From the NCBI GenBank assembly GCA_016169945.1, contig JADLSH010000231.1, positions 1,240,001 to 1,304,000 on the forward strand: a DNA stretch of 64,000 nt, read 5' to 3'. Of this stretch, positions 1 to 64,000 are shown piece by piece. Each line of letters starts with the position of its first letter. The first letter of the stretch is position 1. A program made the position numbers and the translations under genes. Below the pieces are notes generated by a model. That model saw only the letters and a list, made by a program, of their open reading frames with translations. It had not been told where the DNA came from and searched no databases. The DNA is from Trachythela sp. YZ-2020 (Eukaryota > Cnidaria > Anthozoa > Malacalcyonacea > Clavulariidae).

Positions 1-240
1 AATGTGAGGCTTATTACTGGGGGGGGGGGGATATTACAGGGGGTTAGCAAGCTTAAGTAAGGAATTCCTAAAAATCCAAAAGAAATAAACAACAGTCAAT
101 ACAACAACCTTCAGCTCATTGAGATTAATTTTAAACACCTCAAGTTTGTTGTATCAATTCTACCTCTACTTGACACAACATGTTCTAGTACAACAGATAG
201 TACAACAGTTATTGACCCCAGCGCAGTAGTAGTGATAATG
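1..240. other. AT-rich flank downstream of the P-type transposase remnant
   Basis: No gene is recognised here. A run of ten G lies at about 21-30. The stretch just left of position 241 is downstream of the minus-strand transposase remnant and may be its 3' non-coding part. I see no terminal inverted repeat that would define the element's left end. Confidence 0.4.
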
Positions 241-2417
241 TCACTTCTTCTGATACCACTTTTTCTTTCCATACCTGCCGCCAACATTCCCTCTCAGAAC
301 AGGTGCAATGTCTCTTTGTGCAGCGATGGTGAGGTCATTGTAGCCAAACTGCTGGGCTGTGGGGTTATCCGAGTGTCCACCTTTAGCTCTCTGGTGCCCA
401 AAGTAGTCCTCTAGCACATCTTGCATAAATCGTTCGCTGAGGACATATTGAAACCCTTCAGCAAGCAAAAACTGAATGGCCTCAATATGTGAATGTACAT
501 AAATTTTCAAACCTTTATAAGTTTGAAGCAAAAGGAACATCTTTCCTCTGTCGTCAGCAGAATAATTCCCCTCTCGTTGCATGGTGCTGTCTCTCCAATC
601 ATCAAGATATTTCAAGAAGACATCTTTCAACCAAGTAAATCTTTCATCACCTTGCAATTCATAGGGTTTGATGAAATGATTTCTTTTCCTGACATGTTCA
701 GTCAAAGACCTTACGTTTGTACAGTCAAAGAAATCATTCATCATCCTACAAAATTGGACCGTACCGGTGACATCTTCCTTCCCACTTTTCCTCCAACGCA
801 ATAGCAACCGACTTGGGTTGCCAACTTCACTTTCATCTTGCTGTACGATGTAAGTACAATGTGATCAAGAGAAAGCTTTGGTAAAGTGTGCAAAGCAAAC
901 CCTTGATCACTATAGAACAGATCCGCGATGTGCCTAAACAGTAGATAATGCCCATCATTCCACATAAATCAACTGCGCGAACCCGAACCAGAATTGTACA
1001 AACAGTTCCGAGCAGTCTTAATCAGGTGACAAGCATCAGCGAAGAAGTATATGAACCGTGACATGGCAAAGATATTATGCACCTTGTGAACCACATCAAG
1101 TTTCAAGTCACTGACAAACTTTGCATGAAGGTCAAAGAACTTGCGATTTGGTGATGCTCCATCATTTACCGCTGCACAGACCCAAAGGTTTACTGACAAC
1201 TCCAGAACACCAACAACTTTCCAGAAGATAGACATTAACTGGTAAGAGGTAACATTTTCAGTTAAATAATATGCAATAACATGCTTGAGGTCACTGCACA
1301 TTCCTCTTACCAGAAATGCCAAGGCATGGGTTGCCATAACATCTTTGTCACCAAGATTTGCATAATTAGTCATTGGATCACCGAGATCCACAAAGCCAAT
1401 TAAGTCCCCAGAATGCTTGTCAAATACAAGGTTGGACTGGATTTTCATCTCGTCCATCACTACAACCACATAGCGCTGAATTCCAGAGAGTGCTGAAGCC
1501 TTTTCTTGGAGATTCTCAATGTTCTCAAAGTTAATGTCTGCCTTAGGTTTAAAATAGTTTTTGTAGTCTCTTAGGACACGTTCACTTGGCAGAATGAGAG
1601 CACCGCTGTCCCTGAGCTCACGGTATGCAGCTGGAGATTTTCCGTGCAAAGAGAGGGCAAATCGAATTAATTGGGGTGATAACGCCGTCCAAATTTTTCA
1701 CTTTGTAGGAGCTTCATTTGCTGCTCCCAAAAGAATTTCATATGAGGGGTTGTTTCAAGATTTTGACCACCCATGATCTTTAGTATGTCATTCTCCAATG
1801 ACCCACTTATTCCCACACCATCAACCTTTATTTTTCCCTCGAGCTCTTTTATCCTGCCTTCTAGCTGTTTACATTCTAGTCTTGACGCTTTTACAGTTGC
1901 CACTAACTTCTCGGAACTGCATGATGCAAGTGGAGCTTTACTTTTGGCTGGGGCTGATGTTGTTTTCTTCTTTCTCCTAGCAGCTTTCTCGAGAGTAGAT
2001 AGGGTTTTCGCACAGGGGTTACAAGGTTGGTCTGCAGGACTGTCGGTAATCATGGTAACTTCACATCCAGGGGACCGGAATGTTACACTTGTTTGAAAAT
2101 TGCTCTCCGAAATGCACTTTGGGATGGAATGCCGAACAACCGTAGATTCGGGAAATCCAGACAAATCGAGATCAGTGGTTGGGTCAGCTACAACTGATGT
2201 GGTCATTTCATTTTGTGGCAAACCAGCTGGGACCTTTGCCCCACCCCCAATACCCAAACCGCTTCGCCGTCCCTGCTTTGGACAAAATAGAAAGCATTGT
2301 TGCAGAAACATTTGAGAATTTCGGTTTGCCAAATTTCACGTTTCGCATGTGTGATGCTTGTTGCAAAAACGTCGTTTGCCCTGTCCAGGCGCAGGCCTCA
2401 GGAGTTGTGACAGGCAC
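241..2417 (-). pseudogene. P-element (THAP9-like) transposase, frameshifted remnant
   Basis: Read on the minus strand, four to five collinear pieces in different frames form one decayed transposase: 2417-2208, 2332-1667, 1649-969, 965-741 and 807-241. The 1649-969 piece contains the family hallmark DEMKIQSNLVFDKHSGDLIG, the first part of the RNase-H-like core. The last piece carries the C-terminal signature EDYFGHQRAKGGHSDNPT seen in P/THAP9 transposases. The 2332-1667 piece has a basic linker and a coiled-coil-like segment. No complete THAP zinc finger is visible at the N-terminus. Frame changes near 1660, 967 and 800 look like single-base indels, not introns, because the joined reading resumes at once. 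The family makes cut-and-paste transposases acting in the nucleus; this copy cannot make the full protein. Domestication is unlikely given the breaks. I am confident of the family and less so of the 5' limit. Confidence 0.85.
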
Positions 2418-2520
2418 CAGCGGGCTGAGTTGCCTTACCTGCCCGAACTGCCTCCCGCCTCTGCCTAAATAGCATTGACGAGGACACTATTTTCTCTCAA
2501 AATGTGACAGTGTTCATACA

Positions 2521-3081
2521 AAATAATTGGTAAAATTTGAGAAATTCATCTTTTATCTAATTACCAACAGATTACTAAATTTCCCAAAAAATTACCAAAA
2601 AATTACTAAAAATATTTAATTACTAAAAAAGTCCCAAAAGTTGCCAAAAATTACCAAAAGTAATTAAAATTACCAAATCTGGTCACACTGCCATCACGTG
2701 ACCTGTCAAAACAAGGAATTGAATAACATATTTCGTCACGTGGTAGAACTAGCCTAACCAGTCTCCTTCCGCTAACTGTGGTTTGACCAGGGCTTAAAGA
2801 TTCTCATAATACGTTGAAATTGCCTAAAAATGTGAAATTATACATAATGTTGGCTGTCCCAGCACCCAGAATAAATGAGTAAATCAGTTTAGACAAGGTA
2901 CAAGGAACTTTACTTTTAGAGTTATTATTTTTGAGTGTATTTTTATATCGTACGTCCAATATCTACATATAGGCTAATATGTATTATTTACAAAACGAGT
3001 TGGAGGGCTTTATCGGTGTATAGAGACGCGAGCCGAAGGCGAGCGGCTTTATACACCGATAAAGCCCGACAACGAGTTGGT
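2521..3081. repeat. 561-bp direct repeat, copy 1
   Basis: The unit beginning AAATAATTGGTAAAATTTGA recurs immediately downstream with an offset of 561 bp and few mismatches. It is non-coding, contains many ATTACCAAA-type short repeats, and ends in a hairpin (2986-3084). A partial third copy lies at 15587-15770. Confidence 0.9.
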
Positions 3082-3084
3082 AAA
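2986..3084. repeat. Hairpin (GGGCTTTATCGGTGTATA palindrome) 1
   Basis: The arm GGGCTTTATCGGTGTATA pairs with TATACACCGATAAAGCCC around a GC-rich loop (GCGAGCCGAAGGCGAGC). The outer arms ATTTACAAAACGAGTT and AACGAGTT..GTAAAT also pair. It looks like a small palindromic MITE, with a sister at 3547-3647. Confidence 0.8.
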
Positions 3085-3642
3085 TAATTGGTAAAATTTG
3101 AGAAATTCATCTTTTATCTAATTACCAACAGATTACTAAATTTCCCAAAAAATTACCAAAAAATTACTAAAAATATTTAATTACTAAAAAAGTCCCAAAA
3201 GTTGCCAAAAATTACCAAAAGTAATTAAAATTACCAAATCTGGTCACACTGCCATCACGTGACCTGTCAAAACAAGGAATTGAATAACATATTTCGTCAC
3301 GTGGTAGAACTAGCCTAACCAGTCTCCTTCCGCTAACTGTGGTTTGACCAGGGCTTAAAGATTCTCATAATACGTTGTAATTGCTTAAAAATGTGAAATT
3401 ATACATAATGTTGGCTGTCCCAGCACCCAGAATAAATGAGTAAATCAGTTTAGACAAGGTACAAGGAACTTTACTTTTAGAGTTATTATTTTGTAGTGTA
3501 TTTTTATATCGTACGTCCAATATCTACATATAGGCTAATATGTATTATTTACAAAACGAGTTGGAGGGCTTTATCGGTGTATAGAGACGCGAGCCGAAGG
3601 CGAGCGGCTTTATACACCGATAAAGCCCGACAACGAGTTATG
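3082..3642. repeat. 561-bp direct repeat, copy 2
   Basis: Second copy of the 2521-3081 unit in the same orientation, abutting the first. Only scattered substitutions separate the two copies, so the duplication is young compared with the surrounding debris. Confidence 0.9.
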
Positions 3643-3647
3643 TAAAT
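3547..3647. repeat. Hairpin (GGGCTTTATCGGTGTATA palindrome) 2
   Basis: Same palindrome as at 2986-3084, duplicated with its host unit. Confidence 0.8.
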
Positions 3648-3682
3648 GGCTTCAAAAATTTCCATTAATTAGTATTTATCTA

Positions 3683-3835
3683 CAGGGTGTATCAAAAAAA
3701 AGTGAACCCTTTGAAATTTAATGCAATAGTGAACCTTTTGAAATTGAACTTCATATTTGCATTTTCTTTCAAAGAATCTATTGTACCCTATTGTATTTAA
3801 TTTCAAAGGGTTCACTTTTTTTTGAGACAACCCTG
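3683..3835. mobile_element. Short MITE, CAGGGTGTATC / Tc1-mariner-like termini
   Basis: It starts TA|CAGGGTGTATCAAAAAAA, and its arm AAGTGAACCCTTTGAAATT returns inverted as AATTTCAAAGGGTTCACTT, ending ..CAACCCTG. The left flank is TA, as for Tc1/mariner-type insertions. The right flank runs straight into the next inverted-repeat element, so the right TA is not preserved. It has no coding capacity. Confidence 0.7.
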
Positions 3836-4578
3836 TCCCAAAAAAAGGCTACCTTTTCAAATTCAAATGAGCGTGTTAATTCAAGCAACCTATTGTGTTC
3901 AATTTCAAAGGGGTTTTAGTGCATGCACACACGGGTGATTAAGAATAACTTCAAGTCTGCGTTTGGAAAGCGTTCAGAAGCGTCTTGTATTTGTTTAAGT
4001 CCTGTTTAGATGTTGAATTTGCGTTGAATTTAACTTGTCAAATTTTATATGAAATTTCTGTTTGAACGCAATTAGTATAGGTTATCATGCGATGGCGAGT
4101 ACAATTAGGGATTAATAGTACGAGTGATGTTTGGAAATTTTGCGAAAATTGCACGAGCCGCCGGGGCGAGTCCAATTTGGCAACATTTCCAAACATCACG
4201 AGTACTATTAATCCCTAATTGTACGAGCAACATCGCATGATTACTTGTTTATTATTAGCATGACAAAATTTCCGCCATTTTGTTTGTTTTGGGAAAATCA
4301 TTAATTGTACTGCAGTACAATTAATGAAATAATTGTACTCCTCTCAACCAATCAGCATCCAGTAATTTTGTCATGCTAATAATAAATAACCTAAAACAGG
4401 TTTTATAACTTATTCATCAATTGGAAGCTTTTCTTAATATCCCATGTGTATAAAACTGTCTGTTTTTACGTATTCGTAGTTCAAAAGCGATAATGAATAT
4501 CAAAGAACTACAATAGGTTGCTTGAATTAACATGCTAATTTGAATTTGAAAAGGTAGCCTTTTTTTTGGGACACACTG
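3828..4578. mobile_element. 751-bp foldback/MITE with nested palindromes
   Basis: Left arm CCCAAAAAAAGGCTACCTTT with TTCAAATTCAAATGAGCGTG and TTAATTCAAGCAACCTATTG matches the right arm at about 4505-4578 in inverse order, which ends ..GGGACACACTG|TA. Two further palindromes sit inside: 4087-4240 (CATGCGATGGCGAGTACAAT against its inverse) and 4246-4390. The left terminus overlaps the right end of the 3683-3835 MITE, so two related elements appear fused through a shared end. Confidence 0.65.
4246..4390. repeat. Palindromic MITE (TTATTATTAGCATGACAAAAT)
   Basis: TTATTATTAGCATGACAAAA at the left is the exact inverse of the right end. The centre is a second small palindrome, ATTAATTGTACTGCAGTACAAT. 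It is nested in the 3828-4578 element. Confidence 0.75.
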
Positions 4579-5230
4579 TATAGTGTGAAATTATTTAGCA
4601 ATGCAAACAATTTTTAGCAATTCAGGTCGGCTAAAACCGTTGACGAAGAACGAGATAGTGACATAGTGTAGAAGCGGCTGTTCCATCTACCACAAGATAT
4701 TGCACAAAATGGGCTTACAAGATTTTTGAAGACTGGCAATTGAGCAGAAAAAATAAAGTTGCAATTGAAGAAGCAACGGCTTTGAGATTTGATAATCTAT
4801 CGAACGTGCAAGACCTAGACTCGGTGAACTTGAAGAGTTGTCTGGTGAATCATTGAAACTTTTGGCTAAGTAAATTTGTACGTTTGAATTGTTGGTTTAG
4901 TTTGACTGTATTCCAGTGTGTATAGTTGAGTGTACTTTAGTTTGGAAAGGACAGTGTACTTATTGTGTAAACTTTAGTCATTAAAGTTATTTTTATTGAA
5001 AATGGCTTTTGATAGGTATAAGAAAGTGTTGATAAAATTTAATGAGTGAATTTTGAATGAGTGTTCTATCAAATTTAAAGACACTGATGTTTTATTAATG
5101 AGTGTTCTATCACGTTTAAAGACACTGTTGTTTTATTAATGAGATCTGTAGTACTTGGTAGAATGATTGATTAAAGATGCATTTCTTTTGTATTTTGCTT
5201 ATGAATAATTAATGAATTTTTGAAGTAATA
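4579..5230. other. Non-coding AT-rich stretch
   Basis: I see no gene. The stretch contains short direct repeats, for example the AATGAGTGTTCTATCA.. TTTAAAGACACTG phrase near 5055-5125 occurring twice. Confidence 0.5.
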
Positions 5231-5327
5231 TATACAAACCGCGCGAGAGGTCTTTATCAGATTTAAAGCATCGAGGCGCAGCCCAGTGTTTTAGATCTGA
5301 TAAAGGCCGAACTGTAAGGTTTGTATA
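5231..5327. repeat. Palindrome (TATACAAACC..GGTTTGTATA)
   Basis: The outer arms TATACAAACC and GGTTTGTATA, with inner arms TCTTTATCAGATTTAAA and TTTAGATCTGATAAAGG, form an imperfect hairpin around a GC-rich loop. It resembles the 2986-3084 hairpins in layout but not in sequence. Confidence 0.75.
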
Positions 5328-5440
5328 TGACTTCTAAAATGCCTCGTTTTGTACGCTCACTGGCGTTGGAATTTTGAAGATTGATGTTATCTACGCTGTA
5401 AAAATTAAAGGAGAAAATTTGAGCAAGTCTATATCAAATA

Positions 5441-5871
5441 CAGGGTGTATCAAAAAAACTGCAAATACCATAATTTGTATGCACGAGATCATACATTAGA
5501 ATTTCAATGGCTGTGCAAATAATTACGCTTCTGGGATTTGAAAATACGTTTCCCAGGGGTATCAAAACAAGCACACAAAGTGAATTAAACTTATGAGTTC
5601 GATTACGAATGGCTCAGTTTACGAATGACTGCTGTCGAGTTTTGAGTTTGGGCGTACTTTAAAACAAGAAATACTCTTTGCTCTGTTGTTAGCTGAGCCA
5701 TTCGTAATCGAACTAATTTTAATTCACTTTGTGTGCTTATTTTGATAGTACTGCACGTGGAAACGTATTTTCAAATCCCAGAAGCGTAATTATTTGCACA
5801 GCCATTGAAATTCTAATGTATGATCTCGTGCATACAAATTATGGTATTTGCAGTTTTTTTTATACACCCTG
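5441..5871. mobile_element. 431-bp long-TIR MITE with TA target site (Tc1/mariner type)
   Basis: The termini are TA|CAGGGTGTATCAAAAAAACT and the inverse at 5850-5871|TA. The inverted arms run about 120 bp (5441-5560 against 5750-5871) and are almost perfect, including the phrase GGGATTTGAAAATACGTTTCC. A second inverted pair, AGCCATTCGTAATCGAACT against its inverse, lies inside. TA on both sides is the expected target duplication of Tc1/mariner transposases, which would have to act in trans because nothing here is coding. Confidence 0.85.
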
Positions 5872-5929
5872 TACTGTATATAGACCGCTACGGGTCATGA
5901 GTTTCCTTTTGTATTTTGCCTATGAATAA

Positions 5930-7425
5930 TTAGGAATTTGTACTGGTTTAGCCATAAGGCATTTCAATTTTGATATATATAACCGTAATATACATTTTGC
6001 AAAATAAAATGAGGACAATCTGCACTCCGCATGAAAACTGAGATAACTGTGTACAATATAGGTGAAATATATACTGTCATACTCGTATATTTCGAAATCA
6101 CTATTCAGCGTAGTTGAGCAATCTCACACTATAAACACAGTTGACAATATATAGATGACTGCAAATGCTATACTAACAATAGTTACCCATCACAATGCCT
6201 GCGCATATTTTTAAAGCCTTAACTGCATGCCTGCCTGAACGATTCCTGGGAGTCTGGCAAATTTTAATTTGGTGGCGATACGCAAATATATTCAATCCGT
6301 CATACTTGGCTTAAATAATATAAATTGAAGGCTCAACATCGTGCCACCAGTCAGGGCAGGGCCTTTTTTAACTAATGTACTGGAGGGGCAAAAGCCCCCC
6401 CAGCCCCATGTTCGCCCCCCCAGTAAGCTATTTTGGCCCCCCCAGTGAAGGTCCCTTTTGTCCAAAGTATAAGCCAAAAATGGGAAAAAACTGAGTTTAG
6501 AGGAAAGTTATTGTATTCTCACAACAAAACCTGGCCCGTTTAGATGGGATATATCAAAAGTTGTCTCTGAAAACACAGGAAATCAAGCCACAGAGACTCA
6601 AGAATACAAAAATTTTTTGGGGGATTACCCCCAGACCCCCCTTCGCCTTCCCACACATATAATACACCACCTACTTGTTACGTCCCCTTTCGATGATGCC
6701 CCCCCACTGATGATTTCTTAAAAAAGGCCCTGAGTCAGGGTTTATATATCGTCCTTTCAAGCCAACTTTATCAAATAAACCTATATTTCCAAGGCAAATG
6801 CGCCAATTTCTTCAATACTTTCAATATTTTCAACCCGGCATACTTTGAATAAATATACACAAGGGCTGGCTACCCTGCTGAACACAACTCGCTAAGGATA
6901 TTCGTTCCGGTCTATAACCCGCTTGAAATACGCTTAATTGGCGTTTTAAAATCCAACCTTATCAAATATTTTTCCCTAACTTGCGAAACGCCAATTTCTT
7001 CAATCTTATCACGGCGCAGTGATTTTACCGCACCCTCATGTGATCGTATTCACCATATCTATACACGCTACAGGCAAGTACGTGAGGTTTATCGGCGTGC
7101 TATTGCCGACACCGCAACTTAGACTTGCAGCAAGCAAAAGCGCACACAAACAGTCAGAAGTAAATTTAGTTTATTGATTAACAGGCTTATAAGCTGAATA
7201 CGGCAATATTTTCCCCAGTCGCAAAATAATTTCATATTTGTTAGACGTGTGAGATTGGGCAGTCACTCCAGTCAGTGATAAAAATTAACATATCGAAAGT
7301 ACTTACGATTGTGCGTTTATAGTACACCAATCCATATCAAAACTGTATCCTAGTTTCAATCCATATCAAAACTGTATCTGAAGTTTATTTTTGTGGCGAA
7401 GAAGGCCAACTGAGAGTTCTGAATC
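5930..7425. repeat. Dispersed 1.5-kb repeat block, copy 1
   Basis: Non-coding. It matches 15830-16018 followed by 20800-21720 in the same orientation: shared phrases include CGTAGTTGAGCA, ATATAGATGACTGCAAATGC, AACCCGCTTGAAATACGCTT and TTGCCGACACCGCAACTTAG. The second copy is interrupted by a 4.8-kb insertion; this copy is interrupted by a hAT MITE. It could be a non-autonomous element or an old segmental duplication; no coding region identifies it. Confidence 0.75.
6357..6732. mobile_element. hAT MITE, copy 1 (8-bp TSD AGTCAGGG)
   Basis: TIRs CAGGGCCTTTTTTAA / TTAAAAAAGGCCCTG bound a 376-bp non-coding element flanked on both sides by AGTCAGGG. The related repeat copy at about 21030 has the uninterrupted sequence ACCAGTCAGGGTTTATA, a natural empty site. 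8-bp duplications and CAGGG-type ends are typical of hAT. The body contains runs of C and G (GGGGCAAAAGCCCCCCC). The copy at 32270-32646 is nearly identical. Confidence 0.95.
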
Positions 7426-7628
7426 ACAAAATATTTCACGCTTCGCCAATTATTGCTGCCGAGCGTAGCGAGGCAGCACACTAATCCTGACATAACTCGT
7501 GCCAGTTCCCTCCCGAACTATGTATAGCGTTATGAAAAATTTTGGATGTCAGATTTTGACAAACAATGGAATGATGACGTTTTGTGACGTATTACGCTTA
7601 CGCTGAAGTTTAAAGTTACATACTCCGT
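7426..7628. other. Non-coding spacer before the Penelope-like element
   Basis: No gene is seen. It contains the short palindrome-like phrase TGCCGAGCGTAGCGAGGCAGCA near 7453. Confidence 0.4.
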
Positions 7629-8010
7629 AACTCCAAAAATTGATAACATTTTAATATTTATCTACGTTTCGACTATGTTTCAGTCATCATCAGGATAAAC
7701 TAACTAGATTATATATCAAAAGCAGTATTTATATGAAGAAATATGATACATTAGGTTGATTATTAATGAATTAGTTAAATATGATAAGTTCTTTAGAAGC
7801 TTTAATTCCATGATTAAGTTCAGGTTTATATCTTTGAATAGCGAGGGATCCTTGAAAAAGCAAAAGGGACCGATGGTTAGATTTATCTATGATTTTAGTA
7901 TTGTGAAAAACATGTTCAGCCATTATACATCTGGTTTGATTAGACTCTGCGTCATCGTCGAGATTCATTTCTAAAAGAGCTTTAATATGTTCAAACTGTT
8001 AATATGTTTA
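7629..8010 (-). repeat. Inverted terminal repeat of the Penelope-like element (left)
   Basis: It is the inverse complement of about 10870-11236. The minus strand encodes the same C-terminal protein segment as the right end (MNLDDDAESNQTRCIMAEHV at 7968-7909), confirming that the copy includes coding 3' sequence. Confidence 0.88.
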
Positions 8011-8039
8011 ATATGTCCATTTACGAAGTGCCTACCATC

Positions 8040-8494
8040 GCAAAATCCTGAAAGAAGCGATCGATGAACAACACCGTTCTCTTGAATCATTAAAGAAATC
8101 TTTCAGTGAACAAGAAATCACCCTACGCAACTGTACAACTTGGCTACAAAATTTGAATCTCAAATACCATGCAAAACGACCAATGGACCGTAAGCTCTCA
8201 AGTGTTTCAAAACGTCACGAACGCAAATTCAACACCCTGCTGCGTGAACACGCAATAAACACGGGAATTAAGAAAAATCCTAATGAAATAATAACTAACC
8301 TGACTGACGACAATCTGACTAAAGAAGAAGCAACCATCCTGAGATTTGGGCTGAAACATAACTTAGCTACAAGACCAAGTGAGACGCAAATTATTGCTAC
8401 AGCCGAATCAATCTGGGACCAACTTGAACGACACAATGCTCTTCCAGTCTTCCACATACCTTTCTCAAACGACAGAAAATCAAAAATTCCATAA
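8040..8494 (+). pseudogene. Penelope-like protein, N-terminal region
   Basis: The 113-residue open stretch from 8153 includes EEATILRFGLKHNLATRP, a conserved pre-RT motif of Penelope proteins. The preceding 110 bases appear to extend the same protein in a shifted frame. It stops at 8492-8494 and the next part resumes in another frame within about 30 bases, so this is one gene broken by indels. In an intact element it would be the start of the RT/endonuclease polyprotein used for target-primed reverse transcription. Confidence 0.8.
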
Positions 8495-8529
8495 AAGCTT
8501 TCGCATGTAACCTCTTAACCTTTGACGAT

Positions 8530-9223
8530 CGACAACTTAATACAGATTACAAACGTATTAAATTACTCAAACAACTTGACTTGAAATACGCAATTTTAAG
8601 ACCTGACAAAGGAAATGGTATTGTACTAATCAATAAAGACGACTACAAAGCATGTATGACTGATCTTTTTTCTGACACTACTAAATTCAAAAAAGTAACT
8701 GAGGACACAACACTAACCCAACTAACAACTCTTCAGAGTTATCTACGTACTATCTATAATCGCGACGAAATCACACAAGATGAATATGAAAGCATGAGAC
8801 CTACTTCAACTAAACCAGCAAGAGCTCACGGATTACCGAAAATACATAAAACGTTTGATACACTTCCTTCCTTTCGACCTATAATTGATACAACTGGTTA
8901 CTGGTACTGCTTACCAACCAATTACACAATTACTAAATCCTCTGACAACTAATGAATTTACAATACGGGATAGCTTTGATGCGGTATATGAGATTAACAA
9001 CATTCCTCCCAATCTATTTAATGACGGATACAGACTAATATCCCACTCAACAAAACTGTCAACATAATATTAAAACGCATCTATGATGATAAGCTAATAT
9101 CGACGAAGTTAACTAAACGAACACATGCACTTAAAAAACTAATACTAGACTCATGTACCAAAACAATCTTTTCACTTAACGGACATCTTTATAAACAAAT
9201 CGACGGGATTTCTATGGGTTCAC
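8530..9223 (+). pseudogene. Penelope-like reverse transcriptase, fingers and first palm part
   Basis: The segment 8581-8952 contains LRPDKGNGIVLINKDDY, a Penelope RT motif, and ARAHGLPKIHKTFDTLPSFRPII, a GLPKIHK motif typical of the family. A frameshift near 8930 moves the reading to the 8885-9067 frame. The tail at 9180-9223 encodes GISMGSP, the motif just before the catalytic region. The transposon at 9232 then interrupts the gene; the protein resumes after 10216. Confidence 0.85.
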
Positions 9224-9231
9224 CCTTAGGT
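9224..9231. repeat. 8-bp target duplication CCTTAGGT (left)
   Basis: CCTTAGGT occurs immediately before the inserted TIR element and again at 10208-10215, within the RT coding sequence. Confidence 0.9.
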
Positions 9232-9488
9232 CGAGCCTGCTCGCAGACGTTCTTATGGCTCAAACCCTCGCCAACTAACGTCTGCTGGACCGAGCGATAC
9301 ATTCCATTCCCTTTGTTATGAAGAACCAATAAGATTTTTCTAGGGGTTTTGCAGTGGGCCAATCAACGCTAGTCTTTTATAATGACTTCCGCAAGCAAGT
9401 TGTAAACATTAAATTTCCCGCGCGAAGTAATAATACAATTTTGCTTTCCCTTTGTTATAATTGTTACGATTTAAAAATAAGCTAGAAA

Positions 9489-9683
9489 ATGAATAAAACT
9501 CCAGAAAAAATAATCGGAGGCGATCATCGATGTTTTCTCTGTAACAGCGCTCCAGGGAAAACAAAAGCAGATATGAAAGGTCTGATCAAAACAGCAATTG
9601 CTATCGATGTCAATTTGTATTCTTCGGGAAGCGTTCTATTTGTTTGTTCGAAGACCTGTTATAAGCGTTTGTTGCGATTATAA
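9489..9683 (+). CDS. Small Cys-containing protein of unknown function
   Basis: A 64-codon reading frame with its own ATG inside the TIR transposon. It has a CFLCN pair near the N-terminus and CSKTC near the C-terminus, spaced like a degenerate zinc-binding fold, and a basic end. I do not recognise a family. It may be the first exon or a truncated N-terminus of the element's original protein, since the sequence right after it (9685-9760) reads on in another frame. Its opposite-strand neighbour is the RecQ-like fragment. Expression is unproven. Confidence 0.35.
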   Translation: MNKTPEKIIGGDHRCFLCNSAPGKTKADMKGLIKTAIAIDVNLYSSGSVLFVCSKTCYKRLLRL

Positions 9684-9759
9684 AAGATTATCAAAAGTTC
9701 AAAAGATGCCAAGGAAGAAATTAAGAATGATTTCAATGTCCAAAAATATTTGCTGAGTT

Positions 9760-10039
9760 CAGTGCAGTTTTTGTGTTTTGGGTTTCTGAATGAGCTGGTG
9801 TGGTTGTATAAGATTAATAAGCGGAGAAACAAAAACCACAATGTGTCCCGACGCTTTGGAAATTGTATCCACAATTAATGGCAATGATTGGTATATGAGC
9901 GATTTCCCAAAACCAGTTGGGAGATTTACAAACACGTCAGATTTCTTTCCAACAATTAATATGAATTGATCTTTTCATTGATCTTTTCTATACTAAACTT
10001 CTCGCATACTCTCTTGAAAGCCAAGTCGAAATCCGCCAT
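9760..10039 (-). pseudogene. RecQ-like DEAD/H helicase N-terminal fragment
   Basis: On the minus strand an ATG at 10039 begins MADFDLAFKRVCEKF. After a frameshift the reading DVFVNLPTGFGKSLIYQSLP follows, with a Walker A (PTGFGKS) in the position expected of RecQ-family helicases. A third frame then gives a motif-Ia-like VSPLI. Only about 90 residues remain of a domain normally above 300 residues, so helicase activity is excluded. It is confined between the inverted repeats of the 9232-10207 transposon, suggesting capture of, or descent from, an element that carried a RecQ helicase. Confidence 0.75.
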
Positions 10040-10207
10040 CTTGTTTTCATATCAAAGGCATATCAAAATCTACCAATCACAGTGAACCTTCCCGATTTAA
10101 GAAAGTTCGCAGTGATTGGTCAAATCGAGGGAATGGAATGTATCGCTCGGTTCAGCAGACGTTAGTTGGCGAGGGTTTGAGCCATAAGAACGTCTGCGAG
10201 CAGGCTA

Positions 10208-10215
10208 CCTTAGGT
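10208..10215. repeat. 8-bp target duplication CCTTAGGT (right)
   Basis: Right-hand copy of the duplication made by the insertion at 9232-10207. Confidence 0.9.
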
Positions 10216-10680
10216 CCGACTTTAGCTAACAAAATTATGACAGAATTTGAACAAGAAATTGTTAAACTTCTCATTAATTCAGGACTAATAAGATTTTACA
10301 AACGTTACGTTGACGACACCCTTGTTCTCATGAGACCGTCTGACATACAATTAATTCTTACTAAGTTTAACTCTTTCCATCCTAATTTACAATTTACTGT
10401 TGATGAATTCAGCGACAATGACATCCATTTCCTTGACATCCACATCCATCCCCCTGGAACTTCTGTCTATAGAAAGCCCACTCATACTGGTCAATACTCC
10501 CACATATGAAGCTTCACACCCTGATCAAGAAAAATTGCTTGGATCCGAGCCCTCGTAAATCGTGCCTACAAAATCTGCAGTAATACCACTCTCTTGAACA
10601 ATGAGTTAAAACAAATCCAAAATTTCATATCCTGGAATGGCTTCCCTCGCAAACTAACCTCCAAACTTATTAACCAATTT
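10216..10680 (+). pseudogene. Penelope-like reverse transcriptase, catalytic part
   Basis: After the inserted transposon the RT resumes with PTLANKIMTEFEQEIV and the catalytic box FYKRYVDDTLVLM (YVDD at about residue 60 of the stretch), then NDIHFLDIHI and a YRKPTHTGQY motif, all in Penelope order. The reading frame stops at 10507-10509 and continues in other frames to about 10680. Two catalytic aspartates are present, but the gene is split and shifted, so no functional enzyme is expected. Confidence 0.88.
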
Positions 10681-10689
10681 AAACCATGC

Positions 10690-11084
10690 AAAATTTGTAT
10701 CATGCAAAGATAAAACTCCGAAGAAATATCAAAGCTCTGTCGTCTATGAATTTACTTGCCCTGGATGTAATAGTAGGTACATCGGCAAAACTGACCGCTG
10801 CTTATACACCAGAACTAAGGAACATGCATTCACACCATACAAAATCTGAAATCCACCAGCACCTCTCCACTTGCGAACAGTTTGAACATATTAAAGCTCT
10901 TTTAGAAATGAATCTCGACGATGACGCAGAGTCTAATCAAACCAGATGTATAATGGCTGAACATGTTTTTCACAATAAATCTACCCATTGGTCCCTTTTG
11001 CTTTTTCAAGAATCCCTCGCTATTCAAAGATATAAACCTGAACTTAATCATGGAATTAAAGCTTCTAAAGAACTTATCATATAA
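10690..11084 (+). pseudogene. GIY-YIG-like endonuclease domain of the Penelope-like element
   Basis: Around 10738-10855 one frame reads VYEFTCPGCNSRYIGKTDR, which is the zinc-knuckle-plus-YIG region of Penelope endonucleases, followed by LYTRTKEHAF. A stop and frame change occur near 10850; the frame used by the 10686-11084 stretch then carries the conserved C-terminus (EMNLDDDAESNQTRCIMAEHV). In active elements this domain nicks the target to prime reverse transcription. Here it is interrupted. Confidence 0.82.
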
Positions 11085-11236
11085 AACTAATTCATTAATA
11101 ATCAACCTAATGTATCATATTTCTTCATATAAATACTGCTTTTGATATATAATCTAGTTAGTTTATCCTGATGATGACTGAAACATAGTCGAAACGTAGA
11201 TAAATATTAAAATGTTATCAATTTTTGGAGTTACCC

Positions 11237-12485
11237 TTGTTTTGTATTTTATTAAAATACTCAGTGGCTCTAAGAATACTCCAGATTGTTTACGGAAGAA
11301 ATATTAATTATCCGAACATAGTCCGAAGTCCGAACACGCATCACGGCGATGGCATTTTCTAAACTAGCCGGCGGCGACGACGAGGAATTCATGGTTTTTC
11401 TGATGTTCTTCTTCAAGGCTCAAGCTGCGAATTGCAAGAAATATTATCTTTTTATCAAGGTAAGATGAAGTGTAAACTTATTTTTTAATGCTTTCAAGCA
11501 AACAATGACTTTTGTTCCACGATCGTCATACTTTTTAAGGGGATTCATTCCTGCTTTCTTTTTTTAGGTGCATACTGTTTGGAGCAAATATTGTGTTCGC
11601 GCTGATCGGTTTGATCAGACTTTTATATCGTGTGTTTACACGTATTCAAACTATATTCAAACCATATTCAAACTAGGGTACCTGCAAGGTAGGGAATGCT
11701 GCGGGGACTGTTATTATTATTCTTTAGCTTCTTGAAATAAACATGCAAACAAATATGCAACACAAATTATATTCAGTAGACGGTTATTATTGGCACAGAC
11801 CCAGTGGCTTGCGCGCTGTCAGTAGATGCATACCCTAGCATAGTTTGCAGGATGAGACAAGCTAAATATATCACGAAACATGAAAGACATCAAATTTTGT
11901 AACATCTATTTCAAAATATCAACATTTTCCATGTATTGTTCTTCCACATGGAATTCCCGCATGAAACCCATGTTTACTGCGATGAGTAATTTGACACTGC
12001 CACGCAAGGAAATTTGCATATTTTTGTAGTGTATAAAAGCGTTAAAAATATATACATGTGCCCAAAATAATTTTGCATTTGGAAAGCTATAAAACGAAAG
12101 CGTTGTTCCATCATTCTGTTCTTACTTTGCCAGATTTACGAGTCACCTACATGTAAAGCACAACTCATTTCAACTCATTGCCATTCGAATATTTGTCTTT
12201 AATAGTGCGCGCAGAACTGAGACCCTGTCTGTTCTGACATAATATGCATGCTTTATATATTTGATTTAATTGATTTAATTGGTTTGTCACAAATTAACTC
12301 ATTTTACAATACTATAAGATATGAACTAAAACAACGATTAATATGAATATTAACAATAAATATGAACTAAAACAACGATTAGGTTAACGAACGTACATAA
12401 TTGTGACAGGAGAAAGGAACAGGACTTTCGTCCCAATTGATACAATATGTCCTTGCGAATACGACCATTTTTTTTTTATTCAACT
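11237..12485. other. Non-coding stretch with one possible short first exon
   Basis: Mostly AT-rich and without recognisable coding homology. Two near-identical 30-bp phrases (TATGAACTAAAACAACGATTA) occur at 12321 and 12360. Confidence 0.4.
11349..11459 (+). CDS. Possible short first exon, unknown protein
   Basis: An ATG in good context (GGCGATGGC) opens 37 codons with an acidic start (AGGDDEEF), a hydrophobic middle (MVFLMFFFKAQA) and a lysine-rich end. It is followed directly by AAG|GTAAGATG, a strong splice donor. No partner exon is recognised downstream, and I do not recognise the peptide. It may be a 5' exon of a transposase or of a host gene outside the window. Confidence 0.25.
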
Positions 12486-12489
12486 TCGC

Positions 12490-12735
12490 CTCAATGGCAG
12501 GGAGTCCACAACAGCGTCAGCCAATTACTGTGGCCCCATTGTTAGTTCCTAAGGGTTAGTATTAAAGGGAGGAAACCGGAGTACCCGGGGAAAACCCTCG
12601 AAGCACAGGAGAGAATCTCAACTTACATGAGTTATCCGATCTCATGCGAGTACCAACAGTGACCTCGACCTCTTGTGAAAAAGGCTCAACTCAGTGGTAA
12701 GAGGCAGCGCGCTAACCGCTTCCGCCACCCGTGCT
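12490..12735 (-). mobile_element. tRNA-derived SINE
   Basis: Read on the minus strand it has a tRNA-like head (GGTGGCGGAAGCGGTTAGCG, similar to an A box) and then the block GGGTACTCCGGTTTCC, a core widely shared by metazoan SINEs. Related copies lie at 14235-14480, 22560-22800 and, on the plus strand, 37105-37265. Confidence 0.65.
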
Positions 12736-13260
12736 ACCCTAAACATATAAAATGACCATACCATGTATGACCATACCGGCATACCTTATTTCATTCGCTT
12801 AATGACACTGATAGTAACGTAAATTACTTCCCATACTAAAAAATAATAGGATTCTTCTCTACTTATATTTGAATTTTTAGCCTTTCTATTTCGCGCAAGT
12901 GTATATATTTCGAAGATCACGCTACAGAATTTGTACGAAATATGCACATTTGCTTACGTGGCAGACTGGCAGTGTCATATTACTGGGAAAAATTGGTGTA
13001 CTGCCCAGCACCAACTGTGCATGACCACAATTCCATGCTCTTGATGTTTTGAGATAAAAATCCCCTATATACACAAATTAGATCTGCTCGCTTGTGTCTG
13101 CTGGCTGTGAATCAGACGAAGGCATAATTGTTGTGTCTGTTGGCTGTGAACAAACAGAAAGTTACAACTGTACAAAATACTGAAAGAAGCGCTGTGCTTG
13201 TGAAAAATATTGAAACACAGTTTAAGACAATCTTGTGGAGTTGTGGTGACTGTAGAGTGC
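12736..13260. other. Non-coding AT-rich stretch
   Basis: No gene or obvious mobile-element terminus is seen. The near-repeated phrase GTGTCTGCTGGCTGTGAA / GTGTCTGTTGGCTGTGAA occurs at about 13095 and 13134. Confidence 0.4.
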
Positions 13261-13267
13261 TGTATAA

Positions 13268-13787
13268 ATGGGGGTAGCAATTGAGCAATATCGTGCCCGA
13301 ATAGGAGCACATAATAATGTAGGAATAAAAAAGTATTCAACCCATGTTATTTCAGCTGGTTATAAACATCATTGTATTAATAATATTGGTGCAAGTATTT
13401 CACTTGTGTATACTTTATTTGCCAACACAAAATTGGCAGAACATATTTCACGTTTTAGTCAAGCTATAGTGTAATTTACTCAAATGTCATGCTACATTGT
13501 GTATGTTCCACTGTTGTTGAGAATGGCAAATGATGTTCAGTGAGGAAAATCCTGGACCCACAGTATATGATGTGTTTGACCCAAGTGAAACAGTCTCTGC
13601 TGACTTTAACCAGGGCGATACGAAATTTCGACAAAATGCTGGTAAACAATGTGTAGCCATGTCTTTGACTTCAATAGTATATAGTCATATAACAAATGTG
13701 AATGCATGGGATTTATCATTATTGAATGACATATTGTGTACTGGAAATAACTATAGGCAGCATTTCACTTGCGATAGTAACTTCTAG
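13268..13787 (+). pseudogene. Transposon/virus-type protein fragment with GKQCVAMSL motif
   Basis: Two adjacent reading frames, 13268-13474 (begins MGVAIEQYRARIGAHNNVG) and 13530-13787 (begins MMFSEENPGPTVYDVFDPSE), appear to be parts of one protein separated by a frame change. The second contains NAGKQCVAMSLTSIVYSH, a Q-C-containing motif reminiscent of cysteine-peptidase-like N-terminal domains in large mobile-element proteins of cnidarians and fish. I cannot assign it to a named family with certainty. The block ends abruptly at 13787 where a dispersed repeat begins (13790), so the 3' part is lost. Confidence 0.45.
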
Positions 13788-13789
13788 TT

Positions 13790-14575
13790 CATAACACATG
13801 TATGCAGTATGCACAGATCGGTGAGTATGGCAGATGCCCCCTTGGCAATTGCTCTGATTGGCTGATGTATCCAATTACAGTAATTTTTCACAATTCATGT
13901 AAATTGAAACTTTGAACGCATTATTTAAAATTAACAAAGACACAATTGGTAAATAATTAATAATCCTTTTGTTGACCTCACTCTGAAAGCTATTCTCTCA
14001 TAGTTTTTACAACATCTGAACGTTTCCTTAAGTCGTAAGTACCACTGACTCACCCTAGCTAACTTGCGGGTGAGTGCTCAGCTGAATTCAAGGATGTAGC
14101 TCGACTTGGTACGATTGAGTCGAACTCGAAGGCTTATTAAAGGCGCCTCGACTGCCACCGTATGACTCATGTCTGATAAGGCAGCACAGCTGCGATATGA
14201 TCATTGAATTTATTGAAGCTAAGGTTTAGTTTGGGGCTTATTCCAACCCACGCTATCAACATTCCCTGTGGGAGGAAACCGGAGTACCCGGAGAAAACCC
14301 ACGACTTTCAGTAGAGCGTTTACTGACTCTTTTCACAAAAGTGTCGTGTGTCCGAAGCGAGAATCGAATCCATTTCCGAGCTGGTGGATCCTCGGCCTCG
14401 TGGCCCTCGTCCTCTAACGCGCACACCTCACGAAGCTGCCAAACGCGCATCCCACGAAGCTGCCAAACGCGCACCTAGTCTACCCTAGTACCTGGAGACG
14501 AGGTTGGAGGAACATCCATATAGTGCATGAGACCCACAAGCGCAGAAGCCCGGCTATCTTTAAAACAGCTAGGGA
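13790..14575. repeat. Dispersed repeat block, partial copy (matches 21725-22890)
   Basis: Shared phrases with 21725-22890 include ATGTATGCAGTATGCAC, TCTGATTGGCTGATGTATCC and TCGACTTGGTACGATTGAGT, plus the SINE at 14235-14480. This copy lacks the two MITEs that interrupt its relative and so preserves their empty target sites near 14010-14030. Confidence 0.8.
14235..14480 (-). mobile_element. tRNA-derived SINE
   Basis: Minus-strand head with a B-box-like GGATTCGATTCTCGC, then GGGTACTCCGGTTTCCTCCC as in the 12490-12735 copy. It carries a short duplication of the CGCGTTTGGCAGCTTCGTG phrase at its right end. Confidence 0.6.
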
Positions 14576-15085
14576 ATGGAGAATGGGGAATAGGGATGGG
14601 GAATGGGGATTAATGGCGATTAACACCTTAGTTCACCCATACTTACCCGTTTGGATGGTTAGGTGCAAGCTCCATTGGACTCAGGTTGAGATGCATACGG
14701 CATCTAGAGCTGAAAGCCAACCCCCCGGAAGAGCTAACACATTCACACCAATTAGTATAATTGGTGGAAATAGAACAAAACGCCGGAACGATGGAGGAAA
14801 AAAATTTACCGTAACGCTGTGGTTAGATCGTTAATGCCGCGATTACGGAAACATGCCACTTGCTACACCCCTCGGTCACGTGATACACTGACGTTACGAC
14901 ACAGGTTCCCTAGCTGTTAACCTTGGTTATTGCATAACCTCATTTAACACCTTAGTCCACCCGTACTAACCCGTTTGGATGGTTAGATGCAAGCTCCATT
15001 GACCAAGGGGTGGACTGGAACGAGTACTGTTACTTGGAGCACGGATCCGGACAAGGGTCGCGAACGGCGAAGGTAGCGCAAAATG
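14576..15085. repeat. Low-complexity GGGGAAT run and a repeated 60-bp phrase
   Basis: It contains a run of GGGGAATGGGGA-type units (14570-14610). The phrase TACCCGTTTGGATGGTTAGG, followed by TGCAAGCTCCATTG, occurs at about 14643 and again at about 14966. No gene is recognised. Confidence 0.55.
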
Positions 15086-15087
15086 CA

Positions 15088-15340
15088 TTCATGCTATTGC
15101 TTAGAGATTAGAGATTAGACTATGTAGTATAGATTTTCTCGCCCGTTTTAGTGGTAGAAAGCATCATAGCAGCGCAAGCCTATAAAATCCGGAATTTTAA
15201 GGTACAATTCTGGGTGTTTGCATCTGTAAGACTATAGAATTACAGTGCGTGCTTTAGCCGATATCTATATTCAGAAACAATTTGCGCAAAATCCATTGAT
15301 GCTATTGCTTAGAAATTAGACTATATTGTATAGATTTTAT
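15088..15340. repeat. ~215-bp satellite-like repeat, 1+ monomer
   Basis: It contains the family phrases GCGCAAAATCCATT, CTCGCCCGTTTTAGTGGTAG and ACTATAGAATTACAGTGCGT. Related monomers are at 53440-53540, 54115-54500 (inverse orientation) and 56640-57115. Confidence 0.7.
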
Positions 15341-15439
15341 AAAAGCTAACACAAAATCCCTGGATATATTGCAGGGATTTTGATATCCCAAAAATCCTCG
15401 TACGCTTTTTTCAGAGTAATACACTCCTCGGATCAAACA

Positions 15440-15586
15440 TGGGAAAACTCTCATCAACTCTCATCAAAATTTGAACCAGCTCAAAGCATAGTTAACTATG
15501 CTCAAAGTCGATGAGAGTTGGTGGTCAAACGCGAGCGAGAGTTGCAACTCTCATCGACTCTCATCCTCGTTTGATCAGGGCTTAAA
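15440..15586. repeat. Inverted repeat (GATGAGAGTT palindrome)
   Basis: GATCAAACATGGGAAAACTCTCATCAACTC on the left pairs imperfectly with GAGAGTTGCAACTCTCATCG..GTTTGATC on the right, around AGTTAACTATGCTCAAAG. Confidence 0.6.
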
Positions 15587-16018
15587 GATTCTCATAATAC
15601 GTTGACATTGCCTAAAAATGTGAAATTATATATAATGTTGGCTGTCCCAGCATCCAGAATAAATGAGTAAATCAGTTTAGACAAGGTACAAGGAACTTTA
15701 CTTTTAGAGTTATTATTTTGTAGTGTATTTTTATACCGTACTAATATATCATTAATTGCTTATCTAAATGACGTCCAATACCTCCACATAATATATTTAT
15801 TTGGCGAATTTGTACTGAATTTTTCTAGTGAATATGTACTAGTTTAGCCATAAGGCATTTAAATTTTGATATTTAAAGTATAACCGTAATATACATTTTT
15901 CAAAATAAAACGAGAACAATCTGCACTCCGCATGAAAACTGAGATAACTGTGTACAATATAGGTGAAATATATACTGTCATACTCATATATTTCGAAATC
16001 ACTATTCAGCGTAGTTGA
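15587..16018. repeat. Dispersed repeat block, left part of copy 2
   Basis: 15587-15770 matches the 2790-2960 part of the 561-bp unit (CTTAAAGATTCTCATAATAC, CAGTTTAGACAAGGTACAAG). 15830-16018 matches 5930-6117 and breaks off at CGTAGTTGAGCA, where the other copy continues with ATCTCACACTATAAACACAG. Confidence 0.78.
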
Positions 16019-16145
16019 GCATGTTTACTTTTTACTGCATTGACATACACATTAGTAGCAGCAACAACAAGTCGACTATGGCATAATATACCGGCGATAT
16101 AGAATAGATACAAAAATAATCAAACGTTCAAAAGTTCAGACATTA

Positions 16146-16374
16146 ATAGAGAGCTTTAGATTTAACTACGAGTAAGAGTACGACTACGACGAGATTTTTC
16201 CGTTAGAAATTAGCTACTACAAACTTGTTACCGACCTCTTTTTGGCACAGAACATCTTTATAACAACTGTTAAGCCAAAGCAAGTACAACTATGAGTTTG
16301 CAGTAGTAGACGTTAAGCAGAAAAATTTCGTAGTCGTACTCGTACTCGTATGGGCAATCTAAAGCTCCCTATTA
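16146..16374. repeat. Foldback MITE (AGAGAGCTTTAGATT)
   Basis: AGAGAGCTTTAGATT at the left returns as AATCTAAAGCTCCCT at the right. Inner segments (ACGAGTAAGAGTACGACTAC against GTAGTCGTACTCGTACTCGT) also pair. The flanks ATTAAT and ATTAAA suggest a short A/T target site. Confidence 0.65.
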
Positions 16375-16426
16375 AAACCGCCAGCTATTGTCTTATTTAA
16401 CATCTTTCTGACTTTTTCCTCCGCAG

Positions 16427-16431
16427 CGAAT
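16427..16431. repeat. 5-bp target duplication CGAAT (left)
   Basis: CGAAT directly precedes the left LTR and directly follows the right LTR (20390-20394). Confidence 0.92.
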
Positions 16432-16515
16432 TGTAGAATAGATTGAATGATGATGTATTATAAACGTCAATCAAACTTGTTACATATTAACTTATTGCTA
16501 TATACAAATACTACA
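16432..16515 (-). repeat. 84-bp LTR (3' LTR in element sense)
   Basis: Begins TGTAGAATAGATTGAATGAT and ends CAAATACTACA. Identical to 20307-20389 except for one extra T. Confidence 0.93.
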
Positions 16516-16705
16516 TTACTCCACCTTTTATTTTGAACGGAATGTCAATCACCTAGCTAAATGTCTTTTCGTAGCGTTCGAACTTAAATCAATATCATTG
16601 TTTATATAATTTAAAAGTGTGTACTTTCACTGTTCATCGGATCAAGTCTCATCCTGATATCGTGTTACTGGCTTTCTAGTTCTTGTTGATCTTCGTAAAC
16701 TTGTT

Positions 16706-18114
16706 TCAGACTTTAATGGTTGCTCTGTTAATTCCCGATTGTCTCATAGGTCTCATTTCTTCACATTCATCTTCGCTTTCGTCAACTCGTGCTTTCTTAA
16801 AGTGTGATACGTTTCTAGTCACTGTCTTACCGTCTCTTTCAGCTGTTATGGTATTGTACTTGCGTTGTACTACCGTATAATGTTCTGGGTCAAATTTTGG
16901 TGTTAATTTATTGTTTTTCTTCTGCTTGCAAATGACAGTATCGCCTTTTTTGATCTCTGATTCCTTTGTTCTTTTATTCCTGTCATAATACTCTTTATTC
17001 TCTTCCTTCTTCTTCTCCAAGTTTGTTTTTGCCATCTGGTGTTTGTTAACGACTTTCTTTCTCGCTAATTCTGGTAAATATCCATGTATTTGTCTGTTAA
17101 AAAGTAGTTCGCATGGAGCCACTTTTGTGGTTTGATGAGGAGTTGAACGGTATTGAAGTAGGAATCTTTGCAATTCCTGCCTCCAATTCTTTTCTTCAAT
17201 TTCTGCTGTTTCAGTAGCTTTCCAATTGGTTTCATAAATCTTTATACCACCGCATTTCCTTGTGGCCACAGTGGTGTAATAGTTTTCCATTCAACGCCGA
17301 GGGTTTTAGTATATCTTTCAAATTCTTTCCCATTGAATGGGGTCCATTGTCCGTCAGTTGTCTTTGATGGTATTCCATATCTAGCAAAAATTGTATCCAG
17401 CTTTGGTATGCATGATTTTGCGTCGGTTGAATTAACGATTTCGACCTCTGGGAATTTTGAGTAGGTGTCAATAACCACTAGCAGGTATTGACCAGTTCGG
17501 GGTATTGGACCATAGAAGTTAATTGCTACACTGGTCCATGGTTTGTCTTCGGTCGGGGTTATTTCCATTGGTTCCGGGTTATTACTGTGCCCTACTGATT
17601 GGCAAGCAATGCATTTATCTACCATCTCTTTCACTGGTTTGTCCATATTCGGATACCAGATATTTTTCCGTAGCAAACTTTTGGTTTTCTCTATTCCCTG
17701 ATGCCCAATATAACCTAATTGTGTTACCCTTTCTTGTAGTGTTTTTGGGATCACTATTCTTGTGTTCTTCAACAATATATCTTCTGATGCATTGTAAGTA
17801 AGTTCATCAGCGCAAAGTCTAAATTGTGCTCTAAAGTGTAAATAGTCTAATAAGTCTATCGGATCCTTGTCATTCTGATCCCGTTTTCCCTCTTTCAGAC
17901 ATTCTTTAACTTTACATAATACTGGATCATTACGGGTCGCTTCTTTAATCTCGTCAAGTATCATTGACTTTGGAACTGAACAGTTAGTGACATAGTTTAC
18001 GTATTCGTCAGCTGATGTACTAGCTATTTGCTCTCTCTCTATAACAACTGGTTGTCTGCTTAAGTAATCCGCTTCATTCAGTGGGCCTTTTCGGTATATT
18101 ACTTTATCATCCAC
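16706..18114 (-). pseudogene. Gypsy pol: RNase H end, integrase and C-terminal tail
   Basis: 18114-17242 encodes the tail of RNase H (YRKGPLNEADYLSRQP), a zinc-binding region (IGHQGIEKTK..CIACQ) and the integrase core. The first catalytic Asp position reads VAINFYGP where the family has D, so GAC has become AAC (17518-17520). The second Asp region is TTDGQWTPF, with D kept and the NGP context lost. The catalytic Glu position is a stop codon (TAA, 17242-17244) right after QGNAVV. Beyond it, 17244-16706 carries the conserved C-terminal part (LLQYRSTPHQTTKVAPCELL and the downstream basic tail). Integration activity is excluded for this copy. Confidence 0.88.
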
Positions 18115-19145
18115 CGCTCAATGCGGGCGGGTGGTCTGGATCTCGGATTATTAAATATTGATTCTAATGCTTTATGATCAGTTATCACATCAAATTCTGA
18201 TCCAATCAAGAACATTCGGAAATGTTCAAGTCCCCATACTAAACTCAGTCCTTCGATGTCTGTTTGAGAGTATCGTTTCTCTACTGGGCTAAGGGCTCTA
18301 CTTGCATACGAAAGCATTTTGTACTGCTGGCTGTGCTGTTCTTTCTGGGCTAGTATGGCACAAATTCCGTAAGGGGATCCGTCTACTATTACCAAGCTTC
18401 GTTTCTTGGTATCGAAGTATGCCATTACTGGTGAACTTGTTAGTCTCTTTTTTAGTTGTTCGAATGCTTTCTGATGTGTATGTTCCCATTTAAAGACAGT
18501 GCCAGTTCTTTGTCAGTTCTCTAAGCGGTGTTGTAATAGTTGCATAATCTGGAATATACTCATGGCATGTGTTTGCAATTCCAAGAAAACTCCTAACTTC
18601 CGCAGCCGTTTTAGGAGATGGTACTTTAACCATATTTGCGATTCTCTCCGGATCGGATTTGGTTCCTTCTGCTGTAAAATTTAATCCGAAGAACGTAATT
18701 TCTTCTTGTAGAAATTCGCATTTTTCGCCTTTGACTTTCAAGTTTAGCTCTGCCAGACGCTTTAGACAGTTCTCTAGTGCTTCATCATGTAACTTTCGAG
18801 TTTTGCCATGAATAATAATGTCATCCATTAGGTTTTTAACTCCTTTGATATCACTAAGGTTTTGCTTTAAAATCTTGTAAAGTTGGTATTGTATGTCGTT
18901 TTCTTTCGATTGCCTGGTTTGCTCCTCTCATGTCCACGCATAGTCTAATACCTCCATCTTTCTTTGGAGTAGCGACTATTGGAGATAATCATGGAGTTGG
19001 TTGATTTGCGACTTTCTCAATAATATCTTGCTCTTCTAATTTCTTTAGTTCTTTCGAAATGTCTTTTCTCGTATGATATGGTATCCGTCATATCAGCTGA
19101 GTTGTTGAGCTGTTTCAGCACTCAAGATTGGATTCAAGTGTTGCT
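18099..19145 (-). pseudogene. Gypsy pol: reverse transcriptase (core deleted) and RNase H
   Basis: Reading from about 19110 leftwards, the RT starts with a KDISKELKKLEEQDIIEKV segment, an in-frame stop, then SPIVATPKKDGGIRLCVDMR. Shortly after HTIPT the reading jumps to a segment that belongs just before the catalytic box, ending NLMDDIIIHG at about 18830. By comparison with Gypsy RTs some 60 residues, including motif A, are missing. 18828-18490 then gives the connection region (CEFLQEEITFFGLNF..FLGIANTCHEYIPDYA), and 18489-18099 gives RNase H (VIVDGSPYGICAILAQKE, LSYASRALSPVEKRYSQTD). Several frame changes separate these parts. Confidence 0.88.
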
Positions 19146-20252
19146 TACAATCGTTCTTTTAATGGCAGGGGTGTTTGAAATCCGTATGCGTAAATTTTAG
19201 TTGAACTTTTCCGTAACGAAATCTTCTTCTTTAATTTCTCGAATGTCGTAGAATCTATAATATCGACAGTCGCGCCAGTATCAACTAAAAATAAAACGTC
19301 CTGTCCATTTATTTTAACGGTCGTATGTGTTTTCTCAGCACTCTTAGCTTGCGATACGGTGTAAACATAATCGTCATCCGAGCTTTCAGTATTTGATTCG
19401 GTCTGTGATACTTCGACGGTTTTGGCTTGTTGTTTTCCTCGATTATTCTCGTCACGTCGTGGACGGCGCCTTGTGTCTGGCGAAGTAAAACCTTTCGTTT
19501 GTGATCTCTCTTGTTTTGCTTCGCTTGGAAAATTAGATTTTTCTCCTGACCGACAAACTTTAGCGAAATGTCCCTGTATTCCGCAGAAGTTACAAGTAGA
19601 AGACTTCGCTGGACATGGTCGATTTTCATGTGGATACTTAAAACCGCAGTAATAACACTTTTTCTCTGAGGGCGTTGTCGTAGTCGTTGCATTTATATTT
19701 GCCTTTGTTTTGAATTGTTCTTCGATTCCCTCGGCTTGGACTGAACTAGTTTCGTATTTTCGTCCATCGATTAGCATATTTGTCAAAACTATATTTTGGA
19801 TCTTGTAGTGCTCTCTTTCTTAATCTTGATGAAGTGCCATTCGCAACAATCTGCATCTTAATTTCGAACTCTGTGCTTGCAAATTCGCATTTTTTTGCCA
19901 AGCCTCGTAGACGCGTATGAAATTCGCGATCGATCCTCTTTGCCTTGCGACGCTTGTCTAAAAACATAGGTTTGATATATCACGTTTTTCTCGGGTTCAA
20001 AATACTCCGTTAACACTTTAACTGCTGACTTGTAATCTTTTGTTTCGCCTTCTTCTAAAGTTTTAAAGATTTCGTATACTTCGGGCCCCGCTTGGTACAA
20101 TAATAAAGCTCGTTGTCTCGCGTCTTCTTTATGTCTGCCGCCAGTAAATATGTGTTAAGTCTCTCTAGCCATCGAGTCCATCTCGCACTCGCACTTGTAG
20201 GATCACTACGTGGTTCAAAAGCAGGCATAGGTTGTATATTTTGTGCCGCCAT
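19146..20252 (-). pseudogene. Gypsy gag with two zinc knuckles, and protease
   Basis: The ATG at 20252 starts MAAQNIQPMPAFEPRSDPT, a common Mag-like gag N-terminus. Collinear frames 20100-19858, 19967-19746 and 19786-19145 complete it. The last contains CYYCGFKYPHENRPCPAK and CNFCGIQGHFAKVC, two linked CCHC-type knuckles, then a basic linker and the aspartic protease motif VDTGATVDIID at about 19290-19255. In a working element gag packages the RNA and the protease matures the polyprotein. Here at least three frame changes break the gene. Confidence 0.88.
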
Positions 20253-20306
20253 TTTAGTTTTCGCTTATATTTTCACGCTGCCTAATTTTTACATCCTCGT
20301 CGCCAT

Positions 20307-20389
20307 TGTAGAATAGATTGAATGAGATGTATTATAAACGTCAATCAAACTTGTTACATATTAACTTATTGCTATATACAAATACTACA
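20307..20389 (-). repeat. 83-bp LTR (5' LTR in element sense)
   Basis: Starts TGTAGAATAGATTGAATGAG and ends CAAATACTACA; one base shorter than its partner. Confidence 0.93.
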
Positions 20390-20394
20390 CGAAT
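20390..20394. repeat. 5-bp target duplication CGAAT (right)
   Basis: Matches 16427-16431. Confidence 0.92.
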
Positions 20395-20799
20395 GCACAT
20401 GTTTTTGTAGTCATAGATGAAGCATAAGGGCTAGTGAAATAAGAAAATTCAGGCAGAGATGCCTCAAATGTTTTCTTTCATCATAATATGTCTGAACACC
20501 GCTAAGATGTAGATTTCATTCCGGTGCATTATATTTCAAAACAAACTTTGCCTTAGCTTTGGGTGGGATAAGTTTCACTAAGCATGTGCAGAGCGAGCAC
20601 CTATCCCCCCCCCCCCCCCCATATTCATAAAAGTAAACAAAATTACATGCATGGTATCGTGTAGCCTGAGACAGACGAATAACGAAAAATCATGTTAGCA
20701 TATTGAATTTACGTTTACAAAGCAAATTATTAAAGGGTAAAGGAGAACGAGGAAAATGTCGGGACTAGAAAATAGTGTACTTTACACATTGGTATCCAG
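20395..20799. other. Non-coding flank of the Gypsy insertion
   Basis: With 16019-16426 it forms the pre-insertion sequence that itself interrupts the dispersed repeat block. A run of 14 C lies at about 20607-20620. No gene is seen. Confidence 0.45.
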
Positions 20800-21937
20800 T
20801 CAATCTCACACTAACACAGTTGACAATATATAGATGACTGCAAATGCTATACTAACAATATTTACCCATCAGAATGCCTGCGCATATTAAAGCCTTAACT
20901 GCATGCCTGAACGATTCCTGGGAATCTGGCAAATTTCTGTAATCTTATGGTGGCGATACGCAAATATATTCAATCCGTCATACTTGGCTTAAATAATACA
21001 AATTGAGGGCTCAACATCGTGCCACGGCACCAGTCAGGGTTTATACATCGTTCTTTCAAGCCAACTTTATCAAATAAACCTATATTTCCAAGGCAAATGC
21101 GCCAATATCTTCAATCCTTTCAACCCGGAATACTTAAATTTGAATAAATATACACAAGGGCTGGCTGCACTGCTGAACACAACTCGCTAAGGATATTCGT
21201 TCCGATTTATAACCCGCTTGAAATACGCTTAATTGGCGTTTTAAAATCCAACCTTATCAAATATTTTTCCCTAACTTGCGATTTCCGCGGCAAATACGCC
21301 AATTTCTTCAATCTTATCACGGTGCAGTGATTTTACCGCACCCTCATGTGATCGTATTCAACATATGTATACACGCTACAGGCAAGTACGTGAGGTTTAT
21401 CGGCGCGCTATTGCCGACACCGCAACTTAGACTTGCAGCAGGTAAAAGCGCACACAAACATTCAGAAGTAAGTTTAGTTTATTGATTAACAGGCTTATAA
21501 GTTGAATACGGCAATATTTTCCCCAGTCGCAAAATAATTTCATATTTGTTAGACGTGTGAGATTGGGCAGTCACTCCAGTCAGTGATAAAATTTAACATA
21601 TAATCGGAAGTACTTACGATTGTGCGTTTATAGTACACCAACCCTTCTAGTTTCAATCCATATCAAAACTGTATCTGAAGTTTACTTGTAAACTTGTCGC
21701 GAAGAAGGCAACTGAGAGTTCTGAACCTAACTCATGTATGCAGTATGCACCACGGTGACGGATTAGTGTGCTTCATTGGCCCTAGCTCTGATTGGCTGAT
21801 TGGCTGGTGTATCCAATTACAGTAATTTTTCACATGATTTAACAAAGACACAATTGGTAAATAATTAATAATCCTTTTGTTGACCTCACTCTGAAAGCTA
21901 TTCTCGCATAGTTTATTAGTTTTTACAACATCTGAAC

Positions 21938-22129
21938 CACACTATAAAGACGACCAGTAGGGCCACTCGGCGATGCAACATGTAGCCGGATTTTTATTCA
22001 AAAGTATGCAGTTTACTGGCCAGGAAAGTTAGTCCAGCTTGCTTATTGGCCAGAAAAAGCAATTGACTGGCTGCCAATGCGAATGAGCGACCACACAAAA
22101 TTTCAAATGAGTGGCCCAACTATACTGTG
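21938..22129. mobile_element. 192-bp MITE, CACA.TATA ends, 7-bp TSD TCTGAAC
   Basis: TCTGAAC precedes (21931-21937) and follows (22130-22136) the element. The relative at about 14010 has a single TCTGAAC, the empty site. The ends are CACACTATA and TATACTGTG with GGGCCACTC shared farther in. A 7-8-bp duplication suits P- or hAT-like transposases; the family is undecided. Confidence 0.75.
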
Positions 22130-22145
22130 TCTGAACGTTTCCTTA

Positions 22146-22286
22146 CAGGCTGTTTTCCACTTCAACCGTATCGTAGCGAAACGTAGCGTATTTCTTTGTT
22201 TCCTGAGCACTCGGGTAGAACTAATGACTTCGACACAAAAGAAAATGCTGCGGTACGTTACGATACGTTCGAAGTGGAAAACAGCC
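22146..22286. mobile_element. 141-bp MITE, PIF/Harbinger-like, TTA target
   Basis: Arms GGCTGTTTTCCACTTC / GAAGTGGAAAACAGCC are flanked by TTA on both sides (22143-22145, 22287-22289). The relative repeat at about 14025 reads GTTTCCTTAAGTCG without it. A 3-bp TTA/TWA duplication is typical of PIF/Harbinger. Confidence 0.82.
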
Positions 22287-22559
22287 TTAAGTCGTAAGTA
22301 CCACTGACTCACCCAGTACGCATTTATAAAAAGAAGCAAACTACCTACCAGTGACTAGTGTGCTAATCATCCTAGCTAACTTGCGGGTGAGAGCTGAGCT
22401 GAATTCAAGGATGCAGCTCGACTTGGTACGATTGAGTCGAACTCGAAGGCTTATTAAAGGCACCTCGGCTGCCATCGAATGACTCATGTCTGATAAGGCA
22501 GCACAGCTACGATATGATCATTGAATTTATGGAAGCTAAGGGTTAGTTTGGGGCTTATC

Positions 22560-22800
22560 CAACCCACCATATCAATATTCCCTGTGGGAGGAAACCGGAG
22601 TACCCGGAGAAAACCCACGATTTCAGTAAAGCGTTTACTGAATCTTTTGACAACATTGTCGTGTGTACGAAGCGAGAATCGAACCCACGATCTCAGCCTC
22701 GTGACCCTCGTCCCCTCCCGGTGGAACCTCAGCCTCGTGTCCCTCGTCCCCTAACGCGCGCACCCCACGAAGCTGCCAAACGTGCACCTAATCTACCCTA
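22560..22800 (-). mobile_element. tRNA-derived SINE
   Basis: Same family as 14235-14480: minus-strand GGGTACTCCGGTTTCCTCCC core and a B-box-like GGGTTCGATTCTCGC. The 1,756-bp tandem duplication starts inside it at about 22768. Confidence 0.6.
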
Positions 22801-23454
22801 GTACCTGGAGACGAGGTTGGAGGAACTTCCATATAGTGAGACCCACAAGCGCAGAAGCTCCGCTATCTTTAAAATGGGGAACTGGGGAACAGGGGAATTC
22901 CTGACGTATTTTTAAAACTGATTCAAACTCAAGTTTTTGCCACTGGTTTTTACCACCTACATGGTACTCTAGGCTCTATAAGAGAAATCCCACATCGTAA
23001 GGTACTCTAGGAGTACATCGTAAGGTACTCTCATCATATGGTACTCTAGGCTCTATAAGAGAAATTAGAGACCTTGCGATGTGGGACGGCAACGCGAACG
23101 ACGACGGTCAAAACAAACTCCTTCAATTAAATCAATTAAATAAAAGTTGTCGTGTATCAGAACGGAACGGAACCAGGTGAAGTTAAGGAACAACAATATA
23201 GCGACGTTTGACCTACTATTGCCTTATGCGAAACAAACGGCTTTCTGAGTCGACGAAAATACCCACTTAATAAAAAGATAGACATAGTTCTTACAGGGAT
23301 TTAAACTTTACAAAGTTTCAAGCGTTTATTTAGTATAAAAGTCTATACTAGCGATATTTTGAAGCATATACAAACATTGTATGTAGTATTGCACCGTAAC
23401 ACTAAGTGATCTTATACTGTGACGTATATAAATACAAAGAGCTTTCAAGTTATA

Positions 23455-23584
23455 TTGGCACTGGTGGCGGACAGATGGAACGCATTGAAGACGGTAATAT
23501 GTAAGATTATTTCGCTGACTGGCGTTTTTAGACTGTTACATGTAAGCTTTAAGTTAACGAGAGTTCGAATCTCTCACAGGGCCG
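23455..23584 (+). pseudogene. Possible degenerate class-II tRNA upstream of tRNA-Tyr
   Basis: GTGGCGGACAGATGGAACGC resembles the D-arm of Leu/Ser-type tRNAs, and GAGAGTTCGAATCTCTC at about 23560-23576 is a perfect T-arm. The candidate acceptor ends pair at five of seven positions. The middle is too long and does not fold into a clear anticodon arm. I regard it as a relic or an intron-bearing oddity. Confidence 0.3.
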
Positions 23585-23589
23585 TCAAA

Positions 23590-23661
23590 CCGTCTGTAGC
23601 TCAGTTGATAGAGCGAGTGGCTGTAGATCACTAGCTCGTAGGTTCAAACCCTGCTCGACGG
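23590..23661 (+). tRNA. tRNA-Tyr (GTA), intronless, copy 1
   Basis: 72 nt fold as a cloverleaf: acceptor CCGTCTG/TCGACGG (one mismatch, one wobble), D-stem GCTC/GAGC, anticodon stem AGTGG/TCACT with loop CTGTAGA (anticodon GTA), five-base variable loop AGCTC, T-stem GTAGG/CCTGC with loop TTCAAAC. An oligo-T run (GTTTTTG) four bases downstream could end Pol III transcription. Nuclear animal tRNA-Tyr genes normally have an intron next to the anticodon; this one has none, which hints at a mobile-element or viral origin. The B box (GGTTCAAACCC) departs from the consensus. Confidence 0.78.
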
Positions 23662-23849
23662 AAAGTTTTTGTAAAAAGTGTAAAAATTTAGGTAATTACG
23701 AGTAATTAAGTTTTCTAGCTTAAAAATTTGAATAAATTGAGAATATATAATACAGCACACACAGAATTCATTTTTAAAACACATTTATTGATTAAAATTT
23801 ATTTTACAGCGTTTATAGTAAGGTCTGCTCCTAAGAGCATATCGTTTAG

Positions 23850-24302
23850 GCGTCTTTTAAAGAGTTCTCATATTCTTGTCTGTCTTCGGGTAATAATCTT
23901 GCAATATCCTCAGATTTCATAGGAATATATTTTGGTCTCTCGTGAAGCAGTCTTTGTTCGTAACCTCTCGTTGCTCTGGAAAAAGTTGTGTTTGAGTTTT
24001 GGCCGTTCTCCTTATGTTCGTGGTGGTGTGAGAAAGCCAGGTTTAGGAGTAGCAGGCACAGGTTGTGTCATCTCGATAGATCTAGGAGTGGTTGGTTGTG
24101 TTATCTCCATAAGTTCAGGAGCGATTGGTGGTTCAACGATATCTGGGGATTCAACAACTGCAGGACGGTGAATCGGAAAATCCATCTTGTTTTTAAAAGT
24201 AAGAAATCGATTAAGTTGGTCAGAATAAAACTTGCTTTTCTCAACCGCGGTAAGCTGTGGTGCTTTAATGATCTCTTGCATTCGCTGCTCGGTGTTATAC
24301 AT
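23850..24302 (-). pseudogene. Polinton-type accessory protein remnant, copy 1
   Basis: From 24302 the frame reads MYNTEQRMQEIIKAPQLTAV, then a proline-rich stretch ending FLTPPRT before a stop at about 24012. A shifted frame continues to about 23850 with an RLLPEDRQEYENSLKDA-like end. Proteins with this start lie next to the packaging ATPase in animal Polintons/adinto-like elements; their function is not known to me. It follows the ATPase C-terminus (24516-24310) on the same strand, as expected of that gene order. Confidence 0.7.
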
Positions 24303-24309
24303 TGCATTT

Positions 24310-24516
24310 ACAAGGGTGGTTGGTGATAGGACTGTTTCCGTACATATCCGACTAAGGCCTCAGCTTCACCTGACAATACATTTGTTTTGAGTCGTTTGTT
24401 GCTCACTCGTTGTAGGTTTTAAATCCAACATCAAATACCCATGAGGACGGCTCGTGGCTTCTTCATACTCATCATAATCTCTCGCACTCTACCAGGATGA
24501 ATTTGTCTTGCAAGCA
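24310..24516 (-). pseudogene. Packaging ATPase C-terminal remnant, copy 1
   Basis: Truncated by the duplication junction. It encodes the C-terminal end of the A32/FtsK-HerA-type ATPase found complete to its P-loop in copy 2 (26150-26700). The frame is broken near the GYLM-like region. Confidence 0.7.
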
Positions 24517-25345
24517 TAGACCCCGAAGCTGCCAAACGTGCACCTAATCTACCCTAGTACCTGGAGACGAGGTTGGAGGAACTTCCATATAGTGAGACCC
24601 ACAAGCGCAGAAGCTCCGCTATCTTTAAAATGGGGAACTGGGGAACAGGGGAATTCCTGACGTATTTTTAAAACTGATTCAAACTCAAGTTTTTGCCACT
24701 GGTTTTTACCACCTACATGGTACTCTAGGCTCTATAAGAGAAATCCCACATCGTAAGGTACTCTAGGAGTACATCGTAAGGTACTCTCATCATATGGTAC
24801 TCTAGGCTCTATAAGAGAAATTAGAGACCTTGCGATGTGGGACGGCAACGCGAACGACGACGGTCAAAACAAACTCCTTCAATTAAATCAATTAAATAAA
24901 AGTTGTCGTGTATCAGAACGGAACGGAACCAGGCAAGTTTGGGCGAACAACAATATAGCGACGTTTGACCTACTATTGCCTTATGCGAAACAAACGGCTT
25001 TCTGAGTCGACGAAAATACCCACTTAATAAAAAGATAGACATAGTTCTTACAGGGATTTAAACTTTACAAAGTTTCAAGCGTTTATTTAGTATAAAAGTC
25101 TATACTAGCGATATTTTGAAGCATATACAAACATTGTATGTAGTTTTGCACCGTAACATTAAGTGATCTTATAGTGTGACGTATATAAATACAAAGATGC
25201 TTTCAAGTTATATTGGCACTGGTGGCGGACAGATGGAACGCATTAAAGAGGTAGTATGTAAGATTATTTCGCTGACTGGCGTTTTAGACTGTTACATGTA
25301 AGCTTTAAGTTAACGAGAGTTCGAATCTCTCACAGGGCCGTCAAA

Positions 25346-25417
25346 CCGTCTGTAGCTCAGTTGATAGAGCGAGTGGCTGTAGATCACTAGCTCGTAGGTT
25401 CAAACCCTGCTCGACGG
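25346..25417 (+). tRNA. tRNA-Tyr (GTA), intronless, copy 2
   Basis: Identical to 23590-23661, with the same oligo-T run downstream. Confidence 0.78.
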
Positions 25418-25605
25418 AAAGTTTTTGTAAAAAGTGTAAAAATTTAGGTAATTACGAGTAATTAAGTTTTCTAGCTTAAAAATTTGAATAAATTGAGAAT
25501 ATATAATACAGCACACACAGAATTCATTTTTAAAACACATTTATTGATTAAAATTTATTTTACAGCGTTTATAGTAAGGTCTGCTCCTAAGAGCATATCG
25601 TTTAG

Positions 25606-26058
25606 GCGTCTTTTAAAGAGTTCTCATATTCTTGTCTGTCTTCGGGTAATAATCTTGCAATATCCTCAGATTTCATAGGAATATATTTTGGTCTCTCGTG
25701 AAGCAGTCTTTGTTCGTAACCTCTCGTTGCTCTGGAAAAAGTTGTGTTTGAGTTTTGGCCGTTCTCCTTATGTTCGTGGTGGTGTGAGAAAGCCAGGTTT
25801 AGGAGTAGCAGGCACAGGTTGTGTCATCTCGATAGATCTAGGAGTGGTTGGTTGTGTTATCTCCATAAGTTCAGGAGCGATTGGTGGTTCAACGATATCT
25901 GGGGATTCAACAACTGCAGGACGGTGAATCGGAAAATCCATCTTGTTTTTAAAAGTAAGAAATCGATTAAGTTGGTCAGAATAAAACTTGCTTTTCTCAA
26001 CCGCGGTAAGCTGTGGTGCTTTAATGATCTCTTGCATTCGCTGCTCGGTGTTATACAT
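25606..26058 (-). pseudogene. Polinton-type accessory protein remnant, copy 2
   Basis: Same reading as 23850-24302 (MYNTEQRMQEIIKAPQ.., then a proline-rich segment, a stop, and a shifted C-terminal part). Confidence 0.7.
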
Positions 26059-26079
26059 TGCATTTACAAGGGTGGTTGG

Positions 26080-26700
26080 TGATAGGACTGTTTCCGTACA
26101 TATCCGACTAAGGCCTCAGCTTCACCTGACAATACATTTGTTTTGAGTCGTTTGTTGCTCACTCGTTGTAGGTTTTAAATCCAACATCAAATACCCATGA
26201 GGACGGCTCGTGGCTTCTTCATACTCATCATAATCTCTCGCACTCTACCAGGATGAATTTGTCTTGCAAGCATAGAGATTTGTTGCCTATCTCTTGGTGA
26301 TTTAAAAAGCACGATATAATGGGCGTTGAGACTAATATCCCTCATCTCTTTTCTGTGATGACTCCCTTTTGTGAAGAGTTCAGCTATACGTTTGTCCTTG
26401 CCCGATTGTGCCATAAGATCAATCTAGTATGATCAAATTGCGTTGAGACACATCTACGTTATCTGCTTTGTCGATATCTTCAGGTATTCCTTCATTGAAT
26501 TATATTCCAGGCATTGTTCTCATCATATCAAAATAGGATGGCTGCCATTGACCATAACACCAGATGATGCGCTGAGGAGGTGGAAACAGAGTCTTCACCC
26601 ATACAGTCTTGCCACTCTGTGTACATCCTGCTACGATACAAGTAGTTTATCTGTAAATGAAGATATTCCACACCTTCATCTAGATCAATTACCTACTTTC
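26080..26700 (-). pseudogene. Polinton/adintovirus-type packaging ATPase remnant
   Basis: Minus strand, from right to left: a P-loop CTQSGKT at about 26628-26604, then RIIWCYGQWQP, an in-frame stop, a Walker-B-like NLIILD at about 26435, a one-base frameshift, and the open stretch 26414-26187 (AELFTKGSHHRK, then DISLNAHYIVLFKSPRDRQQ and ARQIHPGRVREI). This is the motif order of the A32/FtsK-HerA-like genome-packaging ATPases of Polintons and adintoviruses. At least one stop and two frame changes break the gene, and a short stretch between GSHHRK and the DISLNA region is missing compared with relatives. No capsid, polymerase or integrase gene lies beside it. Confidence 0.82.
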
Positions 26701-26867
26701 CTACCTGCACCTTGGAGGGCTTTGTCGCCGAATGGATTTTGGAAGATATTGGGAACAAGTTTGACGAAAAACAATTTGGTTGTCTTCGAGGGTCGTCAAC
26801 AACCTCTTGCTTACTGGATATGTTTCATTTCTGACTACCAAGTCTCGCCGATCGCGGAAACTCAATA

Positions 26868-26930
26868 AGAATTATCTTCTTGGACTTTTGTAAAGCCTTT
26901 GATCGGATAAACTTAAACATCCTGGGGCCG
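26868..26930 (+). pseudogene. LINE reverse-transcriptase fragment (motif A)
   Basis: About 20 codons read IIFLDFCKAFDRINLNIL, the A motif of jockey/CR1-type RTs. Neither flank continues the domain clearly. Confidence 0.6.
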
Positions 26931-28715
26931 GTTGTATAAAAATGCAGTTAAAGTTAACGTTAGTTAGCGTTAACTACCGTAGTTAAATCCTTAACTATAA
27001 TTAGTTAACTACATGACTTAAGGTGGTCCAATACCAAATTTTAAAAGAAAATCCTATTTTGAAATTAGTCATATTATGCATCATTAATGATCCCTTTTTC
27101 GTTTTGTGGTGTTAATTTTTGTATTTGTTTGGCGTAAAATGGATAAATAGGGGAAAAGAGCAGGTTGTTTGAAATTTTGTCACGTAGCAACCACCATAGC
27201 AACGACATGTTATTGGAAAATCATGAGCATTGTAGCATTTACGAAAAGTTTTTCTCCAAATGAGTACCCACCTACCCCTCCCTAGCTATATAGTGATTTT
27301 AAACGATTTTATTTCAAATTACACCAAGTACAAGTCGGTTATATTTAGGCGGGAGAGGCGTTATAATGGCGTGAAAGCAAATTGTTTTCATGCTATATAT
27401 TTTGTATAATGACGGTTCCACTTCAAGGCTATGACTGATTGAGGACATCATGTAAAGTCCGACGAAAGTCGATCCGCCATAACCTTTCAAAGAACCGAAG
27501 GGTTAAACATTGGTGTCTTTTAAAGACGGCAACGGCGGAGGTCACAGCTGGGAACCAAACTTAGGTGTTGAAATAGTACGTGTTAAAGATTTTTGAAAAA
27601 TCTAGCATGGCATTTCATGATATATATGCCTACCTCTCCCGTTTAGGATGCGTTTGGCTATGTGATTTCGACCCGGAATTAGTCAACGTATAATTTCTAA
27701 ACATATGAAAATATAGGAGCTCCATGCCCAATTTTCATTTGCATATTAAATATAGGGGAGCTCCATGTCGAATTTTTCATTTGTGCGTGTAATGTAAGTA
27801 AATAAAAGGTTTTCCAATACAAGGCGCATACACTTGCAAATATGTTGTTTATTTAAACTGGCATATACAAATATAACTTTTACATAATTTCCAAATATCT
27901 ATATGGGCACATTTATATACCGAATATATAAACTATAATCAACTATCTATCTATCACTAAACATTGTAACACTAATCCCCAAATTGTACTAACAGTGAGT
28001 GATTTTGTGTCAGCCACTCATGTTCTATTATATTAGAGTAAAAATGAGGAAAAAGTATTAAATTAGGAAAAATAGTTTTCAATGTATACGACCACCTTAA
28101 TGTGACCATCATGTTCATAAACCGAACATTGAACTTTAAATGCATTTTTCTCGAATAAGCAAAAATTAGCGATTCCATTATTGCGCGCAGGATATCTGAA
28201 GAGGTTTTGAAGCTATCTTGATGAAATTTTCAGCATAGACTCATCACATCAAGCTCTAGGTTGTAAACTAAAAGAATTGAGTTATGTTGAATAGTTTTCA
28301 AGTGGCGACAGTTTCCATGCGAGTCGTCAAATGCCTTTCCAGTTTTTGACCTGTAAAACTGGTGATAATGCTTCAATGTTGATTGTTTTAGTTCAACCCC
28401 TAGACAATGTTATTTGCTAGTAAATAAAAGTTATTCCAGAATTTTATCATTAATGCTTATTTAGTTATTGTGTTTATAAAATTGCACGAATTTCACCACA
28501 GGGGGTGCTTTATCTCGGTAACCATGGCAACAATGTTTTGCAGCAACATATTTTTTTTGTCAGAGTGTCGAGCCTAACAACATATTAGCAGTAGAGATTC
28601 AATAGTAATAAAAGATAGAAAATTATTTTTTTTGTATTGGACCACCTTAACTGCGTTGCACAAAACGTAGTTAGTCGGGTAGTTAACTAATCACATAGTT
28701 AACTGCGCGTGGGGT
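26931..28715. repeat. Palindromic GTTAACTA-rich element interrupted by the TTAA element
   Basis: GGTTGTATAAAAATGCAGTT and many GTTAACTA/TAGTTAAC words on the left face TGCACAAAACGTAGTTAG and GGTAGTTAACTAATC on the right. The pair is split by the 27022-28646 insertion at a TTAA. Confidence 0.5.
27022..28646. mobile_element. 1,625-bp non-autonomous element, TTAA target (piggyBac-type)
   Basis: Perfect 13-bp TIRs GGTGGTCCAATAC / GTATTGGACCACC lie directly inside TTAA tetranucleotides (27018-27021 and 28647-28650). TTAA duplication is characteristic of piggyBac (also Kolobok). I see no transposase; the longest minus-strand frame, 28178-27972, is unremarkable. The inside carries two similar phrases, ATAGGAGCTCCATG and ATAGGGGAGCTCCATG, near 27714 and 27752. 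Confidence 0.85.
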
Positions 28716-28820
28716 TCGCGTGGGGTTCGCGTGGGGTGATTAAACATGAAATAACACAAAGTACGCTCTGGATTAGCAACCGCTGACAAGCATTTTGAAA
28801 ACGACTGCGGACTCATTAAA

Positions 28821-28988
28821 CGCTGATTCGCCACCACAGAACCCAGTAAATATATATTTATTGTATTTTTATGATTTATGAAAAAAACAATAAATATTTG
28901 CGTATTTTCTATTGTTTTTATCATAAATCATAAAAATACAATAAATATAATTATTATATTTACTGGGTTCTGTGGTGGCGAACCAGCG
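28821..28988. repeat. Foldback (CGCTGATTCGCCACCACAGA)
   Basis: The right arm (TCTGTGGTGGCGAACCAGCG) is the near-perfect inverse of the left. The centre is an AT-rich second palindrome (TTTATTGTATTTTTATGATT against its inverse). Confidence 0.82.
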
Positions 28989-30065
28989 TTTCGTGAAAAT
29001 ATGCCCCCCCCCCCCTGTCAAGCAGCCACGAGGAGTTTTCGCGAAGATTGCGCGTGACTTTCAAATTATTTTTAAACTTGTGTCTTTGATTCTGATCCTA
29101 AATTTGTTATGGGAGGCTTTTTCCTTTCAAGTGGGAGTATACTACTCTAGTTTTTCGATTGGGACTATTCTACAATGAAGTACTCTTGGATACTGTAATC
29201 TAAATACATATGAAGACGAAGAAGTGGCATTTATCGGGAAGACAAGCGGCGAGGCATTGCAATGGCCGCTATTTGACGAAATATCGAAGGACACAATATC
29301 GAAGATAAAATACACTGCACTGCTTCAAAACTTGACGAAACTTGGTTGAAATCTTCTTTAGCCCTCTATCATTATGTAAAAGTACAACAATTGGGTGATA
29401 CTTGCGAGACTCGACGATAAAAAGCAAACAAGACGGCAAAATATGGTTGAAATCGTGTTTTGGTGGGGGGTAAGTGAAATAAAATGTATTATATTTAAAC
29501 AAAACAATGTCAATCCTTATGAAATCTACGATAATTATATTAAATTAAGCATAGTTTTTCATCCCATGATAAAAATTGTTAGGAAATAAGAAAATTTAAT
29601 CTCTGCCAGGTATATTAGTTATTTCATGGATAATTAGCCGTTGACCTGGGGTGGTGCATGGTCATTTTCTTGTAAAATATTATACTTAGACAAATTTTTC
29701 CTTCCAATAACTACGCCTAATAGCAACCTTCTAAACACTATAAGCACTTCAGAAAGGCTGTCGCTTCTGCTTTTCGGAAGTTAGAGCTATGTCGGCACTG
29801 CTGTTTCAGGGTGGGGTCATTTTCAGGACTTTCGTCCCGGATTCAGGTTTTCGCACATATGCCATGTTGACCGCCATGGTCATTTTACCCTAAAACAGTT
29901 GAGATTGCCTGTGCTAAATGAAACGCATACAAACTCCTATACAGGTCCTAGACTAGTAGTACAAACATAAATAATATGTAGGATTAGTGTCAAGTTTTAC
30001 ATTTATATCATGTAAAACCTTAGCTGTAAAAATGGAGTAATTCACTTTTTGGTGAATAACCCATT
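28989..30065. other. Non-coding stretch
   Basis: No supported gene. It includes a run of C (29005-29014) and scattered short palindromes. Confidence 0.4.
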
Positions 30066-30068
30066 ATT

Positions 30069-30069
<1 letters not shown>

Positions 30070-30102
<33 letters not shown>
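30070..30102. repeat. (AAT)n microsatellite
   Basis: About eleven AAT/ATA units in a row. Confidence 0.95.
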
Positions 30103-30284
30103 GGGGTGTTGCAGAACTGTAGATCCATCAACTAACATGCGAGCATCCTCTGTTGGGTTTTGACCATGGACCTCCCTTTGATGTCGATGTTTAGAGAAAT
30201 ATTTTCCACAGATATGGCACAGATGAGACATGTTTACTCTACGACGGACTGATAGATAATGAATTCCTACTTAAACTTTTATGA

Positions 30285-30560
30285 CTTATAAACATATCTC
30301 CGAACCAAGTCGAGTATATATCTCGGAGCCTAGTATATATACTTTCGAACTGAGCCGAGTATATATCTCCGGGCGTATATAGTATATATATACCTCCCAG
30401 CTGAGCAAGCTTAACTCCATATCGAGCTTAGCTCCATATCGAGCGAGCTTAGCTCTATATCGAGCGAGCTTAGCTTCGAGCCGAGCTCTAAGATGTAAGA
30501 ATAGGCCCGTGCCGAGCTCTAAGATGTATGAATAGGCCCGAGCCTAGCTCTAAGATGTAA
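30285..30560. repeat. Degenerate GAGCTTAGCTC / TATATATCTC repeat
   Basis: Irregular tandem phrases such as GAGCGAGCTTAGCTCTATATC and GAGCTCTAAGATGTAAGAAT, each present two to four times with small changes. Confidence 0.75.
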
Positions 30561-30569
30561 GGATAGCTC

Positions 30570-31062
30570 TATATCTACAACTATTTCATGTATATAAATA
30601 GTTGTAGGTAGTTACTTTCAAATCATTGTGTATCCGTTTCAAACCAGGCGTTGAAGGCAACAGACAGGTGGACGAAAACACGTAATCAATAAATATTCTG
30701 GTCAAAGGACGTGTTTTAGAAAAAATTGGCTATGCTGCTTAATGTTAGGCATCGTTCTGATGTGGTATGTCAATTTATGTATGAAGCCGCTCACAGCGTG
30801 TTTTTTTTCGGAAACTCATGCACATTCTCTGACCAGAATATTTATTGATTACGAGTTTTCGGCCACCCGTATCTGTCAATATGTGGCCTTCAGCGGTATA
30901 CAATGATTTCAAAGAACTATCTACAACTATTTCATGTATATAAAATAGTTGTAGATAGTTGCTTTCAAATCATTGTGTATCCATTTCAAACCGGCCGTTG
31001 AAGGCCACAGATAGGTGGCCGAAACTCGTAATCAATAAATATTCTGGTCAGAGAACGGTTTC
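30570..31062. repeat. Three copies (direct and inverted) of a 100-130-bp repeat
   Basis: The phrase TCATTGTGTATCCGTTTCAA..AATCAATAAATATTCTGGTC occurs at 30572-30708 and 30922-31055 in direct orientation. The inverse (GACCAGAATATTTATTGATT ...) is at about 30830-30920. CTACAACTATTTCATGTATA starts each direct copy. It resembles Penelope-type terminal arrangements, but no coding is near. Confidence 0.75.
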
Positions 31063-31617
31063 AAATTAAATTGGTTATGCAGCTTAATGTTAGGCATCGT
31101 TCTGATGTGGTATGTCAATTTATGTATGAAGCTGCTCACGAAAGTTACATAAGCTGCTTGTTGCTCTGATTTTGCAATCCTAGACAATGCTGTTCATTGC
31201 AGGGTTCGTACAAAACTTGAAAGTCCTTAAATCTGAGAATATTTGGGAGATATCACTACATTTGACAAAAAGGCACAATATTATCCCACCAATATCTAAG
31301 GTGTACTAGCTCACCGTGCCTCCCACAGAGTTGCAAGATGTTGTCAACCTTGCTTCCTCCGGGTACGATTTTGGGTTTTCTCAACTTTCCTCAAAATAAC
31401 TGTTAATTTTCCGATGAGCGGGCTTTTGCCTGGGTATAGGTTTGCCAGTTGGCTATTGCAGTACTCCAAGTGTGACTGAGTACTGACTGAGTGACTGTTG
31501 CTACTATCACTAGCCTGACTAGTCTAGTACTTACTGCTTTGTAATGCTTGTTCAATGTTTCACTTCCAACCTTCCTCAATGCTACTAAACCTTCCTCATT
31601 GGTGGTACCCGCCACAA
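31063..31617. other. Non-coding stretch
   Basis: No gene is recognised. It includes a repeated CTTCCTCAATGCTACTAAAC-like phrase near 31565-31605. Confidence 0.35.
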
Positions 31618-32092
31618 CCAGTGGCGAAGCCAGCGGTCATGCAGGTCATGCAGGTCATGCAGTGCATGACTAAAACTTTCCCCAAAAATGTTTAAAAATC
31701 AGTTCAGTAAAATTGTCTAAAATAGAATTACGCTTTGTCTTTGCCTTTCTACGTTCCTTTGCCTTTCTTTGCCTTTCTACGTTACATTTTTTTGACATAA
31801 ATCAATGGTCTTTACGCGATATTTTCGCTGAATATTCTCGTATGTTTTTTATTTCGGCTTTGTTGCCTTGGCAACTGAGTAGGGCATGCATATTTTCACA
31901 TGCATGATCGGTTGCGTAATACGAGTGCGTGGAATTGCTGCGTGGTTACCCGCTGCGTGTTTTGGTCATGCATTTTCAGAATTGCATGACTAGCTAATAT
32001 TATTTTATATTAGGTTTCTTGTTTTCTGATTGGCTTACGATGTTTGCGCACGCGCAATGCGGTTGTTTTTGACGCTATGGTCATGCAATTTT
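31618..32092. mobile_element. hAT-like fragment (CAGTGGCGAAGCC end) truncating the LINE
   Basis: The left end CAGTGGCGAAGCCAGC matches the terminus of the complete hAT MITE at 53261-53413. GGTCATGCA words recur across the piece. The LINE reading breaks at about 32090 where this stretch begins, so it interrupts the LINE 3' end. The far terminus is not recognisable. Confidence 0.45.
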
Positions 32093-33990
32093 CAAGCAGC
32101 GCTTTATTATTGATGGTATACGGTGACCAGACTTCACTCGCGTATTCTAGAGATGATCTAACAATGCAGCAGTAGAGCAGTTTCCTTATTTCAACATCTT
32201 TTTTTTCTTTGCAAAGACGGCGAATTAAGCCTAGTTTACGATTCGCTTTTAATGAGATTTCCTCTATATCAGGGCCTTTTTTAACTAATGTACTGGGGGG
32301 GCAAAAGCCCCCCCAGCCCCCATGTTGCCCCCCCAGTAAGCTATTTTTGCCCCCCCAGTGAAGGTCCCTTTTGTCCAAAGTATAAGCCAAAAAGGGAAAA
32401 AAACTGAGTTTAGAGGAAAGTTATTGTATTCTCACAACAAAACCTGGCTCCGTTTAGATGGGATATATAAAAAATTGTCTCTGAAAATGCAGGAAATCAA
32501 GCCACAGAGACTCAAGAATACAAAAATTTTCTGGGGGAGGACCCCCAGACCCCCCTTCGCCTTCCCACACCTGTAATACACCACCTACTTGTTACGTCCC
32601 CTTTCGATTATGGCCCCCCACTGATGATTTCTTAAAAAAGGCCCTGCTCTATATGTCTATTCCATGTCAAGGTATTGGTGACTTTCAGACCAAGGTCAGA
32701 GATTTGATCCACTGGACTCAAAGTGACTGAATTCAATTCATACTGACGTTCGACTTTGTTAACTTTCTTTGATATTTTATAAACTATACATTTCGAGGCA
32801 TTAAAATTCATCATCCAGTCATTACTCCAACGGTTTAATTCGGATAAGTCGGATTGTAATTTCCTATGATCCGTCTCATTTTTTATAGTCCTAAATAGTT
32901 TAGAATCATCGGCAAACGACGCTATTGGAGAGTGATTGATTGTGTAATTTGGCAAATCGTTAATGTAAGCTAAAAATAACAAGGGTCCAAGATTGGATCC
33001 CTGAGGTACTCCTGATGTTACAGCAAGCCAATCTGAGTATGTACCTTCCACTACAACTCTTTGTCTTCTCCCATCCAAATAGCTCTTTAGCCAGTTTATC
33101 AGCTTGCCTTCTATTCCGAACAGTCTAAGTTTATCGATTAAATAGACATGTGATACTTTGTCGAAGGCTTTAGCTAGGTCTAGAAAGATAATGTCCACCT
33201 CCAGACCTTTACTTAATGATTCTAATATATCTTGATAAACAAGTTGTTGTAGATCTTCCACTTCTAAAGCCATGTTGTAGATAGTAAAATTGGGGAGACG
33301 CATTTTTCAAAAACCTTGGAAAGGATACAGAGCAATGAGATGGGACGGTAGTTGTTTACTAACGTAGGATCCTCTTGTTTATGAAGTGGAAACAAGTTCG
33401 CCGTTTTCCATTTTGGGGGAAAACAGCTGTCAGTCAGAGATCGGTTGAATAGCTTAGCTATTGATGGACTAATTTCCAGGGCCACCTCTTTTAATAATCT
33501 TCCAGGGATGCTGTCTGGGCCACTAGCTTTGTTAGGATCTATATTTCTGAGAGCCTCGTACACTTCGGTAGTCGTCAATTCGAACTCAGATAGGCTATGC
33601 GGAGACTTCTATGTGTTGTCCTGTGGCAAGTGTTCATCATCGTCTTGGACAAAAACTGATTGAAAGTACTCATTAAGCAAGTTAGCTTTTTCCATGGGAT
33701 CTGAAATATATGTCTGCCCGTCTCGCAAGAAATTTGGACAAGTTGAATTTTTGGTGATAGATTTGACGTATTTCCAAAAGCGTTTTGGGTTATCACATAA
33801 ATGTGACTTCAGCTGTGACACATAAATGTGACTTCAGCTCTGATATTCAATCAATTTCTTCATTTCACTGACAAATTTCTTTCCTACAGTTCCACATGGT
33901 AACATAAATACGTTCCTTCTCCAAAGTACAATTTCGTCATATATTTCATCAATTTTATGCATGGGCAATATATTCTTTTGCATGATTTAC
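32093..33990 (-). pseudogene. Jockey/CR1-like LINE reverse transcriptase, broken
   Basis: From right to left: the linker before RT (FWKYVKSITKN, ANLLNEYFQSVF at 33821-33609), then ALRNIDPNKASGPDSIP (33578-33264 frame), RT motif A FLDLAKAFDKVSHVYL, motif B TSGVPQGSNLGPLLFL, motif C ASFADDSKLFRT (33303-32632 frame), and after the inserted hAT MITE the C-terminal segment (NRKLGLIRRLCKEKKDV, SSLEYASEVWSPYT; 32269-32093). The order and spacing are those of non-LTR retrotransposon ORF2. Frameshifts lie near 33290 and 33590. The endonuclease domain that would precede the linker is absent, so the copy is 5'-truncated, as is usual for LINEs. Confidence 0.88.
32270..32646. mobile_element. hAT MITE, copy 2 (8-bp TSD CTCTATAT), inside LINE
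   Basis: 377 bp, TIRs CAGGGCCTTTTTTAA / TTAAAAAAGGCCCTG, with flanking CTCTATAT at 32262-32269 and 32647-32654. About as long as, and nearly identical to, 6357-6732. The LINE reading continues across once the element and one TSD copy are removed. Confidence 0.95.
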
Positions 33991-34026
33991 CCATATTCTA
34001 GGGCTAGGACGTGAGTTGGTTGCATA

Positions 34027-34260
34027 TCTCTCGACAGTGATTATATAGAAGCTGCCAGTACACCTATAATTAGACCAATTTCTCTCGACAGTGATTATAT
34101 AGAAGCTGCCAGTACACCTATAATTAGACCAATTTCTCTCGACAGTGATTATATAGAAGCTGCCAGTACACCTATAATTAGACCAATTTCTCTCGACAGT
34201 GATTATATAGAAGCTGCCAGTGCAGTTATTATAGGTAATTGTAGATCAATTATAATTAGA
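34027..34260. repeat. 54-bp minisatellite
   Basis: Four tandem units starting TCTCTCGACAGTGATTATAT, about 54 bp each, nearly identical. Confidence 0.92.
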
Positions 34261-34615
34261 CCAATTTGTCTCGGCAGTGATTATATATAGAAACTGCCAG
34301 TGCACCTATAATTAGATGAACTAGTCTTCAGCAGTGATTATATAGTGCACTTATTAGGTAATTGTAGATCAATTATAATTAGATGAACTAGTCTTCAGCA
34401 GTGATTATATAGTGCACTTATTAGGTAATTGTAGATCAATTATAATTAGATGAACTAGTCTCGGCAGTGATTATATTGAATCTGCCAGTGCACTTATTAT
34501 AGGTAATTGTAGATCAACTATAATTAGACCAATTTGTCTCGGCAGTGATTATATATAGAAGCTGCCAGTGCGCTTATTATAGGCAGTTGTAGATCAATTA
34601 TCCCCGAGCCGGCGC
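34261..34615. repeat. Related longer-unit minisatellite (~67-100 bp)
   Basis: Variants of the same word set (GCAGTGATTATAT, GTAGATCAATTATAATTAGA) with insertions, including two exact copies of a 67-bp unit at 34329-34460. A further unit is at 35990-36080, beyond an unrelated insertion. Confidence 0.85.
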
Positions 34616-35975
34616 GAAGCGCGTGCGAGGGTACTAATTCCGCTCGGATATTTACGCCCGGTATGTGAAAACATTGTGGAATGCAAAGTCGCCTGCCATT
34701 TTGTTTTGTCAAGGACGGCACGGGACTCGACCTTTTGGTAAGTTAAGCGCATGCGCAAGTTAAAATCGAGAGAAAACTGGTAACTAGCAACATCATGATT
34801 GGCTAAGACAACGATTTTGTTTTTATATGTATTCGTCAGAAAAATAACTGCCATCTTGGCATTTCTTTTGGCATTGATATGACTTTTTTCAAGTCGGGAC
34901 ATATTAATTCAGACAAATATTAAGTCTCCAAAACAAGGTAAATGAAATTTTTTTAGAGGACTTTCACTTACTAAAGTCAATAGCAAAAGAAATCAGTCGA
35001 AAGGCTGAGAAACGAGAGGATTTTCGAGTTTTAAAGCGTTTTAAAAACGGGTAAGTGTTTATTTTGCATGCTTGCTTTTGCAGTTTTGCCGTCAATTGGC
35101 ATGCACTACAGTTTGTGGTTTTGAAAATGCGTAGTTTATCCTGTGGTCAATAACAACATTGACTAATCTTAAAAATTGTTTTCGTATGAATTCAAATACG
35201 TTATATAGAATAAGAAATAACATATTTAATCTCAAAAATTAACTTCATAGTATAAAAATGCTGTTAAAAAAACAGTTGAAGTTTTATGACAATTTCGAAA
35301 CGTTTTGTGAGACGTTTTTAAGATTGAATTCCCCACAACTTATTTACTGCGCGGTCCGTACGTAAACTCTATTTTTGTATTATTTTTTTGAAAAAAACAA
35401 CAGTTTTTTTGCAAATCGAAGTAGTTTCTCCTTTGTAACTGGCTAAAAAAGATCACAGAAGGAAAACTAGGAGGAAAACATATCTTTGTCACTGAAGTAA
35501 GTTAATTAAAGCAAGTTTTCTCAGTGTTTTGTTCAAACAGCGAAAATATTTGTTTTTTTGTCAGTCGTATAAGGCGTATATTATATAAGCTAGTTTGTGC
35601 AAAACGTTTATGAGAGCCATGAAAATATGGGATAAGATAAGCTATCGTGCAGGTTTTAACAGCTATTCAAGTTTTTTTCTATTTTCGTGAACTTATTTTG
35701 AACTTTGGCCGTTGTGAAATCAATCACATTTGATGGCGTAGGCACTGTTATTTTGGCTTCACTTTTCAGTACCAGTTATCGTTCCAGGTAACCAAATTGA
35801 GTTCACTATCACTATTTTGCCATTTTGTACAAAAAATAAAAGAAATATACGGCCGGTTGCGTGTTACCATGGTTACAGTGATCAACTCAGTACTTCGTGT
35901 TACAATAACTTTTGGGGAGTATAATTGCTTGGGTTCTAATGGGCGAGGGGGTTCTGCATGCATGTATTTCTAGTA
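34603..35975. other. Unique 1.37-kb insertion splitting the minisatellite
   Basis: The stretch between two blocks of the minisatellite starts with a GC-rich hairpin-like phrase (CCGGCGCGAAGCGCGTGCGA) and is otherwise AT-rich. It contains no convincing coding region and no clear inverted termini, so its identity as a mobile element is a guess from position. Confidence 0.4.
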
Positions 35976-35989
35976 ATTAGATTAACTTA

Positions 35990-36080
35990 GGTCTCGGCAG
36001 TGATTATATAGAAGCTGCCAGTACACTTATTAGGTAACTGTAGATCAATTACAATCAGATAAACTAATCTCAGCAGCGAT
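35990..36080. repeat. Outlying unit of the GCAGTGATTATAT minisatellite
   Basis: One to two units (TCGGCAGTGATTATATAGAA, GTAGATCAATTACAATCAGA) matching 34261-34615. Confidence 0.8.
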
Positions 36081-37100
36081 TATACGAATAGAATGAATAG
36101 ATCAGAAGAAGATGCGGAGTGGTAGAGTCATTGCAGATAAGATGGAAGAAGCAAGCCTTGTAGCAAGAGATGAAACGCAACCAGTCCAGAACATTGTGCA
36201 AATGGAGATAAAAGAAATGAAGAGATGAACGCTGAGTGGTTGAAAGGAACTTTCCAATACAAATATAGGATTATGTTAACTGAACATCCCCGTCCTTCTA
36301 GTTTTCTAATGCTTCATACCAAAATATTCAATTGTTAGGTTTTTCGGCATTTAACAAATCAAAATTTCACAGTTTTTAAAAAATGTGTACAATGTAGAAT
36401 CTACAAGAGATTTAAAATATCTTGGTGGATCAGAAGATGAAAAGTTCAATACAAAGCCAGACTATTGGATGGAGGGTGACGTTCGCGATCTGCTGACGAA
36501 AGTCAACTGAGATGAAAGGGATGATCTGAAGTGAAGTTGCTGCTCAGAAATAATTCTCAAGAAATCGTGCACGAATGAAGAAATCTGGAAATATTTACAA
36601 TTGCATTGGAGAGTATGGTGTTAATTTAACAACAAATATCACATGTTTCGCTCCAGAAAGTAAAAATTAAGTTTATGGATTATATATACACCAAGTCAAC
36701 TAGAGAAAAAGTATAAAGTCACGCAATGGTTGTAAATATATAAATTAGATGTTTAAAAATTGTAAATAAAGCCATTGTATATCCTAGCTATTTGGGGGTG
36801 TAAGCGGAATAATGAATAATGGATAACAGATCGGAAAAGTAAATGGATATTGAATATTTGTGTTAAAAAACAGGAATGATGCATAACGGATATATTGTGG
36901 AAAGGAATAGAGAATAATGAAAACTAAAAAAATGAATGAATAATTCGAAAAATATGACAAATAATGAATGATTTGGAAATACGTATAATGAATAACTGAG
37001 TCACAATTATTCCGCTTCCACTCCCTATATTCACTGATATTCTAAATACCTTCTATATATATGAACTGATTTCAATATTTTGGCACAGTCGTTCATGCGT
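36081..37100. other. Non-coding stretch
   Basis: No gene is seen; 36800-37015 is rich in ATAATGAATAA-type words. Confidence 0.4.
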
Positions 37101-37104
37101 AGTT

Positions 37105-37265
37105 CGTGTAGTTCTGCTGCCTGAGGGTTTTTCTCCGAGTACTCCGGTTTCCCTCGCGTTTCTCTCGTGACATGAAAGTTTCATGTTTAGGCAGTTTCTG
37201 TTTGGCTACACGGTATGTTAGGTACCGGTCGTATTATTTTTCATCCGGCCACAGTGATGCTATTC
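37105..37265 (+). mobile_element. SINE fragment, plus orientation
   Basis: It carries GGGTTTTTCTCCGAGTACTC and CCGGTTTCC, the same core as the SINEs at 12-22 kb but in the opposite orientation. Confidence 0.55.
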
Positions 37266-37559
37266 AAAGTTACAACAAGACCTCTATTTATATGACTTGG
37301 TATCTACAGGCAAGAAAAATAAACAAAAACAAAAAAGAGTGATCATGTTTGGAATCATGAAATGGTTATTGGGTTATAAATTCCTAATTCGCTCTTTGTT
37401 TCTTAAAAAAAATTATTAATCCTTTGGCATTAGTACATTTACGTTAATTACGTATTTCTTAAAAAAATTATTAACCCTTTCATGGCCGTAGTACATTTTC
37501 GTATTCCTCTAGTATGTGATGGGACGTAACGGCCGGTAAATGTTCCACGGATGCGGTCG

Positions 37560-37655
37560 CCAAAAACCGATAATAACCTCGTTATCTAATATTCACCTTG
37601 CGCTACGGTGCTAGGTCGTCAAAAACCGATAATAACCTCGTTATCTTCCCAACCT
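37560..37655. repeat. Short direct repeat AAAAACCGATAATAACCTCG
   Basis: The phrase CAAAAACCGATAATAACCTC, followed by GTTATCT, occurs at about 37561 and 37619. Confidence 0.8.
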
Positions 37656-37678
37656 TCTTTGTCATCATAGACAAAGGT

Positions 37679-37883
37679 TAAATGTACAATATGAGCGCCA
37701 AAAGAATGATGGGAATAATCATAGTTTTAAATAAGCTTAACACATCAGCAGATCGTGGGAATACAAATATAGTATCTCAGTAGCCATTTGTATTCCCACG
37801 AGGCTACTGATGTGTTAAACTTATTTAAAACTATGATTATTCCCATAATTCATTTAGGCTTTAGCGCTCATATTGTACATTTG
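37679..37883. repeat. 205-bp foldback (AAATGTACAATATGAGCGCC)
   Basis: Arms of about 90 bp: AAATGTACAATATGAGCGCC..GTGGGAATACAAAT against the inverse at 37787-37883, with a loop of only about 18 bases. Confidence 0.88.
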
Positions 37884-38070
37884 ACTGTTGTCTGCATGTG
37901 ACAACCTTAATTGAAATAGCTGCATGTGTACAATTCAATATACACTATAAAATACAAAATATGGTCGAATGATAAAGTCTATACTACCATAACAATAAGT
38001 TTATATCGAACTGAATTGCTGAAAGATTAAACGTTTTGAGACTTCTGGCGCAAAACCAAAGCTGATTATA

Positions 38071-39116
38071 TCACAGGCGGCCCAATCTTGGATAGAGTTG
38101 TATTTATAGTATACTATATAAAGATTAAAAATATGTGATGAAAATATATATTTTAAATAAAATTTACTTGCCTAATTGTTGTTTGTGTTCTCCTTTTATC
38201 CCTACTTTGTTGAGCTTAATATTCATCATAAGTTTTTGCTTGATGTCTGGGGCCCACGCCGAATACTTAATAGGAGTTAAAGGCTGATTATTCTCAGCCC
38301 CGATCCGTCGAGACAAACATGTCAATACGAATATTCTCCCTCTTAAATTGCTTTATTCTCCAAGAAAATTCGCAGCATGTAAAACAAACACCAATTTTTG
38401 ATCAATAGAAATCAAAATCCCCACTCTATTGAATTGACAACGACCGAAAATGGACACATCGGCGGCTTGGCCACTTACCGTTGAGATTTGCAGGGGGGGG
38501 TGCGACGACAACATCTTGATTTATAGTCTTTTTGAATATCAGATTTTGAAAAATGTAAACAATCGCATGTGCGGTCGTGATTGGCTGGCTGTAACCGGAA
38601 ATATCTGTTTGGTATTTGCATGCTGTGCGCTGATTGGCATCGCATCCCCCTGGAAATCTCAACGGTAGAAGAGGCCAGGTTGCCAAGCTGCGGATGTGTC
38701 CATTTTCGGTCGTTGTCAGTTCAATAGAGTGGGGATTTTGATTTCTATTGATAAAAAAATGGTTTAAAAATTGAGTATTGTTATATTGTTCTACATGCTG
38801 CGAATTTTCTTGGAGCTAGAATAAAGCAATTTAAGAGGGAGAATATTCGTATTGGCATGTTTGTCTCGACGGATCGGGGCTGAGAATAATCAGCCTTTAA
38901 CTCCTATTAAGTATTCGGCGTGGGTCGCAGACATCAAGCAAAAACTTTCGATGAATTCATAGCTCAACAAAGTAGGGATAAAAGGAGAACACAAACAACA
39001 ATTAGGCAAGTAAATTTTATTTAAAATATATATTTTCATCACATATTTTTACCATAATACAATCTTTATATAGTATACTATAAATACAACTCTACCCAAG
39101 ATTGGACCGCCTGTGA
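38071..39116. mobile_element. 1,046-bp foldback element with TA target site
   Basis: Arms of about 430 bp, inverse and nearly identical (TCACAGGCGG...; left 38071-38500, right 38650-39116), around a centre of about 150 bp. TA flanks both ends (38069-38070, 39117-39118), as for Tc1/mariner. It has no convincing coding region; the 86-codon minus-strand frame 38686-38426 spans arm and centre and is likely incidental. It lies in what would be the first intron of the gene whose exon 1 is at 39136-39323. Confidence 0.85.
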
Positions 39117-39135
39117 TAAGATTAAATCAATTTAC

Positions 39136-39323
39136 CTAGGTTGTGTAGAACTGCAATTAATAGCAGACAGATCGAGTATGTCTTGACCACAGTTGAATTT
39201 ACAACGTGATTTGTTTTCTCTGATGCATATCACGTCCTCTGATACTTCAGCAAAATATGAAGATGAAATCAAACTAAGTATGCATATGTAAAGAACGACA
39301 ATATGTAAGAAATCCATCCACAA
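39136..39323 (-). CDS. Exon 1 of a secreted/membrane MRH-like protein (gene B)
   Basis: The minus-strand ATG at 39323 opens 62 codons with a hydrophobic signal-peptide core (HIVVLYICILSLISSSYF), then a cysteine-bearing segment (VICIRENKSRCKF, CGQDILDLSAI). It ends CCTAG|GTAAATTG, a good donor leaving phase 2. Length, signal peptide, the C..C-x-DL pattern and the donor phase all mirror the exon at 49379-49557, so the two are likely paralogs. The CxF..DILDLS pattern fits the first strand of an MRH domain; that is inference. Downstream exons would lie left of the 1-kb foldback; I could not find them, so the gene may extend far or be truncated. Confidence 0.5.
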
Positions 39324-39329
39324 CTAAAC

Positions 39330-39925
39330 TTGAAAAACATACTTGCTCATTGCTATGCGTACTTTGCGCATAAAAAGAGCCGATTGTTGTTAGTCAGGTC
39401 ATTGAACCGTGTCGAAACCGTGAGATGATAATTAACCACTTTATACAACAAGAATATTGATTTCAATAGAGCACACAAACGACAAAAGAGATACAGACTG
39501 TTTCACGTCGTCGAACATGACTTGCTCACGACAGTTATGACCAAATGGAATCCAGCTTTAACCCTAAATATATTGAGGTATAGGTTGCTGTAAATAGTGA
39601 ATTTTAATTAACATGGTGACTTTACAATACTATACATCAGATTGCAGAAATTATAGATTGTGCCACATCAACTACTACGATATCCTGCATCTTTCCAATG
39701 TACGCATAGGTCGATCTTCATCACTTCCTTTCTTCAGTTCCTCTAATATCCTAATTATTTTCCTTGTCTTATTACTTTTCCATATATTCTTCCTGCCATT
39801 ACTCCATCCCATTACCGACTTTTTATCTCAATTATTCAATAAAAGTAATCTAATTTAATGTGTCTAAGAGACTCATTTTCAACCTAAAAATATATGCCTA
39901 GCCCCGTGAGAAATCGTCTTAACTT
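39330..39925. other. Intergenic, non-coding
   Basis: Likely includes the promoter of gene B (exon 1 at 39323). No other gene is seen. Confidence 0.4.
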
Positions 39926-39929
39926 GAAC

Positions 39930-40860
39930 ATTCAACAACAACAACAAAGATTTATTTAGCACTCTTACTTACAATTTGTCAAATTACTTAGGAAATAAAC
40001 ATTACACACAGTGCAGACCACCTGTAATAACCATAAAGGGCTTTTCGAGACAGGTGGCCATTAATTAACAATACAATAATTTAATCCAGAATAACGACAC
40101 AAAGTAGATTATTAAAATACAATTATAACGACAAAAATATAACACAATACACAGAAAACAGACTCTAGTTACAATTCGCAAAATAGGGTAGTCTTGGCAT
40201 ATCAACGACCAACTGCTGCCTAGCATAAGAAGTGACAACAATTAGCCATCATATCCATAAATTATTTGACGTTTTAGATTAGCTACATTTAAACGAAACT
40301 CTGCTTAAAGACTTTCCACGTTTGCATTCCACGTTTTTGGACCAATAAACCTAATATTAAATTTTCCATAGTTAGTCCAAGCTTGAGGAAGCGAAAAAGT
40401 AGATTTAGAAGCTAAACCAGTATTATAGTAGTGATGCCTGGAACTAACCGAGGTAAAAAAATCGTTAAATTTTCAGGAAGATTGCCATTGTTGTATTGAT
40501 GCATGAATAATGCAGTATTTAAATAGACAACATCAGGCAGTTTTAGCAAGTTCAATCTCTTAAAGAGAGGTGAAGTGTGTGCCCGAAAATCAGAAAATGT
40601 TATAATTCGTACAGCTTTTTTTTGCAAGGTCACTAAAGGTAGGATATTTGATTTGTAAGTGTTTCCCCATATCAAGACCCCATATGAAAGAAACGGAATA
40701 ATATATTTGTACTAGGATTTTGATAAGAATAAAATGTCTGAGCTTCAACAAAATCCCAATACTTCTTGATATTTTTCTTGATAATTCATAGACATGATCT
40801 TTCCAATTTAGATGCCCTTTTAATATCATCTCAGAGTGTATCACTTTGACATTATAATGA
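39930..40860 (-). pseudogene. LINE (L2/CR1-like) 3' fragment with (TTG)n tail
   Basis: On the minus strand, 40844-40590 and 40675-40412 are collinear parts of an ORF2 C-terminus: HLNWKDHVYELSRKISRSIG, then MIWGNTYKSNILPLVTLQKK and AVRIITFSDFRAHTSPLFKR. Shifted frames continue to about 40270 (HHYNTRLASKS-like). The element ends near 39935 in TTGTTGTTGTTG (minus sense), the microsatellite-type tail usual for CR1/L2 LINEs. The 5' truncation removes the RT motifs. Confidence 0.82.
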
Positions 40861-41255
40861 AAACAGTGATAAAATTATTTTATCGAATATAACGCTAATA
40901 TCGTACGATTTATATGCAAAGCCTTCCATGCACGCCAAACTGTTCATCAATGGAGTACTGGATGCACAAATGCACTAGTCGTTTCCATATAATTTGTTTT
41001 TAAAAGTCACCCATCAGGTTATGTCAAATTTTCTAAGGTGTTTCTGTTACAGTCAGTCATGCATCAGTTTATCAAACTGGTCCAGAGACTGGTGTTGAGA
41101 GGGCATTCTGTCAAAATAAGAGAAAAAATAAAGAAATAGTTCTTAAACAAATTTCTAAACTACAGTACAGTAGATCCGGCCTTGATTTTGCACAGGTTTA
41201 AAACATTACAAATGCTGGAAGCGCGACCAGGATTATTCATATTAATTTTTTGAGG
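40861..41255. other. Non-coding stretch
   Basis: No gene is recognised. It may hold the 3' end of gene A. Confidence 0.35.
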
Positions 41256-41261
41256 CGTTTT

Positions 41262-41401
41262 CTGATCGTAATATTTATTTTAACACGAGCTTTTGACTGC
41301 AAGTCTGCAGTCTTCGACAGGTAAAGCAATAAAGTCGGTCAAGACTGCAGACTGGCAGTCGAAAGCTCGTATTAAAATAAATATTTACGATCAGAGAACG
41401 T
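41262..41401. repeat. Foldback (TGATCGTAATATTTATTTTA)
   Basis: TCTGATCGTAATATTTATTT..CGAGCTTTTGACTG at the left pairs with CAGTCGAAAGCTCG..AAATAAATATTTACGATCAGA at the right, around GTAAAGCAATAAAGTC. Confidence 0.85.
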
Positions 41402-41436
41402 CTCAAAAAATTAGTATTGAAACCTGTGGTACAAAC

Positions 41437-41563
41437 CTGGACATGAACTCGTGGGACAGATTCATAATCTTCATTTTCTTCTTCTTCAATAAGTAAACCT
41501 CTCTTTCGTTTCATAACGATCTTGTAAGCAACATAAGAACCAATAGCAAGAATAATCACAAAT
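41437..41563 (-). CDS. Gene A exon: transmembrane helix end and acidic cytoplasmic tail
   Basis: Acceptor TTTTCTTTAG|ATTTGTG and donor CCAG|GTTTGT. The first base completes the codon left open by the 41881-42680 exon (GG|A, Gly), giving 42 further codons: FVIILAIGSYVAYKIV completes a membrane helix, MKRKRG is a stop-transfer signal, then EEEENEDYESVPRVHVQ. The acidic tyrosine-containing tail could be a sorting signal (inference). At least one more exon should follow to the left; without splicing at 41436 the frame would read into a foldback. Confidence 0.78.
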
Positions 41564-41880
41564 CTAAAGAAAATTGGAAAATAGAGAGAAGTCAAAGCTT
41601 TGTGACCCCTGAGAGGAAAATAAGATGTGGTTAAACAGATAGCAGCTGACAACTGACCACATATTTTAAACGATAGCTGGCAAACGATAGAAAATGCAAC
41701 TTAGAACTAACATCTTACAAAAGACCTTACTGAAAGCTGATAATTCACAATTGGCATAAGTTTTAACTCAGTCAACTGACGACTCGGACCAGAGTATATT
41801 GCATTCAGAACACTCTTGCTGTATCGTAGGTACGATAACTCTTGCCTAATTCTGAGAAAGAGACATTTACAAAGTCTTAC

Positions 41881-42680
41881 CCTCCAACAGCAATAAGAAC
41901 AATATCAACAGTCTTCAGTCCACCACCATTGCTTGTGACGTCATTACGAGGTGTAGAAACCACCACAGGGCGAAGGGTGTACGAGGGCGTACGAGGCGTT
42001 GGAACCACCACAGGGCTAAGGGTGTACGAGGGCGTACGAGTTGTAGAAACCACTACAGGACGAACGGTGTACGAGGGCGTACGAGGTGTAGAAACCACTA
42101 CAGGGCGAAGGGTGTACGAGGGCGTACGAGGTGTAGAAACCACTATAGGGTGAAGGGTGTACGAGGGCGTACGAGGTGTAGAAACCACCACAGGGCGAAG
42201 GGTGTACGAGGGCGTACAAGGTGTAGAAACCACTACAGGGCGAAGGGTGTACGAGGGCGTACGAGGCGTTGGAACCACCACAGGGCTAAGGGTGTACGAG
42301 GGCGTACAAGGTGTAGAAACCACTACAGGGCGAAGGGTGTACGAGGGCGTACGAGGCGTTGGAACCACCACAGGGCTAAGGGTGTACGAGGGCGTACGAG
42401 GTGTAGAAACCACTACAGGGCGAAGGGTGTACGAGGGCGTACGAGGTGTAGAAACCACTACAGGACGAAGGGTGTACGAGGGCGTACGAGGTGTAGAAGC
42501 CACTACAGGGCGAAGGGTGTACGAGGGCGTACGAGGTGTAGAAACCACCACAGGGCGAAGGGTGTACGAGGGCGTACGAGCTGTAGAAACCACTGCAGGG
42601 TGAAGGGTGTACGAGGGCGTACGAGGCGTTGGAACCACCACAGGGCGTAAACAGGCTGCTTTAGTTATGATCGTGGTTGT
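41881..42680 (-). CDS. Gene A exon: MRH end, mucin-like 15-residue repeats, helix start
   Basis: Acceptor GTACTTTATAG|ACAACC and donor GG|GTAAGAC. It begins TTIITKAACL, which fits the last strand and final Cys of an MRH domain. Then come about 15 copies of a 15-residue unit (consensus VVVSTPRTPSYTLRP), and NDVTSNGGGLKTVDIVLIAV, the start of the transmembrane helix that the next exon completes. Pro/Ser/Thr-rich repeats of this kind are usually O-glycosylated stalks on type I membrane proteins. The phase is 0 at the left junction and 2 at the right, agreeing with both neighbours. Confidence 0.8.
41955..42640. repeat. 45-bp coding minisatellite (about 15 units)
   Basis: A 45-bp unit (AGGGTGTACGAGGGCGTACG in the middle, plus strand) is repeated about 15 times with variants (GTTGGAACCACC or TGTAGAAACCACT). 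Long frames are open on both strands because the unit length is a multiple of three. Confidence 0.95.
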
Positions 42681-42834
42681 CTATAAAGTACCGATATACA
42701 GGATAATGGAAAGAAACATAAAACAGGTCAGTGTTATCCAGAGTGGGTACAAAAGGAACAAAATATCTGATTTGTGTGTAATAATTTTAATTATATATAA
42801 TAAATCTTTTAATAAACCAATTCTAATTACTTAC

Positions 42835-42931
42835 AAACCCGTGACCGCTGAGTATAGGGCTGTTAACGACCTGGTAATCTGCTTTAGTAACATTTCCATC
42901 TTCTTTACATTTTAATGTTATTGTTATCCAT
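42835..42931 (-). CDS. Gene A exon: MRH domain, third part
   Basis: Acceptor CCTCTTTTAG|ATGG and consensus donor TTT|GTAAGT. 97 nt: the first base completes AG|A (Arg) from the preceding exon, then 32 codons start WITITLKC. This is the R-x-T-x-x-x-x-C strand pattern of MRH/M6PR-type domains; a later part reads YQVVNSPILSGHGF. Contains an N-glycosylation sequon (NVT). Flanked by introns of 154 and 484 bp. Confidence 0.78.
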
Positions 42932-43415
42932 CTAAAAGAGGTTATATATCTGAGATTATTTGATATCTCTTGAAAGAAAGCCTTTTAGAAAAAAACTACT
43001 TATATGAAATAGAATCAGTATTATTTACTCGTCATTAGGTAATCACCGATGCTGAAAGGCGTTATATCGTTTCACCCTCGTCTTGCTTAAGTGCAAACAG
43101 AGCAACGTGCAGTCGTGCAAGCAGACATGCAGGGGTTGAGGCCATGAAGCGAAGAATAGTTTATTGTGGCAGAAGACGGAAGGATTATGGAAACTAACAT
43201 GGAAGGAAGAAAAAAATTAAACGGGGAGAGATTATGCGAGAACGTGAGTCTGATGAGAGATGAGAAATGTGAACTCCAAATCCAATATTTGATTCCCTAA
43301 CCGATAACCAGGTCATTTTACTTTCCAGAATGGAGTTAATAAGACCAAATTGTATAAATTATATCCAAAAGGATGTAGCAACGCATTACCCTCTATAAAA
43401 TTGAAGCTTTCTAAC

Positions 43416-43585
43416 CTTGTTACACCCTGTTGAAGAATGCCATGGTACAGCAAGGTGATGGACTTTGTTTCGTTGTCATATTCGCCAAATGTAGCATTCC
43501 CAAACTGCCCAATTTCAAACGTATTGTTCTGATTTGAATCAGAATACTGGCAAACCTTTAAGGTATAAAAGTGGGGATCAGAGAC
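43416..43585 (-). CDS. Gene A exon: MRH domain, second part
   Basis: Acceptor AATCTAG|GTCTCTG and donor ACAAG|GTTAGA. 170 nt in phase 0: starts VSDPHFYTLKVCQYSD, a Y-x-x-x-x-C strand of MRH folds. Then FEIGQFGNATF, then SITLLYHGILQQGVT, the repeated-strand pattern of M6PR/ATG27-like domains. Three N-glycosylation sequons (NNT, NAT, NET) suit a lumenal or extracellular domain. It ends in phase 2, matching the next exon. The link to exon 1 (49379-49557, also ending in phase 2) requires an additional exon I could not locate. Confidence 0.75.
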
Positions 43586-43756
43586 CTAGATTCAGGGTGG
43601 AGAAAATATATTTTCTTGGACCACGAAAAATGTTCTATGAAGTATCGACATTTCATAATTAAGGGAGTTGACTATAGCTAGTGCAGGCATTCTGCAGTTT
43701 GGAATGGTAAATATATATATGTTATTTACCGGCTTGGAGGTCCGTATAGGGAAATA

Positions 43757-44250
43757 CAGTCGAACCTCTACTTACGGACACCTCCCGGAAGCGGACACCT
43801 CTTGTACGCGGACACTGTTTTTGGGTACCGGCCAATACGCTATTATATTACTATATTTACAACCTCTCCTAGGCGGACACCTCCCGTAAGCGGACGCGGA
43901 CACCAAAACAACCTTCCCAAACAAAATTATAACCTCTTGTAAGCGGACACACTTGATTTATTTTCTGTTAAATTAATAATTATGCCGCCTAGTTGACTTA
44001 ATATAATATTAAATTGGTAATGTTTGTATATATAATCTAGGGACACAAAGGTTTTACGGTGGGGTTTTTAGAGTAAATTTGCAATAATAGCTGTCAATAA
44101 TATAGTCATATTAACATCATTATTAAAAGAATCATGTTTCAACAATTACGTATCAGTTAAATATTAACCAACCTCTCATAAGCGGACACCTCCCGTAAGC
44201 GGACACCAGGTCGTGGTCCCGAGGGTGTCCGCTTACGGGAGGTTCGACTG
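43757..44250. mobile_element. 494-bp MITE, pogo/Tigger-like ends, TA target
   Basis: TIR CAGTCGAACCTC / GAGGTTCGACTG is flanked by TA on both sides, with subterminal repeats of GCGGACACCTCC. Even the outer flanks GGGAAATA/TATTTCCC are inverse. Ends of this type are common in pogo/Tc1-mariner MITEs of invertebrates. It lies in the intron upstream of the 43416-43585 exon of gene A. Confidence 0.82.
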
Positions 44251-44280
44251 TATTTCCCTTTATTATATATAGTAGACAGT

Positions 44281-44320
44281 AAGATATGGAAAATATGCCG
44301 TGACATATTTTCCATATCTT
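44281..44320. repeat. Short palindrome AAGATATGGAAAATATG
   Basis: AAGATATGGAAAATATGCCG pairs with its inverse over a very short loop. Confidence 0.8.
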
Positions 44321-44427
44321 CACTAGTGAGGATATCGATCACGTGATCATTTCCCGCCAATGGCTTTGTGTTTTGAAGTTGTCCATTTCACGATGACTAT
44401 ATAATAAAAAGAACATTACACGGTGGC

Positions 44428-44545
44428 TTGAAGATATGAATTTTATCTTCTCGTGTTGAAAACAATATTTTACTCATTCGCTGCTCTCATTCGTAAAAAT
44501 TGTTTTCACCACTCGAAGATAAAATTCATATCTTCGCGCCGCCGT
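44428..44545. repeat. Foldback (CGAAGATATGAATTTTATCTTC type)
   Basis: GAAGATATGAATTTTATCTT with CGTGTTGAAAACAAT is inverted at the right as ATTGTTTTCACCACTCGAAG and AAGATAAAATTCATATCTTC. Confidence 0.85.
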
Positions 44546-45044
44546 CCTATTTTACTCATCGCGCCGCTATCCTCTATATACGGACCGACCATGCATGCCG
44601 GTAAATAATATTTTTACTTTTTTGAATATAATTTTAAAAACAAAAACATTGGCTCTATGGATTTAAATCTCGCGCGGTCCGTACGGCTTCATACGGACCG
44701 GTCGCGTAGCCAATCAGATTGCAGGAAACCCTGGAATATGAATTCGGACCGCAAAAAAAATTAAATAGGGTTATTTTTCCACCCCAGCTGCCTAGACTAT
44801 CAACCCAATGTACTGTGAATAATATTGTATATATATGGGCTCGTTACTCGTTGAATTCAAGGCAATTTTTGTCCAATAATAAAAATGTAATCACCGTGGC
44901 GTTTTGGCAGCCTCCATCTGGAACATCTGTATTTTTATTAAGTCCATGACAAAGATTGATGTCATATAGCCAGCCCCCAAGTTCAGAATGAATTCTGTCT
45001 CCACTATAAAATAGAATTCGTAATACTCGGTTACAGAACGAAAC

Positions 45045-45180
45045 CACAGAATAGACATGAGCAGAAGCTCCACTCCGGGGTAAAAAGTGTGCCAGAATGT
45101 GGCCGCCATGTTGAAAGCAACCAAACCAGAGGAAATTTTATAGGAGTTAGTATGGCGGAATACGAAATAGAGCCACTAAA
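45045..45180. repeat. Diverged inverted repeat, left copy (pairs with 48120-48285)
   Basis: CACAGAATAGACATGAGCAG, GGCCGCCATGTTGAAAGCAA and TTAGTATGGCG recur in inverse at 48120-48285. The spacing is conserved but the sequence between has diverged. It might be a duplicated promoter/5' exon region. Confidence 0.65.
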
Positions 45181-45717
45181 AGTGCTCTAGCTTTTTATGT
45201 ATCCAAGCGAAACTCAGGATACTTTGAAATATTATAAAGAAAAGGCTGTTCTTTGGTTTAATTGTCACTATGAGGATGAGAAACGAATTTAATCGTGGAA
45301 TTTGGCCATTGTCATACATTGTCATACAAGTTATATAGCTTCTGTGAGCTTAGTCATCGCCGTACGATATGTTTTGAGTGATAAGTTGGTGATATTTCAC
45401 GGTATATAAAAGGATTAAGGACGTACACGCCATGGGCAATGAAGGAAATAAACTAGTTCATAGAACTTTCTGTGAATTTGTGATCAAGCTTTGACGAATT
45501 GACGGTACTCACCAACTACACCAAGAGCAATGAAATATTAACTTGGCATATTGGCCTGCAATGGTTTAATATAAAAGAATACTGAGATATGAAAGAAATT
45601 GCTATCTACTTCGTCTTCAAAAATAAATTTTGGGGATAATATCTTGACTTGACCTATTGGAAAAATCCTTTGGCTGTGGCTTTACGAATTTGGTATCACA
45701 AGGCCTCCTATGACCTT

Positions 45718-45880
45718 AGGGACCGGTCATTAATAATGGGAGGGGGGGCGGTGGGTGAGAAAACTCTTTTTCTAGAGACCGCCACCAACAGCAAGACATT
45801 TATTTTCAAGACATATATAATAGAGACCGCCCCCCTTTTCTCACCCACGTCCCCCCTCCCATTATTAATGACCGGTCCCT
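45718..45880. repeat. Foldback (AGGGACCGGTCATTAATAAT)
   Basis: AGGGACCGGTCATTAATAAT with GGGAGG is inverted exactly at the right end, and the inner GTGGGTGAGAAAA also pairs. The flanks CTATGACCTT and TATGACTG are only approximately alike. Confidence 0.82.
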
Positions 45881-45884
45881 TATG

Positions 45885-46985
45885 ACTGTTCATTGATATT
45901 GGAAAAATAGTTTTAAAGATCAATGCTTGGATCAATCAAGGGACCTAATTTACAAAACAGACAATGAAAGACCTGATTTATTTTGATGACAGTTTTAATT
46001 ATAAATCTGTGAGAAGATTCTAATATACACTCTAGTTTTTAAGATTGTGTTAACAGTTTACTGTACAATGAAGGGGAAAATAATCTGAAGATGAGAATTT
46101 TTTCTGTTACTCAAGTTTATGTTACATTTAGCACCAAGTATATTATTGTTGCTATCACCTTAGTTATTAAGACTTGTTGGCAGAGTAATATATCAGGCAA
46201 TAAAACTGGTTTCAACTTGCAACAAAATCTGAATTTGTGCATGCAAGTTGAAGTGTTTTTTTACAAAGGAAACCAAGTAAATGAAACTTTGACATCTAGT
46301 TTTTTTCTACTGTGTACAAGTTGTACAGGTCCAAAAATGTAAAAAAACATTTTAATTTGATTTTAGTTTGGTATGGTTCAAACTGGAATGCAAGATCTCA
46401 ATCTTGTTTCAGACTCTGAATTATATGTTTGAAAGTTATTCTATATTCAAGTTCATTTATATTTGTGCAACATACCTATATTATTGTTTGCCTTAAAATA
46501 TGGCAGTTGATTTTTTAACTGTTTCAAAATGCTGCATTGACTTGTCGATTATTTCTCCATAAAATCAGAATCAATTAGAAACTTCCAAACCTCTATTGAG
46601 TACTGGACCTACGTTATCAATCTGTAATGACTACAACCAATGTCGTACTCAACGGGAAACTAGGCGTAATGACATAAATCTAACGAATGATTTAATCGTT
46701 CAATTATTGGAGAATCGATATCAATGTATTTATAAATATTTTACTCTTTTCATACCTATACTTCTTACTAGCTGATATCTACGCCGATTTTCCATTAGCA
46801 ATTTTTTTGCGCGAAACGACTTTTTTATTTCTTTGTCCAACTAGTTCCAGAATACCGAGTTGAAAACTCACAAAAAAATGAGCAAAGTCCTTGCGCGAAA
46901 CTAACGCTAGAGGAAAACTGGTTTTATATCTTTAAAAACTTTCATCCACAAAAATTCAGTACAACAATACAAAATGTCCAACAAT
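45885..46985. other. Non-coding; probable intron of gene A
   Basis: No coding region is recognised apart from an unremarkable plus-strand frame (46091-46342). It lies between exon 1 and exon 43416-43585 of gene A. Confidence 0.4.
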
Positions 46986-46989
46986 CCAA

Positions 46990-47165
46990 AAAGTCCAACA
47001 ATCTCAACACTGACGCTATAGAGAATTTCTTTGGCACCATAAGGCAGCAAGGAGGAAACAGTGACAACCCAACGCCATCACAATTCACCAGTGCCTTCAG
47101 GAAACTTTTAGCTCCTTCCTTACATTGTCAGAAGGAAATTGTGCAGCTGTGCTATATTGTTTAAA
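46990..47165 (+). pseudogene. P-element (THAP9-like) transposase C-terminal fragment
   Basis: The plus-strand frame around 47016-47115 reads TDAIENFFGTIRQQGGNSDN followed by PTPSQFTSAFRKLL, the C-terminal signature of P/THAP9 transposases. After a shift it continues with SEGNCAAVLY. It is a different lineage from the copy at 241-2417 (ENFFGTIRQQGG against EDYFGHQRAKGG). Confidence 0.8.
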
Positions 47166-47169
47166 ATCT

Positions 47170-47530
47170 TTTACACCAGAGTACAGAAGAACTGAACTGT
47201 AAGATGCAAGACTCGTGTTAAATCTAATGTTGATGGTAAAATTACACAGGTGAAATTACTAAGATGTTGCTACACTGAGTAAATCTACACCGGGCAAGCT
47301 GAAAAATCAACTTGACCACAGTGAGAATGCAACCCACAACCTCTGGTTTACAAGACCAATGCATTCCAGACTGAGCTACACCGCCAACACAGTTTGAATG
47401 TGTAATATTTTGGAGCTTAGTCTAGCTCCTTCAATATTCTTATCTCTAAGACGGTAAACCTAATGATGCCGATGGTAAATGAAAACAGGTGAAATCATTA
47501 AGATGGTGCTACACTGTGTAAATGTACATG
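47170..47530 (-). mobile_element. tRNA-derived SINE with repeated tail
   Basis: The minus-strand tRNA-like head at 47386-47315 is followed by a tail (ACTCAGTGTAGCAACATCTT) that recurs as a separate copy at about 47480-47525. tRNA head plus unrelated tail is the SINE layout. Confidence 0.6.
47315..47386 (-). pseudogene. tRNA-Thr(TGT)-like pseudogene / SINE head
   Basis: GGCGGTGTAGCTCAGTCTGG, an anticodon arm TTGGT-CTTGTAA-ACCAG (anticodon TGT) and GTGGGTTGCATTCTCAC resemble tRNA-Thr. The T-loop is altered (TTGCATT for TTCGAAT) and the D-arm and acceptor pair poorly. Confidence 0.6.
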
Positions 47531-48115
47531 AGATTAGTGTGTTGCAATTTTGGGTCATGAACTGTAACTTCTAGCAAGTTAGTCTGCTCCATCAATTGCT
47601 TGATAGATGTGAACAAATATCTTACCGTTATCTAGCAATCAAAGTTAAAAATTATAAGCCAGTTCTGGTGAAAATGGATTCAACTCGCGCAATTAACTGA
47701 GTTTAGTTCAAAAACTTGTTTATTAATGAAGAAAAGAAGCCCCTTTCACTGATCAGGTATATGATTATTGTGTTTAGTAGTACGACTGGTATAACGCTAC
47801 GATACAGTATAAATATGCGCTTGAAATTTAAAAAGTTCAACCTACTGCCATCTAAAAACAAGACATGACGTATTTTTGTTCAAGTTAAGTCGAATAATAG
47901 TTGCAATTCAAGCAACACTCAGAAAAATAACATATATATCCATCGGGTGACTTTCGGCCTTTTCGGGTCCCAAAACAGCACATAGCAATGCGTATTAAAA
48001 TGACAATTTTAGCATCATTAAATACGCTTTTATTAAAATAAAATGAATAATCTACCTTTCTTTAGTACGTCCTGAAAATTTCAATGACATCCACCATAAA
48101 ATAACGACGATATAC
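47531..48115. other. Non-coding; probable intron of gene A
   Basis: No gene or repeat terminus is recognised. Confidence 0.35.
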
Positions 48116-48119
48116 TCAT

Positions 48120-48285
48120 TTAAATTTATGAAATACAAGTTTCGCCATATTAGTTTATAATGTTTTGGACCAGAGTTGGTTGCTTTCAACATGGCGGCCA
48201 AGACGCCGGAAGTAACATGCGCTGGCACAAAAACTTCAAAGGTCGGAACGAGAGTGGACTTTCTGCTCATGTCTATTCTGTGACG
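48120..48285. repeat. Diverged inverted repeat, right copy (pairs with 45045-45180)
   Basis: See the partner at 45045-45180. The plus strand has CAACATGGCGGCCAAG, an ATG in strong context, opening only about 30 codons. Confidence 0.65.
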
Positions 48286-48299
48286 AAACATTGTCATTG

Positions 48300-49370
48300 A
48301 TTAAATTATGTTTTACTTAATAGATCTGAGTACTACAACTGAGTACAACACATATAAATTGCAGTAGAGGGGAAAAGTGGGTATAAAATGTCCTAAATTA
48401 TTATATTAAATTACAGGCCGGCTTTACAGTACAGTCTACAGACATTACTCGACACCTACAGAGTACAGTATCCCGAGCAGTATCCCGAGCAGTATCCTAC
48501 TGGGGTTGTATTTTTCAGTCGTATAACCCCGATTCGGTTTGCGATGCACGCGAGTGAACAGTCCATCGATCGGTTTAAATGAAATGTAGCCATCAATCCA
48601 TATAATGCGGAGTACATTCATCAGCATCGTGCAAGGACAAGGACATACGTGCAAGGTATATAGTTGTCCGTTCAGACAACCAGACACAGAACTTGTATGT
48701 AATGATTAACGACTATAATTTATGAACGATGCCGATGGCAGATTCTTTTTCGCTTTGTTCTATTAGTTTTACTAGTTCAAATTTTTGATTATTAAATTGA
48801 AACATCATATGACATATCAAAGTGTTTCATGCATACTATTAAACTATACATTTCTGTATGACTGCTGTGAATATATGTTATGAACCACACATACAAAGTC
48901 ATAAACATAGTACCTATAATATAGTCTTAATTTAACATCTATAAGTTCTATAGCAATCTATATGAAGAAGCGACTGAGGTGTAGGGATCAAGCGGATTTA
49001 AAATGGCAGTGTCAGATTAGACTTGCTCCAAGTCTGTTTCTCAAATATTTCGAGAAAACGGGGTTTTATTTAACAGTAAAATAAAGGACTGAGTATAAAA
49101 AGGTGAATAAAGGGCGAAGTACGGCCATGAGGAAAGGTGGACGATAAAAACCCTTTTTCTCGAAATAGTTGTATTGTTTGAGATACAGACTTGGAGCCTC
49201 AATCGCTTGGAGCAAATCTAGTGTCAGATATAAACAGGTAGGCCAGTTTTAATAGACGGCGTACTTTTCATGTACTGAACTAAATGGAAACCATTGGCCC
49301 ATTATAAATACGCCGCCGTCTCAAACTGGTCTTAAAGTTGAAAAGCTTTCACATTTTATATATGTACACA
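48300..49370. other. Non-coding; probable first intron of gene A
   Basis: No supported coding. A short tandem phrase CAGTATCCCGAGCAGTATCC occurs near 48465-48495. Confidence 0.4.
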
Positions 49371-49378
49371 TACGTTAC

Positions 49379-49557
49379 CTTGGCATAGGCCACAATGACA
49401 TTTCTTGTTGTGGCTTAGCACCGTTCGTTTTACATGAACACTCATCAGACTTGATGCACTCAATCTTAACAGCCTCGACTCCAAACATTGCAGCTGCAAA
49501 AAGCGTTACTAAATACAGGATACGAACTATAAATTTTACTTCGAAGAAAACATCCAT
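49379..49557 (-). CDS. Exon 1 of an MRH-like membrane protein (probably gene A)
   Basis: The minus-strand ATG at 49557 opens 59 codons: a hydrophobic signal peptide (IVRILYLVTLFAAAMFGVEA), then CIKSDECSCKTNG and QQEMSLWPMP. The C-x-C-x-T..G..x-SLWP pattern suits the first strand of an MRH domain. It ends CCAAG|GTAACG in phase 2. It lies upstream, on the same strand, of the MRH exons at 43.6-42.8 kb and is the natural first exon of that gene, although one linking exon must be missing. The paralogous exon 39136-39323 has the same length class and phase. Confidence 0.6.
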
Positions 49558-49954
49558 CTTTATATAAAATTCGTTTTCTTAGTAAAGCGAAGGTGCTCAC
49601 AAAGCATTTCAGACAGTTAAAAAGCACGTGAGATTCTTTGTAAACCACGCATTACTTGGAATTACGGCTAGATTGTCGTGGTTTCCTGGAACGCTACGGG
49701 TGACAATATAAACACTCAAAATGAAAATGCATATAAATGAATTGATAAACCTTAATAGACTGTTAGTTGATATATTTTGAAGTTTTATTAATTAAATATT
49801 TAAATATTTCTACATTAAGCCTGGGCGACGTTGAAATGTTACTATGTCTATGTTACTTTCATTTTCGTGCACGTATACAAATTTAACGAGATTTAATTTC
49901 CGTTTAGCGATTGCAAGAATTGGAAGTAGGTAAACACATACATACAGGGTCGGA

Positions 49955-50272
49955 AGTAATTAGTATTCATACGTCACGCCTGGAAGTAAGAATAATAATG
50001 AGGTGACGTACCCTCTGAGGTTGCGCAACCTAGAGGTGACGTACCCTTTGAACCGATTATTAGTATTCATACGTCACGCCCAGAAGTAAGAATAATGAGG
50101 TGACGTACGCTCTGAGGTGTGAAAAAGTTTCGCACGCGCTGTACGGAATGTTTGTTGTCAGTAGAGAGAAATAAATAACAGCAGAGAGTTTTGTGTTTTA
50201 ATTTGATTTTATTTAAATTACACACAACAATTTAAATGTTTCTTCTAATAAGAAAGACGTTTTATAGTTTTG
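49955..50272. repeat. Left terminal inverted repeat of the ATPase element
   Basis: Inverse of 52149-52465 with scattered indels. It contains five TGACGT/ACGTCA (CRE half-site-like) words and the phrase AAAAAGTTTCGCACGCG. Its inner end holds the last two codons and stop of the zinc-finger gene. Confidence 0.9.
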
Positions 50273-50525
50273 CTTCTTCTATCATTGGTATCCAAGGATC
50301 CATTTCTTCTGCTTCTTCAGTTTCTGACTCATTATCAGTCGTCATCGAAATTTCAGACCCATGAGTTGAAGTTGTCGAGACATCGTCTTGGAAATCCCTT
50401 TCCTGGCTATCCGAGTCTGTTTGAGACATGTTTCTTTCTTGTTCGCGTAGTGAACAGTATTCGTTTTCGTGTCTGCGTAGATTGTAACCGCGGCTAAATT
50501 GTTTTCCGCAAAATTTGCAGCTCAT
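50262..50525 (-). CDS. Small C2H2-type zinc-finger protein of the ATPase element
   Basis: 87 codons, start at 50525. A single finger, CKFCGKQFSRGYNLRRHENEYC, spans residues 3-24 (last ligand Cys or a preceding His, a C2HC variant). It is followed by an acidic, Ser/Thr-rich tail ending EEMDPWIPMIEEAKL. Small zinc-finger proteins of this kind occur in animal Polinton/adinto-like elements; they may bind DNA, but the role is unknown. It is divergent from the ATPase (starts 332 bp apart, facing away), suggesting a shared central promoter. The stop codon lies inside the left TIR. The frame is complete and unbroken. Confidence 0.75.
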   Translation of the reverse strand: MSCKFCGKQFSRGYNLRRHENEYCSLREQERNMSQTDSDSQERDFQDDVSTTSTHGSEISMTTDNESETEEAEEMDPWIPMIEEAKL

Positions 50526-50857
50526 TCCGTTACCACTGACTGTCTGGAAATGACTTGCTTTTCAGCAGCACGGCACTTTTATGAGCAGACGCTTAAAGCT
50601 CTCATAGGTCGACTCCGATAGAACCCCCAGGGGACCCCTACAGAATCCCCCAGGGAACCCCGAGGGAGCCCCGAGGGAATCCCCTGGGAACCCCGAAGGA
50701 ACCCCCAGGGAACCCCTTGGGAACCCTGAGAGAACCCCCAGGGAACCCCGAGAGAACCGCTACAGAATTGCCCCAGAATCCTTGCAAACCCTTAATTAAA
50801 GCATTGCTATATAGAACTGAATTTATATATAAACTTCAATCATTTGCAGTAGCACTC
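50526..50857. promoter_or_regulatory. Central divergent promoter region with GC-rich minisatellite
   Basis: It separates the two divergent genes. It holds degenerate tandem units of GGGAACCCCGAGAGAACCCC type (50625-50770), and a TATA-like TTATATATAAAC at about 50822, 25-35 bases before the ATPase ATG at 50858. An upstream in-frame ATG at 50717 would translate part of the minisatellite. Confidence 0.5.
50625..50770. repeat. GC-rich minisatellite (CCCCAGGGAACCCCGAG)
   Basis: About eight to nine imperfect 15-18-bp units of the GAACCCCCAGGGAACCCC type. Confidence 0.85.
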
Positions 50858-52159
50858 ATGCCAAGACGATTTCCTCGGACCTGTCCGACATGCGGCCGGC
50901 CTAATTTAAAGAACATCAGTACACATCTTTTAAAAGTTCACGGCTTACCATCCAAGGAGAGACAACACGTTCTTCAGCAAGCCCAGGTGTCATCATGGCA
51001 ATATCAATCTCCATATCCGGACTCCGAAAAGCCAGGAGAAAAGCGTGTAAGCCGAAGTGCACACTCGTTGCCAGCTAAGAAACCAAAAGCAGTACAAGCT
51101 AAAGCATCTTCGACAATCAAACCCTATCCGGAATTCAACTTCCGTCATAAATTTTCGCTATTAGTCGTGGGTCCGAGTCAAAGTGGAAAAACGTATTTTG
51201 TCCAACAAATTTTGGAAAACAATCGTATCGTGTATGAGGAAAAGAAACACATTCGTATCATGTGGTGTTATAATCAATGGCAAGATTGTTACGACGAGTT
51301 GAGAAAATCCCTTGGGAAAAGCATCCGGTTTGAGAGAGGTCTTCCCGAGCTGTCCCATGATCTGAGTGAGATCAATACCAAGTACAACAACATAATCATA
51401 CTGGATGATCTAATGGCCGAAGCGACAGGCAGTCCTGTGGTAGCTCGATTATTTACCCAGGGTCGTCATAGAAACGCTAGTGTTATCCTTTTGCTTCAGA
51501 ACATGTTTCCTAAGGGGAAATTTAATACAGATATTAGCCGAAATGCCCAATATCTTGCTCTCTTCCGAAGTGCCAGTGATAGAAAACAAATTGGAATTGT
51601 TGGAGAGCGAATGTTTGATAAGACTAGAGACCGCTTCATGACTGCCTACCACAGGGAAACCGAAAAGCCGTTTGGATACTTATTGGTGGATAACAAGTCT
51701 GACACACCAACCGATAAGCAAGTTCTTGGAGACCTATTTGGCGACTGCCATGTTTATCCCTTCACCACCCAAACTAAAGTGAACAGTACTACACCCACAC
51801 CGGTCTCTGGCATCGAAACCAAGCCTGGAAGAAAACAACCTAAACTTGCACATCATCGGTATATTACCTGGTCGGATGCAACTATCCCCGAGTGGCAAAA
51901 CTACACCGACAAAGCCGATACCATTCGTGTCATTCCCAAAGGATATGCTATCATAGAGATGTATAAATCGTCGCGCAATAGTTTTGATCCTGGCCATCCG
52001 GGTGTCTACATCAACGAAGAACATTATTGGCCTGTCAAAATAAGGCACCAATCTACAGGCCATATAAAATGGGTGAATCTGCACGAAGACGAGTCTACGG
52101 TCCGAGACTTTGTTAAGGAAACCATGGCTATATATCGAACAATAAAGCCAAAACTATAA
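50858..52159 (+). CDS. Packaging-type (A32/FtsK-HerA-like) ATPase with N-terminal zinc finger
   Basis: 434 codons including stop, no breaks. Residues 1-30 carry CPTCGRPNLKNISTHLLKVH, a C2H2 finger. A basic, Ser/Pro-rich linker follows to about residue 95. The P-loop GPSQSGKT is at about 103-110, MWCYNQWQDCYDE at 136-149, Walker B NNIIILDDL at about 183, then GRHRNASVILLLQNMFPKG (sensor region) and SRNAQYLALFRSASDRKQ. This order is diagnostic of the packaging ATPases of Polintons and adintoviruses, which drive genome translocation into capsids. A C-terminal extension of about 110 residues (from YITWSDATIPEWQNYTDKAD) is unlike the ATPase core and unrecognised. I prefer the ATG at 50858 because translation from 50717 would run through a minisatellite. 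The stop is inside the right TIR. Relatives in the window (26.1-26.7 kb) are broken; this one looks functional. Confidence 0.88.
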   Translation: MPRRFPRTCPTCGRPNLKNISTHLLKVHGLPSKERQHVLQQAQVSSWQYQSPYPDSEKPGEKRVSRSAHSLPAKKPKAVQAKASSTIKPYPEFNFRHKFSLLVVGPSQSGKTYFVQQILENNRIVYEEKKHIRIMWCYNQWQDCYDELRKSLGKSIRFERGLPELSHDLSEINTKYNNIIILDDLMAEATGSPVVARLFTQGRHRNASVILLLQNMFPKGKFNTDISRNAQYLALFRSASDRKQIGIVGERMFDKTRDRFMTAYHRETEKPFGYLLVDNKSDTPTDKQVLGDLFGDCHVYPFTTQTKVNSTTPTPVSGIETKPGRKQPKLAHHRYITWSDATIPEWQNYTDKADTIRVIPKGYAIIEMYKSSRNSFDPGHPGVYINEEHYWPVKIRHQSTGHIKWVNLHEDESTVRDFVKETMAIYRTIKPKL

Positions 52160-52465
52160 AACGACTTTCTTATTAGAAGAAACATTTAAATTGTTGTGTG
52201 TAATTTAAATAAAATCAAACACTCTGCTGTTATTTATTTCTCTCTACTGACGACAAACATTCCGTACAGCGTCGTGCGAAACTTTTTCACACCTCAGAGG
52301 GTACGTCACCTCATTATTATTCTTACTTCCTGGCGTGACGTATGAATACTAATAATCGGTTCAAAGGGTACGTCACCTCCAGGTTGCCTCATTATTATTC
52401 TTACTTCCTGGCGTGATGTATGAATACTAATTACTTCCTGGCGTGATGTATGAATACTAATTACT
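52149..52465. repeat. Right terminal inverted repeat of the ATPase element
   Basis: Inverse of 49955-50272. It holds the ATPase stop codon, an AATAAA polyadenylation-like word (about 52207) mirrored in the left arm, and a tandem duplication of the 30-bp tip (GGCGTGATGTATGAATACTA twice). Confidence 0.9.
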
Positions 52466-52485
52466 TCTAATTCCGTACGTACGCA

Positions 52486-52605
52486 AATGACGTCATATGG
52501 CGGGAAAATTACGCTGGATGTACGTTGCTGACGTCATATGGCGGGAAAATTACGCTGGATGTACGTTGCTGACATCATATGGCGGGAAAATTACGCTATA
52601 TGGGG
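52486..52605. promoter_or_regulatory. Three tandem CRE plus E2F-like units
   Basis: Three ~42-bp units TGACGTCATATGGCGGGAAA, then ATTACGCTGG: the CRE palindrome TGACGTCA (TGACATCA in the third) beside GGCGGGAAAA, an E2F-like site. They sit 20 bp outside the right TIR. Factor binding is inference from motifs. Confidence 0.6.
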
Positions 52606-52914
52606 GGTAAAGAACTACTATTGGACTACAGAACCTGCGTAGCTGGCGGTTTTAAGGGGTTTGGGGTTGAGGGCAGTTGAGGCGCGGGCAGCGAAAAATT
52701 AGGGAGGCGAGGCGCGGGAAAGGAGAAATACTAGATGCAAATTAATTATCCGTTCACCAGTGAACGGGAAAAACGGATTGGCTAGTATTTTAGGTACTTG
52801 TCAATCAAGTGGGTCAGCTGTATGGTGCGTTTTCAGTGTCAGTATTCGCTAATCTGAATTGTTTAGCAAGATATCATTCGGCATATGAAATTAACCATCA
52901 GGTTGATGGCATTT

Positions 52915-53132
52915 TGGTATAGACTTTGCCATTCGGCTATAGATTTTGTCATTCAGCTATAGACTTTGTCATTCGGCTATAGATTTTGTCATTCGGCTAT
53001 ACTTTGTCATTCGGTTGTCATTCGGCTATTTGTCATTCGGCTATTTGTCATTCGGCTATTTGTCATTCAGCTATTTGTAATTCGGCTATTTGTCATTCGG
53101 CTATTTGTCATTCGGCTATTTGTCATTCGGCA
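52915..53132. repeat. 15-bp minisatellite (TTTGTCATTCGGCTA)
   Basis: About twelve units TTTGTCATTCGGCTA, some with an inserted TAGACT/TAGATT, nearly identical in the right part. Confidence 0.95.
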
Positions 53133-53260
53133 AGCATCCCAGCAGTCTTTGCCCGATTAGTTTCCAGCGAATAAATTATGGAATAAATTATACACCCTGC
53201 TGTAAACACACATTTAATAGAATTACTATCATGCTTTATATCACTAAAACGGGCGTGAAT

Positions 53261-53413
53261 CAGTAGCGAAGCCAGCCTGACAATTTGGTCATGCTATGCA
53301 AATTTTAAATCATTATCATTATTCATTTCTTTAGAAATTGATTGTTTTCACAGTCTATGAACACGGAAATATTTGCATAGCATGACCAAATTGTCAGGCT
53401 GGCTTCGCCACTG
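53261..53413. mobile_element. 153-bp hAT MITE with 8-bp TSD GCGTGAAT
   Basis: CAGTAGCGAAGCCAGCCTGA / inverse ..GGCTTCGCCACTG, flanked by GCGTGAAT at 53253-53260 and 53414-53421. The arms are about 40 bp (AATTTGGTCATGCTATGCAA). It is inserted in a monomer of the ~215-bp satellite (AAAACGGGCGTGAAT|CTATACAACATAG). Confidence 0.92.
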
Positions 53414-53439
53414 GCGTGAATCTATACAACATAGCCGAA

Positions 53440-53540
53440 TTTCTAAGCGATAGTATGACTGGATTTTGAGCAAATTGTTTCTCAATATAGATGTCTAAAC
53501 TAGAGCACGCGCTGTAAATTATATAGTCTGACACGATGTA
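53440..53540. repeat. ~215-bp satellite, partial monomer
   Basis: CATAGCCGAATTTCTAAGCG, GATTTTGAGCAAATTGTTTC and AGAGCACGCGCTGTAAATTA match the 54115-54500 and 56640-57115 copies. With the piece left of 53260 it forms one monomer split by the MITE. Confidence 0.75.
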
Positions 53541-53544
53541 AATA

Positions 53545-53935
53545 CTATGGGGTAATACATATAAAAAGATAATTCAAAAATTAATAAATATCCAAAAAAA
53601 GATCATTAGATTAATTGCATTCAAATCATACACTGAACACACTGAACGCATCTTCAGACACTTGGAGATATTGAGCCTTGAAAATATAAACGATTATCTA
53701 ATTTGTCTGTTTATGTTTCGATATAATCATCTCGAAAATTTACCAGAAGTATTTAGTAATCATTTCACTAGGAATGATGAAATTCACCATTATAACACAA
53801 GAACTTCATCGCTTATAAAAGAACAAACTATGCAAAACAAACCCTTTCTGACAAAGGAGTTAATATCTGGAACAAATTAGATTGTAATTATAAAAATATC
53901 AAATCTTATACTACCTTCAAAAAGAAAACTAAATA
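53545..53935 (+). pseudogene. LINE (L2/CR1-like) ORF2 C-terminal fragment
   Basis: Plus strand: NIQKKIIRLIAFKSYTEHTE, then EILSLENINDYLICLFMFRY (53662-53880 frame) and HYNTRTSSLI, the usual C-terminal motifs of L2/CR1-type ORF2. A frame change near 53820 leads to GVNIWNKLDCNYKNIKSY, ending about 53935. It lacks RT motifs, so it is a 5'-truncated insertion. Confidence 0.78.
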
Positions 53936-54114
53936 GCACCTACTACTCAATAATTAAACATTGTAAATATAGCCATAATTTCGTACTCTTTCTGCTCGCA
54001 CATAGATTGTGCAAAGTCTATTGCATTAATTTTTTTCTACATTGACTTGCTGTAGATCTATGTCGTTGTTTTTTAGTTGTTTTTTTACATCTACTACACT
54101 ATAATTGTAGTTTA
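53936..54114. other. LINE 3' untranslated tail or spacer
   Basis: AT-rich and non-coding; probably the 3' non-coding part of the LINE fragment. Confidence 0.4.
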
Positions 54115-54500
54115 TTTTGTAAATAGATGTCTATACTAGAGCACGCGCTGTAATTCTATAGTCTGACGGATGCAAACACTCAGAATTGTACCTTAAAATG
54201 TCGGGTTTTATAGGCTTGCGCTGCTATGATGCTTTCCACCGGTAAAACGGGCGAGAAAATCTGTACAACATAGTATAATTGCTAAGCAATAGCACGAATG
54301 GATTTTGCGCAAATTGTTTCTGAATATAGATGTCCATACTGAAGTACGCGCTGTGATTCTATAGTCTGACAGATGCAAACACCCAGAATTGGTTCTTAAA
54401 ATTTCGGGTTTTACAGGCTTGTACTACTATGATGCTTTATAGCTCTAAAACGGGTGTGAAAATCTATACAACATAGTCGAATTTCGAAGCATAGTATGAA
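54115..54500. repeat. ~215-bp satellite, two monomers
   Basis: Two tandem units with phrases AGAGCACGCGCTGTAATTCT, TTGCGCTGCTATGATGCTTT and AACGGGCGAGAAAATCTGTA, in inverse orientation to the copies at 15.1 and 56.6-57.1 kb. Confidence 0.85.
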
Positions 54501-54739
54501 AGAAATTTGCGCAATACTCACAGGAAAAGGTTAAGCATCAGCAACATGCCTTAATTAACCAACCATTACTCGCTCATTCCATATTTAGCAATATCTAGCA
54601 ACTCAGCAAATAAAGCATAACAAAAATGGCTTGATAAACTAACCAGATGAATGTTGACCAGACTGAAACTTGGACACAATGTGCCATACCCAAGTCCGCC
54701 ATTCACAATTCTCCCAAAGAACGAGAAGCCAAAACAAAG

Positions 54740-55090
54740 TCAGGACCATCATGTCACACATGCGTCACGCCATCTGTCACAAACCACATACATAATTATC
54801 CACATTCACCACACATACCACACTTCATTCCTTACGTACTACATTGTCAATCAATGCTTCCACTTCATACAACAATTTTCATCTCTTTGTCCACCTCTTG
54901 ATCCCACTGTCACAATCATCATGTCACACATGCGTCACGCCATCTGTCACACACCAAAACATCATTATTCAGATTCACCGCCATCCATCACAGACCACAC
55001 TACACTCACTTCGTACCACATTGTCAATCGATTCTTCCACTTCGTACAACAATTTTCACCACTGTACACCTCCTCTACATTTGATCTCAC
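54740..55090. repeat. Imperfect ~170-bp tandem duplication
   Basis: CATCATGTCACACATGCGTC, ACGCCATCTGTCACA, TTGTCAATC..TTCCACTTC and TACAACAATTTTCA recur in order at 54748-54890 and 54918-55060. A long plus-strand frame (54651-55247) crosses it but is compositionally odd (Thr/His/Ser-rich). Confidence 0.75.
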
Positions 55091-56635
55091 TGGATTTCAG
55101 ACCTTAATCCGAACCCCAATCTCGTCCAGTATAAACGAAAGCCGACAGCCCGCAATTTTCCTTCCGTCGACCCCCCCTACCCCTGATAAATCCTTTCCGC
55201 TCGCGCCAACGCAAAGTGAGAATCAACTCAATCCTTCTCGTAAGTAAACTTCATTTTTCACCGTATTTATTATTAAATGTCTCACATATAACACTTCACA
55301 TAGTTTATATAAACTACTCCCATCTGTCCCGGTTATGCTCGGAACCTGATGATAACATAACCAAGTTTTTAACAGGAAAAGAAATGGAACTTGGTCTGGG
55401 TGGCAAAAACACACTGGCATTCACCCAGACCTTGGCATTATTCCACACATGATTGCACCCGGGTTTTGCCTACACAAAGAACATACAAATTCAGTTTATC
55501 ACAGTCAATGTCTATGTTTTCATTATGTTACTGTTCTATATTTTCAATATGTTACTGTTCTATATTTATTATTTTCATCTTCATATCATAATTCACACCA
55601 CACATCAAACAATATATATACCATTTATCAAACAATAAACCATTCATCATACATTAAACCACTATAATTATCTAACACCTCACTTCAAACCATAAATAAA
55701 TATATTAATATAAATCTAATTGACCCAATAGCTGTTCCAACTGGACAGGGTCCCCAAAACATGTTCCAGGATCCGAATACCTGCAACCACCAATTCGATC
55801 TGACCTAAATGAAAAATAAATAACAATCACCGCTGTTATTATCTCGAACGTGCGGTGCCAGTGTGGGTAGAGTATAGAAAATACGGCGGTTGACTGTTGT
55901 GTAAAACTACCTGTAAAATACAATAAGAACTCAGTTCAACGTTTCGAGCGAAGGCCCTGCGTCTGGAAGTTAGTAGTTCTAATTATTGTTTAATTAGACA
56001 TGATGTATTAAACAGGCATGTATTATTGAAGATTCGGCGGTTGAGTAGGATAAAATCTACCTAAAAAATACAATAAGAACTTCGACATGTATTATTGTAG
56101 CCTGAATATCTCTTTAAAGATTTGTGTTATGGTTGTTCTATACCGTTGGAAGGAGCGTAAAAATCTGAACATGGAGCGCATTTGATGAAACGTGCTTGCA
56201 GGCTAACAGGGGATCTTCACTGCGGCACTGCGCTAAATTTTGTACATTTGTACATAACATTGGATTGGATTTAGCTCGTGTGGTGTAGCAGCATGGTTCA
56301 ACTTAACCATATATTATGTAGCCTCGTATATAAAAGCAGTTGCATCAAATGCGCTCTTTGTGAAGATTGCTTCGAAATTCGACTATGTCTATGTTATTAC
56401 GCTTTTTCCAAAGATTTGCAGCAATATTTTATCAGAATTGAGGTGCCTCTTTAGACTTCTACATAATTATTCAGAAAGACTTGAAATAGACTTGAATTTT
56501 ACAGTCTCTAAAACTCAATTTTAAGACCAAGGGTTCCCGTTTTCTTCACAAAAAAACATTAAAAACTGTACAAAGTCCAGTAATATGTTTGCTTCAAAAA
56601 TTTGGTTATATTGTGCAGATGGTTATAAATAACAG
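55091..56635. other. Non-coding or unrecognised
   Basis: A consensus-like donor (CTCGTAAGTAAAC) follows the end of the long frame at about 55240, so a 5' exon is conceivable, but I recognise no protein. Repeated TGTTACTGTTCTATATTTTCAA phrases lie at 55525-55570. Confidence 0.35.
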
Positions 56636-56639
56636 CGGT

Positions 56640-57115
56640 GATCCAGAGTTTCGATACTCAGAAACAATTTGGGCAAAATATCATACTATTGCTTCGAAAC
56701 TCGAAGTGTTTGTCTGTTGTGTTTGTCTGTTGTATAGATTTTCACACCCGTTTTAGCGGTAGAAAGCATCATAGCAGCAAAAGCCTATAAAACCCGAAAT
56801 TTTAAGAACCAATTCGTCGGGGTGTTTGCATCTATAGAATTACAGCGCGTGCTTTAGCCTATATTCAGAAACAATTTGAGCAAAATCCATTCATGCGATT
56901 AGTTAGAAATTAGACTACGTTGTATAGATTTTCTCGCCCATTTTAGCGATATAAAGCATTATTAGAAGCGCGTTCTATAAAACGCGAATTTTAAATAGAT
57001 ATTCACAATACAATTCGTAGTATTTACAACGTGTCAGACTATAGAATTTACAGCGCGTGCTCTAGTTTAGACATCTATATTGAGAAACAATTTGCGCAAA
57101 ATCCAGTCATGTCGA
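56640..57115. repeat. ~215-bp satellite, two to three monomers
   Basis: Units with GAGCAAAATCCATTCATGCG, TTTAGCGGTAGAAAGCATCA and ATAGAATTACAGCGCGTGCT, plus-oriented like the 15088-15340 copy. The last unit runs into TTTGCGCAAAATCCAGTCAT at about 57095. Confidence 0.85.
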
Positions 57116-57589
57116 AAAGTATCTTGATTTTTACTTGAAAAGTTGTCCCGTTTTTCTCGCCGTTTTACTTGAGAAGTTATCCTCATTTGTACATGAATTC
57201 TGAAAGTTTAATTGTATGAATTACAGCAGATTTTGTGACGCCTGTGGAGCCATATTTCACGCCATATTTCATGGCTCTTCGGAGCAATCGAAGGGCAAAT
57301 AAACGTCTTCGAAGATCAAATCCGTGTTATATATTCCCCCCCTCCCCTTATAATACTATATATTGTCTTATGTATTGTTGCGTGTTCTACAAAAGTCATT
57401 TTTTTGCCTTATTAAGTTCTAACATAAAGGTTTTTGTTTATAGACGAATACAACAATCATGAATAAAAGCATTGCCATTGGACATTGGCTGGGTAATTTT
57501 GTCGAGTTTGACTAATAGTCGCGTGTCGCGTGTCGCGGGTTTTAAGTCGCGGGTAAAAGGTCGCTATGGAAGGGAATGAAGGCATGGTT

Positions 57590-57702
57590 GTGTCATTAGG
57601 GTCGTACTAGATAGGCATTAGATCATACTGGATAGGCAATGGGTCGTACTGGATAGGCAATGGGCCGTACTGGATAGGCAATGGGTTGTACTAGATAGGC
57701 GT
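57590..57702. repeat. 24-bp minisatellite (GGATAGGCAATGGGTCGTACT)
   Basis: About five units of ACTGGATAGGCAATGGGTCGT with A/T changes. Confidence 0.9.
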
Positions 57703-58895
57703 TATGTCATCTCGTACATCAAACGAAAGTCAACACCAAACGCCGCAGTTATTTGCGATCTTCTGAATTATTTGAATGGTATTGGAAATCACGATGTCGA
57801 TGTTGACTATGCTACGTACCGACTAGATTGGCTCATTTCTTTGTGCACAAGGTTTGGAGATCATTTTGAAAAAGAAGAAACATTCGTGGAGCATCTTCTT
57901 CAAGCTCAGGAATTGTTATCTACTATAAAAAGATGCGACAGTCAAAATACTTGTAGTTTTGTAACTGAGCATGAGATAGATGCATGTAGTTCTACTCGTA
58001 CACCTGGAAGGCCAAGGCTTAAAATTCCAAAGGAACAAATTGTACTTTTTGTAGATTATGGTTTTAAAGCTACAGACATTGCAAAAATATTGGTATTAGC
58101 GTCAAAATAATTCATCGAAGACTGCATGAGTACAATTTGTCAATTAGAAAGTCTTATGCACTTTTGAGTGACGAGGAACTAGATAACATTGTCATGGAAA
58201 TCAGTTCACAGTTTAAAAACTGTGGCTACAAGCAATGCGAGGTCATCTTCTCGCAAGCGGTTTCAAGTTGCAAGAGGAAAGAGTCAGACTGTCAATGAGA
58301 AGGACCGACCCAGAGGGAACTTTGTTCGAGCTCTTCAATTAAAAGTTACCCATAGGAGAGTATACAATGTGCCAGGACCTCTTGCACTCTGGCATATTGA
58401 TGCCAACCATAAACTGAAAAGGTGACAAAAACTTTTCATTAGATATATTGGTCAGTAGTGGTGCACATTTTCAAGAAAATTGGTTCCCCTGGGGAGGGGC
58501 TTGAAATTTACAGTTTGTGTGTGTGATGACATGCTGGTGTTAAATGTGTCTTCTTATGATGACATATTTTGTAGACACATTTAATGGTGCTGTGTGGTCG
58601 TACATAAGAACCTGGTTAGCCAGAGGTGTACAAAACAAAATAGTGACACGTAAATATAATTTATTCAAATGTTATGTTCAGATGATGAAGGCTTGCCATT
58701 AATTTTTATGCTTACTATAATTTAGGTGGAAAATAATTATTCATGGTGGCGTAGATGGATTTTCAAGAAAAGTAATGTTTATGTCATGCAATGAGAATAA
58801 TAAGGCAGCTACAGTTTTAAGTCAGTTTGTCAAGGCAGTGGAGCAACATGGTTTACCATCCCGTGTTCGTGCAGATCAACAGGATTAACAAATTT
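57703..58895 (+). pseudogene. rve-type integrase/transposase, frameshifted
   Basis: 57772-58110 encodes an N-terminal region starting MNGIGNHDVDVDYATYRLDW. A shifted frame then gives an HTH-like part (IHRRLHEYNLSIRKSYALLS). 58189-58425 gives RRVYNVPGPLALWHIDANHK, the first catalytic Asp region of rve/integrase-core proteins common in cnidarian and fish genomes. After about 300 bp of unrelated sequence (58430-58725, an intron or insertion) the core continues WKIIIHGGVDGFSRKVMFMS and VKAVEQHGLPSRVRADQ (second Asp). The Glu part is missing. Such proteins are DDE enzymes moving DNA elements (Ginger-like, by inference). Convergent with the HECT-like pseudogene to the right. Confidence 0.72.
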
Positions 58896-58959
58896 ATAAA
58901 ACAATTGCAATAAATGTCTGATTTAAAACGTTGACAAACAACTTTGATAGAAGTTTCTA

Positions 58960-60257
58960 TTATGTTCCACCAACCAGAGTTCAAACACAGCCATAAGCTG
59001 GCCCATCGAAAATATCATCTGCAAAATTGGATGTGAACTCAGAGGAATCTTCAGACCTATATCGTTTGTTGACAGGGAAGGTAACTGTATTCCCACATGT
59101 GTTGGCTTTTGCTCTTGCTCCACGCATCACATCATGCTGAAACAACATTGACCACTTGATTCCTCCAGGCGGAACATAACGGAATCCAGTGGTGAATTGT
59201 AATACATCATTAAGGTTGAGGGTGAGAACAATTTCTGGTGAGATGACGTAGTACTCAAAACACCATCTAGATCTAGCACAGTGAGGATAATTGCACCTTG
59301 ACGAACTTTTTTGAGAAACTGGTTAAAATTATAAGCTATCACTTCCTCACTAGCTCTCTTCGTGGAGCCTTTTACTGAAAAGATTGGTGTGAAATGCTTC
59401 CGGACATCTTCTTCCACAATTTCAACATGGGCTTTGAATGCTTTCTCAGGGTATTTCTTCATTATGGCCCGTACATTAAACAATGACAAGCCCTCTTGAA
59501 AGCTGTAAATTTCTTCTGCTACAGAACTCAGCATGATGTGTTTAACAGCAGCCTTTAAAATTTCTTCCTTCTTTTCAAATGGAGCGGTAGCTGAATTTAT
59601 TCCCATATCGAAACGTTCATCAAAGTTTGACATTGCTTCATTCCAATGTTTTAAGTCACCGCAGCTGTTTAGGTCTTGCAGTTTCTTCTTTATATCATTA
59701 TTCTCCAAGGTCAGCTGCTCAATTATACTGGTAACATCTAACTTGTTCATCAGGGGTACCAAGAACAAAATGAATAAGGGATGGAAGCAGGAAATGAGGA
59801 CCACAAGCTCCATTAAGTAGAGCAAGTGCAACGAGTTGGCCAAACATTTTATACTCGCCTTCAGCCAAGGCTGACTGGTCATGCATGAACGTCATTGTTG
59901 GATGTGTACCTCTTGTAATCCTGGAATCAATTGCTTGTTGAAAGGCAATTGAAAACATCTCCCTTGTAGGACCGCCTGTATCTGCTGCAGGTTCCCCAAC
60001 AAACTCGACAGACAATTTGCTTGTTTCAAACTTTTCGCCTTTTAGCTCTTCAAAGACATTCTTTGAAACCCTTGAGCGCTGCACATAAATATCAATCGAT
60101 TTTGACGATTCAGACTTTAAAGCAGCCACTGCAAGTTCTTCGGCCAGACTTGTAGCAACATCTGAAATGGTTGTATTGATGATTTCTAGATCGTCATCCT
60201 TGCCAACCTTAGATCAGCTTCTATTTGTTTAGCATCGCTACCACTGGCTTGGCCTAA
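58960..60257 (-). pseudogene. HECT-type E3 ubiquitin-ligase-like protein (G2E3-like), broken
   Basis: Reading leftwards from an acceptor at about 60258 (CTTTTTTAG|GCCAAGCC), a frameshifted start leads into 60129-59719: KFETSKLSVEFVGEPAADTG, then GPTREMFSIAFQQAI and the GEYKMFGQLVALALLNG segment, typical of HECT N-lobes. A frameshift near 59740 gives a middle region (59735-59300), then NFNQFLKKVRQGAI, and shifted frames carry a degenerate C-lobe (NKRYRSEDSSEFTSNFADDI near 59060-58985). No catalytic Cys in an LPxA-type context is clear. HECT-like domains of this type recur in mobile-element-associated genes of fish and cnidarians. In an active protein it would transfer ubiquitin in cytosol or nucleus; this copy is disrupted. 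Confidence 0.72.
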
Positions 60258-60494
60258 AAAAGAATTAAGATATACAAATATATAGAAAATATACAAGATA
60301 TAGAAAAAGAAACAACCTTTTATATTTTTTTATTCTTCCTCCAGCTAATTAATGTCGGTTCATAACAATTGGTCATGTGATCCCATCCCCCTTAAGTACT
60401 TTTTGCACATTACTAAATAACATAACATAAATGATACATGGGATTTCCAATTGCCCTATTCCAGAAATAATTCAATGCAGTGAGTGAACTTACC

Positions 60495-60591
60495 AATACT
60501 ACTACTGTGTGAAGGCGTACTACTTGATGTGCTGGGGCCATCAACAAAATTAGCATCCTCTCTGACATTGTTGAAATCAGCTGCTCTATAA
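60495..60591 (-). pseudogene. Upstream exon of the HECT-like gene
   Basis: Acceptor TATTTATAG|AGCAGC and donor ATTG|GTAAGT flank an open stretch reading ADFNNVREDANFVDGPSTSS followed by a Ser-rich end. Low-complexity Ser/Thr linkers are usual upstream of HECT domains in such genes. Assigned by position and strand only. Confidence 0.5.
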
Positions 60592-60599
60592 ATACATAA

Positions 60600-61985
60600 A
60601 GTATAGCCATTACAATCAAATTTTAAAGTGCAAAAATTCAGAAATCAATATATAGTCAGATGCTTTTACTCAAATCTTACTTTCTAAAATATAGATATAA
60701 AAGTACCGTACTAAAGGTATGTTGGCAAACCATAGTTGGCAAACTGTTATAATCACTTAATAATATGCACAACATTTTGTGCATGTGCATGATCAGTACA
60801 TGTAGCTCTGAGGCCAGTAATACAATATACTCTTGAGTGAATTTAACTGCCATTTCACAGTAAATGGCATTTCCTTATTGCAATGAATGCAAGGAACGAT
60901 CGGTCCAGCTTCCACCTATTTAATATAAATTAGATAATGAGAGATATACCTGTATATCCATGTAACACCCACTTTTTGACCATCACCAGTTAAGCGACCT
61001 ACACACGCATTCAAGTAAGACAACTTATAGCTGATATACAGTAGGTTGTTATTATATTCATTTTGAAATCAATGCCATTTCTTGCAATCTGATTGATTAA
61101 AAATAGTGCAATTCCCAAATTTTTGAGCCAATAAGATTAAAGCTCTGTAACCAATCGCATTGAATAATAGAATTCAACCTGATCACCATGTACATAGACT
61201 TCATGCTGATGGAATGGCAAATACACTAGACTGCATTGAAGCAGATTTTTTGCATAAAAATCAACATAAAAGTGAGTCAAACAGTAAATAATATAAAAAA
61301 AAAATTACAAATAAGACTGAGCAAATTATCAACAAAATTTTCGAATAAACATTGTCCAAATGTCAACAAAAACTCAAGCAACAGCCAAAACCAAACACAA
61401 TGTATTAAACATGGAATGATCAATCATAGTGTCGATGTTTGAATGCACATAGCCGCACGAAAAGTTTATAAAATTACCTATTAAATATACAATATGTTGG
61501 AACTTACTTTTGTGGTCTTTATATTTCAATATTGTATATAATATATTTCAATATTGATTGTAATATCTGATCATGTCCATTTGTCAATTTGCAAATTAGT
61601 CAAATTACAATTGAGGTTGTTGCTCATGGGCCTGGGGGGTCCTGCATCACACATAGATCAGGAGCGCCGTAGCCGTTTCGCCGCCCGTGTTTTAGAGCAC
61701 CCTGGTCCGAACCCATAGTAGTTACGCCACTGTGTTGACTGTTGCTGTAATGTCCTCATTAATTTTTCCATATATCTTAAACTCAAAGTTTCTATCTAGA
61801 ATATTTTCCTGTCTTTTTCCTCTTTGCCATTATTCAAATAAATTATAGAAATTGTCTATGTTATCTACATATAATTAATGTACTTATCTATCTTCAAATG
61901 TCCTTAATTAATTGTTGTGACATAGTCCGCGAACTTTTCGGGTGGTCTTCTTTGTCGATTTGATCTTCTTAAGGATTGGGGTATT
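60600..61985. other. Non-coding stretch
   Basis: No supported gene. Includes (A)n and TATATT-rich words near 61290 and 61530. The phrase GGCGCCGTAGC-like region at 61665-61735 has a SINE-like GC content but no recognisable core. Confidence 0.4.
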
Positions 61986-62010
61986 TCATCTTGGCTGGGA
62001 TTAGCTATGG

Positions 62011-62808
62011 ATGGTAGTAAGACAAAATCAAGGAGAGTCGCTCGATAGTTATCACGTTAGACTTCGTCAACTCGCTAAAACTTGCGATTTTTCGGACATG
62101 GATAAAGAGATAAAAGAACATATTATTCTTAGCTGTACTTCGAGCACGCTGCGTAGGCGAGCACTTCAGGATAAATACAGCTTGGACAAGTTATTGAAAG
62201 TTGGAAGATCGTTAGAAATCAGCGAAAGGCAAGCAAGACATCTCGAAGGAAGAGATCAAACAATAAATTCAGTTCGCGGCAGAAACAGAAGCTATCAAGC
62301 GAGACGAAATTATTCATCGCGTGAGGACAAACCACCCACTCATTTTGACAAGAAGAATTTTCATACCTATCAACAAAGTAAAGAGCCGAATCAAACCTGC
62401 AGAAACTGCGGTGGACATTTTCCCCATAAACAAGTTTGTCCAGCGAAAGATAAAGATTGTAGAGCATGCGGAAAACGTGGACATTTTGCACGCGTATTTC
62501 GTACGAATCCACCGAAATCGAAACCTGTGAATGCTGTCGCACAATTCCTTGATCAGTACCGATCAAGCAACGACGAAGCTGAAAAGTACGAATATGTGTA
62601 CACGGTTAAAAAGTCACCAAATTGCCCACCTACCTGTCTAATTGAAATAGAAGGACAACGACTCAACATAATGATTGATACCGGAGCATCGGTCAACCTG
62701 ATAGATGAAACAACCTACAAAAAAATAAATCGACATGGAGAACGAAAATTGGAAAAGCAGAGCGCCACATCGACTCCTATGGTTCGTCAGCACCCCTACC
62801 CGTACTAG
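62011..62808 (+). pseudogene. Gypsy gag C-terminal part and protease
   Basis: 265 codons open: gag helix (CDFSDMDKEIKEHIILSC), basic linker, knuckle 1 CRNCGGHFPHKQVCP, knuckle 2 CRACGKRGHFARVF where the last zinc-binding Cys is replaced by Phe, then the protease motif MIDTGASVNLIDE at about residues 225-237. A stop at 62806-62808 interrupts the transition to RT; the next frame opens at 62841. Missing gag N-terminus and the altered knuckle indicate a dead copy. Confidence 0.85.
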
Positions 62809-62840
62809 GAACGTTTGTCACTACGATCAAAACACCAGAT

Positions 62841-63542
62841 GTGTCAACAATTGCCAAGTTACATGTCGTTAAAGGAAATTTTGGAAATCTACTCAGCTTT
62901 GCCACAGCCAAGCAATTGAATCTCCTTCAAGTATCTGTAAATACAGTCGATGTTCCATACCCTGAATGTCTACAACAAGAGTACAAGTGTTTGTTTGGAG
63001 GAATTGGGAAAGTAAAAGGACGGTTGATTAAATTACATATAGATCCCCAAGTGAAACCGAAACAACAGCCTCATCGTAGAATACCTTTCCACGTACGAAA
63101 AGATGTAGAGAAAGAACTTGAGCGGTTAGAGAAGTTGGATATAATAGAGAAAGTTGTTGGTCCAACGCCATGGGTAAGTCCTATCGTGGTTGTGCCAAAA
63201 GATTCGGGAGAAGTGAGAATTTGCGTCGATATGCGTGAAGCTAATCAGGCGGTGAAAAGGGAGAAACATCTGATGCCTACTACGGACGATCTCATTGCTG
63301 ATCTTAACGGTGCTACGGTATTTAGTAAGCTGGATCTCTCGTCTGGATATCACCAATTTGAATATGCTCCAGAAAGTCGGAACATAACCAGGGTGCAAGG
63401 ATGCCATATGCCTGGATGCAAGAATATATCAGATGACATTATTGTTTTTGGTAGAAATCAGAAAGAGCATGATACAAACCTACGTGGAGTTCTCGAAAGA
63501 TTGAAGCAGTATAACATCCGTCTAAAAGAAGAAAAGTGTTAA
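62841..63542 (+). pseudogene. Gypsy reverse transcriptase with internal deletion
   Basis: 233 codons: KPKQQPHRRIPFHVRKDVEK, then PTPWVSPIVVVPKDSGEVRI and CVDMREANQAV, motif A FSKLDLSSGYHQFEYAPESR, and right after NITR the sequence jumps to CKNISDDIIVFGRNQKEHD (motif C). About 40 residues, including motif B, are missing compared with family members. The reading then ends in KEEKC and a stop; the downstream part shifts frame. Confidence 0.85.
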
Positions 63543-64000
63543 TTCTCACAGTCAAAGATTCTGTTCTATAGTCATATCTTCACTGAAAGGGAATTAAACC
63601 AAATCCCAAGAAGATCGATGTCATCAAAGCCATGAATCCACTTCAGTGTGCAAGTGAAGTGAAGTCACTCCTAGGAATGGCAAAGTATGTATCCAGATTC
63701 ATCCCCGATTATGCCAAGATAATAGCCCCACTACGAAACCTCACCAAGAAAGGTGTCGACTGGAAATGGACCGAGGAAGAACAGACGGCTCTCGACAGTT
63801 TGAAAGAAGCGCTTGCTGGAGATGAAGTGATGATGTATTTTGATCCAAGAAAGAAGACGGAAATCGTTGTTGATGCAAACCCAGTAGGACTTGGTGGTCT
63901 ACTGATGCTAGAACGAAAAATCGTTAGCTATGCAAGCCGCACTCTTAGTGAAGTCGAAGCACGATATTTTCAAACGGAAAGAGAGATGTTAGCTGTAGTT
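63543..64000 (+). pseudogene. Gypsy pol: connection and RNase H, cut by window end
   Basis: After a frameshift the reading continues KIDVIKAMNPLQCASEVKSL, LGMAKYVSRFIPDYAKIIAP and EIVVDANPVGLGGLLMLERK (first RNase H Asp), then SYASRTLSEVEARYFQTERE (Glu region), in normal order. It is open to position 64000. Confidence 0.85.

What the first reader, a model, noticed from the sequence alone, without database searches (positions are those of the whole stretch)
49955..52465. Minimal TIR element: intact packaging-type ATPase plus zinc-finger gene, nothing else
About 315-bp inverted repeats enclose just two divergent genes: a complete packaging-type ATPase and a small C2H2 protein. Polintons/adintoviruses normally carry polymerase, integrase, protease and capsid genes over 15-20 kb. 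An ATPase kept intact while everything else is missing suggests either a satellite-like element packaged or mobilised by a full relative, or a new use of this ATPase. It is the only clearly unbroken mobile-element gene in the window.
Basis: partly seen in the sequence, partly recalled or inferred. Interest (0 to 1): 0.88.

Follow-up and report, generated by a model that had tools for sequence, protein, structure and literature searches.

The report
Two-gene satellite element of Polintons
A 2.7-kb mobile DNA element, probably in a cnidarian genome, carries only a DNA-packaging motor gene and a (here damaged) zinc-finger gene, and it belongs to a large family whose ends are built like those of full virus-like Polintons in the same genome, which suggests a parasite of those elements that keeps its own packaging motor.

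Summary
The ATPase (50858-52159) is intact; the C2H2 gene is truncated beside the TIR.

In its own genome (578 Mb) this is a family: of 97 scored ATPase loci, 55 have a divergent C2H2 gene close by and none a same-strand one (capped lists). The terminal motif AGTAG...CGGAAGT occurs 206 times against 3 in the control. The same motif bounds an 11.6- and a 14-kb Polinton with their own ATPase and, between them, PolB and a weak protease match. The 14-kb Polinton and one 3.3-kb element share 119 of their first 120 bp. The small element's ATPase is a separate lineage (30-31% core identity to two resident Polinton ATPases, 61-85% to 11 chosen relatives) with added zinc-finger and C-terminal domains; its core is under purifying selection.

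Best reading: a satellite mobilised in trans by Polintons, whose own ATPase selects its DNA for packaging. Mobilisation is supported by the shared ends; packaging is inferred.

The parts
49919..49924 (.). left target-site duplication ATTGGA
49925..50272 (+). left terminal inverted repeat, tip AGTAGGTAAACACATACATACAGGGTCGGAAGT, with subterminal GTGACGT (3x) and ACGTCAC (2x)
50262..50525 (-). C2H2 zinc-finger gene, truncated (87 aa; complete-looking copies in L031 and L033 are about 190 aa); its last codons run into the TIR
50621..50758 (.). intergenic 11-bp tandem repeat (unit GAACCCCCAGG) between the divergent genes
50858..52159 (+). intact ZnF + A32/HerA-type packaging ATPase + C-terminal domain, 433 aa
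50882..50941 (+). N-terminal CxxC-x10-H-x4-H zinc finger of the ATPase (residues 9-28; C9, C12, H23 at least 90% conserved, H28 invariant in 21 sequences)
51170..51193 (+). Walker A GPSQSGKT (residues 105-112; motif name recalled)
   Evidence: sequence
51389..51415 (+). Walker B region NIIILDDLM (residues 178-186, D183-D184 invariant; motif name recalled)
   Evidence: sequence
51866..52144 (+). C-terminal domain (residues 337-429; ten-residue blocks 341-420 at pLDDT 86-93), absent from the 219-aa Polinton ATPase of L040
52149..52462 (-). right terminal inverted repeat, part homologous to the left arm; begins at the ATPase stop codon; has an extra 30-bp unit
52463..52619 (-). outer right arm of a different terminal type (41-bp repeats; tip AGTAGTTCTTTACCC); 95 bp match the right end of the copy in L015 at 98%
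52620..52625 (.). right target-site duplication ATTGGA

Best explanation
The window holds one copy (partly decayed: C2H2 truncated, right tip of another type) of an abundant family of small integrative elements that behave as satellites of Polintons (Mavericks/adintovirus-like elements), probably in a cnidarian. SHOWN: AGTAG-type Polinton termini and 6-bp duplications; two divergent genes (C2H2 factor; ZnF-ATPase-CTD); no polymerase, integrase, protease or capsid gene recognised in the window copy or in L031 and L033; and, in one pair, a tip near-identical to that of a 14-kb Polinton in the same genome. INFERRED, in order of confidence: (1) the Polinton's integrase and protein-primed PolB act in trans on the shared tips; (2) the C2H2 protein regulates the element's promoters or the helper's early genes; (3) the satellite's own ATPase recognises satellite-specific subterminal sequence through its added domains and drives packaging of satellite DNA into helper capsids, competing with the helper's ATPase, much as phage satellites bring their own packaging specificity.
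For: Family and layout: (55 of 97 paired, 0 same-strand; both genes between two inverted arms at 15 of 24 places read). Termini and TSD; tip motif 206 against 3 control; listed tips face helper-type ATPases within 15 kb inward in 9 tip-gene pairs (7 loci) against 1 outward (only 100 of 206 tips and 150 of 1343 candidates were available). Helper: L040 ATPase; L042 PolB, PF03175 E 4e-36; L041 ATPase and weak adenovirus-protease match. Matched tips: 119/120 bp, TSDs TTTGCT (helper) and TATCAC (C16 element). Separate ATPase lineage: 30-31% to two helper ATPases against 61-85% to 11 chosen relatives. Selection: ATPase core median dN/dS 0.36 (44 of 45 pairs with dS > 0.02), C2H2 median 0.39 (63 of 66 pairs). 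Persistence: 582 homologues at E <= 1e-3, with source names from Actinostola, Exaiptasia and Porites among the 120 listed. Fold: 17 BFVD matches at E <= 1e-3, among them mimivirus packaging ATPases, adenovirus IVa2 and virophage ATPases (TM-scores only 0.24-0.35 on the query).
Confidence: 0.72

Rival explanations
1. Ordinary non-autonomous Polintons: internal-deletion derivatives that happen to retain two genes as passengers, with no role for the gene products.
For: Many copies are broken, including the window's C2H2 gene; a tip-bounded element without these genes exists (L024, 3.8 kb) and its first gene matches the helper piece L040, so plain deletion derivatives do occur; the C-terminal domain shows weak constraint.
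Against: The ATPase is not the helper's: 33% identity over 197 aa with extra N- and C-terminal domains, while 11 chosen relatives are 61-85% identical over the core. C2H2 probes gave no hit in seven Polinton pieces. 34 of 97 ATPase loci align from residue 1 to at least 420 without a stop (counted by eye). dN/dS is below 1 in the core.
Confidence: 0.14
2. An autonomous minimal transposon in which the ATPase and the C2H2 protein are themselves the transposition machinery.
For: Only two genes, both conserved; high copy number.
Against: A P-loop ATPase and a C2H2 protein supply no known strand-transfer activity (established knowledge). Termini and 6-bp duplications are those described for Mavericks (PMC8097293, passages), and tips match a resident Polinton.
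Confidence: 0.05
3. An anti-Polinton interference element: the ATPase acts as a dominant competitor that blocks helper packaging, and the host tolerates the family for that benefit (compare mavirus, recalled).
For: Same anatomy as the satellite model; a diverged competitor of the helper ATPase is what interference needs.
Against: No evidence of host benefit; copies look like selfish amplification, with 6-bp TSDs and a recent pair of arms (C16 arms 125/125 identical). Not exclusive of the main reading.
Confidence: 0.08
4. Assembly artefact: a full Polinton collapsed to its ends.
For: None found.
Against: Perfect TSD round the window copy and round other copies of similar size on other contigs.
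Confidence: 0.01

Closest known systems
Polinton / Maverick (adintovirus-like) elements
   Same: AGT-type termini, long TIRs, 6-bp TSD, an FtsK/HerA-class packaging ATPase; zinc-finger 'Ziftr' genes are reported in some adintoviruses (PMC11071296, passages)
   Different: No PolB, integrase, protease or capsid gene recognised; about 2.3-3.3 kb in 7 of 8 copies measured (the eighth 4.1 kb), against 11.6 and 14 kb for the two tip-sharing Polintons; a different ATPase lineage with added ZnF and C-terminal domains
Non-autonomous transposons (MITE-like, deletion derivatives)
   Same: Shares ends with a larger element and lacks the mobilising enzymes
   Different: Keeps two conserved genes, the ATPase core and C2H2 with dN/dS below 1, and its ATPase is not derived from the resident Polintons examined
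Virophages and transpovirons (satellites of giant viruses)
   Same: A small DNA element that depends on a larger DNA virus (dependence inferred here); virophages also have a packaging ATPase of this fold group
   Different: Virophages encode their own capsids (PMC11071308, passage); this has none; the presumed helper is an animal Polinton
Capsid-hijacking phage satellites (PICI/SaPI, P4; recalled, not searched)
   Same: Conceptually: the satellite brings its own packaging specificity and borrows the capsid
   Different: Eukaryotic, an ATPase rather than a small terminase, Polinton-type integration; hijacking untested
Adenovirus IVa2
   Same: ATPase of the same fold group (E 1e-5); IVa2 is also a DNA-binding packaging/transcription factor (recalled)
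   Different: Adenovirus IVa2 lies in a complete virus genome; domain make-up was not compared in detail

Membership tests
Polinton / Maverick | long TIRs with AGT-type ends | tested here: met
   AGTAG tips in the window and other copies; 206 matches of the tip motif; end motifs per PMC8097293 (passages)
Polinton / Maverick | 6-bp target-site duplication | tested here: met
   window ATTGGA; L011, L013, L016, L017, L031; C16 and C163
Polinton / Maverick | protein-primed PolB | tested here: not met
   the two genes are the only window ORFs there beyond short antisense frames of at most 109 aa; L031 and L033 have two frames of 150 aa or more inside
Polinton / Maverick | rve integrase, protease, capsid genes | tested here: not met
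   no room and no such ORF in the window's 2.7 kb; same in L031 and L033
Polinton / Maverick | packaging ATPase | tested here: met
   PF04665 above cut-off; 33% to a Polinton ATPase; BFVD structure matches
Non-autonomous element mobilised by Polintons | termini shared with a larger element in the same genome | tested here: met
   C16 against C163: 119/120 bp; for the window copy only the motif
Non-autonomous element mobilised by Polintons | movement depends on the autonomous element | not testable with these tools
   needs experiment
Viral satellite with capsid hijack | own conserved genes absent from the helper | tested here: inconclusive
   in Polinton pieces L036-L042 the probes gave only the distant ATPase match (33%) and no C2H2 match, but whole helpers were not read and three C2H2 genes lie 2.7-4.6 kb from helper-type ATPases
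Viral satellite with capsid hijack | satellite DNA found in helper particles | not testable with these tools
   no particle data; viral-contig scans found no relative

The most novel reading that the evidence does not exclude
An ancient, cnidarian-wide lineage of Polinton satellites: two-gene integrative elements that borrow the polymerase, integrase and capsid of resident Polintons but encode their own sequence-specific packaging motor (ZnF-ATPase), so that packaging specificity, not replication or capsid, is what the parasite keeps. This would be an animal counterpart of the capsid-hijacking phage satellites.
Probability: 0.45. Interest if true: 0.92.

Novelty: new variant of a known kind. 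Interest (0 to 1): 0.82.

Why it matters
Maverick/Polinton particles have not been observed (so the abstract of PMC8097293, listing). Abundant satellites whose one large conserved gene is a packaging ATPase would be indirect evidence that Polinton capsids are made and are worth hijacking, and they give a small, countable marker (satellite DNA in DNase-protected particles) for testing it. They would also extend capsid piracy by small integrative elements from phages to animal mobile DNA.

Tried and rejected
Scans of viral contigs with the ATPase, the C2H2 protein, the ATPase alignment and the L024 ORF found no relative. The 16.4-kb TIR pair at C155 looked like a full Polinton but is a copy split by an insert that carries a TNP-type transposase. 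Two PolB loci (C141, C239) were read first as helpers; their flanks show other genes and no AGTAG/GGAAGT-like tip within the 4-4.5-kb pieces read, so they were not used as the helper. The 10.0-kb tip pair at C57 was not examined. My first idea (note) that the left TIR is a snap-back copy of the right end was dropped: the other copies have the same inner TIR border, so a deletion of roughly 360-430 bp explains the window copy. An early note that the right tip is missing was corrected. PDB matches by Foldseek are weak (best E 3e-3), and PDB sequence searches gave nothing useful. Dropped before counts: the second piece of the C2 locus (98 matches became 97 loci). L016, L017, L029 and L030 share flanks and count as one insertion; L017 and L030 were both left in the ATPase-core dN/dS set. 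Not all copies show a TSD: of 17 loci, I read exact 6-bp duplications in 7 (L011, L012 by eye after a shift, L013, L016, L017, L030 by eye, L031); the window's was found only; L024 is 5 of 6; the rest were unresolved or had decayed ends. Eight literature searches listed no paper on two-gene Polinton satellites; I saw only the rows listed, plus passages of PMC11071308, PMC11071296, PMC6431247 and PMC8097293.

Full report
WHAT IS THERE. The window (C170:1240001-1304000 of a 578-Mb assembly) contains an element at 49925-52619. Both ends are AGTAG/CTACT and both are followed outside by ATTGGA, a perfect 6-bp target-site duplication; CTACT occurs once in 52300-53300. The left arm and the inner right arm are about 315-bp inverted repeats. 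The outermost part of the right arm, about 157 bp, is of another terminal type, and 95 bp of it match the right end of the copy in L015 at 98%, so this copy has mixed ends.

A FAMILY, NOT A SINGLETON. The TIR probe found 62 matches in the assembly (40 of 754 candidates scored). The ATPase found 97 loci (97 of 1692 candidates scored); by eye, 34 of these 97 align from residue 1 to at least 420 with no stop. The C2H2 relative P0226 found 150 (150 of 1312 candidates scored). I read 19 places round TIR hits and 5 round C2H2 hits. At 15 of these 24 both genes lie between two inverted arms (L011-L013, L014/15, L016, L017, L020, L021, L023, L025, L026, L029, L031-L033; some genes are broken or interrupted). 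At 9 they do not: one gene, one arm or neither gene (L018, L019, L022, L024, L027, L028, L030, L034, L035). Public data hold 582 homologues at E <= 1e-3 (120 listed; best full-length match 70% identical; source names Actinostola, Exaiptasia, Porites). I take the host to be a cnidarian (inference).

SELECTION. Nei-Gojobori dN/dS on stop-free pieces. ATPase core: 10 copies, 45 pairs, 44 with dS > 0.02, median 0.36, 31 under 0.5; 0.10-0.16 for the three printed pairs with dS above 0.5, all with L033. C2H2: 12 pieces, 66 pairs, 63 with dS > 0.02, median 0.39, 42 under 0.5, but some young pairs above 1 (up to 2.2). C-terminal domain: 9 copies, 36 pairs, median 0.76, only 3 under 0.5. Decaying copies inflate these numbers, and L017 and L030 stem from one duplicated insertion. 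The core is constrained; the tail is not clearly so in this genome, although it aligns across the family.

ENDS AND HELPERS. Tips of independent copies follow AGTAG-N21-CGGAAGT (L020 varies). The motif AGTAG-N-T-N16-G-N2-CGGAAGT has 206 matches in the genome against 3 for the reversed control (100 places listed). Facing tip pairs among the listed places delimit elements of 1.5-5.6 kb and three of 10.0, 11.6 and 14.06 kb. The 14.06-kb element (C163) contains a 219-aa ATPase (L040; 33% over 197 aa to the window protein; no Pfam family above cut-off) and a 636-aa PolB frame (PF03175, E 4e-36). The 11.6-kb element (C229) contains the same ATPase type and a frame with weak similarity to adenovirus protease (E 0.02, below cut-off). 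ATPases of this helper type were found at 150 listed places (150 of 1343 candidates scored). Listed tips face such ATPases within 15 kb inward in 9 tip-gene pairs (7 loci) and outward in 1. The C16 element (3.28 kb, satellite ATPase inside; its C2H2 gene not checked) and the Polinton at C163 are identical over the first 100 bp and at 119 of 120, then diverge; each has its own exact 6-bp duplication (TATCAC; TTTGCT). Maverick ends and 6-bp duplications are as described in PMC8097293 (passages).

NOT A RECENT LEFTOVER. Over 216 core columns the window ATPase is 30-31% identical to the two helper ATPases of the same genome, but 61-85% to 11 chosen relatives from public data. The helper protein is the core alone; the satellite protein adds the finger and the C-terminal domain. 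C2H2 probes gave no hit in seven Polinton pieces. So the pair was probably not produced by deleting a resident Polinton of this type. A plain deletion derivative may look like L024: similar tips and a first gene that matches L040, without these two genes. Against this, and unresolved: two satellite ATPases and three C2H2 genes lie within 15 kb of a helper-type ATPase (about 0.8 and 1.2 expected by chance), the C2H2 ones at 2.7-4.6 kb; no C2H2 gene lies within 15 kb of the 76 listed PolB loci.

HOW IT MOST LIKELY WORKS. Shown: integration with Polinton-type ends and duplications, ends shared with a resident Polinton in one pair, two conserved genes. Inferred: Polinton integrase and PolB act on the shared tips; the C2H2 protein is a regulator; the ATPase, through its finger and tail, recognises the satellite's own subterminal repeats and drives satellite DNA into helper capsids. 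The last step is the boldest and is untested. It is favoured because a packaging motor has no use outside packaging that I know of, and it is the one large gene the family keeps.

NOVELTY. Eight literature searches listed no description of such elements in the open-access library (rows listed only); subscription papers and Repbase reports were not searched. Zinc-finger 'Ziftr' genes and packaging ATPases are known from adintovirus-like genomes (PMC11071296, passages), which fits an origin from that group. Non-autonomous elements and viral satellites are known kinds; a Polinton satellite defined by its own packaging ATPase is a new variant.

Noticed in passing
window 26158-26643 (-), with a near-duplicate stretch 23846-24359 / 25602-26115: Broken Polinton-type packaging ATPase (32-33% identity to the satellite ATPase in pieces; also matched by L040/L041) beside a duplicated ORF; remains of another Polinton.
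   Followed up: partly
window 241-2335 (-): TNP-type (P-element-like) transposase piece, PF21787 E 2e-23 in 969-1694, with neighbouring frames; a transposase of the same family lies in the insert that interrupts a satellite copy in L014/L015.
   Followed up: partly
L018 (C35:923130, 926064, 928980): Three TIR-C2H2 units in tandem about 2.9 kb apart, without a detected ATPase; possibly concatemer-like amplification.
   Followed up: no
L024:5087-8909 (C390): 3.8-kb AGTAG-tipped element without the two genes, with a 281-aa ORF of unknown family and a small basic-region gene resembling one in L040.
   Followed up: partly
G000 C230:6057299-6060457, C280:802929-807690, C390:15690425-15694305: C2H2 genes of the satellite type 2.7-4.6 kb from helper-type ATPases; nested insertion or a Polinton that carries the C2H2 gene.
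   Followed up: no
L036, L038 (C141, C239), flanks of PolB genes: A second PolB-bearing element group with a shared 405-422-aa ORF (capsid-like by eye only) and other genes, no AGTAG/GGAAGT-like tip in the pieces read.
   Followed up: no
L040:4521-4916: Weak Bcl-2-like match (E 0.03, below cut-off) in the 14-kb Polinton, and a similar ORF in L041.
   Followed up: no
window 17245-18117 (-) and 62005-63542 (+): LTR-type integrase piece (PF17921 E 2e-12, PF00665 below cut-off) and a gag-pol-like stretch (by eye); ordinary retroelement remains.
   Followed up: no
window 41945-42647: 45-bp tandem repeat, 15.6 copies, open on both strands.
   Followed up: no
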